Shown: piece by piece, positions 1 to 37,763 of the stretch
How positions within the stretch are numbered: the first letter of the stretch is position 1
Layout: each line of letters begins with the position of its first letter
IMG/VR virus record: IMGVR_UViG_3300025872_000139
Location: 1 to 37,763 of that record
Strand: one strand, 5' to 3'
DNA length: 37,763 nt
From: a virus
Position numbers and translations under genes: made by a program
Notes under the pieces: model-generated
Told to the model about the DNA's origin: nothing
Databases searched by the model: none
What the model saw: only the letters and a program-made list of their open reading frames with translations

Positions 1-183
1 AAGGGATCCGATCAGCTCACCACGTACTACAAAAACCTGGAAGAGTTAGGCATGAAGACCAAAAAGTTGGAGCCCATTGCTGCCAAGGTGGGTGCCATTG
101 ATATCCAGAACTACATGGCTGAGCTGTGTGGTCAAGCCTTTAAGGCTGCTTGGTTTGTTAAAGCTACGTTGCGGAACAATTAA
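1..183 (+). CDS. 3' end of an unrecognised protein (partial)
   Basis: The window opens inside a gene; 60 codons are open from base 1 and stop at TAA 181-183. The peptide is mixed and soluble-looking, with a Lys-rich stretch (TKKLEP) and a C-terminal AFKAAWFVKATLRNN. I recognise no domain. The stop shares one base with the next start (TAATG), which suggests translational coupling to the 760-residue gene that follows, so the two are probably one transcription unit. The N-terminal part lies outside the window, so function cannot be judged. Confidence 0.6.
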   Translation, partial: KGSDQLTTYYKNLEELGMKTKKLEPIAAKVGAIDIQNYMAELCGQAFKAAWFVKATLRNN

Positions 184-2465
184 TGGAATTAACTCCTGCA
201 GAACGCGTAAAATTAAACGCTGCAATTCTTCGTTCAACTAAAACGGGTGAACCGCTTTCTTCTGATCTGCAAAGTTTATATAACCGAGCAGCAGAAATAA
301 ATCAGGCTCAACTTGCGCAACCTCAATATCCAACGCGTAATGTATCCGATTTAATTTGGGATAAAACAGTTGATACAAGTCAAGGTATTCGTTTTAACAA
401 ACCAGGTGGGGCCGTACAGATTGTTCCTCACTCTGGTCCGGCAAGTAGTCTTCCTGTTACGGATTGGGAAGAGCTGTATCCTAAAGTAGTTCCTGTTAAT
501 CCAAACGAAGCTGGTTTATTTTCTAGTAATTCAAATCAACCTTTTGGTAGAGAGTTTGATTTTACACAACCACCTGTAAATATTCGTGATACTGAATCAG
601 TACAAGAAAAAGCTAAACGTTTTCTTAATCAATATTTTGAGGGGCAAGATCCAGGGCCAGTAATTAATCCGGCAACAGGAAGGGCTTATGGTAATGAGCT
701 AAAACTACACGATGCAATGCATGACTTTGCCAACGTTGGAAATACGTTGCGTGGCGAGGAACTTATTACGATTGCAGAAAATGTTGGCGCTACACCGCTG
801 GCAGCTCAAAATATTGGCTTAAAAAATTTAACTCAACAAGCGCCGGTATTTACATCTGATCCTTCGCTTGCATATGAAGCAGGGATTGAAGATGCAAAGC
901 GAAATGCACGAATGGGCGGCCGTACTCTTGTGCAACAACGTGGTGCAGCACAAGGAAGTTCTTTGTTTAGGGACGCAAATAATGTTGCTTCTTTCTTGAG
1001 TCCTCCAATCAGTCAAGAAGAATTTAATACAATGGCCCAAAGAGGGCAAGAATTTTACGATCAGGTCCAGGCAAATTGGGACGCTTTTAAGAGGGGAGGC
1101 AGTGTTGAGTGGTCTGATAAAGATAACTGGCAAGGCAGAACAATACGCTCAGAGGCTGCTAACCAATTCATGAATAATGAATATGGGCCGCCACGGGTAA
1201 TTACACAACAAATTGCAGGTGGATACAACACTGGTGGGATTCCATATGGCAATCCTCTTTCGTTGATGAATGCTCCTTTAGTGCCTACAGTTGACACTAA
1301 TTTGTGGCAACAAGAACTCAATAAAGCTGCTGAAATCGCAGCCCCTGCATTAAAAGAAAAAATAACCCAAGAACAAATTACTTATAACTCTCCTGAGCAA
1401 ATTAAAGCAAGAGCATTAAGCGGTGAATGGGATGTTAAAAAGAATGCTTTGATAAAGCTAATGGGTGAAACAGACCCTGGTTATATAAATTTTGTTCGTC
1501 AAAATTATGCAGAACAGGGTTTAGATATTGACTCCCCTGAGTTCCAGCGAGATCGACGCGTTTATGAAGCATTAGCTAAAGCTAATCCTAAAAACTTCCA
1601 AATTTTAGAAGACACGTTGGGAGAGCGTCCCTCAACTCCCCAAAGACCTCCTGTAACAAGAGCAACAAATTCACTTCTTGGAAGCTGGACACCTCCTAGT
1701 GATCCTGACTTTTTTGAAGACGCCTTAACTTATGCGGATAATTCTATTAGATCTGCAATTGATAAAGCGCGTGGTGTAGGCATGGGAGGTTTTACGTCTG
1801 CCGCGCCAATGGATTTTAGAGAAGGCGGTAGAACGTATCTTAACCCCGCAAACTTAGGCGCAAATCCTCAAGGAACAATTCAACGTCCTCAGATGGATAG
1901 AGACACTGTGCGCGTTTTAGAAAGCGCTGGTGTTAATTCTTCTGATCTTTTACTTGATATTGCTGCTAAAGCAAAACAAGCAGAAGTATACAACAAAGCT
2001 CTACCAAAAATTTCTCAAGCTATAGGGACTGGTTTTAATACTACAACTGATTTAGCAGGTTCTGTTCCATTGTTTGACCCCGCCTTCAGGCAAGCTGTTG
2101 AAACCGGCAATCTTCGCAAAGCGGCTCAACAAGTTGCTACCGAATATGCAATTGGAACAGCGGCCGCTCCAGTAGTTGGAGCGGGTGCTGGACTTGCTCA
2201 ACGTTTAGCACCTGCAACAACTGCTGCTGTTCTTCCAGCAGTTGCTGGTGGTCTTCGTATTGCTAATCCTCTTGCTGTTGTTTCGCAACTAGGCGGTTCA
2301 ACTAAATTAAATAAGAAAGCAGACGAACAAGCAGCTAAATCACAATTGGCACGGGCAGAAGCTGCTCGTCGTCGGGGAAGTAAATGGAAATTCCCAACCC
2401 CATTTGGCACTTTACGTATTCCGGAGTTGGGTATCTCGGAAGCAGGTGGACTATTTTTCCGTTAA
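183..2465 (+). CDS. Large hypothetical phage protein, 760 aa
   Basis: An uninterrupted 760-residue frame starting at ATG 183, overlapping the previous stop by one base. The first 650 residues are polar, rich in Gln, Asn and Ala, with no motif I recognise; near residue 175-185 there is a His/Asp-rich stretch (HDAMHDFANVGNT). Residues 665-725 form a hydrophobic Ala/Gly/Val-rich segment that could be one or two membrane-inserting helices, followed by a basic patch (ARRRGSKWKFP). Size and this tail would fit an ejected virion protein, but that is inference only. The end overlaps the convergent HNH gene by four bases. Codon use is AT-rich, matching the left part of the window. Confidence 0.75.
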   Translation: MELTPAERVKLNAAILRSTKTGEPLSSDLQSLYNRAAEINQAQLAQPQYPTRNVSDLIWDKTVDTSQGIRFNKPGGAVQIVPHSGPASSLPVTDWEELYPKVVPVNPNEAGLFSSNSNQPFGREFDFTQPPVNIRDTESVQEKAKRFLNQYFEGQDPGPVINPATGRAYGNELKLHDAMHDFANVGNTLRGEELITIAENVGATPLAAQNIGLKNLTQQAPVFTSDPSLAYEAGIEDAKRNARMGGRTLVQQRGAAQGSSLFRDANNVASFLSPPISQEEFNTMAQRGQEFYDQVQANWDAFKRGGSVEWSDKDNWQGRTIRSEAANQFMNNEYGPPRVITQQIAGGYNTGGIPYGNPLSLMNAPLVPTVDTNLWQQELNKAAEIAAPALKEKITQEQITYNSPEQIKARALSGEWDVKKNALIKLMGETDPGYINFVRQNYAEQGLDIDSPEFQRDRRVYEALAKANPKNFQILEDTLGERPSTPQRPPVTRATNSLLGSWTPPSDPDFFEDALTYADNSIRSAIDKARGVGMGGFTSAAPMDFREGGRTYLNPANLGANPQGTIQRPQMDRDTVRVLESAGVNSSDLLLDIAAKAKQAEVYNKALPKISQAIGTGFNTTTDLAGSVPLFDPAFRQAVETGNLRKAAQQVATEYAIGTAAAPVVGAGAGLAQRLAPATTAAVLPAVAGGLRIANPLAVVSQLGGSTKLNKKADEQAAKSQLARAEAARRRGSKWKFPTPFGTLRIPELGISEAGGLFFR

Positions 2466-2716
2466 CTAATCCAATGCTCAAGCCTGTGGCAATTGCAGCA
2501 TAACGGAATACACTTGCTGATCTCTTCTTCTACTCGGCCCCAGCCGTAGCCATGGTTTACCATGTCTGATATATTGTTATCCTTGTCTCCAACATGGTGA
2601 AACTCTAAGACACGGTGATCATCCAACCCACACTTCTCGCATTGCAGAGTCTTCTTGTACTCCAGAAGCTTCTGTCGATTCTTGTTGATACGTTCCTTGG
2701 ATTGACTCCAGGGCAT
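2462..2716 (-). CDS. Small HNH endonuclease, 84 aa
   Basis: A free-standing HNH nuclease of the homing type. Visible parts are a zinc-knuckle pair C26-x2-C29, the catalytic histidine region LEFHH (H40/H41), and the closing C73/C74-x-C76-H77 with N75, giving a full H-N-H core. Such phage enzymes nick or cut DNA and often spread themselves between genomes. It runs tail-to-tail against the 760-residue gene and lies just downstream of tRNA-Pro and the structured RNA candidate on the same strand, so it may be cotranscribed with them. No intron or intein could be identified around it. Length is short but complete for the family. Confidence 0.85.
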   Translation of the reverse strand: MPWSQSKERINKNRQKLLEYKKTLQCEKCGLDDHRVLEFHHVGDKDNNISDMVNHGYGWGRVEEEISKCIPLCCNCHRLEHWIS

Positions 2717-2769
2717 TCATAACTTTATTGGTGTAATTAATATAACGCTTTTATTCAGATTTGTTATAT

Positions 2770-2840
2770 CGAGATGACAGGGATCGAACCTGTGACCCAC
2801 TGCTCCCAAAGCAGTTGCGCTACCGCTGCGCTACATCTCG
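2770..2840 (-). tRNA. tRNA-Pro (UGG)
   Basis: A 71-nt cloverleaf read on the minus strand. The acceptor stem is CGAGATG/CATCTCG (7 bp), the D stem GCGC/GCGC, the anticodon stem ACTGC/GCAGT with loop TTTGGGA, and the T arm ACAGG-TTCGATC-CCTGT. The anticodon is TGG (bases 2806-2808), which reads proline CCA and wobble codons. The 3' CCA is not encoded and must be added by the host. Phage tRNAs usually support late translation or replace host tRNAs that are cut in defence. Confidence 0.95.
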
Positions 2841-2842
2841 GT

Positions 2843-3239
2843 AATAGAGCGAGAGTATCCGCCTACGATAATCTACGATGCGGCCTAGGGGACTCTTCGT
2901 TTAATACGACGTTCCTTGTCGTACCCTTTTAAATAGGCGAGGAAAAAGCAGATGCACCTTTAAGCCTGATTTAAAATCAAGCGGCTTCATACTTTCTCCC
3001 CATTTCCGGTTATCGCTGGAACACTACCTGCACACCGGCAAACTCTGGTAGTGAACGGTCCGTTAAGCTTGCCAAATGGGTCGAGGGCTCAACCGTGGAC
3101 CAAACGGGCGGGGGTGATCAATCCCCCGGCCTGGAAACCCAGGACTTAGTACGCAGACCAGAGAACTGGCTGCACCCTACCGGCAGAGCAGTAGGGGTGG
3201 TGATGGATTAGGTGTGCAAGCAGGGACCTAATCTCTATC
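2843..3239 (-). ncRNA. Candidate large structured non-coding RNA upstream of tRNA-Pro
   Basis: About 400 bases with no credible reading frame but a dense set of helices. The ends pair over a long range: 2843-2849 with 3233-3239, 7 bp including one G-U that is only a pair on the minus strand. Inside are hairpins 3207-3213/3226-3232 (7 bp perfect), 3175-3180/3191-3196, 3153-3161/3166-3173 (8 bp with one bulged A), 3130-3134/3139-3143, 3110-3114/3123-3127 (G5/C5), 3057-3061/3097-3101, 3022-3028/3047-3053 (7 bp) and 2905-2910/2918-2923. It begins just after the terminator at 3255-3282, has a possible -10 box at 3246-3251, and reads into tRNA-Pro. Large ornate phage RNAs such as GOLLD and ROOL often sit beside tRNAs, but I cannot assign this one to a family. 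Confidence 0.5.
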
Positions 3240-3245
3240 AAGAAT

Positions 3246-3251
3246 ATCATA
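3246..3251 (-). promoter_or_regulatory. Possible -10 box for the RNA/tRNA unit
   Basis: On the minus strand this reads TATGAT, one base from the bacterial sigma-70 consensus. It lies between the terminator at 3255-3282 and the first helix of the RNA candidate, and would place transcription start near 3239. No good -35 box is visible, so the call is weak. Confidence 0.3.
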
Positions 3252-3254
3252 AAC

Positions 3255-3282
3255 AAAAAATCCCGGTGTACTAAGCCGGGAT
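3255..3282 (-). terminator. Rho-independent terminator of the minus-strand sugar/small-gene operon
   Basis: Read on the minus strand, ATCCCGG (3282-3276) pairs with CCGGGAT (3266-3260) around a nine-base loop and is followed by six T residues. It lies about 115 bases downstream of the DUF6321-like gene and separates that operon from the structured RNA/tRNA unit. Confidence 0.85.
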
Positions 3283-3396
3283 CAAAGCTTCCTTACCGCC
3301 CTTGCAGCCTTTGGGGCTAGCCTTGAGCACTACGTTGTACGTGGAGGGACGTTTCGACTATTAGTCCCAGAGCGGAATTGCTCTGCTGTCAGAATA

Positions 3397-3570
3397 TCAG
3401 TATTTTTTACGGTTTGACTTCTTTGCGGTCTTAGCGGAATCCTTAAATGCTTTGGCCGTAGGCGCACCTTTTTCGCCAGGCTTGCGCATCTTCTCGCCAC
3501 TACCTTTTGCAATGCGCTCACGCTTGGCATGGATGTTGGCGTATAAACCAGACTTACTCTTTTCCGCCAT
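3397..3570 (-). CDS. DUF6321-like small basic protein, 57 aa
   Basis: Starts MAEKSKSGLYANIHAKRERI and continues with GSGEKMRKPGEKGAPTAKAF, ending KKSNRKKY. This pattern (GLYANIHAKRERI, GSGEKMRKPG, KGAPT) matches a small conserved family common in cyanophages and other aquatic phages, annotated DUF6321 as I remember it. It is strongly basic (about a third Lys/Arg), suggesting nucleic-acid binding, but no function is established to my knowledge. It overlaps the upstream 57-residue frame by 17 bases and is the last clear gene before the terminator. Confidence 0.8.
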   Translation of the reverse strand: MAEKSKSGLYANIHAKRERIAKGSGEKMRKPGEKGAPTAKAFKDSAKTAKKSNRKKY

Positions 3571-3727
3571 TGTTTTGTTTACGTTCTTTTAACAGTTTAG
3601 CCCACTTACACGGCTTAGCATTCACCGCCCAGTTTTTGGGTGGATTGGGGATTAATTTTTCTAGATCCCAAAAATATTTTTGGAGGCGATCAGCCTCCGT
3701 TAATCGATGTTGGTTTTGTTTACCCAA
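3554..3727 (-). CDS. Small hypothetical protein, 57 aa, TTG start
   Basis: An open frame with protein-like composition (EADRLQKYFWDLEKL, then WAVNAKPCKWAKLLKERK). The best start is TTG at 3727-3725, overlapping the end of the preceding gene; no in-frame ATG exists. It overlaps the DUF6321-like gene by 17 bases. The chain of short overlaps with genes on both sides is typical of compact phage operons and is the main support. It is probably alpha-helical and basic at its C-terminus. No family recognised. Confidence 0.5.
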   Translation of the reverse strand: MGKQNQHRLTEADRLQKYFWDLEKLIPNPPKNWAVNAKPCKWAKLLKERKQNNGGKE

Positions 3728-3941
3728 GATCTTGAGGTGACTGTAAATTATTTATTTTAGATTGAGAGCCAAAACGTTGCATAATTTCGTCCATTGATTC
3801 AATGCTTTCGCAACGAATTAAAAGGTCTGAAATCGTACTAATAGTTACAGCGTGCTCTGATCGCGCAGCAAATGCAAGTGCATCACGTAAGTGATGTATT
3901 GCTTGATTCACTGATTCCTTCACCTGAGTCGAGAGAGACAT
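3720..3941 (-). CDS. Small hypothetical protein, 73 aa
   Basis: I start this gene at the ATG giving MSLSTQVKESVNQAIHHLRD; upstream in-frame ATGs (3986, 4037) would add an unlikely hydrophobic, Met-rich leader that lies wholly over the neighbouring gene. The product looks all-helical (HHLRDALAFAARSEHAV, then ISDLLIRCESIESMDEIMQR), like several short conserved cyanophage proteins of unknown role. It overlaps the upstream 68-residue gene by 59 bases and the next frame by 8. No function can be given. Confidence 0.65.
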   Translation of the reverse strand: MSLSTQVKESVNQAIHHLRDALAFAARSEHAVTISTISDLLIRCESIESMDEIMQRFGSQSKINNLQSPQDLG

Positions 3942-4089
3942 CTGTGCTTTCGTTGGTTGTTTGGCTAGTATAAACATTGTTGTCATGGGCTTGTTTAGAT
4001 AACAATAAACTTTTGAGAAGATTATTGTGATTAACAAGAAGAGTTTGATTATCTTCTATTGTCTGAATGTAGTCTGGCAGTTTTTCCAT
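3883..4089 (-). CDS. Small hypothetical protein, 68 aa
   Basis: ATG at 4089 begins MEKLPDYIQTIEDNQ; the N-terminal half looks like an amphipathic helix (NQTLLVNHNNLLKSLLLSKQ) and the C-terminal half is Ser/Thr/Glu-rich and likely disordered. It lies in the minus-strand operon between the glycosyltransferase and the 73-residue gene, with which it overlaps by 59 bases in another frame. No domain recognised. The start lacks a clear Shine-Dalgarno sequence, like most genes in this part. Confidence 0.6.
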   Translation of the reverse strand: MEKLPDYIQTIEDNQTLLVNHNNLLKSLLLSKQAHDNNVYTSQTTNESTDVSLDSGEGISESSNTSLT

Positions 4090-4132
4090 TTAAATAAAAT
4101 ACGGAGAACCTGAATAAACAGTGCGGTTTGCT

Positions 4133-4870
4133 TCAATTACCCAGGTGGGTTAGAAGAATATTGTACAACCCAATACGGTCGTACCCACGCATGCTGAACT
4201 CATAGCAGATGTTGGTGGTGTCGCAGTCCCAGGAATCAGTCCATGGGTTGATGCCGGAGAACCGAGCACCTTCTGCAAATGGCTGGGCGCGATACACGCA
4301 GAAACAATTGAAGGTTGATGCCACATCAAGGCGGGGTGGCATCTCAAAAATCCTGGGGCCTTTGAAGATGTCATCTTCTACGGAAAGACGGGTTGCCCAG
4401 CTGTCATAAATCCAACGATGGCTTTGGACATCCAGGGGATGCACGCTATATGGCGATGCAATGTCATCATCTGTATAGAAAAGCTGGCTAATTTCCTCTG
4501 GATCAAAGTCAATGTCGGGTTCAATAAATACCACCTTGTCGTACCGCTTGAGCCCAACTTCTTTTTCTGCTTTATCCAGGCATTCGTTACGGGCTTCTGC
4601 TAAATACTTAACGCGATCTTCGGCACGCACTGAACCAAAGTAAGGCCAGTCCTTTTTGACGCACTGAATCCATACCTCGTTCAATTCAGATTTAAACTCT
4701 GGTTCGATCATCCGTAGATAATCAACACTGCCATCATCTGAATCGTTTTCAAAAACGGAAAGGTCAAACGTAATTTCTGGGTTCTCATCCTTGAGACAAA
4801 GGATTTGGTCCTTCCATCCAAACAAAAATGGTTCCCGGTTACGAATGATGCTGCAAATCAATACCCGCAT
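4133..4870 (-). CDS. Glycosyltransferase, CAP59/GT69-like, 245 aa
   Basis: A GT-A-type glycosyltransferase. The N-terminus (VLICSIIRNRE) and following LSVFENDSDDGSVDYL are the nucleotide-sugar binding fold; VVFIEPDIDFDPEEI at 115-127 supplies the acidic metal-binding DxD-type cluster. The overall pattern resembles the CAP59/alpha-1,3-mannosyltransferase family. It would transfer a sugar from a nucleotide donor to a glycan, or possibly to a phage protein. It overlaps the 3' end of the dehydratase gene by 13 bases, so both are translated from one mRNA, making a deoxysugar made by this cluster a plausible donor. That link is inference. The acceptor is unknown. Confidence 0.75.
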   Translation of the reverse strand: MRVLICSIIRNREPFLFGWKDQILCLKDENPEITFDLSVFENDSDDGSVDYLRMIEPEFKSELNEVWIQCVKKDWPYFGSVRAEDRVKYLAEARNECLDKAEKEVGLKRYDKVVFIEPDIDFDPEEISQLFYTDDDIASPYSVHPLDVQSHRWIYDSWATRLSVEDDIFKGPRIFEMPPRLDVASTFNCFCVYRAQPFAEGARFSGINPWTDSWDCDTTNICYEFSMRGYDRIGLYNILLTHLGN

Positions 4871-6048
4871 TTGTCCATCACCTTAGAAAGTTTTTTGATA
4901 TCGGCTTCTTTAATAAAATGATTATTGCCGATGTAGAACGAATGGGTGTGCATCCGCTCGCTATTAGGCAAATCAATTAAAGAGTTGTAGTCCTCCATAA
5001 AGGGCTGACGTAGGAGGTTGCCCACCAGGAATGGACGGGTTTCAATGCCAATTAACTGGAAAAATTTCTTCAGTTCAGTTGCAATCTTTGAATCTTTGCA
5101 ATGGAATGGCAGTGTCATGGCGCTGTTTCCATTGGCCTTGGGGAGGGTATCAAACCAGGGGCGGTCAATCATTTCCTCTCGGAACAACGCATAGTTTTTG
5201 CTGCGCTGTTCATTCCAGCTGTCAAGCTTTTTCAGTTGGGTGCGCCCCAGGACTGCTCCGGTCTCTACGTTGCGGAAGTTGTACCCCTTGGTGGGAAACA
5301 AGAATGTAGGATCAACGTCCGGGTATTTCTCTTGGATGTCTGCGCGATAAGTAGGGAGCATCTCACGCGACAAACCGTGAGAACGTTTGGCGCGCAAGAG
5401 GTTATACAGCTTTTTATCTTGGACACAAATCATCCCACCTTCTATGGTGGTCATGTGGTGTCCAAAGTAAAAAGAGAAAGTTGAACCAATGCCGGTATTG
5501 CCAACTTTTACATTGGTTTTGGCATCACGGGCACCATGGGATTCGCAGCAGTCCTCAATGATTGCAACGTGAGGCCACAACTCTTTAATCCTCTCCATGT
5601 CATTGGAGATGCCAAGAACATGCGTTAAATAAATAACGTCTGGTTGGAGTCCTTTTTGAAAAAGCTGAAGAGCAGACTCGGGAGTAGGACTATAAGTATC
5701 GTAATCAATGTCATAAAAATATACATTATGGTTTTGTTGGCAGAATGTTGAAATATTTGTAGCCCAATTAATGGCTGGGGCAAAAATGGTTAGTTGTTTC
5801 TTGTCGGGAAAATAGTATTCACGTACCGCATCAAGCAGTAAGAAGTTGGCAACGGAACCGTTAGCTACATACAGGGAATACGGTGCACCCTGCCATTCAC
5901 TCCATTCGTTTTCAAACTGACGGCACTCGGGACCGTTAGTAAAGCGGTCAGAAGTCAAAACAAATTTTGTCAGCGCTAGCCGCTCTTCCCAACCGATTGT
6001 GTTCTTTTGAAGGGGCCAATCAAACACTGAATAAGGCGTCATAACCAA
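4858..6048 (-). CDS. DegT/DnrJ-fold PLP enzyme, probable ColD-type GDP-4-keto-6-deoxymannose 3-dehydratase
   Basis: A 396-residue fold-type-I PLP enzyme of the sugar aminotransferase family. IIEDCCESHGA holds the cofactor-anchoring Asp166, and SFSFYFGHHMTTIEGG is the active-site loop. In true aminotransferases a Lys forms the Schiff base at the residue that is His197 here. A His at this point is the hallmark of the 3-dehydratases ColD (GDP-colitose pathway) and E1/RfbH (CDP-sugars), which remove the C3 hydroxyl. The divergent neighbour is GDP-mannose 4,6-dehydratase, which makes the ColD substrate, so GDP-4-keto-3,6-dideoxymannose is the likely product. The final ColC-type epimerase/reductase is not in the window. 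First gene of the minus-strand operon. Confidence 0.85.
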   Translation of the reverse strand: MVMTPYSVFDWPLQKNTIGWEERLALTKFVLTSDRFTNGPECRQFENEWSEWQGAPYSLYVANGSVANFLLLDAVREYYFPDKKQLTIFAPAINWATNISTFCQQNHNVYFYDIDYDTYSPTPESALQLFQKGLQPDVIYLTHVLGISNDMERIKELWPHVAIIEDCCESHGARDAKTNVKVGNTGIGSTFSFYFGHHMTTIEGGMICVQDKKLYNLLRAKRSHGLSREMLPTYRADIQEKYPDVDPTFLFPTKGYNFRNVETGAVLGRTQLKKLDSWNEQRSKNYALFREEMIDRPWFDTLPKANGNSAMTLPFHCKDSKIATELKKFFQLIGIETRPFLVGNLLRQPFMEDYNSLIDLPNSERMHTHSFYIGNNHFIKEADIKKLSKVMDKCGY

Positions 6049-6091
6049 CTGTTGTTTTAATGGTTATACTTTAACCACACAGATACGGCAA
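6049..6091. promoter_or_regulatory. Divergent promoter region between the dehydratase and gmd
   Basis: The 43 bases between two divergent starts must hold promoters or upstream control for both. A TATACT hexamer at 6065-6070 fits a plus-strand -10 box, and the same AT-rich core gives TATAAC on the minus strand. No well-spaced -35 is seen on either strand, so exact sites are uncertain. Confidence 0.35.
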
Positions 6092-7114
6092 ATGAAACGC
6101 GCACTGATCACCGGTATTACTGGCCAAGATGGTTCGTATCTAGCGCAGAACCTAATCAATAAAAATTACAAAGTATGTGGTGTTGTTAGGAACCACACTC
6201 AGCCAAACCATCTCAACAAATTGAAATGGGTTTTTGGTGGTGAAATTCCAGACAATGTCCAGATTGAATACTCTGACTTGACTGATGCGCCTTCTTTGAC
6301 CAGGGTGATTCAGGATTTTGCTCCTGATGAAGTTTACAATTTAGCTGCTCAAAGCCATGTTGGCGTCAGCTTTAAATCTCCTGTTAGCACTGCCACTGCA
6401 AATGCTATTGGTGTCATGAATGTTTTGGAGGCATGCCGGGCCGGGTATGCAAATCCACGGTTTTATCAGGCATCAACCTCTGAGATGTTTGGGAAAGTCC
6501 AATCGTTTCCGCAAAATGAAGAAACTGGTTTCTATCCCAGGAGTCCGTATGGTGTCGCCAAGCTTTTTGGTTATTGGCTGACAGTCAATTACCGCGAGAG
6601 CTACGACATGTTCGGAGCTAATGGAATCCTTTTCAATCATGAAAGCCCAATCCGTGGTGATAATTTTGTAACTAAAAAAATTACTAAAGGATTAGTTTCT
6701 ATTATTAAAGGTAAACTTCCTGTTCTTGAATTGGGAAATTTGGAGGCTAAGCGTGACTGGGGTCATGCCAAAGATTATGTTGATGCCATGCGTTTAATCT
6801 TGCAGCAGCCAATACCTAAAGACTATGTTATTGCAAGTGGTGTTCAGCACAGTGTTCGACAATTCTGTGAAATTGCAGCTGATCATTTAGATCTTGGTTT
6901 GGAATGGCGTGGGGAAGGCGTCAATGAAACTGGGTATAGTACCAAGTTGGATAAAACCGTGATTGTTATTAACCCAGAGTTTTATCGTCCAGCTGAAGTT
7001 GACACTCTCCTTGGAGACTGCACTAAAGCATATTGGGAGCTTGGTTGGGAACCGCGTATTACTTTTGAAGATATGGTAAAAGAAATGATTACTTATGATT
7101 TGGCTACTGTTTAA
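6092..7114 (+). CDS. gmd: GDP-mannose 4,6-dehydratase
   Basis: An extended short-chain dehydrogenase of 340 residues, full length for the family. It converts GDP-mannose to GDP-4-keto-6-deoxymannose with bound NADP. The Rossmann motif is G8-x2-G11-x2-G14 (GITGQDG). Catalytic residues are visible as T129 and E131 in STSEMFG and Y153/K157 in YGVAK. The GMD signature HESPIRGDNFVTKKI differs only slightly from the usual HESPRRG. The gene is divergent from the ColD-like dehydratase and distant from the phosphomannose isomerase at 13.8 kb; together they outline a GDP-deoxymannose route. Phage GMDs are known in cyanophages and other large phages. Its 3' end overlaps a small convergent gene by four bases. 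Confidence 0.95.
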   Translation: MKRALITGITGQDGSYLAQNLINKNYKVCGVVRNHTQPNHLNKLKWVFGGEIPDNVQIEYSDLTDAPSLTRVIQDFAPDEVYNLAAQSHVGVSFKSPVSTATANAIGVMNVLEACRAGYANPRFYQASTSEMFGKVQSFPQNEETGFYPRSPYGVAKLFGYWLTVNYRESYDMFGANGILFNHESPIRGDNFVTKKITKGLVSIIKGKLPVLELGNLEAKRDWGHAKDYVDAMRLILQQPIPKDYVIASGVQHSVRQFCEIAADHLDLGLEWRGEGVNETGYSTKLDKTVIVINPEFYRPAEVDTLLGDCTKAYWELGWEPRITFEDMVKEMITYDLATV

Positions 7115-7293
7115 AGATCAACACGTAAATAAAGCTCGCCTTCTTGGAGTAATTTTTCTTCGAAGGCGGCTGCATCTACTGCATTAATATCATCGAATGC
7201 AACACCATTTCGGCTGCGGTTGTCCAGCTTGATAAAGGTTTTGAGATCAAGGCTGGGATCACAGTAGTAAAAACGAGTAATGCTGCAAGCCAT
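7111..7293 (-). CDS. Small hypothetical protein, 60 aa
   Basis: Begins MACSITRFYYCDPSLDLKTF at ATG 7293, with a GGAAAA run about 14 bases upstream; an alternative TTG at 7311 adds six residues. The rest is acidic (DDINAVDAAAFEEKLLQEGE). It overlaps the stop of gmd tail-to-tail by four bases, the economical arrangement seen at other convergent ends here. No family recognised; composition argues for a real protein. Confidence 0.6.
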   Translation of the reverse strand: MACSITRFYYCDPSLDLKTFIKLDNRSRNGVAFDDINAVDAAAFEEKLLQEGELYLRVDL

Positions 7294-7393
7294 ACTAAGA
7301 ATATTTTCCAATTGATTTTAATGCAGGTCCAAATTATCTGCATTAAAACTGTTTTGCAACTCCACCATCCTTTAATTGAAAGCCAGGTGCGTG

Positions 7394-7483
7394 TTAACGG
7401 ATCCAATGGGGGATTAGCTCAATAACGACTGTGGTGAGCATAGCCAACAAAATAGCCAAGACAATAAACTTGAATTCGCGCAT
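7394..7483 (-). CDS. Tiny single-span membrane peptide, 29 aa
   Basis: ATG 7483 encodes MREFKFIVLAILLAMLTTVV followed by IELIPHWIR and a stop. A charged N-terminus, about 18 hydrophobic residues and a basic end make a convincing single transmembrane helix. AGGTATAAAAC lies upstream. It could be a small membrane or lysis-accessory peptide, but size prevents any family call. It lies in the same direction as the 60-residue gene downstream. Confidence 0.5.
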   Translation of the reverse strand: MREFKFIVLAILLAMLTTVVIELIPHWIR

Positions 7484-7531
7484 TCTTAGTTTTATACCTG
7501 CTACATTATAGCTAATATACAAAACCTGTTA

Positions 7532-8386
7532 ATGGTTGCTAAACTGAATACATCAGATCCTTGGATCCACGCCAAGGACGAGCAACCAGAAGTAATGCGG
7601 TCGATTAATCGGACCGCAGCCAGAATTACACTTAACGGAAAACGTCACTATACAACTCCGTTACCCACTGGACCTGCACCGTCCGTAACCACTATCATCA
7701 GTGAGACAGCTTCCGAAGCAAACAAGCGGAAGCTTGAAATGTGGTCGAAAGCAAATCCAGGTGTTAAAGAAGCTGCTGCCGAACGTGGTACAGCAATCCA
7801 CTACGGCATGGAGCAATACCTCAAGGGGAACAAAAATCCGGAAATTAAAAATGAATACGCGGATTTTTGGGCGGGCATGCCATCAATACTGGACCAGTTC
7901 CAGGAGGTCCTTTGGGCGGAATCACCGATACTTGACAAGTTTGATTTTACTGTCGGTGCTGATGACGTGGCTCGTGTGTGGGGTTGCGATGATGAAGGAC
8001 GTGCCTGGGCTGGTGCTCCTGACATCATTGCTGTGGCTAACAATAAGCTTACTCTTGCTGACTTAAAAACTAGCGTCAAACCATACAGTCGTAAATGGCC
8101 TAAAGACCTAGAGAAAGGATCGCCTGAATGGCGTGACCTCCTTGGTGGTCATATGAAATTTAAAAAAACTTGTAAGCAACTCGCTGCGTATGACATTGCT
8201 ATCGAGCAGACTCTTGGCATGAAAGTACAACAGGCGGCGATCTTAGTGTCGACGCCTGTTCGTACTCAAGTTTTTAAGATCTCCAGGCGTTTCTTGGATT
8301 CTTTGAGAGAAGATTGGCTCAAGATCGTAGCCGAATACTATTCTCAAATTGAGAACTGCAACGTTTACGACCCGGATTTAATTTAA
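7532..8386 (+). CDS. PD-(D/E)XK exonuclease-like protein, 284 aa
   Basis: A RecB/Cas4/lambda-exonuclease-type fold. ERGTAIHYGMEQYL is the helical motif I (RGxxxH), WAGAPDIIAV supplies the metal-binding Asp, and LTLADLKTS is the DxK of motif III. A QLAAYDIA segment matches the Q-x3-Y helix that follows the core in RecB-family nucleases. The role would be DNA end processing in replication or recombination, or host DNA breakdown. It begins with ATG 7532 and ends in a four-base tail-to-tail overlap with the basic repeat protein. It lies near the primase-helicase, which fits a DNA-metabolism job. Confidence 0.8.
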   Translation: MVAKLNTSDPWIHAKDEQPEVMRSINRTAARITLNGKRHYTTPLPTGPAPSVTTIISETASEANKRKLEMWSKANPGVKEAAAERGTAIHYGMEQYLKGNKNPEIKNEYADFWAGMPSILDQFQEVLWAESPILDKFDFTVGADDVARVWGCDDEGRAWAGAPDIIAVANNKLTLADLKTSVKPYSRKWPKDLEKGSPEWRDLLGGHMKFKKTCKQLAAYDIAIEQTLGMKVQQAAILVSTPVRTQVFKISRRFLDSLREDWLKIVAEYYSQIENCNVYDPDLI

Positions 8387-8823
8387 CCAATTCCAATATT
8401 TGGACGGGTGCCAATTCCAACTGATCTGGGTGTCATGCCATAACTAGGTGCTGCGCGTCCAGGGGTTGGTTTGGTTTTGGGAACAGTCCGAGTAGGTCGT
8501 GCGTTTGGTGTAGTTTTTGTTTCAGGAACAGTCCGAGTAGGCCGTGCGTTTGGGGTTGGTTTGGTTTTAGGTGGATTGGTAGCGTTTCTGTCGGCTTTTT
8601 TTGTCACATCACGCGACCATTTTTCTGCAGCTTTATGGCTTTGTTTTGGACTAACAGAAGAAGAGGTTTCTTGTTTGCGTTGTTTAGTTCGCTCACCCTT
8701 CATTGATGCTTTATCTTGTTTGTCTTGACGGCTTGCAGGTTTGGGCATGTTCCCTTTACCTGCCTTGTCAACTGCGCCTTTGACTGGTTTTTGACGCCCC
8801 GCGTCGGTACGAGTACTCTTCAT
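8383..8823 (-). CDS. Highly basic, repeat-containing disordered protein, 146 aa
   Basis: Dominated by Lys, Arg, Thr and Pro, with almost no hydrophobic core. The C-terminal half has a 15-residue repeat, TPNARPTRTVPETKT, present twice and partly a third time; the corresponding 45-base DNA repeat is at 8463-8571. The end is Gly/Ile-rich (RSVGIGTRPNIGIG). Such a protein is expected to bind DNA or RNA or be a flexible linker. It is convergent with the nuclease gene and divergent from the 94-residue gene at 8865. I know no family for it. Confidence 0.6.
   Translation of the reverse strand: MKSTRTDAGRQKPVKGAVDKAGKGNMPKPASRQDKQDKASMKGERTKQRKQETSSSVSPKQSHKAAEKWSRDVTKKADRNATNPPKTKPTPNARPTRTVPETKTTPNARPTRTVPKTKPTPGRAAPSYGMTPRSVGIGTRPNIGIG
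8463..8571. repeat. 45-bp tandem repeat inside the basic protein gene
   Basis: The segment GGAACAGTCCGAGTAGG starts at 8480 and again at 8525, and GGTTGGTTTGGTTTT appears on both sides, giving about 2.4 copies with a period of 45 bases (15 codons). The period keeps the reading frame, so copy number can vary without breaking the protein. Confidence 0.85.
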
Positions 8824-8864
8824 AGTTTTAATATCTATAAACTAATTATATCTAAAAAAACATT

Positions 8865-9149
8865 ATGTTCGATCCTCTGTTTAAACAATTAATTGATGCT
8901 GTAGTCAAATGGTGGAAACGCATTTGGTTTGAAGCAAAACTTAAGGCCAGACTTGATATGATCGAATTGGAAAATCGAATCCAAGCTGAGATTGAGCTTG
9001 AAAAACAAAACAAACCAATCTACAGAGAACATCCGATTGATCCAGTGCTCCAAACAGGTGAATCCCGAAAGCTTGGGGGAGCAATGCAGTTGACAGCGCT
9101 TTGGTATAAAGATGACCAAACAGCAGATCAACAAACTGGAGAACCGTAA
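8865..9149 (+). CDS. Hypothetical protein, 94 aa
   Basis: Starts MFDPLFKQLIDAVVKWWKRI, an amphipathic helix rich in Trp and Lys, followed by a charged helix (ARLDMIELENRIQAEIELEK) and a polar tail. The N-terminus could lie on a membrane surface. The next gene starts inside its last 38 bases in another frame, a tight coupling that supports both. No domain recognised. Confidence 0.65.
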   Translation: MFDPLFKQLIDAVVKWWKRIWFEAKLKARLDMIELENRIQAEIELEKQNKPIYREHPIDPVLQTGESRKLGGAMQLTALWYKDDQTADQQTGEP

Positions 9150-9276
9150 GCGACACGCTTGGGACGTGGCGCATCAGGTGGTTTTAACCGCAGGAGGAGA
9201 TGTACTGCAGGTTTACGAAGAATTGATGAAATATTTTGAAACTATTGATCCAATTAATGAGTCGCATAAGACTTAG
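9112..9276 (+). CDS. Small hypothetical protein, 54 aa
   Basis: ATG 9112 encodes MTKQQINKLENRKRHAWDVA, then VVLTAGGDVLQVYEELMKYF and a stop at 9274-9276. It looks like a compact helical protein with a basic N-terminal half and an acidic C-terminal half. It overlaps the 94-residue gene by 38 bases in a different frame. Composition and continuity of the frame support a real gene; function unknown. Confidence 0.65.
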   Translation: MTKQQINKLENRKRHAWDVAHQVVLTAGGDVLQVYEELMKYFETIDPINESHKT

Positions 9277-9352
9277 TAATCTTTGGAAAGTTGTAATGGG
9301 TCTTCTGGGTTGGTCGCCGTAGGATAAGAAAACATCAAGTCAAGCCCTCACC

Positions 9353-9538
9353 ATGGACATCAATGTCGCAATGGGTGAGTGGATAAATAGTCTCATGAGT
9401 CGCATGTCAAATGCGGCGGATGGGGATTGTTTTTATCTGCCCACTGACATGCATCTTCACGCTTTTTATTTATTAAAAGAGACGGCGTTTGCAGATAAAA
9501 ACTTTAAAGTAGAAGTTCGATCGGAAACCCAGGCATGA
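9353..9538 (+). CDS. Small hypothetical protein, 61 aa
   Basis: Starts MDINVAMGEWINSLMSRMSN and contains DGDCFYLPTDMHLHAFYLLK. Its TGA overlaps the ATG of the primase-helicase (ATGA), which indicates translational coupling, so it may be made in proportion to the replication protein. No family recognised. Confidence 0.65.
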   Translation: MDINVAMGEWINSLMSRMSNAADGDCFYLPTDMHLHAFYLLKETAFADKNFKVEVRSETQA

Positions 9539-12159
9539 CCAATATCAACCAACAAGCACTCAAGCCTGGCGAAATTAAGCTCAACTACATTCCCATTGAT
9601 TGGCCCCTCACTCCACTGGGTCCAAACAAAGATCCATACATCGCAGGTTGGCAAAATAAACCCTATAGCCCCCAGGAGATCGAGAGTGAAGTGCTTGCAG
9701 GGCGTTGTAAAGCTGTAGGTCTGCTCGGTGGTCCTGTCTACAACCATCCCTATGGTTTGGTTTGGGTTGATGTTGACGGTCTCACCGTCTACCAACTTAT
9801 CGAGGAACTTGCTGAACTCCCCTTTTCTGAAGCACTGCCTCCAACACTGACCATTCTCAGCGGTAAAGAGGGGCGTGAGCGGAAGCTATACCGTCTATCT
9901 CGGGAGCAGCACAAGCACTTTGTCCGCAACAAATACACCTGGCACGCGGAAGGAGCAAAAGAAAAACTAGAGATTCTCTGGAAACGGCACCAAGGTGTGC
10001 TAATGGGTCTGCACCCGGAGACAGAAGGCTACTTCACCGCTCTAGATCAAGGGTTTGAATGGATCCAGGGATTGCCTGAATTCCCGGATTGGTTGCTGAA
10101 TGCCATTGTTCAGAAAAATGTCAAGCACGGTGTTCCAGCAAAAGAAACTACTCGCATCGTTGGTCCATCCTTTGCAATCAACGCAGAGATTGATTTAGAA
10201 CGCGACATGCAACTGGCCCTGGAGGCCATGTGGGGCATGCCGCCAGAAGCAACAGATGACTACGACATCTGGATCACAGTCGGCCAATCGCTCCATTCAC
10301 TGGACGAAAGCCTACTCGATCAATGGGATCAATGGTCTCAACAAAGCGATAAATATCGGGACGGTGAGTGTCAACGGCGGTGGCGTTCCTTCTCAAAAGG
10401 CGGTGGCCGTGGCGTCGGTTCTCTTATTCACGTTGCTAAAGAAAACGGATGGAAGCCATCGGAAAACCATAAGGCAATGAACGTTGATGATGGCGTACTT
10501 GATCACGTATCCAAACTATTAAACGAACTGGAAGAAGATTTAGGTATGAAACAATCCAACATTAATGTATTAGACGCAGCTCCAAAAACGCGTTGGACTG
10601 CAACTGCTCAGAGCGGCAAGAATAAAAAGAAAGATGAAAAACCTCGTAATCCTTCCTACGACGTAATCGCTGACATCCTGCTGCAGGACTACCAGGGTAA
10701 CCTGCGTTACAGCCAGTCGCATGGCGCTTTCTTCATGTATGAATACCAGCGGAAGGGACTGTGGTCACAGCTGTCGGAATACGAAGTAAAGGGCGACATT
10801 AAAGGCAGATTAGAAGCCATCAAAAAAGGGCTGCTTCACAGTGGATATTCCATGAAGCTGATCTCCGATGTTATGGAACAACTGCGAATTTCCACCATCT
10901 TTGATGACTGGTATGAAGGTAACGATTTCTTGCTATTCACCAACGGAATCCTAAAGGTTGAGACGCGGGAGCTGCTTCCGTTTGACCGGGAGATGCACAT
11001 CACGCAACAACTGCCTTATGAATACGATCCTTACGCAACTTGTGAGCCGATCATTAAGTGGCTGAAGTCCACACAAAATGACAGCTGGGGTCGGGTCCAG
11101 GTGTTGCGAGCATGGCTGCGGGCAGTGCTGATGAGTAACTCCAACATCCAAAAGTTTGTTGAGATTGTGGGTCCAGGTAAGTCTGGTAAATCAACCTACA
11201 GCAACCTTGCTCATGCACTGGTTGGTGATGACAACGCCATGATTTCTTCATTGGAACATCTGGAAAAGAACCGTTTTGAAACCGCCAACCTTTATAAGAA
11301 AAAGCTTCTGCTCTTCAATGATGTAGAACGTTATGGCGGCTCAGTCTCAGTCTTGAAAGCAATCACCGGTCGTGACCTGATTCGTAACGAGCGCAAGTTC
11401 CAAGCGGGTAGCCAGAAGCCATTTAAGTTCAATGGTTTGGTTATGATCACGGCCAACGAACCAATCCAGACCACCGACCCAACCTCAGGTCTTGCCCGTC
11501 GTCGTCTCACCATTCCATTCGATCAACCATTCACCGGTAGTTCTGCTGAGCAACGCACCCTTATTGATATGGATGATCGCGGTCATCCCTTTGGTGAATT
11601 TGCTGCTTTGCTCCCAGGTCTGGTGAACTGGGTTCTGGATATGCCAGAGGCTGAGATGCGTGAATACCTCATGGAGACTAATGAAAAAGTTGACTTCTTT
11701 GCCAAGCATCACAAGGAGCAAATCCTTAAGTCCAACCAAATCCTTGATTGGATGCAGCATTGTGTTGTGTTTGATCCAGGTATTGCTACTCCTGTGGGTC
11801 TTGCAAAACATGCGCCCGGCGGTGTCTCCAACCTCTACATCAACTGGGATAAGTGGTTGTATGCCAGCTACTGCGAATTCTCACGTGGTTCAAACAGCAA
11901 CATCCTTGGTCGCAGCCGGTTTGAATCCCTCCTGATGGACGTATGTGTACATCAACTCAAGTTGAATGTTTATCAATTCAAAAACAGTCGCGGTATGCGT
12001 GTCGTCAACATTGCACTTCGGGCCTCTGGTCCCAAATACGAGCAGTATCCGTCCCTTGTGGAAGTTGGTTTAAACAAAGAAGAATGGCGCACTTTCTACG
12101 GTGATGTAATTGACAAAACACCTAATGCGACAATGGAAGAGGTAGCAGAAGAACTGTGA
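9535..12159 (+). CDS. Primase-polymerase / SF3 helicase replication protein, 874 aa
   Basis: A two-activity replication protein. Residues 1-200 resemble an archaeo-eukaryotic primase-polymerase domain: VWVDVDG supplies D79/D81 and LEILWKRHQGVLMG a conserved basic loop. Residues 220-305 match the PriCT-2 primase C-terminal domain (DDYDIWITVGQSLH...GGRGVGSL). Residues 380-660 are a D5/SF3-type helicase: Walker A GPGKSGKST (546-554), Walker B LLLFND (591-596) and motif C ITANEP with sensor N641, then an Arg-rich finger LARRR. It would unwind the origin and prime, possibly also copy, phage DNA. It is coupled to the preceding gene by ATGA and to speD by GTGA. Confidence 0.9.
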   Translation: MTNINQQALKPGEIKLNYIPIDWPLTPLGPNKDPYIAGWQNKPYSPQEIESEVLAGRCKAVGLLGGPVYNHPYGLVWVDVDGLTVYQLIEELAELPFSEALPPTLTILSGKEGRERKLYRLSREQHKHFVRNKYTWHAEGAKEKLEILWKRHQGVLMGLHPETEGYFTALDQGFEWIQGLPEFPDWLLNAIVQKNVKHGVPAKETTRIVGPSFAINAEIDLERDMQLALEAMWGMPPEATDDYDIWITVGQSLHSLDESLLDQWDQWSQQSDKYRDGECQRRWRSFSKGGGRGVGSLIHVAKENGWKPSENHKAMNVDDGVLDHVSKLLNELEEDLGMKQSNINVLDAAPKTRWTATAQSGKNKKKDEKPRNPSYDVIADILLQDYQGNLRYSQSHGAFFMYEYQRKGLWSQLSEYEVKGDIKGRLEAIKKGLLHSGYSMKLISDVMEQLRISTIFDDWYEGNDFLLFTNGILKVETRELLPFDREMHITQQLPYEYDPYATCEPIIKWLKSTQNDSWGRVQVLRAWLRAVLMSNSNIQKFVEIVGPGKSGKSTYSNLAHALVGDDNAMISSLEHLEKNRFETANLYKKKLLLFNDVERYGGSVSVLKAITGRDLIRNERKFQAGSQKPFKFNGLVMITANEPIQTTDPTSGLARRRLTIPFDQPFTGSSAEQRTLIDMDDRGHPFGEFAALLPGLVNWVLDMPEAEMREYLMETNEKVDFFAKHHKEQILKSNQILDWMQHCVVFDPGIATPVGLAKHAPGGVSNLYINWDKWLYASYCEFSRGSNSNILGRSRFESLLMDVCVHQLKLNVYQFKNSRGMRVVNIALRASGPKYEQYPSLVEVGLNKEEWRTFYGDVIDKTPNATMEEVAEEL

Positions 12160-12503
12160 GCAACGGGCGGCACCTCATCCTTGATCTCTACGACTGTGAT
12201 CAAGAATTGCTAGACAACTACGATGAGTTAGAACGCCTGCTCCAGGTGGCGCTTAATATGGCAGGCGCCAAAATCTTACGAATCTTTGGTGAAAAATTTC
12301 AGCCGCAAGGGGTAACCCTTCTTGCACTATTGGCTGAATCACATGCATCTATTCATACATGGCCTGAGTTGGGCTATGTTGCTATAGATCTTTATACCTG
12401 TGGTGATACAACTAACACGCACAGAGCAGCTGAATTCTTGAAAAAAAAATTAAAAGCAAAACAATCTAAGGAAAAAGAATTGGTACGGTCTATAACTCCT
12501 TGA
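12156..12503 (+). CDS. speD: S-adenosylmethionine decarboxylase proenzyme
   Basis: Makes decarboxylated S-adenosylmethionine for spermidine synthesis. The chain is 115 residues, usual for the short prokaryotic class. The self-cleavage site that creates the pyruvoyl cofactor is E61-S62 in LLAESHASIHTWPE, the processing His is H67, and the catalytic Cys is C82 in DLYTCG. The start is GTG at 12156, overlapping the primase stop as GTGA. The gene is a frequent cyanophage passenger; polyamines may help DNA packing or host physiology. No spermidine synthase lies in the window, so host SpeE or arginine decarboxylase would have to complete the route. Confidence 0.92.
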   Translation: MSNGRHLILDLYDCDQELLDNYDELERLLQVALNMAGAKILRIFGEKFQPQGVTLLALLAESHASIHTWPELGYVAIDLYTCGDTTNTHRAAEFLKKKLKAKQSKEKELVRSITP

Positions 12504-12539
12504 TAATTTGTATACTATTTTCAGTCAACAAACAATTAA

Positions 12540-13811
12540 ATGACTGAAAATAAACCCAAGCTTTTGTGGGTCGGTGACATTGTTGCCACCACTGGTTTTG
12601 CACGTGTTACTGAAAACGTACTGAGTCGTCTAAAAGATCGGTATGAAATCCATGTGCTTGGGTGCAACTGGCATGGCGATTACACACCACTGCAGCAAGA
12701 GTACTTCATGTACCCAGCTGCCAACATGTATCAGAACCAGCCTTTTGGCGAAGCGCGTATCCGTGAAATCACTGAACGCGTACGGCCCAATGTGATCTTC
12801 ACGATTAATGACTGCTGGATCATCAATAACCAGTGGAATCAAATTAAAGACCTAAAGCAGGAAATTGGTTTTAAATTTGTTGGCTACTATCCAATGGACT
12901 CTTACGGGTGGTACGGCTGCCTGACGGAGACCATGCACGAATGGGACGCAGCTGTTTGCTATACGAAATTTGGTGCAGAAGAAACCTTAAGCGCAGGAGT
13001 TGATAAGCCCATCTGGGTAGTACCTCATGGTGTCACCGCTGGTCAGTTCTATCCCAAGGACAAAACAGTATGTCGCAAAGAACTGAATTTGGATCCTGAT
13101 GACTTCATTGTTTTTAACGGGAATCGCAACCAGTTCCGTAAACGTATTGACTTAACCATTTCGGCGTTTGCCAAATTTGCAGTTGGTCGACCGGACGCCA
13201 AGCTTTACTTGCATATGGGGCAAAAAGACCAGGGTTGGGACATCATGCCTCTCTTCCATCGAGAAATGAGCCGTCAAGGTCTGGATGCCAATAACCGCAT
13301 CATCATGACAACGCCTACTCCCCATGGACCCTCTGTGCCCGTAGATCTTCTTAACACCATCTACAACGTGGCTGACGTGGGCGTCAACACCTGTAAAGGA
13401 GAAGGTTGGGGCCTGGTTAACTTCGAACATGCAGCCTGTCGTGTGGCCCAGGTGGTTCCTGATCACACCTCCTGTAAAGAAATCTTTGAAGGTTGCGGTC
13501 CTCTGATTCGTAACCTCCACGCTGATGTTGACACCAACTTCGGTCGCATCATGCCCTGCCCGGATGACAACCATCTGGCTGACATTCTTGCAGAGCTTTA
13601 CGAAAACCGAGACAAACTTGATGACGTGGCGCAGAAATGTTACGACCGCGTCACTGATTCTTGCTTCAACTGGGACGCCGTTGCATCTGATTTTAATGAG
13701 GTGTTCCAAGAGGTGTTAGCCAAAAAAGAAGAGCCTCAGATCAAGACCAGCAAGCGGAAGAAACAACGCAAAGAAGCTGAGAATAAGGAGTTGACCGAGG
13801 TGACTGCATGA
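12540..13811 (+). CDS. GT4-family glycosyltransferase, 423 aa
   Basis: A GT-B-fold retaining glycosyltransferase. The N-terminal domain opens LLWVGDIVATTGFARVT, a glycine-containing acceptor loop. The C-terminal donor domain has VFNGNRNQFRKRID (phosphate-binding basic residues) and CKGEGWGLVNFEHAAC, the E288-x7-E296 nucleotide-sugar motif. The last 30 residues are a Lys/Glu-rich tail (KTSKRKKQRKEAE), probably disordered. A TATACT hexamer lies about 24 bases before the ATG and may be a -10 box. It overlaps the phosphomannose isomerase by ATGA. Donor and acceptor are unknown; a mannose-derived nucleotide sugar is suggested by its neighbour. Confidence 0.85.
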   Translation: MTENKPKLLWVGDIVATTGFARVTENVLSRLKDRYEIHVLGCNWHGDYTPLQQEYFMYPAANMYQNQPFGEARIREITERVRPNVIFTINDCWIINNQWNQIKDLKQEIGFKFVGYYPMDSYGWYGCLTETMHEWDAAVCYTKFGAEETLSAGVDKPIWVVPHGVTAGQFYPKDKTVCRKELNLDPDDFIVFNGNRNQFRKRIDLTISAFAKFAVGRPDAKLYLHMGQKDQGWDIMPLFHREMSRQGLDANNRIIMTTPTPHGPSVPVDLLNTIYNVADVGVNTCKGEGWGLVNFEHAACRVAQVVPDHTSCKEIFEGCGPLIRNLHADVDTNFGRIMPCPDDNHLADILAELYENRDKLDDVAQKCYDRVTDSCFNWDAVASDFNEVFQEVLAKKEEPQIKTSKRKKQRKEAENKELTEVTA

Positions 13812-14149
13812 CCTATGCGGAGGAGAGACCCTGGGGTTGGTTTGAAACGCTTGTGTCGGGAACGACGTACAAGGTTAAGTTGATCTCAGTTAAGCCTCAA
13901 TCGAGACTCAGTCTTCAGAGGCATGAGCACCGCTCGGAACACTGGGTGGTAGTAACAGGTACGGGCGTGATCACCGTAGAAGACGCGGAAATCCTCGCCT
14001 CCCCCGGCACCACTGCTTTCATCCCCGTTGGTGCCGTTCACCGGCTGGAGGCTAGTGATTCGGAACTCGTGCTGGTTGAGGTCCAGAGGGGGGTCAAGTT
14101 GTATGAGGAGGACATCACCCGCTTGAGTGATGACTACGGCCGGAAATAA
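13808..14149 (+). CDS. Type II mannose-6-phosphate isomerase, cupin domain, 113 aa
   Basis: Matches the C-terminal isomerase half of bifunctional ManC/AlgA proteins, here as a free domain. RPWGWFETL begins the fold; SLQRHEHRSEHWVVVTGTG gives the cupin metal-binding His/Glu cluster, and FIPVGAVHRLE the second His motif; the end LSDDYGR is family-typical. It would interconvert fructose-6-phosphate and mannose-6-phosphate, the entry to GDP-mannose. The guanylyltransferase half is absent, so host enzymes must form GDP-mannose. It follows the glycosyltransferase with an ATGA overlap and is ended by the strong terminator at 14181. Confidence 0.9.
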   Translation: MTYAEERPWGWFETLVSGTTYKVKLISVKPQSRLSLQRHEHRSEHWVVVTGTGVITVEDAEILASPGTTAFIPVGAVHRLEASDSELVLVEVQRGVKLYEEDITRLSDDYGRK

Positions 14150-14180
14150 AGCTAAGGTTTGCGCGGAGACGATCGAGGGG

Positions 14181-14211
14181 AGGGGGCTGCGCCAGTCAGC
14201 CTCCTTTTTTT
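14181..14211 (+). terminator. Rho-independent terminator after the primase-speD-GT-isomerase unit
   Basis: AGGGGGCTG (14181-14189) pairs with CAGCCTCCT (14197-14205), nine pairs with one G-U, around a seven-base loop, and runs straight into seven T residues. It is 32 bases downstream of the isomerase stop. Confidence 0.92.
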
Positions 14212-14512
14212 GTGCATTGAAATCCCCTTTTTTTACGCATTGAATCTCATGTTGAGACTTGGATGAGGTGCGTAGGAACAGAGAATAGAAGGTCGCCTAC
14301 TCCCCCCCTAAGGCGAATGACACTATGGTTAAAGGGTGTAATGTCTAAAAGTTCGGGAAGAAAGCAAAGAGAAATAAAGTACGTACACTTTGGTCAAGCG
14401 GCGTCATTTAACTGTATATAAAGAGTAAAATTAAGCATTCTTAGTTTTTTCTGCACGCTTGACCTGCCCTGGCAGCTCCATTACTATGTTTTTCAGCTCC
14501 ATCGTCCTCCAA
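14212..14512. other. Gene-poor stretch with one hairpin
   Basis: No credible plus-strand gene. TCGCCT at 14293-14298 pairs with AGGCGA at 14311-14316 around a C-rich loop, without a T run, so it is not a standard terminator. A TGTATATAAAG element near 14413 could be a -10 region for the HNH-like gene downstream. A minus-strand mini-frame (14431-14502) with a GGAGG upstream is treated under findings. Confidence 0.5.
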
Positions 14513-14872
14513 ATGTCCCGCAACCACAAGGAAATGCCCCCCTTCTGGCGCGTCCAAGAGTTGCTGCAGCTATCGGACAAGTACCCCAGTGGTCTGGAGT
14601 GGCGTATCAAGAAGGCATGCAACCCCGCTGGTAGCCAGGCGGGTCGCCTTAACAAGGTCAGCGGTTATTACATGGTTTGCATCGACAACGTGGTCTACCT
14701 CGCACACCGTGTGGTGTACTACTTACGTACTGGTACTGACCCAATCAACATGGACATAGTACATAAATACTCCAATAAAGACAAAGACAACAGGAAAGAA
14801 CTACAAACAAACAAAAAATATGCAAAAAAGGAAAAAATTAAAAATGTTTACCCGCAGGCTTTATTTCCTTAG
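14513..14872 (+). CDS. Degenerate HNH-family protein, 119 aa
   Basis: From ATG 14513 the protein reads MSRNHKEMPPFWRVQELL. PSGLEWRIKK, GSQAGRLNKVSGYYMVCIDN and YLAHRVVYYLRTGTDP follow the usual N-terminal half of phage HNH homing nucleases. The expected core would be D-H-x-x-N...N-R-x-x-N-L; here it reads MDIVHKYSNKDKDNRKELQ, and beyond it the sequence becomes Lys/Asn-rich with no closing His. The nuclease is therefore probably inactive or truncated. The start is uncertain: ATG 14459 is possible, but its extra 18 residues look non-conserved. A separate HNH-type gene begins two bases after its stop. Confidence 0.6.
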   Translation: MSRNHKEMPPFWRVQELLQLSDKYPSGLEWRIKKACNPAGSQAGRLNKVSGYYMVCIDNVVYLAHRVVYYLRTGTDPINMDIVHKYSNKDKDNRKELQTNKKYAKKEKIKNVYPQALFP

Positions 14873-14874
14873 CC

Positions 14875-15537
14875 ATGGCAAACCTCCATCGGTCGGAACG
14901 AAAGCTTTTTGAGACTGTTGCTTTCCGTTTCGTACCAGGCATTGACGCCCTTGATAATAAGTCTCTTGAGACGCATGGGTACTACAAGGGTTTTGTTTGT
15001 CCACACGGTCATGTGATCCGGGATCTTGCGGAGCACTGGTGTTACCACTGCGTTCATAAGATCCAGTCCAATATTTGTGGCTTTGACATCAACTACATTC
15101 ACGTTGAGTACAAGGCCAAATACCACAAGATTTGGCATCAAATAGAAATTGGTGAGTCGGATGAGTGCTGGAGTATCAATACCCCTGGCGCTTATTCCCC
15201 TAAACGTGTCTGCGTTCCTTCCTACCGTTCTGCTTACAGTCACCAAAAGTCTGAGAACTTAAGTTTCCATAAGGCGTTATACAACTGTGCCTGGGGGGAC
15301 GTGGGGGCAATGGTGGTGACACGACTATGCGGGAACCCCAGATGCGGCAACCCTCTTCACTTAGTCTCCAGCTGGAATAAAGCGTTCCCTCCAGGAGCAG
15401 TCCATCCATTTGAACTTGAGTTTCAGGCTGAAAAACTTATGGCCTACGGACAACATAAAGACAATCCCCTGGTATTTAATCACACATTTCGTAACGCTAT
15501 TACATTTCCAAAAGGCACAGAAATACCAGACGAGTAG
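14875..15537 (+). CDS. HNH/zinc-binding endonuclease-like protein, 220 aa
   Basis: Residues about 42-60 contain CPHGH and WCYHCVHK, a Cys/His zinc knuckle. The C-terminal third has TRLCGNPRCGNPLHLVSSWN, the C-G-N-P-x-C-x-N-P-x-H-L signature of an HNH variant. Between them lies a segment resembling a substrate-recognition domain (IGESDECWSI...KALYN). It would cut or nick DNA as a homing or defence-type enzyme. It follows the degenerate HNH gene by two bases, so the two may share an mRNA, and is full length for this group as far as I can judge. Confidence 0.75.
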   Translation: MANLHRSERKLFETVAFRFVPGIDALDNKSLETHGYYKGFVCPHGHVIRDLAEHWCYHCVHKIQSNICGFDINYIHVEYKAKYHKIWHQIEIGESDECWSINTPGAYSPKRVCVPSYRSAYSHQKSENLSFHKALYNCAWGDVGAMVVTRLCGNPRCGNPLHLVSSWNKAFPPGAVHPFELEFQAEKLMAYGQHKDNPLVFNHTFRNAITFPKGTEIPDE

Positions 15538-15565
15538 AATGTCTTTAAAAGTTTACAAAATATAA

Positions 15566-16303
15566 ATGGCGCATCAAAATCCTCAACGACAGAGGACGCA
15601 AGATAGTCCATTAAATATGGGACAATTTAGTCAATTGTCAATACGTAATTTAAAAGGAAGTTTAGGGCCCAAAAACCTGGTCGTTGGGCGTCGTGATACA
15701 AATCAAACTTCTAATGGTGGTTACGGCGGTGGCGCCTATAATCATTGGTTTAGTTTTACAATTACCGCTAAAGCATGGATTATTATTGCCAAGGGCGGAG
15801 CAAAGCCTAAATACATCAACACATCTGTGTATGATCTAAACCTTGTTCCTATTCAAGGACGCGGAATTTTTCAAGACGACAGTATTACAACAACCATCAA
15901 TGGTGATGTATACAACCCATATGTTGGGCATGTAATGAATGCACAATCTGATTTGTATAACACTTTTGATCCAAATAGATTAGATAAAGGCGATGAAAGA
16001 TACTATCCCCTCAATCCAGGGACTTATTTATTATGTGTTTCAACAACACGCAATGAACCAATTGAGTATGAAATTGGAGTAATTATTGAATTTCCAACCG
16101 CTGATTTTGAGTTATTATTGGAAGATTTTACATATATCTTGTTAGAAAATAATGATTTAATAGAAGATGATCACTCCAATTCCTACGAAGGTCAGGATTC
16201 TCACGATCATTCTTTAAGTGAGTGGGAAGAAGCATGGCGGCGAGAGCACCAGGCTGATGATCGGTTTCCCGTTTTTCTTGTACCTTTTGCAACAGTGCCG
16301 TGA
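15566..16303 (+). CDS. Cyanophage-type fibre/structural-like protein, 245 aa
   Basis: The N-terminal part has a beta-rich composition (FSFTITAKAWIIIAKGG, then YEIGVIIEF). The C-terminal 40 residues are acidic and then end with HDHSLSEWEEAWRREHQADD and FPVFLVPFATVP, a pattern I associate with conserved, probably surface-exposed proteins of cyanobacterial phages. Start ATG 15566 sits in AT-rich sequence without a clear Shine-Dalgarno. The stop overlaps the next tiny gene as GTGA. A virion surface role is inferred; no enzyme motif is seen. Confidence 0.6.
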   Translation: MAHQNPQRQRTQDSPLNMGQFSQLSIRNLKGSLGPKNLVVGRRDTNQTSNGGYGGGAYNHWFSFTITAKAWIIIAKGGAKPKYINTSVYDLNLVPIQGRGIFQDDSITTTINGDVYNPYVGHVMNAQSDLYNTFDPNRLDKGDERYYPLNPGTYLLCVSTTRNEPIEYEIGVIIEFPTADFELLLEDFTYILLENNDLIEDDHSNSYEGQDSHDHSLSEWEEAWRREHQADDRFPVFLVPFATVP

Positions 16304-16437
16304 TTAAGTTTTACAATTGGTTTGTTTGTAAATTATCTAAGCGTTTTTGTCTTGACACACCAAGTCCCGCCAAAGCATTTAAATCTTACTGCGATTTAAA
16401 TCCCTGGGAACGCGCCTGCCGCATTTATGAAGATTGA
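16300..16437 (+). CDS. Tiny Cys-rich conserved protein, 45 aa
   Basis: GTG at 16300, overlapping the previous stop as GTGA, gives MIKFYNWFVCKLSKRFCLDT, then PSPAKAFKSYCDLNPWERAC and RIYED. Four Cys residues and the C-terminal CRIYED pattern recall a very small protein family recurring in cyanophages and cyanobacteria. Function unknown; the Cys spacing might bind metal, but no standard knuckle is present. Confidence 0.65.
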   Translation: MIKFYNWFVCKLSKRFCLDTPSPAKAFKSYCDLNPWERACRIYED

Positions 16438-16487
16438 AAAATTTTTAACAGAAAGGAATAGAATAAAAAAAGATCAAGAGATGACTT

Positions 16488-16652
16488 ATGCACGATTTAA
16501 ATCGTTATTTAGAAGTAGCCCTGGCTATTCATGCGGCATGTTCTGCTATTTGTGCGCTTACCCCTACGCCCAAGGATGACGTTGCAGTTCGCAAACTGTA
16601 TCGTCTTATTGAAATCTGTGGTTTGGTAATCGGCCGCGCTAAGCAACGCTAA
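16488..16652 (+). CDS. Small helical hypothetical protein, 54 aa
   Basis: ATG 16488 encodes MHDLNRYLEVALAIHAACSA, then ICALTPTPKDDVAVRKLYRL and IEICGLVIGRAKQR. Two helices flank a turn (TPTPKDD). The first and last helices are hydrophobic enough to pack or touch membrane, but charges inside argue against a true span. An upstream ATG at 16481 opens another, less protein-like frame. GATCAAGAG about nine bases before the chosen ATG may be a weak ribosome site. Confidence 0.6.
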   Translation: MHDLNRYLEVALAIHAACSAICALTPTPKDDVAVRKLYRLIEICGLVIGRAKQR

Positions 16653-16768
16653 TCAGGTAACGCCTGAAACCAAAAACAAACGCCGTTGTTGCGTTCAACC
16701 CAATCCCTTGTTGCGTACGCTTGCTCTTTGGGCAGTGTTACGCATTTTTTTTCGTTACCAACTTCATA

Positions 16769-16788
16769 ACATACGTTCACACGTATGT
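16769..16788. terminator. Hairpin between convergent genes
   Basis: ACATACG (16769-16775) and CGTATGT (16782-16788) form a perfect 7-bp stem with a six-base loop between the plus-strand small gene and the end of the minus-strand endolysin. No long T run follows on either side, so it is at best a weak or rho-assisted terminator. Confidence 0.35.
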
Positions 16789-16810
16789 AAGGCTCCTTGT
16801 ATCTTTTCAT

Positions 16811-17833
16811 CTAATAATCCCATCGCACTCTTGGCTTTCCTTCCCGCATGCCTAAATGCACAAATCCTTTAGGCGCACCATAACCAACTGAGTAAGGCCA
16901 ATTTTTATCGCACCAGTCTTGCACTTTATAGATATCTACTCCTTCAATGTAGAAATCAACAGCTCCTTTGGAGGGTGCACTATAAGTATGCTCACTATTT
17001 TTAGCACCTCCTACTTGGGTATTAATAGGCTCTGGGCGTGATGCACTGGTAATAGCCAATGGTTTATTACCAAATGCAGACCTAACTTTCTCAAGAAATT
17101 TGCACAACTCCAGGGCTGTATCGCATTGATACTGTTTGTTAAAACGACGCGCTTCTTGGTTGAGCGTTAACTCACCATAGCTTATGTGTGGTGTCACTTT
17201 ATAAGTGAAAGGGCTCCAAGGATTAAATTTTAATTTTTCAACAGGTTTAGACGTTGGCTCAATAGGTTTATTGCCAGCAGTGCCAAGCTGCCGGTCCATG
17301 ATCTGAATTAATTTTGTACTGTAGTCAGGATCAGTTGCATATTTTTCTTTTACTAATAACTCAGCACATTGATTGCGAGTAGTGGCTCGATTAACGCCCT
17401 GGTAAACACTAAAATCTTTGTACCAGCGGTCAACAAGATAATAAATGCAAGTCTTTAAGTCAGGGAAATCAATAAAACCTGCATTGATTGTAACCCACTG
17501 ATTATTAAGAAATTCCTGAGTATTAACATTAGTCCCAGATCCTTTTAATCCAAACGCATTCCATTTGCCTGAAAAATGTTGGCCCCAACCAGACTCTAAT
17601 GCCCATTGCGCTGCAACAACTTCTGGAAATTTTGCCCCTGCTTCTTTGGCTGCAGCCTGCACCCCATCCCAAGAATTTTCAATTTGTACTGCAGGTTTTA
17701 CTTCTGTGCGGTACTTACTTGCAAACGTATTCAGTTGTTCTGCTGTTAATTGATCCTGCAGCCATTCCCAAGCTTCTCGCTGATGCGGAAGCTCTTTGTA
17801 GTACTTAACCGCATCAATGAGTTGTATGGTCAT
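16811..17833 (-). CDS. Two-domain endolysin: glucosaminidase plus M15-type peptidase
   Basis: A 340-residue lysis enzyme. The N-terminal domain (about 50-185) is of the FlgJ/endo-beta-N-acetylglucosaminidase type: FPEVVAAQWALESGWGQHF carries the catalytic Glu80, and WNAFGLKG is family-typical. A linker rich in Pro and Lys (188-205) joins it to an M15_3-like D-Ala peptidase domain (about 205-340): SEHTYSAPSKGAVDF gives zinc ligands H282 and D293, and FVHLGM the third ligand H326. Together they would cut both glycan strands and peptide stems of the host wall. No signal peptide is visible, so a holin or similar is needed. It follows the fibre-assembly-like gene by two bases. Confidence 0.9.
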   Translation of the reverse strand: MTIQLIDAVKYYKELPHQREAWEWLQDQLTAEQLNTFASKYRTEVKPAVQIENSWDGVQAAAKEAGAKFPEVVAAQWALESGWGQHFSGKWNAFGLKGSGTNVNTQEFLNNQWVTINAGFIDFPDLKTCIYYLVDRWYKDFSVYQGVNRATTRNQCAELLVKEKYATDPDYSTKLIQIMDRQLGTAGNKPIEPTSKPVEKLKFNPWSPFTYKVTPHISYGELTLNQEARRFNKQYQCDTALELCKFLEKVRSAFGNKPLAITSASRPEPINTQVGGAKNSEHTYSAPSKGAVDFYIEGVDIYKVQDWCDKNWPYSVGYGAPKGFVHLGMREGKPRVRWDY

Positions 17834-17835
17834 CT

Positions 17836-18327
17836 TTACTCAACTGGTGCAGGAGGAATGGGTTGTGGCTGGGAAGGATCAGGTGGCCAGACGGGGTAGT
17901 CAGGGCCAGTGATGTAGGCAGCTAGTTCATCTGTCGTTGTGGTGGCGTTGATTTCAAATACTTTGCTACCTGCTGCCAAGCGTACGTTTTCACGCCAGGT
18001 CTTCCAGGTTGGATCTGCTGGTACACCGTTATCTGCTTCCCGCACGATCATCCAATCACTTGGCAAAAGCAAAGAGTTGGCAGTTTGACGTGTTTGGTTA
18101 GACCATTGCTCCACAAGTTGAGCGTGGTCTTTAGGAATCAAATTACCTTCTGAATCGTATCCCCAGTAGAAACGCTGATCCCAAGTTGGAGGGTCAGGTG
18201 ACTCCTGAATTCCAATTGCTTCTTTTTCTTCTAACGTACTTAAACGCAGCCAATTCGCTGGGTACTGAATACCATCATGTGTAAACGGAGTATCAGGCGA
18301 TAAAGGCCGACCGTCAAGAATAAACAT
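17836..18327 (-). CDS. Tail-fibre assembly-like protein, 163 aa
   Basis: Contains LLLPSDWMIVREADNGVPAD followed by PTWKTWRENVR, the typical module of phage tail-fibre assembly/adaptor proteins in which a WxxxR..R segment follows a Trp-rich turn. The N-terminal 60 residues resemble a short recognition domain (FTHDGIQYPANWLRL). The C-terminus is Pro-rich (PPDPSQPQPIPPAPVE). It likely helps fold or attach the fibres encoded next in the same direction. TATAAATA lies directly before the start codon; it resembles a late -10 element but could be chance. Confidence 0.65.
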   Translation of the reverse strand: MFILDGRPLSPDTPFTHDGIQYPANWLRLSTLEEKEAIGIQESPDPPTWDQRFYWGYDSEGNLIPKDHAQLVEQWSNQTRQTANSLLLPSDWMIVREADNGVPADPTWKTWRENVRLAAGSKVFEINATTTTDELAAYITGPDYPVWPPDPSQPQPIPPAPVE

Positions 18328-18415
18328 ATTTATAAAACCATTTTCTTTATTTTAACGTACTTTCCTCTTGACTACCACCTGCCGCCGTGGTACTGTCATC
18401 CTTTCATTTCAATTC

Positions 18416-18613
18416 ATGACAACCCTACAGCAAGCTTGGGCGCAGTTTAAGCGAGAGCGTTCGATCACCCTTTGTCCAACCAGCCTTACGTCTGATTATA
18501 TTGAAGCTCAAATTCCTGTGGCCCAAGTAGCAGCCTGGGCTGGAAATAGTTCAGAGGTTATTTGGAAACATTATTGTAATGTGACCCAGGAATATGAAAT
18601 GCCTACTCTCTGA
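18416..18613 (+). pseudogene. Tyrosine integrase with large internal deletion, 65 aa
   Basis: The first 28 residues (TTLQQAWAQFKRERSITLCP and TSLTSDY) match the start of the core-binding domain of picocyanobacterial phage integrases. They run directly into residues typical of the extreme C-terminus: IPVAQVAAWAGNSSEVIWKH and YCNVTQEYEMPTL, which include the nucleophile Tyr in KHY. Everything between, including the catalytic Arg, Lys and His-x-x-Arg boxes of a roughly 300-residue enzyme, is missing, yet the frame stays open. It cannot act as a recombinase. It is the only plus-strand gene here and sits at the change from AT-rich to GC-rich DNA, marking a temperate ancestry. A longer ATG (18368) adds unrelated residues. 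Confidence 0.7.
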
Positions 18614-18634
18614 GCTGACTACACGTGTTCACTA

Positions 18635-19360
18635 CTAGCGGGCGCGGGCGTATTGGAAGGGCGATTCGGCAAAACTACAGTAAATGTATGTGGCGCCAGA
18701 GCTGTTAAGGGTTGCGTTGGAAGATCTAACCTTGAAGCCATTAGAAACAATATCAAAACGGTCAACAGCATATTCACCGGTTGAATCATCTGGACGCAAT
18801 TCATTTCCCATCACGTTATAACCAGTCCGTGCTGTGTCGTGAAGAATCCAAGCTCCAGTAGTGCTAGAGCACTTCACCAATAACCACCGGCTTCTGTGTC
18901 CGGTGAAAACAAACGGACCATCCGTGCTGCCATTGCCGGTATAGCTGCCAAAAGAAGAGTACCCGGCTACTGGGGCGAAGCAGTAGGCAACGCATTTCTC
19001 GCCATTACCATTAGCAGTCTCATTGCTAAAGGTTCCAGCCTTTGCCGCAAACGTTGTGCTGTTTAGGTTGTTAATGACTCCCCTGCTGAGCGCACTGCTA
19101 TCCATAGAGGCGTTGGTGCTATTGAGTGCAACAACAGAGCCGTTTGCAATACTTGTATGAGCTACAGCCCACCAAGTGTTTGAGTTGTCCCGGTTCTTGA
19201 CAATCACCATTCCAGGTTTCACGTTTAGGCCGTGCCCTATGGTTGCGCCATCAACGCCACTTCCGGTATAGGTGACCACCGAGAACCCCGCACTGGGATT
19301 AGCCCTCACACTAGAAGTGACGTGGACTACGAGAGGTGAGCGCCATTCAGCGCATCCCAA
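18635..19360 (-). CDS. DUF7483-like fibre domain, N-terminally truncated
   Basis: About 220 residues of a beta-rich domain found at the ends of fibre proteins in aquatic phages: SVRANPSAGFSVVTYTGSG, VKPGMVIVKNRDN, KCVAYCFAPVAGYSSFGSYT and the terminal TYIYCSFAESPFQYARAR. In related proteins as I remember them this is preceded by more fibre sequence; here the frame starts abruptly. Only TTG (19360) or GTG (19309) can start it, and the TTG lies inside the end of a 53-residue gene in another frame. It is probably a C-terminal fibre piece left by rearrangement, or a short add-on protein. Low certainty on the start. Confidence 0.65.
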   Translation of the reverse strand: MGCAEWRSPLVVHVTSSVRANPSAGFSVVTYTGSGVDGATIGHGLNVKPGMVIVKNRDNSNTWWAVAHTSIANGSVVALNSTNASMDSSALSRGVINNLNSTTFAAKAGTFSNETANGNGEKCVAYCFAPVAGYSSFGSYTGNGSTDGPFVFTGHRSRWLLVKCSSTTGAWILHDTARTGYNVMGNELRPDDSTGEYAVDRFDIVSNGFKVRSSNATLNSSGATYIYCSFAESPFQYARAR

Positions 19361-19488
19361 AACGTGTCACGGAGACACTCTTGGTACGCGGCGCAATCTC
19401 CGCCACGGATAACGGCAGGCCAGTATTCCAGAGCGAGTTCAAGAGCGAACCAGCCCCACAGGAATGAATGATCTCTGATGCTATTCAT
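19327..19488 (-). CDS. Small Trp-rich hypothetical protein, 53 aa
   Basis: ATG 19488 gives MNSIRDHSFLWGWFALELAL, then EYWPAVIRGGDCAAYQECLR and DTFWDALNGAHLS, stopping at 19327. The peptide has four Trp and a hydrophobic N-terminal half but no clear membrane span. It overlaps the 5' end of the DUF7483-like frame by 34 bases. The frame is intact and protein-like. No family recognised. Confidence 0.55.
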   Translation of the reverse strand: MNSIRDHSFLWGWFALELALEYWPAVIRGGDCAAYQECLRDTFWDALNGAHLS

Positions 19489-19544
19489 GAGCTGGTGAGG
19501 TTATGCGTAAGGTCACTAGTGAGGTTAGTGAAGGTGACTACTGC

Positions 19545-19655
19545 TTACCACCACCAATAACTGGAACCACGCCGATAGGGAAGACCGACGCAGACCCAGA
19601 GCATTGGGAAGGTGATGGCAGCAACCATCAGTAGTGCCGCAATCAAGTAGTGCAT
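19545..19655 (-). CDS. Tiny membrane peptide, 36 aa
   Basis: ATG 19655 encodes MHYLIAALLMVAAITFPMLW then VCVGLPYRRGSSYWWW. One clear transmembrane helix with a basic, Trp-rich C-terminal end. It lies 15 bases downstream of the large tail fibre gene. Position near fibre and lysis genes makes a lysis-related membrane role possible, but nothing identifies it as a holin. Confidence 0.5.
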   Translation of the reverse strand: MHYLIAALLMVAAITFPMLWVCVGLPYRRGSSYWWW

Positions 19656-19670
19656 TTTAGTGAGTAGGTC

Positions 19671-21662
19671 TTAGATGCCTGCCGCAGTTAGACGACCTTC
19701 CAGATCTTCAATCTTCTGGAGGGCTTCCTGCAGCGCAGCCGTCAGCAGGGGCACCAGCTTGGACTGGTCGATGCCTTGGTAGACGGGGTTGCCGTCGTCA
19801 TCTACGGCATCCTTTTCGCCGGTTACGCACTCAGGTACAACGGCTTGTGCTTCGTGAGCAAGGAAGCCATCAACCGTGATGTCAGGATCAGCGATGAAGT
19901 TGAAGCGGCGAACCTGAAGCTGGTTAAGACGATCAGCAGCGCCAGTTAGCGGAACAACGTTTTCCTTGAGGCGGTAGTCGGATGAGGTGTTGTAGGCGGT
20001 TGCTGTTGTAGTAACGGAGATTGTGCCGACTCGGACTGCACCAGGTTGGTTCCTAAAGATGTCGATAATCGTGCCATCACTACCGCGACCAATTTTCAGT
20101 GCTGTAGCTGAAGCATTGTAGTAAGAAAGAGCACTGCTATTTGCGCCTGGACCTGCAGCAAGAACGCCACTAGCCGAATCGCCAATAGGATCTAATGTTC
20201 CACCGCCAATCAGTACGGCGCCATCCTGCGTAATCCTCATCCGCTCCGTTGGAAAAGAAGCGCCATCCGCAGTAGTGGAGAACACTAACCTCGATGGAAA
20301 ATCATTACTTCCGGTGGAGCCGTCAACTACTGCTTGAATCGTTGCATAAATGTCTTGGCTGCTATCGGAGAACCTAATTTGCCCAAGGACATCACCCGTT
20401 GTGATTGTTCCAGTAGCTTTGCCAGAACGCAACAGAATTGACCCGCCATTTGTTGTGCCGCTTGAATCGGCTTGCACCTGCAGGAAATCACCGCGAGAAG
20501 TCGAAGACGTGCCAACTAAAAAACGACCCGATGTATCAATCCGCGCTTTCTCACTTGCCTGTATTTGGAACGAAACTGCGTGATTGGAGCGCGTTCCAAT
20601 AAAACAGGTGCTGGATGCTGAGTACGGATTAATTTCTCCAGTTACAGTCCCGTCAGAAACGGAAAGCATTGCCTGTGGGCTAGTAGTGCCAATCCCTACG
20701 TTGCCGGAGGTATCTATAGTAAACACACTGCGAGTAAGTGCGGACGAATAAAAACCAAAATCTTTAGTGCCGTTGCCTTGTGAATCTTGTAAAATTAGCC
20801 AGTCATCATTTAAGGAAATTGCGGCTCGTCTAGATGTGGCATGCGCTGTAGCAAGAATCCTTAATGCAACGGGAAATTGAGCCGTCTCTCCGCCTATATC
20901 AAGTTTGTAACCAGGGTTACTAGTCCCCACACCTACCCGGTTATTCGTTGCATCAACGTAGAGCGTATTGCTGTCGATATTGATGTTGCCGCTGGAATCA
21001 ATCAGCAGACGCTGCGTACCATTAGTGGCGAGGGCTAGTTGATCTGCGCCGGGGGAGTAGATGCCGGTGTTTGGATCTCCAGTAAACGTCAGCGACGGCG
21101 CGCCAGCCGTACCAGTCGGAACACTAAAACGCTCGCTGCTTGTCCACGCATCAGTGGCGTCGATCCAGTTAATCGTCTTATCGGTGGTGCCTTTCAGCGT
21201 GATGCCGCCACCGTCTGCCGTTGTATCGGTCGGTGTTGTCACCTGACCGATGATCACATTCTTATCCTCGACAATCAGATTCTGAGTATCGATTGTCGTT
21301 GTGGTGCCGTTAACCGTTAAATTGCCTTGGATCGTGACAGCCGCATCAAACGTGGCCGCACCCGTCACGTCCAGCGTGCCAGGGATATCGACGTTGCTTG
21401 TCCATTCCACATCTGTGCCATTGGCTGCGGTCTGCAGCAGCTGCCGGGCACTGCCATCAGCCAACCGCGATACCGGGATCTCAGCTCCTAAACCGCTGAT
21501 ATAGGCGAGCGATGTCCACGCGGTGCTGCCATCACCCACCTTCCAATATCCAGTGTCTGATTCAATCCCGATCTCACCAGCCAGCAGCGTTGGATTTTCA
21601 GCTGTCCAGTTGGCGGCACTGTCGCGACGTTGCTTTTGCAGGGCTGAAAGCGTAATGCTCAT
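19671..21662 (-). CDS. Tail fibre with Mtd-like N-terminus and S74 chaperone C-terminus, 663 aa
   Basis: Residues 15-55 (NWTAENPTLLAGEIGIESDT, then YWKVGDGSTAWTSLAY) are the short Mtd-N/hyaluronidase-type domain used by fibres to join the virion. The middle is long beta-repeat sequence with fibre motifs such as NRVGVGTSNPGYKLDI and GNVGIGTTSPQAML. Residues 560-663 form a Peptidase S74 intramolecular chaperone: SSDYRLKENV has the self-cleavage Ser and the Asp/Lys of the motif, and the end is a coiled coil (LQEALQKIEDLEGRL). The chaperone trimerises the fibre and then cuts itself off. This is the likely main receptor-binding protein. Its start overlaps the preceding tail gene as ATGA. Confidence 0.9.
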   Translation of the reverse strand: MSITLSALQKQRRDSAANWTAENPTLLAGEIGIESDTGYWKVGDGSTAWTSLAYISGLGAEIPVSRLADGSARQLLQTAANGTDVEWTSNVDIPGTLDVTGAATFDAAVTIQGNLTVNGTTTTIDTQNLIVEDKNVIIGQVTTPTDTTADGGGITLKGTTDKTINWIDATDAWTSSERFSVPTGTAGAPSLTFTGDPNTGIYSPGADQLALATNGTQRLLIDSSGNINIDSNTLYVDATNNRVGVGTSNPGYKLDIGGETAQFPVALRILATAHATSRRAAISLNDDWLILQDSQGNGTKDFGFYSSALTRSVFTIDTSGNVGIGTTSPQAMLSVSDGTVTGEINPYSASSTCFIGTRSNHAVSFQIQASEKARIDTSGRFLVGTSSTSRGDFLQVQADSSGTTNGGSILLRSGKATGTITTGDVLGQIRFSDSSQDIYATIQAVVDGSTGSNDFPSRLVFSTTADGASFPTERMRITQDGAVLIGGGTLDPIGDSASGVLAAGPGANSSALSYYNASATALKIGRGSDGTIIDIFRNQPGAVRVGTISVTTTATAYNTSSDYRLKENVVPLTGAADRLNQLQVRRFNFIADPDITVDGFLAHEAQAVVPECVTGEKDAVDDDGNPVYQGIDQSKLVPLLTAALQEALQKIEDLEGRLTAAGI

Positions 21663-22159
21663 CTGGATGCACCGGAATTGATTACATAATTGCGTGCCGG
21701 CGTAGCGGACGCAGCACCTGCATCAAGGATATAGGTGCGGGCTGGACTGGCAGCAGCGCCACCAGCATCGAAGATCAAATCTGAGAAATCAATCGCATAG
21801 GTTGTCAGTTCAACCTCAACGCTCCATAGATCGCAGGATCCATCCGTGATCACCGGAGCGCTGGCGTAGCGCCATGCGTAATCGCTCAGCAGCGGCACCG
21901 GCGGCGTTGTGTAGCCGTTCCACACCTCAGCCGAAAGGTAGAAAATGCCGTAGCTGCCATCTTGCGCGAGATAGTGCGCTTTGATCAGGTTGAGATCAGC
22001 CTCGCTGATGTTGTTGAAGGCCAACTGCAGGGTTTGCTCTACGCGACGATTGCCTTGTCTATAGCTCACCGTGCTGCCGGATAGTGCAATCTGCTGCACC
22101 TGCGGCACGTTGCCGGGCACGTAGGTGCGAGCTGATGGGATGAGAGCAGGGAATGCCAT
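21659..22159 (-). CDS. Minor tail protein, paralogue B, 166 aa
   Basis: Shares with the next gene an identical layout: FPALIPSARTYVPGNVPQ at the start, a RQGNRRVEQTLQLAFNNI strand pair, HYLAQDGSYGIFYLSAEVWN and GYTTPPVP, then YAWRYASAP. It is longer at the C-terminus, where a short element repeats: GGAAASPARTYILDAGAAS then ATPARNYVINSGAS. Such proteins sit at the tail tip between the hub protein and fibres. Overlaps the fibre gene by ATGA. Confidence 0.7.
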   Translation of the reverse strand: MAFPALIPSARTYVPGNVPQVQQIALSGSTVSYRQGNRRVEQTLQLAFNNISEADLNLIKAHYLAQDGSYGIFYLSAEVWNGYTTPPVPLLSDYAWRYASAPVITDGSCDLWSVEVELTTYAIDFSDLIFDAGGAAASPARTYILDAGAASATPARNYVINSGASR

Positions 22160-22161
22160 GG

Positions 22162-22533
22162 CTAGATCGGCACCGTTTCCAGTTCAACCGTGAGGTTGTA
22201 GCGCCGTGGCGATGCAATGCTCACATCAAAGGCGCCCGCATATCGCCACTTATAACTAGCGGCACTAACAGGCGGCGTTGTGTAGCCACCCCACACGGCA
22301 GCTGATACATCAAATGGAATCAAGCTGCCTTCCTGTCCGGCATAGTGATCGAGGATCTGCTGCGCTTCAGATTCAGCCAAATATTCGTAGCCAAGCGTCA
22401 ACCGTTGCGCGACATACGCTGAGCCCTGCTTAAAGCGCACCTCACCGCCGCTGGTTCCTTTGTAAACCTGTTGCGGAATATCGCCCAAGCTGAGCGATCT
22501 AGTACGCGGTGCTAGCGAGGGAAAGGTTGCCAT
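22162..22533 (-). CDS. Minor tail protein, paralogue A, 123 aa
   Basis: Begins MATFPSLAPRTRSLSLGDIP and carries RFKQGSAYVAQRLTLGYEYL, HYAGQEGSLIPFDVSAAVWG and GYTTPPVS, matching the downstream gene residue for residue at the key turns. The pair is a tandem duplication that has diverged. A tail-tip position follows from its place after the hub gene (overlap of one base). No enzyme motif. Confidence 0.7.
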   Translation of the reverse strand: MATFPSLAPRTRSLSLGDIPQQVYKGTSGGEVRFKQGSAYVAQRLTLGYEYLAESEAQQILDHYAGQEGSLIPFDVSAAVWGGYTTPPVSAASYKWRYAGAFDVSIASPRRYNLTVELETVPI

Positions 22534-24560
22534 CAGACGACTGTGAAGCTGCCGCTGAGCACTTCACTGCTGATGATAGGCACGGTACTGCCGTTGACCG
22601 GGAACTGCGTTGCCTCAATGGTGGTGGTTCCGTCAGTGTTGTGATCGATGGATGTGATTTGGTAATACTCCGTCTCGGTGCGGTTGTCGCCTGCGCTGCT
22701 GATCCGTTGCTTTTGCACCCGGATGATATTGGTAGGGATCAATCCGGTGGTATTAAGCGTCGTTTCAAACTCAATCGAATGCACTGAGTAGCGGCGCCGT
22801 GCCAGGAAGTGCTTGGCGTAGATGATCGCATGATTGCGGTTTGAGCAGAAGTCCGACATATCGAACTGCTCAACCGGAGCATCCAGGCTCACGCCGCTGT
22901 AACGCACCTGCACGCTTTGCTGTGTGCCGATAGCGTCCGGATCATTCTTGCGGAACAGCACAGCAACGTTTACATCAGACTTCTCTGCTGCACTGACGTA
23001 GGTTTTGCTGAAGCTGCCAGGCAGAATCTCATCTTCCGTAAACGTGGCCGCAGGCGTCAGCGTTGCTGTGCTGATCTGCTGGCTGCCATTAAGCGGCAAC
23101 ACCGAAGCAAAACGATATTGCCCGCCAGTTGAAATGAATGACAACAGGAAAAACGGCGCAGTTTCTGCGATCAGTTCAATGATGTTGACCGATTCGGAAA
23201 TGATGCCGTTGAACTGCAGGCTGTAGTTATTGCAGAACGTCGCCAGCGATGGCATGTTCGTGGTCAGGATTGGTCGGGATACATCAGGTGTTGTGCCAGC
23301 CGTCTGCCGTTTGAAGCTGGTGAACAGATACATAGCCAGATCCACTAGCTGGTTGCTGGCACCTTGCGTGCTACCAGCTGCATCCACGCTGTAGAGCGCC
23401 ACGCGGACGCCTTGCTCGTAGTAGATCGAGATCTGTCGCGTGGTGGTGGGATAAGAACCGCCATCTGGTGGATCATAAATATCGCCGACGATCTTTAAGA
23501 ATGTGATGTCTGCGTATGATGAGTTATCAGCCGTTGGCGTACTAGATGGGTCAGGATATTTGCTAACGACATACTCTTCTTGAACCGTAGTAAGAGTGCC
23601 AGTGCTTGGGGGCAAACTCGGATCAAATTGGTTGTCAACGCTAACGGTTGTATAAACAAAAGTGACACTGCCACTAAATCCTATTCCGGCAAGCTCTGCA
23701 GGAGTGTAAGGAGGTGCATATCCTACAACTGCAATATCATCTTCAGTTACGCCAACGGCGCCGCATGGAGGGGAAGCAAAAGGTGTAGCTCGTATATTGA
23801 AAGCAAATTGCAAGCCCGGCGGATGCCCATAATAGGCATCCCAAGACGAGGTTATGTCCGATCCTGTAATGTTGTCAAATACTTTTAAGGTCGCAAGAAT
23901 TACAGTATTTGTTGTGTCGCCAGTGCCTCTAGCTATATGCCTGAACCCGCTATAAGTTGTGGCGCCATAGTCGTCCCTTACAACATACTCGCCAGATATG
24001 CCAATGCCGTTTGTTATATAGGAATAGGTCTCATTTCCACAATACAACCCCGCGCCGAGAATTGGACACGTCCCTGGCGATGCTGCCAACGTGGCGGCGC
24101 TGTTGTAGATATTGCTGATTGTGATCGTCTGATCTTCTAAAAACGCCATGCAGCGCAAACCAACCCATGTGCGGTGCTTGACTGGGCTGCTGACGATTTC
24201 GCCCTGGCTCACAGGGAACAGGAAGCTGCCTTTAAAGAAATAGGACCCTGCCTTGACTAGCGCCGGCTGAATCCAGACACCGCCGCTATTGCTTACGCGC
24301 TTGCCGAATAGGATCGGCACCGTTTCGCCAGCAACAGCGATCCTCTGCTCTGCGCCAAGATCTGCATCTGGCGTCTTGCGATTATCAGGCGAACGGTCTT
24401 TATTGCTGATTGATTGATTAGGTGATGACTTTGGCGCGGGATAGCCGCAGGTATCTTGCGTCGTATTTACAACACCCTTGGCACGCTTAAGCCTGCGGCG
24501 AATCCGCTTTTTATCGGTCAGCCGATCCAGCCATTTGTTTGCCGGTGAAAGCCTGCTCAT
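22533..24560 (-). CDS. Tail tip/central hub protein, 675 aa
   Basis: The N-terminus is very basic (KKRIRRRLKRAKG), followed by AEQRIAVAGETVPILFGKRV and GGVWIQPALVKAG, the opening of the hub domain seen in phage tail-tip proteins related in role to lambda gpJ. The middle is beta-rich; the C-terminal 200 residues (CSNRNHAIIYAKHFLARRRY, then IEFETTLNTTGLIPTNIIRV) resemble the hub's second barrel. It would form the ring at the tail end to which fibres attach. Position after the tape measure and small tail-tip genes fits this order. Confidence 0.75.
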   Translation of the reverse strand: MSRLSPANKWLDRLTDKKRIRRRLKRAKGVVNTTQDTCGYPAPKSSPNQSISNKDRSPDNRKTPDADLGAEQRIAVAGETVPILFGKRVSNSGGVWIQPALVKAGSYFFKGSFLFPVSQGEIVSSPVKHRTWVGLRCMAFLEDQTITISNIYNSAATLAASPGTCPILGAGLYCGNETYSYITNGIGISGEYVVRDDYGATTYSGFRHIARGTGDTTNTVILATLKVFDNITGSDITSSWDAYYGHPPGLQFAFNIRATPFASPPCGAVGVTEDDIAVVGYAPPYTPAELAGIGFSGSVTFVYTTVSVDNQFDPSLPPSTGTLTTVQEEYVVSKYPDPSSTPTADNSSYADITFLKIVGDIYDPPDGGSYPTTTRQISIYYEQGVRVALYSVDAAGSTQGASNQLVDLAMYLFTSFKRQTAGTTPDVSRPILTTNMPSLATFCNNYSLQFNGIISESVNIIELIAETAPFFLLSFISTGGQYRFASVLPLNGSQQISTATLTPAATFTEDEILPGSFSKTYVSAAEKSDVNVAVLFRKNDPDAIGTQQSVQVRYSGVSLDAPVEQFDMSDFCSNRNHAIIYAKHFLARRRYSVHSIEFETTLNTTGLIPTNIIRVQKQRISSAGDNRTETEYYQITSIDHNTDGTTTIEATQFPVNGSTVPIISSEVLSGSFTVV

Positions 24561-24775
24561 TGTTCACACTCCTTGCATTGGCTCAATACTGCAGCCAGGA
24601 CTCTGGGTGGTAGCACTGACACACATTCATCAATGCAATGCACGCCTTCTAACTGCGTGCCATCAGCAGCAAGATAAACGCGGCGATTATCCTCAACGGC
24701 TAATGTGACGCCTTCATGGGTGCAGCCATCAACGCATCGCACTTTGAGTTTCACAGCCGCAATGATTCTGTTCAT
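24557..24775 (-). CDS. Small Cys-rich tail-region protein, 72 aa
   Basis: MNRIIAAVKLKVRCVDGCTH, then VTLAVEDNRRVYLAADGTQL and HCIDECVSVLPPRVLAAVLS, ending QCKECEQ. Six Cys and two His residues in pairs (C14/C18, C47/C51, C67/C70) suggest a metal or disulphide site. It overlaps both neighbours by four bases (ATGA). Its place between two tail-tip genes suggests a tail assembly role; lambda has small Fe-S tip proteins at a similar place, but homology is not visible. Confidence 0.65.
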   Translation of the reverse strand: MNRIIAAVKLKVRCVDGCTHEGVTLAVEDNRRVYLAADGTQLEGVHCIDECVSVLPPRVLAAVLSQCKECEQ

Positions 24776-25278
24776 CGTCCCGTAAACCTCCCAATCAGAT
24801 CAGATGCCACCTTGCGCGTTGGCACCTGTGGCTTTGTCTTGTCGATCATGGGACTGACCGTCCATGACACTGAGTCATCGTCAACCTGTGCGCCATCAAT
24901 GCCGCCAATGTAACGGCTGATCAGCTGAGCACTACCAGGATCAACGGCATCCATGCCAGCATCCTGCAAGTAGAGCGATGCGATAACCAAGCGGTTGGTG
25001 CCAATCGCCGTATCCGTGAGATCAATCACGTCGCCAGTGGCTGCAATCTCAATTGATAGATCGCCAATGCTATTGGCTGCACGCAGAGCAAAGCCTGATG
25101 CGGTGAACGGTATGTAGACAAAATCACCCTGCACATCGCTATCGATCAGCGACATATCCTGCGGCACCTGATAGAAGTTCTGCCAGCGGCGTGTTGGCGT
25201 GCGCTTGCCGCCGCTGTAGACGCTGTTGCGGTCCGCGTAATACTCAAGGAAGCAAAGCAGATCGTACTCAGCCATCAC
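24772..25278 (-). CDS. Minor tail protein, 168 aa
   Basis: MMAEYDLLCFLEYYADRNSV, RRWQNFYQVPQDMSLIDSDV and DFVYIPFTASGFALRAANSI are followed by LSIEIAATGDVIDLTDTAIG, a beta-sandwich-like pattern shared with DUF1833/minor-tail-type proteins that follow tape measures. The start overlaps the tape measure stop (ATGA). It likely joins the tail tip complex. Confidence 0.6.
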   Translation of the reverse strand: MMAEYDLLCFLEYYADRNSVYSGGKRTPTRRWQNFYQVPQDMSLIDSDVQGDFVYIPFTASGFALRAANSIGDLSIEIAATGDVIDLTDTAIGTNRLVIASLYLQDAGMDAVDPGSAQLISRYIGGIDGAQVDDDSVSWTVSPMIDKTKPQVPTRKVASDLIGRFTGR

Positions 25279-27083
25279 GCCAGCCCCAAGGAACGCCGCA
25301 CGCTGCTGTCGCCTGCAAGCAAGCTCAGCGTTTGATTGACGCCAGCCTGTACCGCTGCACTGAGATCGTCGGTGGTCACGTAGTTGGTGCCATCCATCTG
25401 CGTAACAGGGCCGGTTTGGATGCTTACGCTGGCACCGTTTGGCACCACCATGCCGCCCTCAGCGAACCGCGGGATTGCAGCCGGGCCACGCACACCAGCC
25501 ATCCAATTGGCAGCAAACGCGCCAGCCTTGGATTGCGGCACGATGTATTCAGGCTCGCCGCCTTCGCCCACCATGGCCAAGGTCGGGCCACTTACCACGC
25601 CACCCTCAGCAAAGCGCGGGATCTGGGGCATCGGAAGCTGCGGGATCTGTGGCAGCTGCAGCCTGGCCAGCGCAGCATTCGCGCCGCTAATAATGCCATT
25701 GATTGCGTTGATCACACTGCCGATAGCTGTGCCGATGCCATTGAGGATCTGATTGACGATGCCGCGCACTAATTCAAACGCTGCTTTGAATGGCGCCGTA
25801 ATTGCATCTTTAACGGTTTTGAACGCGTTGGCAATGCCTTCAACAAGCCCATTGATAGCCTTGGCAATAGGCTGCACAAACTTATCGTTTACAAAGTCTA
25901 CAATTAACTGGAATCCTGTGATATATGGATCAACAAAGACTTTTTTAAATACCTGCGCCGCTTGCTGCAGCACTGCGCCGATGGCCTTAAAGGCTTGACC
26001 GATTTGATCACGGAAAACGTAGATCGCAACGCCAGCAGCAACAGCAAGCGCAACCCATCCCACAGGGCCACTGAATACACCGATCAGGATCTGGCCGAGC
26101 GTACCAAGGCCAGCCACGAGCGGGCCAATTGCACCAGCCCACCCAGCGATCAATGCAGGGATGCCAACCAAGGCAGCGCCGATGCCAGCCAGCAATGGGC
26201 CAAGAGTGGTCACAATCGTGAGCACTGATGCAATGGCGGGGCCAAACAACACAAGCGCAGCAGTCAACGCGCCAAGTCCAGCTACAAGGTTTTGAACCGG
26301 TTGAGGCAATCCTGCAAACCATTGCGCCCATCCGGCAATGGCCTGCGCCACCTGCGTCAGGTATGGCAGCAACGCGGTAACCGCTTCATTGAACGGGCCA
26401 GCAATAGATCGAGCGATGCCATTCAATGCATCGTTGAACTTATCAGCCGCTTGCGCCATTTCCGTATCGATTGTCGCTGAGTATTGGCTGAGCGCATCAC
26501 GGCCGCCGTTCAGCATTGGGATCAGGTTCATGCCCGACTTGCCGAATAGCTCCATGGCCAGCGCAGTCTTCTGCGCACCGTCTGGCATCTTGGCGAACTT
26601 ATCAGCAAGGTCGAGCATGATCGCGTCAACACCGCGAATCTTGCCCTGAGCATCCGTTGAGCTGATGCCAATCGCCTTCAATGCTTCATTGGTTTTCGAT
26701 GCAGGATCAACAATCCCCTTTGATAGCCGCCCCATCGCCTTGGCAACTTCATCAATGCTGCTGCCTGAATCTTGTGCTGCTGCACCAAACTTGCTCAGGA
26801 TCGGCACCGCAACGCCCGTGCGCTGGCTGAGATCGTTCAGGTTGTCGGCTGCATCAATGGCGCGCTTGCCCATTGCAGTCAGGCCGGCGATGCCAGCAGC
26901 AGGTACCAATGCACCAAGCGCTCCGCCGATACCGGCTGTTGCACCCTTCAACCGACCGAATGTGCCAGACAATCCGGTCGCTTCTTTATTTGCCTTGCCA
27001 AGCGCACGGTCAAGGTTCTCGATCTGGGCCAGACCGTCAACCTTTGCCCTGATCGTGAGGGCGGTTGTCATGTCCAGCGCCAT
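25275..27083 (-). CDS. Tail tape measure protein, 602 aa
   Basis: A long helical protein with Ala/Gly-rich hydrophobic centre. The N-terminus (IRAKVDGLAQIENLDRALGK, ATAGIGGALGALVPAAGIAG) and the KMPDGAQKTALAMELFGKSG segment are characteristic of phage tape measures. Residues 240-370 are strongly hydrophobic, the part expected to enter the host membrane during ejection. Two related EGGxV elements lie near the C-terminus (RFAEGGVVSGPTLAMVGEGG and RFAEGGMVVPNG). At the usual 0.15 nm per residue the tail would be near 90 nm. It follows the tail-chaperone pair, as in lambda. Confidence 0.92.
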   Translation of the reverse strand: MALDMTTALTIRAKVDGLAQIENLDRALGKANKEATGLSGTFGRLKGATAGIGGALGALVPAAGIAGLTAMGKRAIDAADNLNDLSQRTGVAVPILSKFGAAAQDSGSSIDEVAKAMGRLSKGIVDPASKTNEALKAIGISSTDAQGKIRGVDAIMLDLADKFAKMPDGAQKTALAMELFGKSGMNLIPMLNGGRDALSQYSATIDTEMAQAADKFNDALNGIARSIAGPFNEAVTALLPYLTQVAQAIAGWAQWFAGLPQPVQNLVAGLGALTAALVLFGPAIASVLTIVTTLGPLLAGIGAALVGIPALIAGWAGAIGPLVAGLGTLGQILIGVFSGPVGWVALAVAAGVAIYVFRDQIGQAFKAIGAVLQQAAQVFKKVFVDPYITGFQLIVDFVNDKFVQPIAKAINGLVEGIANAFKTVKDAITAPFKAAFELVRGIVNQILNGIGTAIGSVINAINGIISGANAALARLQLPQIPQLPMPQIPRFAEGGVVSGPTLAMVGEGGEPEYIVPQSKAGAFAANWMAGVRGPAAIPRFAEGGMVVPNGASVSIQTGPVTQMDGTNYVTTDDLSAAVQAGVNQTLSLLAGDSSVRRSLGLA

Positions 27084-27085
27084 GG

Positions 27086-27376
27086 CTACTTCTTGCGCTT
27101 GTTGATTGCTGCAACCACTGTAGCCTCAATGATCTGCAGGTCACCTAGAACATTGGCCGCATCAGCAACCTGCAGCAGATCAAACACCCAGCGCACGGCG
27201 CCATAGTCGAGGCCGATCATGGTGCCGGAATCAGTGCGCCATTGCGTCTGCACTTTGAGGAACACGAGCACGGCTGCCCATGCTTCAGGCTCCACCTCGA
27301 AGTTCACGGCCGCTTTGCTCGGTGGTGGTTCGATGCCGAAGATTGCCGCATCTTTTGCGGTCTCATCGATCTCCAT
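27086..27376 (-). CDS. Tail assembly chaperone, downstream (T-type) frame
   Basis: The frame is open upstream of its first ATG (27376) all the way to the slippery site at 27409-27415, so it is probably made mainly as the C-terminal part of a frameshift fusion. It reads KDAAIFGIEPPPSKAAVNFE, then VEPEAWAAVLVFLKVQTQWR and LDYGAVRWVFDLL, resembling DUF1799-type tail chaperone partners. In lambda the matching region (T) binds the tail tube protein to the tape measure. It ends two bases before the tape measure start. Confidence 0.8.
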   Translation of the reverse strand: MEIDETAKDAAIFGIEPPPSKAAVNFEVEPEAWAAVLVFLKVQTQWRTDSGTMIGLDYGAVRWVFDLLQVADAANVLGDLQIIEATVVAAINKRKK

Positions 27377-27405
27377 GCCACCGAGCCAATGCTCAGCGGC
27401 CCCGA

Positions 27406-27786
27406 TCAGTTTTTTCTCTTCTGCTCCACCAGCGACTCGAAGTAGGCGGCAACCAATGCGCCGGCCATCATCGGCACGTCCAGCAGCTGCGCCTTTACCG
27501 CATTGCTGAATGGCACTGGCTCACCATCGCCATCGATGATTCCATCCCAGCCGACGAGGATCTCATCAGCAATGCTCTGATCGCTGATACCCTCGCCAGT
27601 GTCCTCGCCCTTTTCGTTCGCCTTAACGCGCAACTGCACCTCGCGCTGAATCTCATTGATGCGGCTCTGGGGCAACCGTTTGAACTCAGCATCGAATGTC
27701 TGCCGCTCTCGCTTCCCACCATTGGCCGGAAGCTTAATGCTCACCGGCCAGGTGTAGGAGTCCGACTGCTTGAGGACAAATGCCAC
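27406..27786 (-). CDS. Tail assembly chaperone, G-type frame, 126 aa
   Basis: Starts MAFVLKQSDSYTWPVSIKLP and includes RERQTFDAEFKRLPQSRINE, matching the G-like chaperone that coats the tape measure before tube assembly. It ends LVEQKRKN with the final codons AGA AAA AAC TGA. A -1 shift there gives a fusion of about 233 residues with the next frame. It is placed between the tail tube and tape measure genes, the conserved position. Confidence 0.85.
   Translation of the reverse strand: MAFVLKQSDSYTWPVSIKLPANGGKRERQTFDAEFKRLPQSRINEIQREVQLRVKANEKGEDTGEGISDQSIADEILVGWDGIIDGDGEPVPFSNAVKAQLLDVPMMAGALVAAYFESLVEQKRKN
27409..27415 (-). promoter_or_regulatory. Programmed -1 ribosomal frameshift site (A AAA AAC)
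   Basis: Read on the minus strand the heptamer A AAA AAC stands in the correct phase immediately before the TGA of the G-type frame. After a -1 slip the ribosome continues CTG ATC GGG GCC into the T-type frame, giving LIGAAEHWLGGMEIDE and on to 27086. This is the classic X XXY YYZ class and is at the position where tail-chaperone frameshifts occur. Confidence 0.85.
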
Positions 27787-27791
27787 GCGGA

Positions 27792-28730
27792 TCAGGTGAA
27801 GACTAGTTGCATCTCATCATTGCCCGAATCGGTCGGAGTGGCAATGTATGGCAGGGTCAGCATCTGGATGCCATCCTCATCGCTGTAGGACGGGTTGCCC
27901 AGATCGATCTGGCTGGCGGTAAATGTGATGATGTTGCCTGCAGTCTGGCCGTGCTGGAACGTGAGGTTTCCAGTGCTGTTGCCGGTAGCGTCGTTGAAGA
28001 AATTGTGAGCGCTGACTGAAACGGCCTCGATCATCACCTCGCCAGCAGGGGCGCGGTTGGTGATAATTACCTCTTTCGTGCAGCCCACCAGCTCGCGATA
28101 CACCAGCTCATTGGCCAATTCCATCGTGAAGCTCTGAAGGCAACCGGCATAGCTGAACACTTGGAAGCTAGTGGTGTTGCCCTGCTTGAACACCACCGGA
28201 TCAGCCTGAGCCGAATAGGTCGGTGTGCTGATAGCCGATGCGGTCGGTGCGTTGTAGATGCCTGTGAACTCAAACGCGATAGTGGGGATCTCGCCCACTG
28301 TGCAGTTCAGGGAGAATGTGCCTCGGCAGCCAGTCGCTTTGTGCAGCACGCCATCGTTGTTGAAGTAGATGGTGACTGAGCCGGGTGAGGTGCTGCTGTT
28401 TGGCACATAGGTCACGCTAGTGCTAGCGGCAACCGTCTCTGTAAACGAACATGCTTTCAGCAGTGGGCCATATGCCGGGGGCGTGCCAGCAGTGCCAGAC
28501 CCTGCAAGCTCCACCTCAAAGTTGATCAGCACACGGGTTTGCGCCAGCAGCTGTTCAGATTGGCCCAGGTAAGGACGGATCAACTCACGGCTAACAGTGT
28601 CAGCCTCAAGCGGTGTCACTTCAATATTCCGAACCAGAATGGCGTTGGCGCCAGCGGTTGGAGTCGGATCGGTTCCGTATGTGGTTTCAGCTTTGGCCAG
28701 CAGCAGCTGGCGGCGGGAAAGCAGCGGCAT
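27792..28730 (-). CDS. Major tail tube protein, 312 aa
   Basis: SRRQLLLAKAETTYGTDPTP is the usual opening of this tail tube family (long, Ig-like group). The body is beta-rich with Thr/Ser/Gly repeats (CTVGEIPTIAFEFTGIYNAP, then TSFQVFSYAGCLQSFTMELA), consistent with a tube-forming barrel. Its place between the tail terminator and chaperone genes matches siphovirus order. A 40-base gap precedes it, one of the few in this operon, so an internal promoter or strong translation start is possible for this abundant protein. Confidence 0.85.
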   Translation of the reverse strand: MPLLSRRQLLLAKAETTYGTDPTPTAGANAILVRNIEVTPLEADTVSRELIRPYLGQSEQLLAQTRVLINFEVELAGSGTAGTPPAYGPLLKACSFTETVAASTSVTYVPNSSTSPGSVTIYFNNDGVLHKATGCRGTFSLNCTVGEIPTIAFEFTGIYNAPTASAISTPTYSAQADPVVFKQGNTTSFQVFSYAGCLQSFTMELANELVYRELVGCTKEVIITNRAPAGEVMIEAVSVSAHNFFNDATGNSTGNLTFQHGQTAGNIITFTASQIDLGNPSYSDEDGIQMLTLPYIATPTDSGNDEMQLVFT

Positions 28731-28770
28731 GGCTTGGCCGGATGGAATCTTTCAACCCATCGTAGCCGGC

Positions 28771-29199
28771 TCAGCTAATAGTCAAATTGGTGACTGAGGT
28801 GCGATAACGCACAAGATATTCGCAGCCAATCACGCCAGCCGGTTGATCAGCTTCCACCATCTCGAAGCTCACCGATTGCGGTTGCACATCAATGGCATAT
28901 CCGCCCAGGGTGAGATCGGCCATCATCTTGGCGTGCAGGCTCTCAATGATCGGATCAGCCGTCTGATCCGGCACGGTGCCGCGCACGATCACCGCAATCC
29001 GTACCGTCAGGCTCCAATCCAGCGTGGGAAGACTGGTGTTCTGCTGCGCTGTATCCGAGATCGGCTCAATCACAAGCGCCGGGCTTTCGCCGCGGCTCAG
29101 TGGTTCCACCCTGCTGCGATAGATCCGGGTGCTGACGCCGGTAGTTCCGGTGAGCGCCGTGCGGATCGCGGTCAGTACCTGTTCGCGCTTGGTAGTCAT
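28771..29199 (-). CDS. Tail terminator/completion protein, gpU-like, 142 aa
   Basis: KREQVLTAIRTALTGTTGVS followed by TRIYRSRVEPLSRGESPALV and a central strand LDWSLTVRIAVIVRG are the pattern of minor tail proteins that cap the tube near the head. Length (142) and gene position between the joining proteins and the tube protein agree. It would stop tube growth and mate tail to head. Confidence 0.75.
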   Translation of the reverse strand: MTTKREQVLTAIRTALTGTTGVSTRIYRSRVEPLSRGESPALVIEPISDTAQQNTSLPTLDWSLTVRIAVIVRGTVPDQTADPIIESLHAKMMADLTLGGYAIDVQPQSVSFEMVEADQPAGVIGCEYLVRYRTSVTNLTIS

Positions 29200-29201
29200 G
29201 G

Positions 29202-29840
29202 TTATGCCGAGGCAACCTGCACCACTGTGCAGATGATGCCGGGGATGCTGGGATGTGCCGGGCTACTTGATGCCGGATCGGCATTTATATAGGCTGCCAC
29301 ATTGCTGGTCATCCACATCAGCTCAATGTAGTCACCACCTACCAAGCCCAGCACAAAGTTTACGGTGCCGATAACGTTGCCTTCCACGCCTCCATGGCTG
29401 GAAATGACACTGAACTTGCTGTCGCTAGCAGGCACATCTCCGCTAGTGCCACTGTCGTTCTTGCGCAACCAGACGTTCACGTCATGGATCTGCGCGTCAC
29501 TATTGCTGAACTGGATCGAGAACGTGAAGCTATAGATTCCCGGATGGTCAACCGTGATCCGGCTGTCTGAGACGATTCTTACGCCACGGCTTGTCAGATC
29601 AACCTGTCGTAAAAAAATCGGATAGGCAGTGTTGATCGCCGCCGCAACTTGTGATGTCGTATCCCAGAACGATCCCCAGTAGCCAGGGCAGCCGTGGTAC
29701 GGCAACTTGCTCCATGGCGTCAGGCCATTGCCGATCTTCAGATTCTGCGTATCACTCTCAAGGCCAGGCTCTCCTGTCATCAGCACAGGATTCAGCGCTG
29801 CCCATTGGCTTCTGGTGTTGACCTTGAATGGACCGCTCAT
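29202..29840 (-). CDS. Fibre-like protein in the head-tail joining cluster, 212 aa
   Basis: Residues 10-48 (QWAALNPVLMTGEPGLESDT, then NLKIGNGLTPWSKLPYHG) are the same short Mtd-N-type domain found at the start of the large fibre at 19671. The rest resembles a C1q/TNF-like jelly roll: DHPGIYSFTFSIQFSNSDAQ, VNVWLRKNDSG, and the ending GGDYIELMWMTSNVAAYINA. Such folds make trimeric surface knobs that bind glycans or proteins. Placed between the joining and tail terminator genes, it could be a decoration or collar whisker. Confidence 0.7.
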   Translation of the reverse strand: MSGPFKVNTRSQWAALNPVLMTGEPGLESDTQNLKIGNGLTPWSKLPYHGCPGYWGSFWDTTSQVAAAINTAYPIFLRQVDLTSRGVRIVSDSRITVDHPGIYSFTFSIQFSNSDAQIHDVNVWLRKNDSGTSGDVPASDSKFSVISSHGGVEGNVIGTVNFVLGLVGGDYIELMWMTSNVAAYINADPASSSPAHPSIPGIICTVVQVASA

Positions 29841-30115
29841 GTCTTCTGCAATCCGAGTTGTACAAACTTGCCGTCATCCATGAGCATGGTCTCTCTGACG
29901 GTGTAAGCAGCCCCATCCACAGTGATTGAATCGCCGCGAATGAGGCTGCCGAAGTTTGAGGTTCTGGCCGTCAGCGTGTAGTCAGTGCTGAGCACCATCC
30001 CATCGCTGATCACCTGGCTAGGCATGTCCAGGATTCCCTTCGCAGTAACAGCGCCAGCCGTGCAGCTGACGCCGAAATCTGCGAGGAACACATCCAGATC
30101 CTCAGTGAATGCCAT
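29837..30115 (-). CDS. Head-tail joining protein, FII-like, 92 aa
   Basis: MAFTEDLDVFLADFGVSCTA, then DYTLTARTSNFGSLIRGDSI and GAAYTVRETMLMDDGKFVQL. This is the compact beta fold of the lambda gpFII/Phage_attach-type joining proteins (a short barrel ending TVREpxxxDDGxxxxLxL). It would sit under the portal complex and receive the tail. Overlaps the fibre-like gene by ATGA. Confidence 0.7.
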   Translation of the reverse strand: MAFTEDLDVFLADFGVSCTAGAVTAKGILDMPSQVISDGMVLSTDYTLTARTSNFGSLIRGDSITVDGAAYTVRETMLMDDGKFVQLGLQKT

Positions 30116-30117
30116 GC

Positions 30118-30507
30118 TCAGCTGTACTTCTTAGAGCCGAGAGCCACCACGGAAACGGCGCCGGTGCCGGTGCCGCCGGTCACAGTGAAGAGCACGCGAA
30201 CGTAACGACGGAGATCGTTGCTGTTCAGGTAGATCTTCTCTTGGAATGCGGTGTTAGCGGCAGCAGCGGTGAAGCCGCCACCAGTCACATCCACGAAATC
30301 GCCGGAAGTGGTGGTGTTGCTGTGCTGGATCTTGGCAGTCAGGGTGACGCCAGAGCCGGCAGCAGCTGCATCGATGATGAAGGCAATGTCGCCCTCATAA
30401 TCCACGAGATCAACGTTGGCAGGGGTGCCAGCGCCGGTGGATGCCACAACAGCGTTGTTGTGCAGCTCGAGCAGATCGGTCTTAGATCCGAGGTTGTGGA
30501 TGGTCAT
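30118..30507 (-). CDS. Probable head decoration or joining protein, 129 aa
   Basis: A Gly/Ala/Thr/Val-rich beta protein (VDYEGDIAFIIDAAAAGSGV, then TLTAKIQHSNTTTSGDFVDV, LRRYVRVLFTVTGGTGTGAV). Location just after the capsid gene and composition suggest a capsid-surface or stabilising protein. No strong family match by eye. It overlaps the 68-residue gene by ATGA. Confidence 0.55.
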   Translation of the reverse strand: MTIHNLGSKTDLLELHNNAVVASTGAGTPANVDLVDYEGDIAFIIDAAAAGSGVTLTAKIQHSNTTTSGDFVDVTGGGFTAAAANTAFQEKIYLNSNDLRRYVRVLFTVTGGTGTGAVSVVALGSKKYS

Positions 30508-30710
30508 GATTTTGCCCTCCGTCGGGGGGTGGTTGGTTTAGGTGCAGGTTGAGCAATGGTCTCAACTGCGTCTACTACAGAGGCAACAGCCTCAACAGCT
30601 TTGCCGATACCGATCAGGAGTTTGGCGTCAGAGGGGGAAGCCTCTAGGACTTCCCCAGTTTTGACGACCCGGCCCGCCAGCATCGTTTGCCGTAAGACCT
30701 TGATCAACAT
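30504..30710 (-). CDS. Small head-region protein, 68 aa
   Basis: MLIKVLRQTMLAGRVVKTGE and VLEASPSDAKLLIGIGKAVE form a small beta/alpha domain often found just after the capsid gene in phages; the tail APKPTTPRRRAKS is basic and disordered. It starts two bases after the capsid stop. Possibly an accessory to DNA packaging comparable in position to lambda FI, but not recognisably homologous. Confidence 0.6.
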   Translation of the reverse strand: MLIKVLRQTMLAGRVVKTGEVLEASPSDAKLLIGIGKAVEAVASVVDAVETIAQPAPKPTTPRRRAKS

Positions 30711-30712
30711 GA

Positions 30713-33079
30713 TCAGAGGGTGTTGTTGCCGCGGCTGAACGACTCAGGGTGACGGACGGCAATGTCCACATCCTGCATAGCCACCACGCGCACGGTGCCG
30801 GAGGTGCTGTTGGTGTAGGGATCCACCATCAGATCCAGGCCGGAGAAGTAGCCGATGATCAGGTCAGCGAAGTTGCCGAACCACAGATCACCGGAGGCAA
30901 CTTGATTGGAGAGAACGCCTTGATAGCCGTTCACCTCGTTGCCTTCCATGACGAACAGACCGGAGCCTGCATCCTTGGCCTTGGTCTTAAGACCGCCGCG
31001 CATGGCAGCGTTCATCAGGTAGACGGGGTTGCCGAGCAGAGCGTTGGCGGTTGCAACGTCGCTCTCAAGTGCCACCACCTCAGCGAATGTAGGGGTGTCA
31101 GCGGCGAAGTCCTCAGTGCCGATACCGGTGGTCAACTTCAGGCCGAGGGGCTCACCATTGGAGCCGGTGCCATAGAGACCAGCCAGATCGATCTTGAGAG
31201 CCAGCACACGTGCCAGGTCGGTGCGCACCATGTTCTCCACATCAATGGAGGACTGGATCATCAGGCGGCGGCTGTAGTCAGTGAATGCAGCCACGGTCTT
31301 AGGAGTCAGGCTCACCTGATCCACAGTCTGCTGCGACTCGGTGGGAGCGCCGGATTCAGCAACCCAGTAAGCAGTGCCAGCACCGGACTGGCGGGGAATG
31401 GCCACGTTGCCGGTAAGGCCGGTCAGCACGGTGGCGCCTGCCTGATCCAGAGCGGAGGCATTGCGCAGTAGATCGATGAAGCTGCCAGCATCCAGCTCAG
31501 TAGCAACCAAGTTGCCGCCAGCGGTTGCAGCACCGACGTTCAGGTCACGGCGCAGCACATCCTGAGGGATGGTGATGCCACGGGACTGACGGCCGAGCTT
31601 CGCGGCAGCAGCTTCAGATGCCTCGATCTCGAACGCAGCAGCCTCGCGAGCGGCGCGGTCGGTCGGGTTGGCCAGATAGTTAATGGCACGCATGAAAGAA
31701 AAGCTGCGGCTCTCCTTCTCAGTCAGGCCGATTTCAGCGGCGCTCATGTTCACAGGCTCCTGTTTGATGTCGAGGTTGTCGAGCACAGCAGCGCGGGCCT
31801 CGTCGATAGAACGACCAGACTCGATCAGCTGGCGGCCGAGGTCGGCCATACCGTGCTTTTCGGTCAGTGCAGAAATGCCAGCGATGCGGGAGCGCTCAGC
31901 CTCAGCGGCTTCGGCCCGCACCACTGCCAGATCAGGGGTGGTGTTTTCCATTGCAGGAATGGGATCAGGTGTAGGTGCTGCCGAGGCAGCTTGCTCGGCC
32001 TCTAAGGATCTGCCGATCCCGACGCCGGGATCAGCCGGCACCGAGACAACAGACACTTCATAAGGAGACCATGCAGTAGCAACGAAATCGCCGCTACTGC
32101 GCTCCTCCATTTTGTCAATGGAGTAGCCGAAAGAGACGTTCCGTAAAACGCCATCTCTCACATCACTCAAGACTTCCTGAGCGAATGGGTTGCGGCTGAA
32201 GCGCACGCGTGCATAACCGCGGCGACGTTTGCCATCGATATATGCACGCTCCACAACGCCGATGACCTTGTCAGGATTGTGATTAAACAGCAGCGGCGCA
32301 CCATCATTCAGACGACTGAGATCAGCAGCATCGCCTTCGTGGCTCAAGATCTCATTGCCGAAGTAACGGGCAACGGGATACTCAGAGCTGAATGGAAACT
32401 CGTAAGTGCGATCCTCAACCTCATCAAAGGTTGTGATCTCAGCGCGTTGATGGCGACCGATGCCGGGCATGTCGCGCTCCTCGCCCGTTGCTTCCTCAAA
32501 CATGATCGGATCTATGTCGTGCTCGCTTAGCCAGGTGCGCGCTTCCTCTGGAGTGAACTGCTGTGCATCAAACCGCACTGCTTGGATCTCGCTTTCGCCT
32601 TCCTTGATGCCGTAGATGAAATCAATGCCATCGCCGCCGGCGTCATTCTCACGACGCAGTTCGTCGTACTGATCAGGATCAGTCAACCTCGCGGCATGTT
32701 CATTTGGATAGGGGCGCGCCTCTTCCATTTGTCTATCCTGCAATGCCTTGATTCTATCCGCCTTCTCATTCGCCCAACTCTGCCCGGCATCACCACCCCA
32801 TGCGGCCCATGCGACGCGGCCAGCTGATGGATAGCCATCCTCGCCAGGGCTGAATCCCTCGCCTTGCTTGTCAACTTCATGGCGGGCGAACCATGCCGCC
32901 ATCGTGATCACCGTGTCGGGACTCAGTTCATCGCCACTCAGGATCTGGCCGGCGCGGCGTGCCGCAACCTCAGTGCCGCCTGCCTTGCCATCAGCATTCC
33001 AATCGCGGTAGCGCTGCGCCTCTTCCCTCATGCCTTCTGTTGGCATCAGGTCAATCTCAATGCCGGCGATGTTTGCCAT
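30713..33079 (-). CDS. Fused prohead protease-major capsid protein, 788 aa
   Basis: One continuous frame with three parts. Residues 1-205: an extra N-terminal region (EEAQRYRDWNADGKAGGTEV...GYPSAGRVAWAAWGG, then FTPEEARTWLSEHDIDPI) seen in front of some phage head proteases. Residues 208-360: an S78-type prohead protease, with catalytic His267 in LLFNHNP and Ser316 in NVSFGYS, then WSPYEVSVVSVPADP. Residues 375-500: a charged helical scaffold-like delta region. Residues 500-788: HK97-fold major capsid (GGNLVATELDAGSFIDLLRN, AYWVAESGAPTESQQTVDQV, AGLYGTGSNGEPLGL). The protease must cut itself free during prohead maturation, so cleavage sites near residues 360-505 are expected. Overlaps the portal gene by one base. 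Confidence 0.88.
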   Translation of the reverse strand: MANIAGIEIDLMPTEGMREEAQRYRDWNADGKAGGTEVAARRAGQILSGDELSPDTVITMAAWFARHEVDKQGEGFSPGEDGYPSAGRVAWAAWGGDAGQSWANEKADRIKALQDRQMEEARPYPNEHAARLTDPDQYDELRRENDAGGDGIDFIYGIKEGESEIQAVRFDAQQFTPEEARTWLSEHDIDPIMFEEATGEERDMPGIGRHQRAEITTFDEVEDRTYEFPFSSEYPVARYFGNEILSHEGDAADLSRLNDGAPLLFNHNPDKVIGVVERAYIDGKRRRGYARVRFSRNPFAQEVLSDVRDGVLRNVSFGYSIDKMEERSSGDFVATAWSPYEVSVVSVPADPGVGIGRSLEAEQAASAAPTPDPIPAMENTTPDLAVVRAEAAEAERSRIAGISALTEKHGMADLGRQLIESGRSIDEARAAVLDNLDIKQEPVNMSAAEIGLTEKESRSFSFMRAINYLANPTDRAAREAAAFEIEASEAAAAKLGRQSRGITIPQDVLRRDLNVGAATAGGNLVATELDAGSFIDLLRNASALDQAGATVLTGLTGNVAIPRQSGAGTAYWVAESGAPTESQQTVDQVSLTPKTVAAFTDYSRRLMIQSSIDVENMVRTDLARVLALKIDLAGLYGTGSNGEPLGLKLTTGIGTEDFAADTPTFAEVVALESDVATANALLGNPVYLMNAAMRGGLKTKAKDAGSGLFVMEGNEVNGYQGVLSNQVASGDLWFGNFADLIIGYFSGLDLMVDPYTNSTSGTVRVVAMQDVDIAVRHPESFSRGNNTL

Positions 33080-34659
33080 CAGTCTTCTGGCCCTTCGAGC
33101 GGATCCTCGAGAACTGATTGCTCTTCGTACTCCTCCTCTTTCATCGGCGCTTCCGTATCCTCAAATGCCGGCTGACCGCCCATCGTCACCGCAGGTTGTG
33201 AACCGCCGCCAGCATTTACCTCGCTGGGATCGGTGTCAAGCACAATATCCATCTCATCCAGCATCGCCAGCTCAGCTTGACGCGCCACCAGCACATCATC
33301 AAGATCGCCGCCCTGCTCGCTGATCACCTGGCCCAGCGTCTTAAAGCCACAGCGCACCGCGTCCTTATAGGCGTTGACTTCCTTCTGGGGATCCACCCAT
33401 TCCCAGCTGCGCGGAATCCAGCGGCTGGCGCGGTAACGATCAGGGTTCGTCTCATACGCGGGCAGCTTGAGCTCACCGCTCAACACCGCCATCTCGAGCC
33501 AGTTCTCGTAAACGGTCTGATGGAAGTTCTCAATGAAGAACCGCTGCAGCACCTTGTACGTATCGCGCTCCTCCAGCAAGCTCAGCCGGCTGCTGCTGTA
33601 GTTGCTCTCTGAGAAGTTCTTGCTAATGCTCTCGAAGCTCACCCCAACGCCAGCCGCCACAGCGCGCAACATCGAACGGGTGAATGGTTCCAGCTGCCCA
33701 TCAGGTGCATTCAGATCCGGCACCGTCACGCTTTCGCCCGGCGCCAGATACTTGAACACACCAGGCTGGAAGTCGCTCACGCGCTCGTTCTCATACACCT
33801 CATCACCAATCAGCTCACCCTCGGGCGATTGGATGAATCCCATCAGCGCGCTGCTGGCCCTGGCCCGCACCACCTCAGCCTCCTCATAGCCCTGCAGCAT
33901 GTGCAGCCGCATCAGCGCCGAGGCGAACCATGTCACGCCACGCGTCTGCCCCGGCCGCTCCGGCAGGAAGAGATGAATCACCTCATCAGCAGGCACGCGC
34001 ACACGGCGCCCATTGGTGCGTGGATTGCCCGCATACGTGTCACCCGGATGGTTGGCGTAGAAGTGGTACGCCTGCGGCCGCAGGTAGCCATCAACCTCGA
34101 TGCCCATTCGCACCGTGTTACCGGCCGCGGCCTGCGGAATATCGTCGTCGATCAGGTAATCCGCCTCAAGCACCTGCAGCGCAAACGGCACGCGCGACCC
34201 GCCAAACGGTTTGCGGATCATCCGCACGAACACCTCGCCGCTCTCCGCCAAACTGCGGCATAGCAGGCGCTCCATATCGTGGAAGCCCAGCAGGCCGCTC
34301 ACATCACAGCGGCTCTTGTGCATCCACCGCTCCCATGCCTCGTGGATCTGGCCGTTGATCGCCTCATCGAGACGGCCGCCACGCAGCATCCGCACCTGTG
34401 ACTGGTGCTTGATGCCGTGCCCGATCACATTGTTCTGGATGCTCCGCAGCGCCTGCCGCGCATAGTCGTTGTCACGGCACAACTGACGCGCACGATTGCG
34501 CAGCGCCTTGAAGCTGCTCTTGATTTCGCTGTCGGCACTCGTGCCGCTTGTCACCCAGTCAGCCGTCAGCCTGCTGACACGCGCACCTTGATACGCCCGC
34601 GCACGTGGCCGCGTCGGCTCAAAACCCATCGCCTTGAATAGCCGCGTCCGCAATCCCAT
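33079..34659 (-). CDS. Portal protein, lambda gpB family, 526 aa
   Basis: FKALRNRARQLCRDNDYARQ followed by ALRSIQNNVIGHGIKHQSQV is the opening of the Phage_portal_2 (lambda gpB) family, and VFVRMIRKPFGGSRVPFALQ then VLEADYLIDD is its conserved middle. YNFSESNYSSSRLSLLEE-like sequence (FSESNYSSSRLSLLEE) marks the stem/wing region. The last 60 residues are acidic and flexible. It forms the dodecameric DNA gate. One-base overlaps with both neighbours (TGATG) show tight coupling. Length is normal for the family. Confidence 0.93.
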   Translation of the reverse strand: MGLRTRLFKAMGFEPTRPRARAYQGARVSRLTADWVTSGTSADSEIKSSFKALRNRARQLCRDNDYARQALRSIQNNVIGHGIKHQSQVRMLRGGRLDEAINGQIHEAWERWMHKSRCDVSGLLGFHDMERLLCRSLAESGEVFVRMIRKPFGGSRVPFALQVLEADYLIDDDIPQAAAGNTVRMGIEVDGYLRPQAYHFYANHPGDTYAGNPRTNGRRVRVPADEVIHLFLPERPGQTRGVTWFASALMRLHMLQGYEEAEVVRARASSALMGFIQSPEGELIGDEVYENERVSDFQPGVFKYLAPGESVTVPDLNAPDGQLEPFTRSMLRAVAAGVGVSFESISKNFSESNYSSSRLSLLEERDTYKVLQRFFIENFHQTVYENWLEMAVLSGELKLPAYETNPDRYRASRWIPRSWEWVDPQKEVNAYKDAVRCGFKTLGQVISEQGGDLDDVLVARQAELAMLDEMDIVLDTDPSEVNAGGGSQPAVTMGGQPAFEDTEAPMKEEEYEEQSVLEDPLEGPED

Positions 34660-35225
34660 CAGAACCTCACGAATAGGTTGTGCGGATTGCCCAAGCCGTT
34701 AGCGATCAGGTCCGCCATCTGCTCGCGCTTCACCTCAGCCTTCAGCTTACTTTCGCGTTCCATCAGCTCACTCAGATCCAGCTTGGTGAAGCTGCGGCTG
34801 CCGATTGTGTATTGCTTCGCGCCAGCGCTAACAATCGCGCGGATTGCAGCCTGCACTGCATCCAAATCGATCTGCGCTTGCGACCGCCCATCAAAAGCAC
34901 CAGGCGACCCGGCATATGACAGCGCTGCCTCAACAGTCAGCTGGCCAGCACCCAGCGTCACCTTCTCACTGCCGGCTGTAGCTATCGCCTGCCAATACCA
35001 CTGCCCAGCATCGAACCCGGCGCTGGTGCTAGCAGCGATGGTGAACTCCCATCCAGTGCCATAGGCAGTGCCTACCACCGTGGCACCCTCGCTAGCAGTG
35101 TTTGTCCGCAGGTAGTAAGTCAACGTCCACGTGCCGCTGCTGACCGCATTGCCCAGATTGTCAACGCCAGCAATATCACGCCACTTGACCGTGTCGCCTG
35201 CCCTGATTGTCGCGGGAATGTTCAC
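34659..35225 (-). CDS. gpW-like head-tail joining protein with extra N-terminal beta domain, 188 aa
   Basis: I choose GTG 35225 as start because it lies two bases after the terminase stop; the open frame further upstream lies inside the terminase gene. The C-terminal 75 residues (QIDLDAVQAAIRAIVSAGAK, SRSFTKLDLSELMERESKLK) resemble the gpW-type joining protein, which normally stands alone at about 65-70 residues. The N-terminal 100 residues look like an Ig-like sandwich (IPATIRAGDTVKW, GTWTLTYYLRTN, WYWQAIATAGSEKVTLGAGQ). The joined form may add a surface or stabilising domain at the portal vertex. Confidence 0.7.
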   Translation of the reverse strand: MNIPATIRAGDTVKWRDIAGVDNLGNAVSSGTWTLTYYLRTNTASEGATVVGTAYGTGWEFTIAASTSAGFDAGQWYWQAIATAGSEKVTLGAGQLTVEAALSYAGSPGAFDGRSQAQIDLDAVQAAIRAIVSAGAKQYTIGSRSFTKLDLSELMERESKLKAEVKREQMADLIANGLGNPHNLFVRF

Positions 35226-35227
35226 GG

Positions 35228-37084
35228 CTACCAGTTGCCAACAAAGCCAGGCCCAGCCGCTGCCGGCTGTTGCTTCCTTGATCTTAGCGGTGCTCTCTTG
35301 CCCTCCTCCAACTGAACTCTCAACTGTTCCCACATCGTCGCCTTATTCATCCTCCGCCCATAGATCAACATCGCCGCGTAGCCATACACCGCACAATCAA
35401 GCGCTTCATTTCGATCACCCGCTTTCTTCACCCACTCCCTGATCGGAAAGCCCCGGTGATATCGCAACGCTTGCCGCTCACTCGTGAGCTGCCGGTAATA
35501 CTCATCATCGGCAGCGAGTCCGAAGTTCAGCCCGCCCTTTGTCTCGTTATGGCGGAGCCGACCGAACAACGTCGTCTTGATCGTGTCGGTGCCCAGCTGA
35601 TACAGCGTCACGCCGCGCTTAATCACCCGGCCGCGCCAATTCACATCCACCTTGCTGCCCTTGCCTACCGCGGGACTGTTGCGCCTGCTGCTGCCCTTGA
35701 TCGCCACCACGCCCTGGCTCACGCGGTCACGCACGTATCGGTACACCTCATGCGTGCAGTGGCCGCCAGAGTCCACCGCAACCTGCGCCAGCTTCAGGCT
35801 TCGCCCGCTCTCCGTCTCCCACTCAGTCGCGATCACCTGATCCAGCTGCTCCCATACCTCCGTCTGCGTCGGGTCGCCCATCAGCTCCTGATGCCACACC
35901 AGCCATCCGGTCTCGCCCTCACCCCAGCCCCACACACTCACCGCTAGGCGGTTGTCCTGCACGTCCACGCCAGCTGTCAGCAGCACCACGCCAGCCGGGC
36001 AGATGCCGGGCTTGTAATCCATCCGCCGCGCCATCAATCCATCGGCGCTCACCTTCGCCGCGTAGTCCTCCTCCCACGTCTCTGCCAGCCGTGTGTTGAC
36101 GAACGACTTCAACGCAGGCGCATCGCCCTTGGCCCGCAGGAAGTCATCCACCAGCTGCTCCCAGCTGCACCAGCCCAGCGGGCTGTAGAGCCCCGATAAA
36201 TGGAATCCAGCCGTGCGCCCATTGCTCGGTGCTGTCGCCCGCCACTCACCACCGCGCAGCATCGCCGGCTTGTGCATCTCAGCGAATCGCTCGCTGCAGT
36301 GCTCGCACTGATACCGAGCAGACTGCGGCCGCCCGTCATCCCATTTCAACTGGCTCCACTTCAACCACTCCATCGCGCCGCACGCAGGACACGGCACATA
36401 GAACCGCCGCTGATCGCTCCGCTGATACTCCGCCTCGATCCGGCTGAAATCCTTCACCGTCGGCGTGCTGGTGAGCAGGATCTTCCGCCGCGCGAACGTC
36501 GTCGTCCGCCGCTCCGCCAAGCTCACCGGATCGCCCTCACCATCCACATCAGCAGGGAAGCCATCCACCTCATCGCAGAACAAATACCGGCACGGTGCTG
36601 ATCGCAAGCCGGTGGCACTGTTCGCCCCGGTCAGCAGCATGATCCCGCCGCTGAACTCCTTGCTAAACATCGTGTTGCCAGAGTCACGCGCCCTGGCCGG
36701 CGCGATCTTGGCCGCCAAACACGGCGTCTCCGTGATCATGCTTTCGAGCCGCTGCTTACTCAGCCGCTTCGCCATCTCCACTGTCGGCTGCACACACAGC
36801 ATCGGCCCCGGCGCATGGTCAATCACATATCCCAGCCAGTTACTCCCCGCCTCCGTCTTGCCCGTCTGCGCCGCAAACATCATCACCACCCGTTGCACCG
36901 AGCTCTCGCTGCTCAGGCAATCCATCGGCTCACGCAGGTAAGGCGTCCGATCCGTTCGCCACGGCCCCGGCTCCGCACTTGCCTTGCTGCTCAGCTTCCG
37001 ATATCGATCCGCCCACTCACTCACCGTCAGCGGCTGCTCAGGCCGCAGCCCCTCGAAGAATCCATCACGCCACGCATCAGCCAT
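35228..37084 (-). CDS. Terminase large subunit, lambda gpA family, 618 aa
   Basis: The packaging motor and cos-cutting nuclease. From ATG 37084: Walker A-like AAQTGKT at 71-77, Walker B YLFCDE at 167-172, ATPase coupling LLTSTPT near 212, and a zinc-binding pair CPACG...CEHCSERF near 235-270. The nuclease domain begins VVLLTAGVDVQDNRLAVSVW. These follow Phage_GPA (lambda A) closely. Eight more codons are open upstream (to 37108), but ATG 37084 overlaps the small subunit stop by eight bases and starts MADAWRDGFFEG as related proteins do. A gpA-type terminase predicts cos packaging. Confidence 0.93.
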   Translation of the reverse strand: MADAWRDGFFEGLRPEQPLTVSEWADRYRKLSSKASAEPGPWRTDRTPYLREPMDCLSSESSVQRVVMMFAAQTGKTEAGSNWLGYVIDHAPGPMLCVQPTVEMAKRLSKQRLESMITETPCLAAKIAPARARDSGNTMFSKEFSGGIMLLTGANSATGLRSAPCRYLFCDEVDGFPADVDGEGDPVSLAERRTTTFARRKILLTSTPTVKDFSRIEAEYQRSDQRRFYVPCPACGAMEWLKWSQLKWDDGRPQSARYQCEHCSERFAEMHKPAMLRGGEWRATAPSNGRTAGFHLSGLYSPLGWCSWEQLVDDFLRAKGDAPALKSFVNTRLAETWEEDYAAKVSADGLMARRMDYKPGICPAGVVLLTAGVDVQDNRLAVSVWGWGEGETGWLVWHQELMGDPTQTEVWEQLDQVIATEWETESGRSLKLAQVAVDSGGHCTHEVYRYVRDRVSQGVVAIKGSSRRNSPAVGKGSKVDVNWRGRVIKRGVTLYQLGTDTIKTTLFGRLRHNETKGGLNFGLAADDEYYRQLTSERQALRYHRGFPIREWVKKAGDRNEALDCAVYGYAAMLIYGRRMNKATMWEQLRVQLEEGKRAPLRSRKQQPAAAGPGFVGNW

Positions 37085-37613
37085 CACACAGCTCCACAAG
37101 CGCTGCACGGTGCTCCTGCGTCAGCACCTGATGGATCACCGTCGGATCCGTCTCGCCCGCTAGCTGGTGGCTCAATCGATCCGCCAAATTCGCCAGCGCC
37201 TCACGCACACTGCGGCCCATCTTGAACGCTTCCTTTTTCACATCATCAGCAGGCACCAGCTCGCCCCTCTGCTGCGTTACCTGCAGCTTCGCCAGCTCCG
37301 CCTGGTAGTGCTCACGCCGCGCACGGCTCTCATTCAGATCAGGGATCGCATCATCCGGCAGCCCCTCAACACGCCGCTTCAGCTCAGCCGCATCGCGGGG
37401 TGGTTCCACCTCAATCGGATCAGCGCGCCGCACTTTGCTGTTGTGCGTCGCCCTTGTGTTTTTGTCCCATAGCTCGATCGCAAGATCACGATCCAGCCAG
37501 CGCTTGCCATCCTTCTCCACCACAGCTGCAGCAATGCGCGCCTTGCTCGCTGCCGTTACGGTGCCCTTCGCGCATCCCTTGATTGCTGCAAACTCACTAA
37601 ACGTGACTAGCAA
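37077..37613 (-). CDS. Terminase small subunit, Nu1-like, 178 aa
   Basis: The N-terminal 60 residues form a winged-helix-like DNA-binding unit (VTFSEFAAIKGCAKGTVTAA, then EKDGKRWLDRDLAIELWD). A coiled region (ESRARREHYQAELAKLQVTQ, RGELVPADDVKKEAFKMGRS, VREALANLADRLSHQLAGE) is typical of lambda Nu1-type/DUF1441 subunits. It recognises the cos region and hands DNA to the large subunit. First gene of the long minus-strand operon; its promoter must lie in 37614-37763. Confidence 0.82.
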   Translation of the reverse strand: MLVTFSEFAAIKGCAKGTVTAASKARIAAAVVEKDGKRWLDRDLAIELWDKNTRATHNSKVRRADPIEVEPPRDAAELKRRVEGLPDDAIPDLNESRARREHYQAELAKLQVTQQRGELVPADDVKKEAFKMGRSVREALANLADRLSHQLAGETDPTVIHQVLTQEHRAALVELCDG

Positions 37614-37633
37614 GCGTTAAATCCCTCTAGTTC

Positions 37634-37660
37634 AGTTCAATACTATGGAACTATTGAACT
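37634..37660. promoter_or_regulatory. Inverted repeat upstream of the morphogenesis operon
   Basis: AGTTCAATA (37634-37642) and TATTGAACT (37652-37660) form a perfect 9-bp inverted repeat with a nine-base spacer, 21 bases upstream of the small terminase start. It could be an operator for a repressor or late regulator, or part of a cos/terminase binding site. It is an AT-rich island in GC-rich DNA. Confidence 0.5.
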
Positions 37661-37763
37661 CTCAAACTGGGATTGGGGTGAGATTACCAAGATCCGCTGC
37701 GCCGCAAGGGGTTTGAGAGGTTGAGGGGCTGACGCTAGCTGAAGCGAATGCGAACGAACGACC

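Follow-up and report, generated by a model that had tools for sequence, protein, structure and literature searches.

Small structured RNAs arranged in tandem within a tRNA array of a 37.8-kb virus

Structured RNAs of phages are already known from several settings. Phage T4 makes the stable RNAs C and D, which are small, of unknown function and derived from the phage tRNA operon, and GOLLD, ROOL and HEARO are large RNAs of phages or mobile elements, the first two being known near tRNAs. For cyanophages, manA (RF01745) and wcaG (RF01761) have been reported as 5′ UTR elements with a likely cis-regulatory role (PMC2864571), and the paper on the cyanophage S-CREM1 lists abiF (RF03085), wcaG, manA and glnA only (PMC9964418). 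In C. difficile, the abiF RNA (RCd22) neutralises the AbiF toxin by direct binding (PMC12373285). Small RNAs of phages can also disarm host defence, as seen for pseudo-ToxI of phage PhiTE, an RNA mimic against ToxIN (PMC3475682), and for the Racr anti-CRISPR RNAs, which are phage RNA mimics against CRISPR-Cas (PMC10651486), while phage tRNAs act against retrons (PMC11555353). To the extent checked, a reshuffled set of RNA cassettes between tRNAs is undescribed: the literature consulted, mainly open papers, contains no description of the modules reported below, with a few Weinberg 2010 motifs that lack Rfam entries, Ocean-VI and GUCCY-hairpin among them (PMC2864571), lying outside the comparison.

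The tRNA arrays of phages are commonly taken to assist translation; the inter-tRNA space examined here carries several undescribed RNA families. The window, that is, the whole stretch analysed, comprises the 37,763 nt of IMG/VR record IMGVR_UViG_3300025872_000139. Its positions 2843-3239 contain, instead of one large RNA, a tandem run of small folded RNAs, at least six in number, that belongs to a tRNA array and has the order A-B-C-C2-D-E-tRNA-Pro. The features of the region are:

3255 to 3290, minus strand: GC-rich hairpin and T run, seen in the sequence, just upstream of module A.
3202 to 3239, minus strand: module A; at least 142 pattern matches, P1 100% paired, 52.6 bits with model R2 in the window.
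3151 to 3201, minus strand: module B; 18 contigs, fold z -3.50, first stem 97.5% paired.
3108 to 3147, minus strand: module C; 16 sequences, 98.1% paired, 6 of 10 pairs with two-sided changes.
3057 to 3108, minus strand: module C2, abutting C; 10 sequences, 97.8% paired.
2939 to 3053, minus strand: module D; 6 contigs, covariation read from five sequences.
2846 to 2927, minus strand: module E; about 120 loci, 99.3% paired, 106.5 bits with model R1 in the window.
2769 to 2840, minus strand: tRNA-Pro (UGG) by ARAGORN, 69.4 bits with the Rfam tRNA model; 3′ neighbour of E in the same array.

The first-pass annotation had described a gene-free, structured and unassigned RNA beside tRNA-Pro, and this description holds: the program-made list of reading frames contains none of at least 60 amino acids within 2843-3245, the tRNA occupies 2840-2769 of the minus strand, the local helices covary strongly, and an Rfam check found no family other than tRNA. 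The minus strand of the 403 nt folds at -147.8 kcal/mol, compared with -126.2 +/- 6.3 kcal/mol for 100 dinucleotide shuffles (z -3.43), all of which are less stable. The plus strand is nearly equal in stability and again surpasses all 100 dinucleotide shuffles (z -3.07). Little can be read from folding energy by itself: module E, which has the best-sampled covariation, reaches a z of only -0.65. That the RNA strand is the minus strand, as had been proposed, is instead indicated by G-U pairs within the covarying helices of E and A, the outer pair of A being G-U in 16 of 31 sequences, and by the orientation of the array, because the modules share their strand with the tRNA genes; the G-U pair of the end-joining helix, which the proposal had cited, does not provide this support.

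Module E begins with P0 (GGG/CYC) and a 6-bp P1 with the loop [AC]AGGAA[AC], continues through a UUAAA linker into a 7-bp P2 with a bulged A (YR, bulged A, AGRRU), and then through CCCNU, P3 and P2′ to GCCC; P3 has 4 bp and the loop ANCGUAGA..ANCGUAG, which can hold optional inserted subdomains. By blastn, the 3′ 82 nt of the stretch are present in two cultured cyanophages, S-CREM1 (92.7%) and DSL-LC03, where E lies between tRNAs and is unannotated in both (positions 10046-10127 of S-CREM1), and pattern scans of IMG/VR returned 16 and 109 stretches. Among 30 aligned sequences, 99.3% of the helix cells are paired, 12 of 20 pairs are changed on both sides, and covariation amounts to 0.435, compared with 0.178 when shuffled and at most 0.142 with slid partners. 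The pairing of P0 with GGG is kept in all 30, with one G-U in the window. The search patterns fixed the letters of the loop and of the linker and, in part, one strand of P2, so that the invariance of loop and linker is partly built in; P1, P3 and every 3′ partner were left free, so that P1 and P3 covary independently of the patterns. A pattern for the P3 loop only was too loose; among 100 loci from pattern searches that were tested with the covariance model, it upheld just two (L173 and L136). According to the same type of model E is present as a single copy in 11 of 12 records, S-RIM50 having none. The P3 loop takes two alternative inserts, GCGAAAC..GCUUCAGCAUAAG..GUCGC and UUCACCGUUAAG..GUGGUAACAC, each with conserved letters of its own; such subdomains were seen in L021, L041, L054, L066, L070 and L104, and in L027, L037, L048, L089 and L113.

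Module A consists of GAUAGAG, one strand of the 7-bp P1, CCCUG, a variable hairpin, CAC, P1′ and CCAUC, and measures 38 nt in the window and up to ~90 nt in other loci. The pattern matches comprise at least 71 distinct sequences. Its P1 is fully paired in 31 sequences, with two-sided changes at 7 of 7 pairs and a covariation of 0.773 as against 0.234 when shuffled, and this covariation is not built in because none of the six main stem positions was fixed by the pattern. Within A, GATAGAG is nearly invariant whether or not E is nearby. The module also occurs in 8 cultured cyanophage records, and in S-CREM1 (155720-155774) it lies one base before a lone tRNA-Ala.

The remaining modules are sampled more thinly. 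Module B is formed by two hairpins, the first with the conserved ACUGCUCUGYCGGU and the second of variable length, ending in CUGGUYYGCGU; two pairs of the first stem are changed on both sides, a weaker case. Module C is built as AAGU, a hairpin CCUGG/CCAGG, CC, a hairpin GGGGG/CCCCC and GC, and both hairpins covary. Module C2 is a pseudoknot in which the loop GGUCC of a hairpin CCCG/CGG pairs with a downstream GGACC, with an additional inner helix, and among the 10 sequences each of these three helices shows two-sided change at one or more pairs. In module D a stem CACUACC/GGUAGUG encloses a loop pairing CCGGU/ACCGG and is followed by a long hairpin; in the five sequences the stem, which was read by eye, varies from locus to locus on both sides in concert, and one compensatory change is seen in the loop pairing. 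In cultured phages D has no match, and B-C-C2 gave nothing beyond a chance-level match.

Outside the window the modules are found alone and in changed orders. A and E, the two best-sampled modules, recur in more than 100 other phage sequences, mostly between tRNA genes. The 5′ 310 nt of the stretch match other loci piecemeal only. The orders seen elsewhere are tRNA-E-tRNA, A-tRNA, A-E, C-E, B-A-E, A-C-C2, A-C2 and D-tRNA (module/tRNA listing, INDEPENDENCE). As a rule C and C2 are neighbours (7 of 13-14 each), and each is also found without the other, C2 for example in L285, L365 and L367; C adjoins E in L052 and L065 and occurs without B in L113 and L136, and D adjoins a manA RNA in L281 and L370. 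Where the fetched stretch of a distinct locus includes a tRNA, the tRNA closest to E shares the strand of E in 85 of 86 loci and the one closest to A shares the strand of A in 99 of 99; it lies within 60 nt in 72 and 73 loci, respectively, compared with 17% and 21% for random positions in the same loci. Often the modules are only 0-10 nt away from tRNA ends.

Presence of the modules is polymorphic within one phage species. In S-RIM8 isolate RW_03_0807_WH8101 (KX349286) a 328-nt cassette with A, a tRNA-like element and another recurring element separates tRNA-Thr from tRNA-Ala, whereas in isolate RW_06_0613 (KX349287) the gap between these tRNAs is 3 nt, the flanks of 127 and 245 bp being 100% identical. 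The short form of the junction is found in 15 sibling records among the matches listed. At the same junction S-RIM32 carries A together with both of these further elements, in a different order, and S-RIM50 a 117-nt piece only.

The carriers differ in kind. S-CREM1 and DSL-LC03 belong to the Kyanoviridae (T4-like), while the window encodes a terminase, major head protein, tail tube protein, minor tail protein, endolysin, Prim-Pol and sugar genes, and none of its proteins tested gave a sign of a T4-like myovirus. By blastn, A and E match in Synechococcus phages only. In the genomes of 84,980 bacterial and archaeal species the strict E pattern had 16 matches, 15 of them unsupported by the covariance model, and the one true match lies in a 24-tRNA array, with one copy each of E and C, on a contig that binning placed in the Microbacteriaceae and that probably belongs to a phage of uncertain host. 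Given this contig and the contrast between the window virus and the Kyanoviridae, the modules appear to move between unrelated phages. Plasmids had no match for the A or E patterns; together with the single true genome match, this speaks against E being a plain copy, in sequence, of some common bacterial antitoxin RNA. A tail protein with a major tropism determinant N-terminal domain and an S74 chaperone domain is encoded at 19674-21662 on the minus strand of the window.

With Rfam 15 at curated cut-offs, tRNA alone matches in the window, and at E-values up to 10 nothing relevant was found in 2720-3420; the models for GOLLD, ROOL, HEARO, group I and II introns and tmRNA had no match at gathering thresholds or at E-values up to 10, and copies of A and E in other loci likewise had no Rfam match. 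The pistol ribozyme (RF02679), tried as a candidate, was rejected, with no match at module E in five records nor in the window region at E-values up to 10. Known families do occur beside the modules in other arrays, where abiF, manA and wcaG were found at curated cut-offs, abiF as a separate element in L003, L279, L362, L364 and L370 and nowhere in the window. Like the modules, the abiF RNA is a small folded RNA carried by cyanophage tRNA arrays of this kind (S-CREM1, PMC9964418), but its sequence and fold differ, and C. difficile abiF has a known toxin partner whereas A-E have no known one. Similarly, manA and wcaG are cyanophage structured RNAs, here located beside tRNAs and modules, yet A-E lie between tRNAs and match neither model. 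By their description, the T4 RNAs C and D resemble the modules in their tRNA-operon origin. In L370, whose contig holds a tRNA/manA/D array, positions 5410-5480 give a partial match to the Rfam permuted tmRNA (60.9 bits, cut-off 47).

Recurrence, covariation and reshuffling together establish the anatomy, and we hold with high confidence that the six modules are small structured RNA cassettes in a phage tRNA operon. They would be transcribed on the minus strand together with tRNA-Pro, and the enzymes that trim tRNA ends (RNase P, 3′ trimming enzymes) would release them, as their frequent placement next to tRNA ends suggests. Once freed, they would act in trans during infection, the folded RNAs binding and blunting RNA-binding defence or toxin proteins of the host. 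As an explanation of the whole, six cassettes that act in trans in anti-defence or host takeover is one we judge to have a slightly better than even chance of being right. The role itself we propose tentatively: an accessory anti-defence (decoy) or host-takeover function leads among the roles considered because the modules are accessory and gained or lost within a species, E is single-copy, abiF keeps them company, and RNA mimics and tRNAs provide precedents. The analogy is drawn from the abiF RNA, which would be expected to blunt a toxin and is carried in arrays of this kind. Pseudo-ToxI and Racr, which are phage small RNAs of the proposed kind, resemble the host RNA that they mimic, unlike A and E, for which no such host RNA was found; the searches of genomes (strict E pattern) and plasmids (A and E) yielded no bacterial counterpart, and the searches made here no host target or cognate protein. 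It is also possible, with similar reserve, that aquatic phages have in common a large stock of small structured RNA genes, reshuffled as cassettes between their tRNAs and gained or lost within a species, as an RNA-based anti-defence arsenal comparable to protein anti-defence islands, with A and E among the commonest members and abiF alone having a known type of target. The families covary strongly, are common to unrelated phages (T4-like Kyanoviridae and the 37.8-kb virus) and are polymorphic within a species, and the existence of cultured phages, namely S-CREM1, DSL-LC03 and S-RIM8 with and without the cassette, makes the function of extra RNAs in phage tRNA clusters directly testable.

Instead of blunting defence, the modules could be regulatory small RNAs or protein sponges that reprogramme host or phage expression, for example via the AGGA loop of E, which was considered as a putative CsrA-type sponge. 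This seems unlikely: the near-invariant loop [AC]AGGAA[AC], whose letters the search patterns partly fixed, does sit on a covarying stem, but it is one of several invariant patches in E, and pairing with a CCC run may hide the AGGA.

Placement on the tRNA strand, often abutting tRNA ends, would equally suit cis-acting spacers, that is, processing or stability elements of a long tRNA precursor (RNase entry sites or shields) without function after cleavage, and the conserved loops could just as well serve precursor processing in cis. Yet most tRNA-tRNA gaps lack the modules sought (726 tRNA-tRNA versus 87 E-tRNA neighbour pairs in the loci examined), S-RIM8 isolates manage without the cassette at the same junction, and the conservation exceeds the expected need of an RNase site, which leaves cis-acting spacers a decidedly poor prospect.

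The hairpin of E, its UUAAAY linker and the possible pairing of loop and C run resemble the layout of the pistol ribozyme, and the core nucleotides of E are nearly invariant, so that a small self-cleaving ribozyme cutting the tRNA precursor was weighed; with no match to the pistol model in the records searched and a junction dinucleotide that varies (AU, AC, GU, AG), such a ribozyme is highly improbable.

The first-pass annotation had favoured a single large, ornate RNA closed by a 7-bp helix that joins its two ends. This helix is present as letters, but of the 10 distinct loci in which A precedes E the window alone can form it, and its 3′ strand overlaps the closing strand of P0 of E, so that the two pairings compete and the structural case for a single RNA fails. 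Looking for compensatory changes in homologues, as had been advised, thus upheld the local helices of E, A, B, C and C2 and spoke against the end helix. One large RNA, be it a new class or a relative of GOLLD or ROOL, is close to untenable in spite of the low folding energy of the whole stretch and the tRNA neighbour, as its parts occur alone and reordered elsewhere, its end helix can form in 1 of 10 loci, no Rfam model matches, and GOLLD, ROOL and HEARO are single RNAs of several hundred nt compared with modules of 38-115 nt. The hairpin and T run at 3255-3290 are there, as had been noted, and probably terminate the preceding minus-strand gene, although a simple terminator scan did not flag them and no promoter was found there. 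This terminator-like stretch, AGCUUUGAUCCCGGCUUAGUACACCGGGAUUUUUUG (window 3255-3290, minus strand), is common to more than 20 fetched phage loci.

Further elements were observed in the arrays. The tRNA-like element (CUGGUAGUCUAUUGGUAAGGAC ... GGUUCGAUUCCUAGACAGAUG) has D-like and T-like arms without an ordinary anticodon arm, lies between tRNAs in 30 fetched loci (e.g. L003 2926-2997 and L373 ~1348-1420), and some of its copies are labelled tRNA-His or tRNA-Leu by ARAGORN; it may be a tRNA mimic. The recurring element UUGCCGUGGUUCA..AUCCAGUGGGGCG..AGUCUCACAAUCACAYGGCA is found in DSL-LC03, S-RIM8 and S-RIM32 (L002 2918-3000, L373 ~1428-1499 and L375 ~1629-1706), and its L002 copy had no Rfam match. 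An 84-aa HNH endonuclease reading frame follows tRNA-Pro (window 2465-2716, minus strand), and a GIY-YIG gene (L003) and an HNH-like reading frame (L090) are located in or near other arrays; such genes are a possible means of cassette mobility. Finally, a short hairpin UUCCCSCUCUC..GAUSGGG often stands directly 5′ of A, B or E (27 loci, comprising L011, L021, L060, L069, L073, L078, L100 and 20 others).
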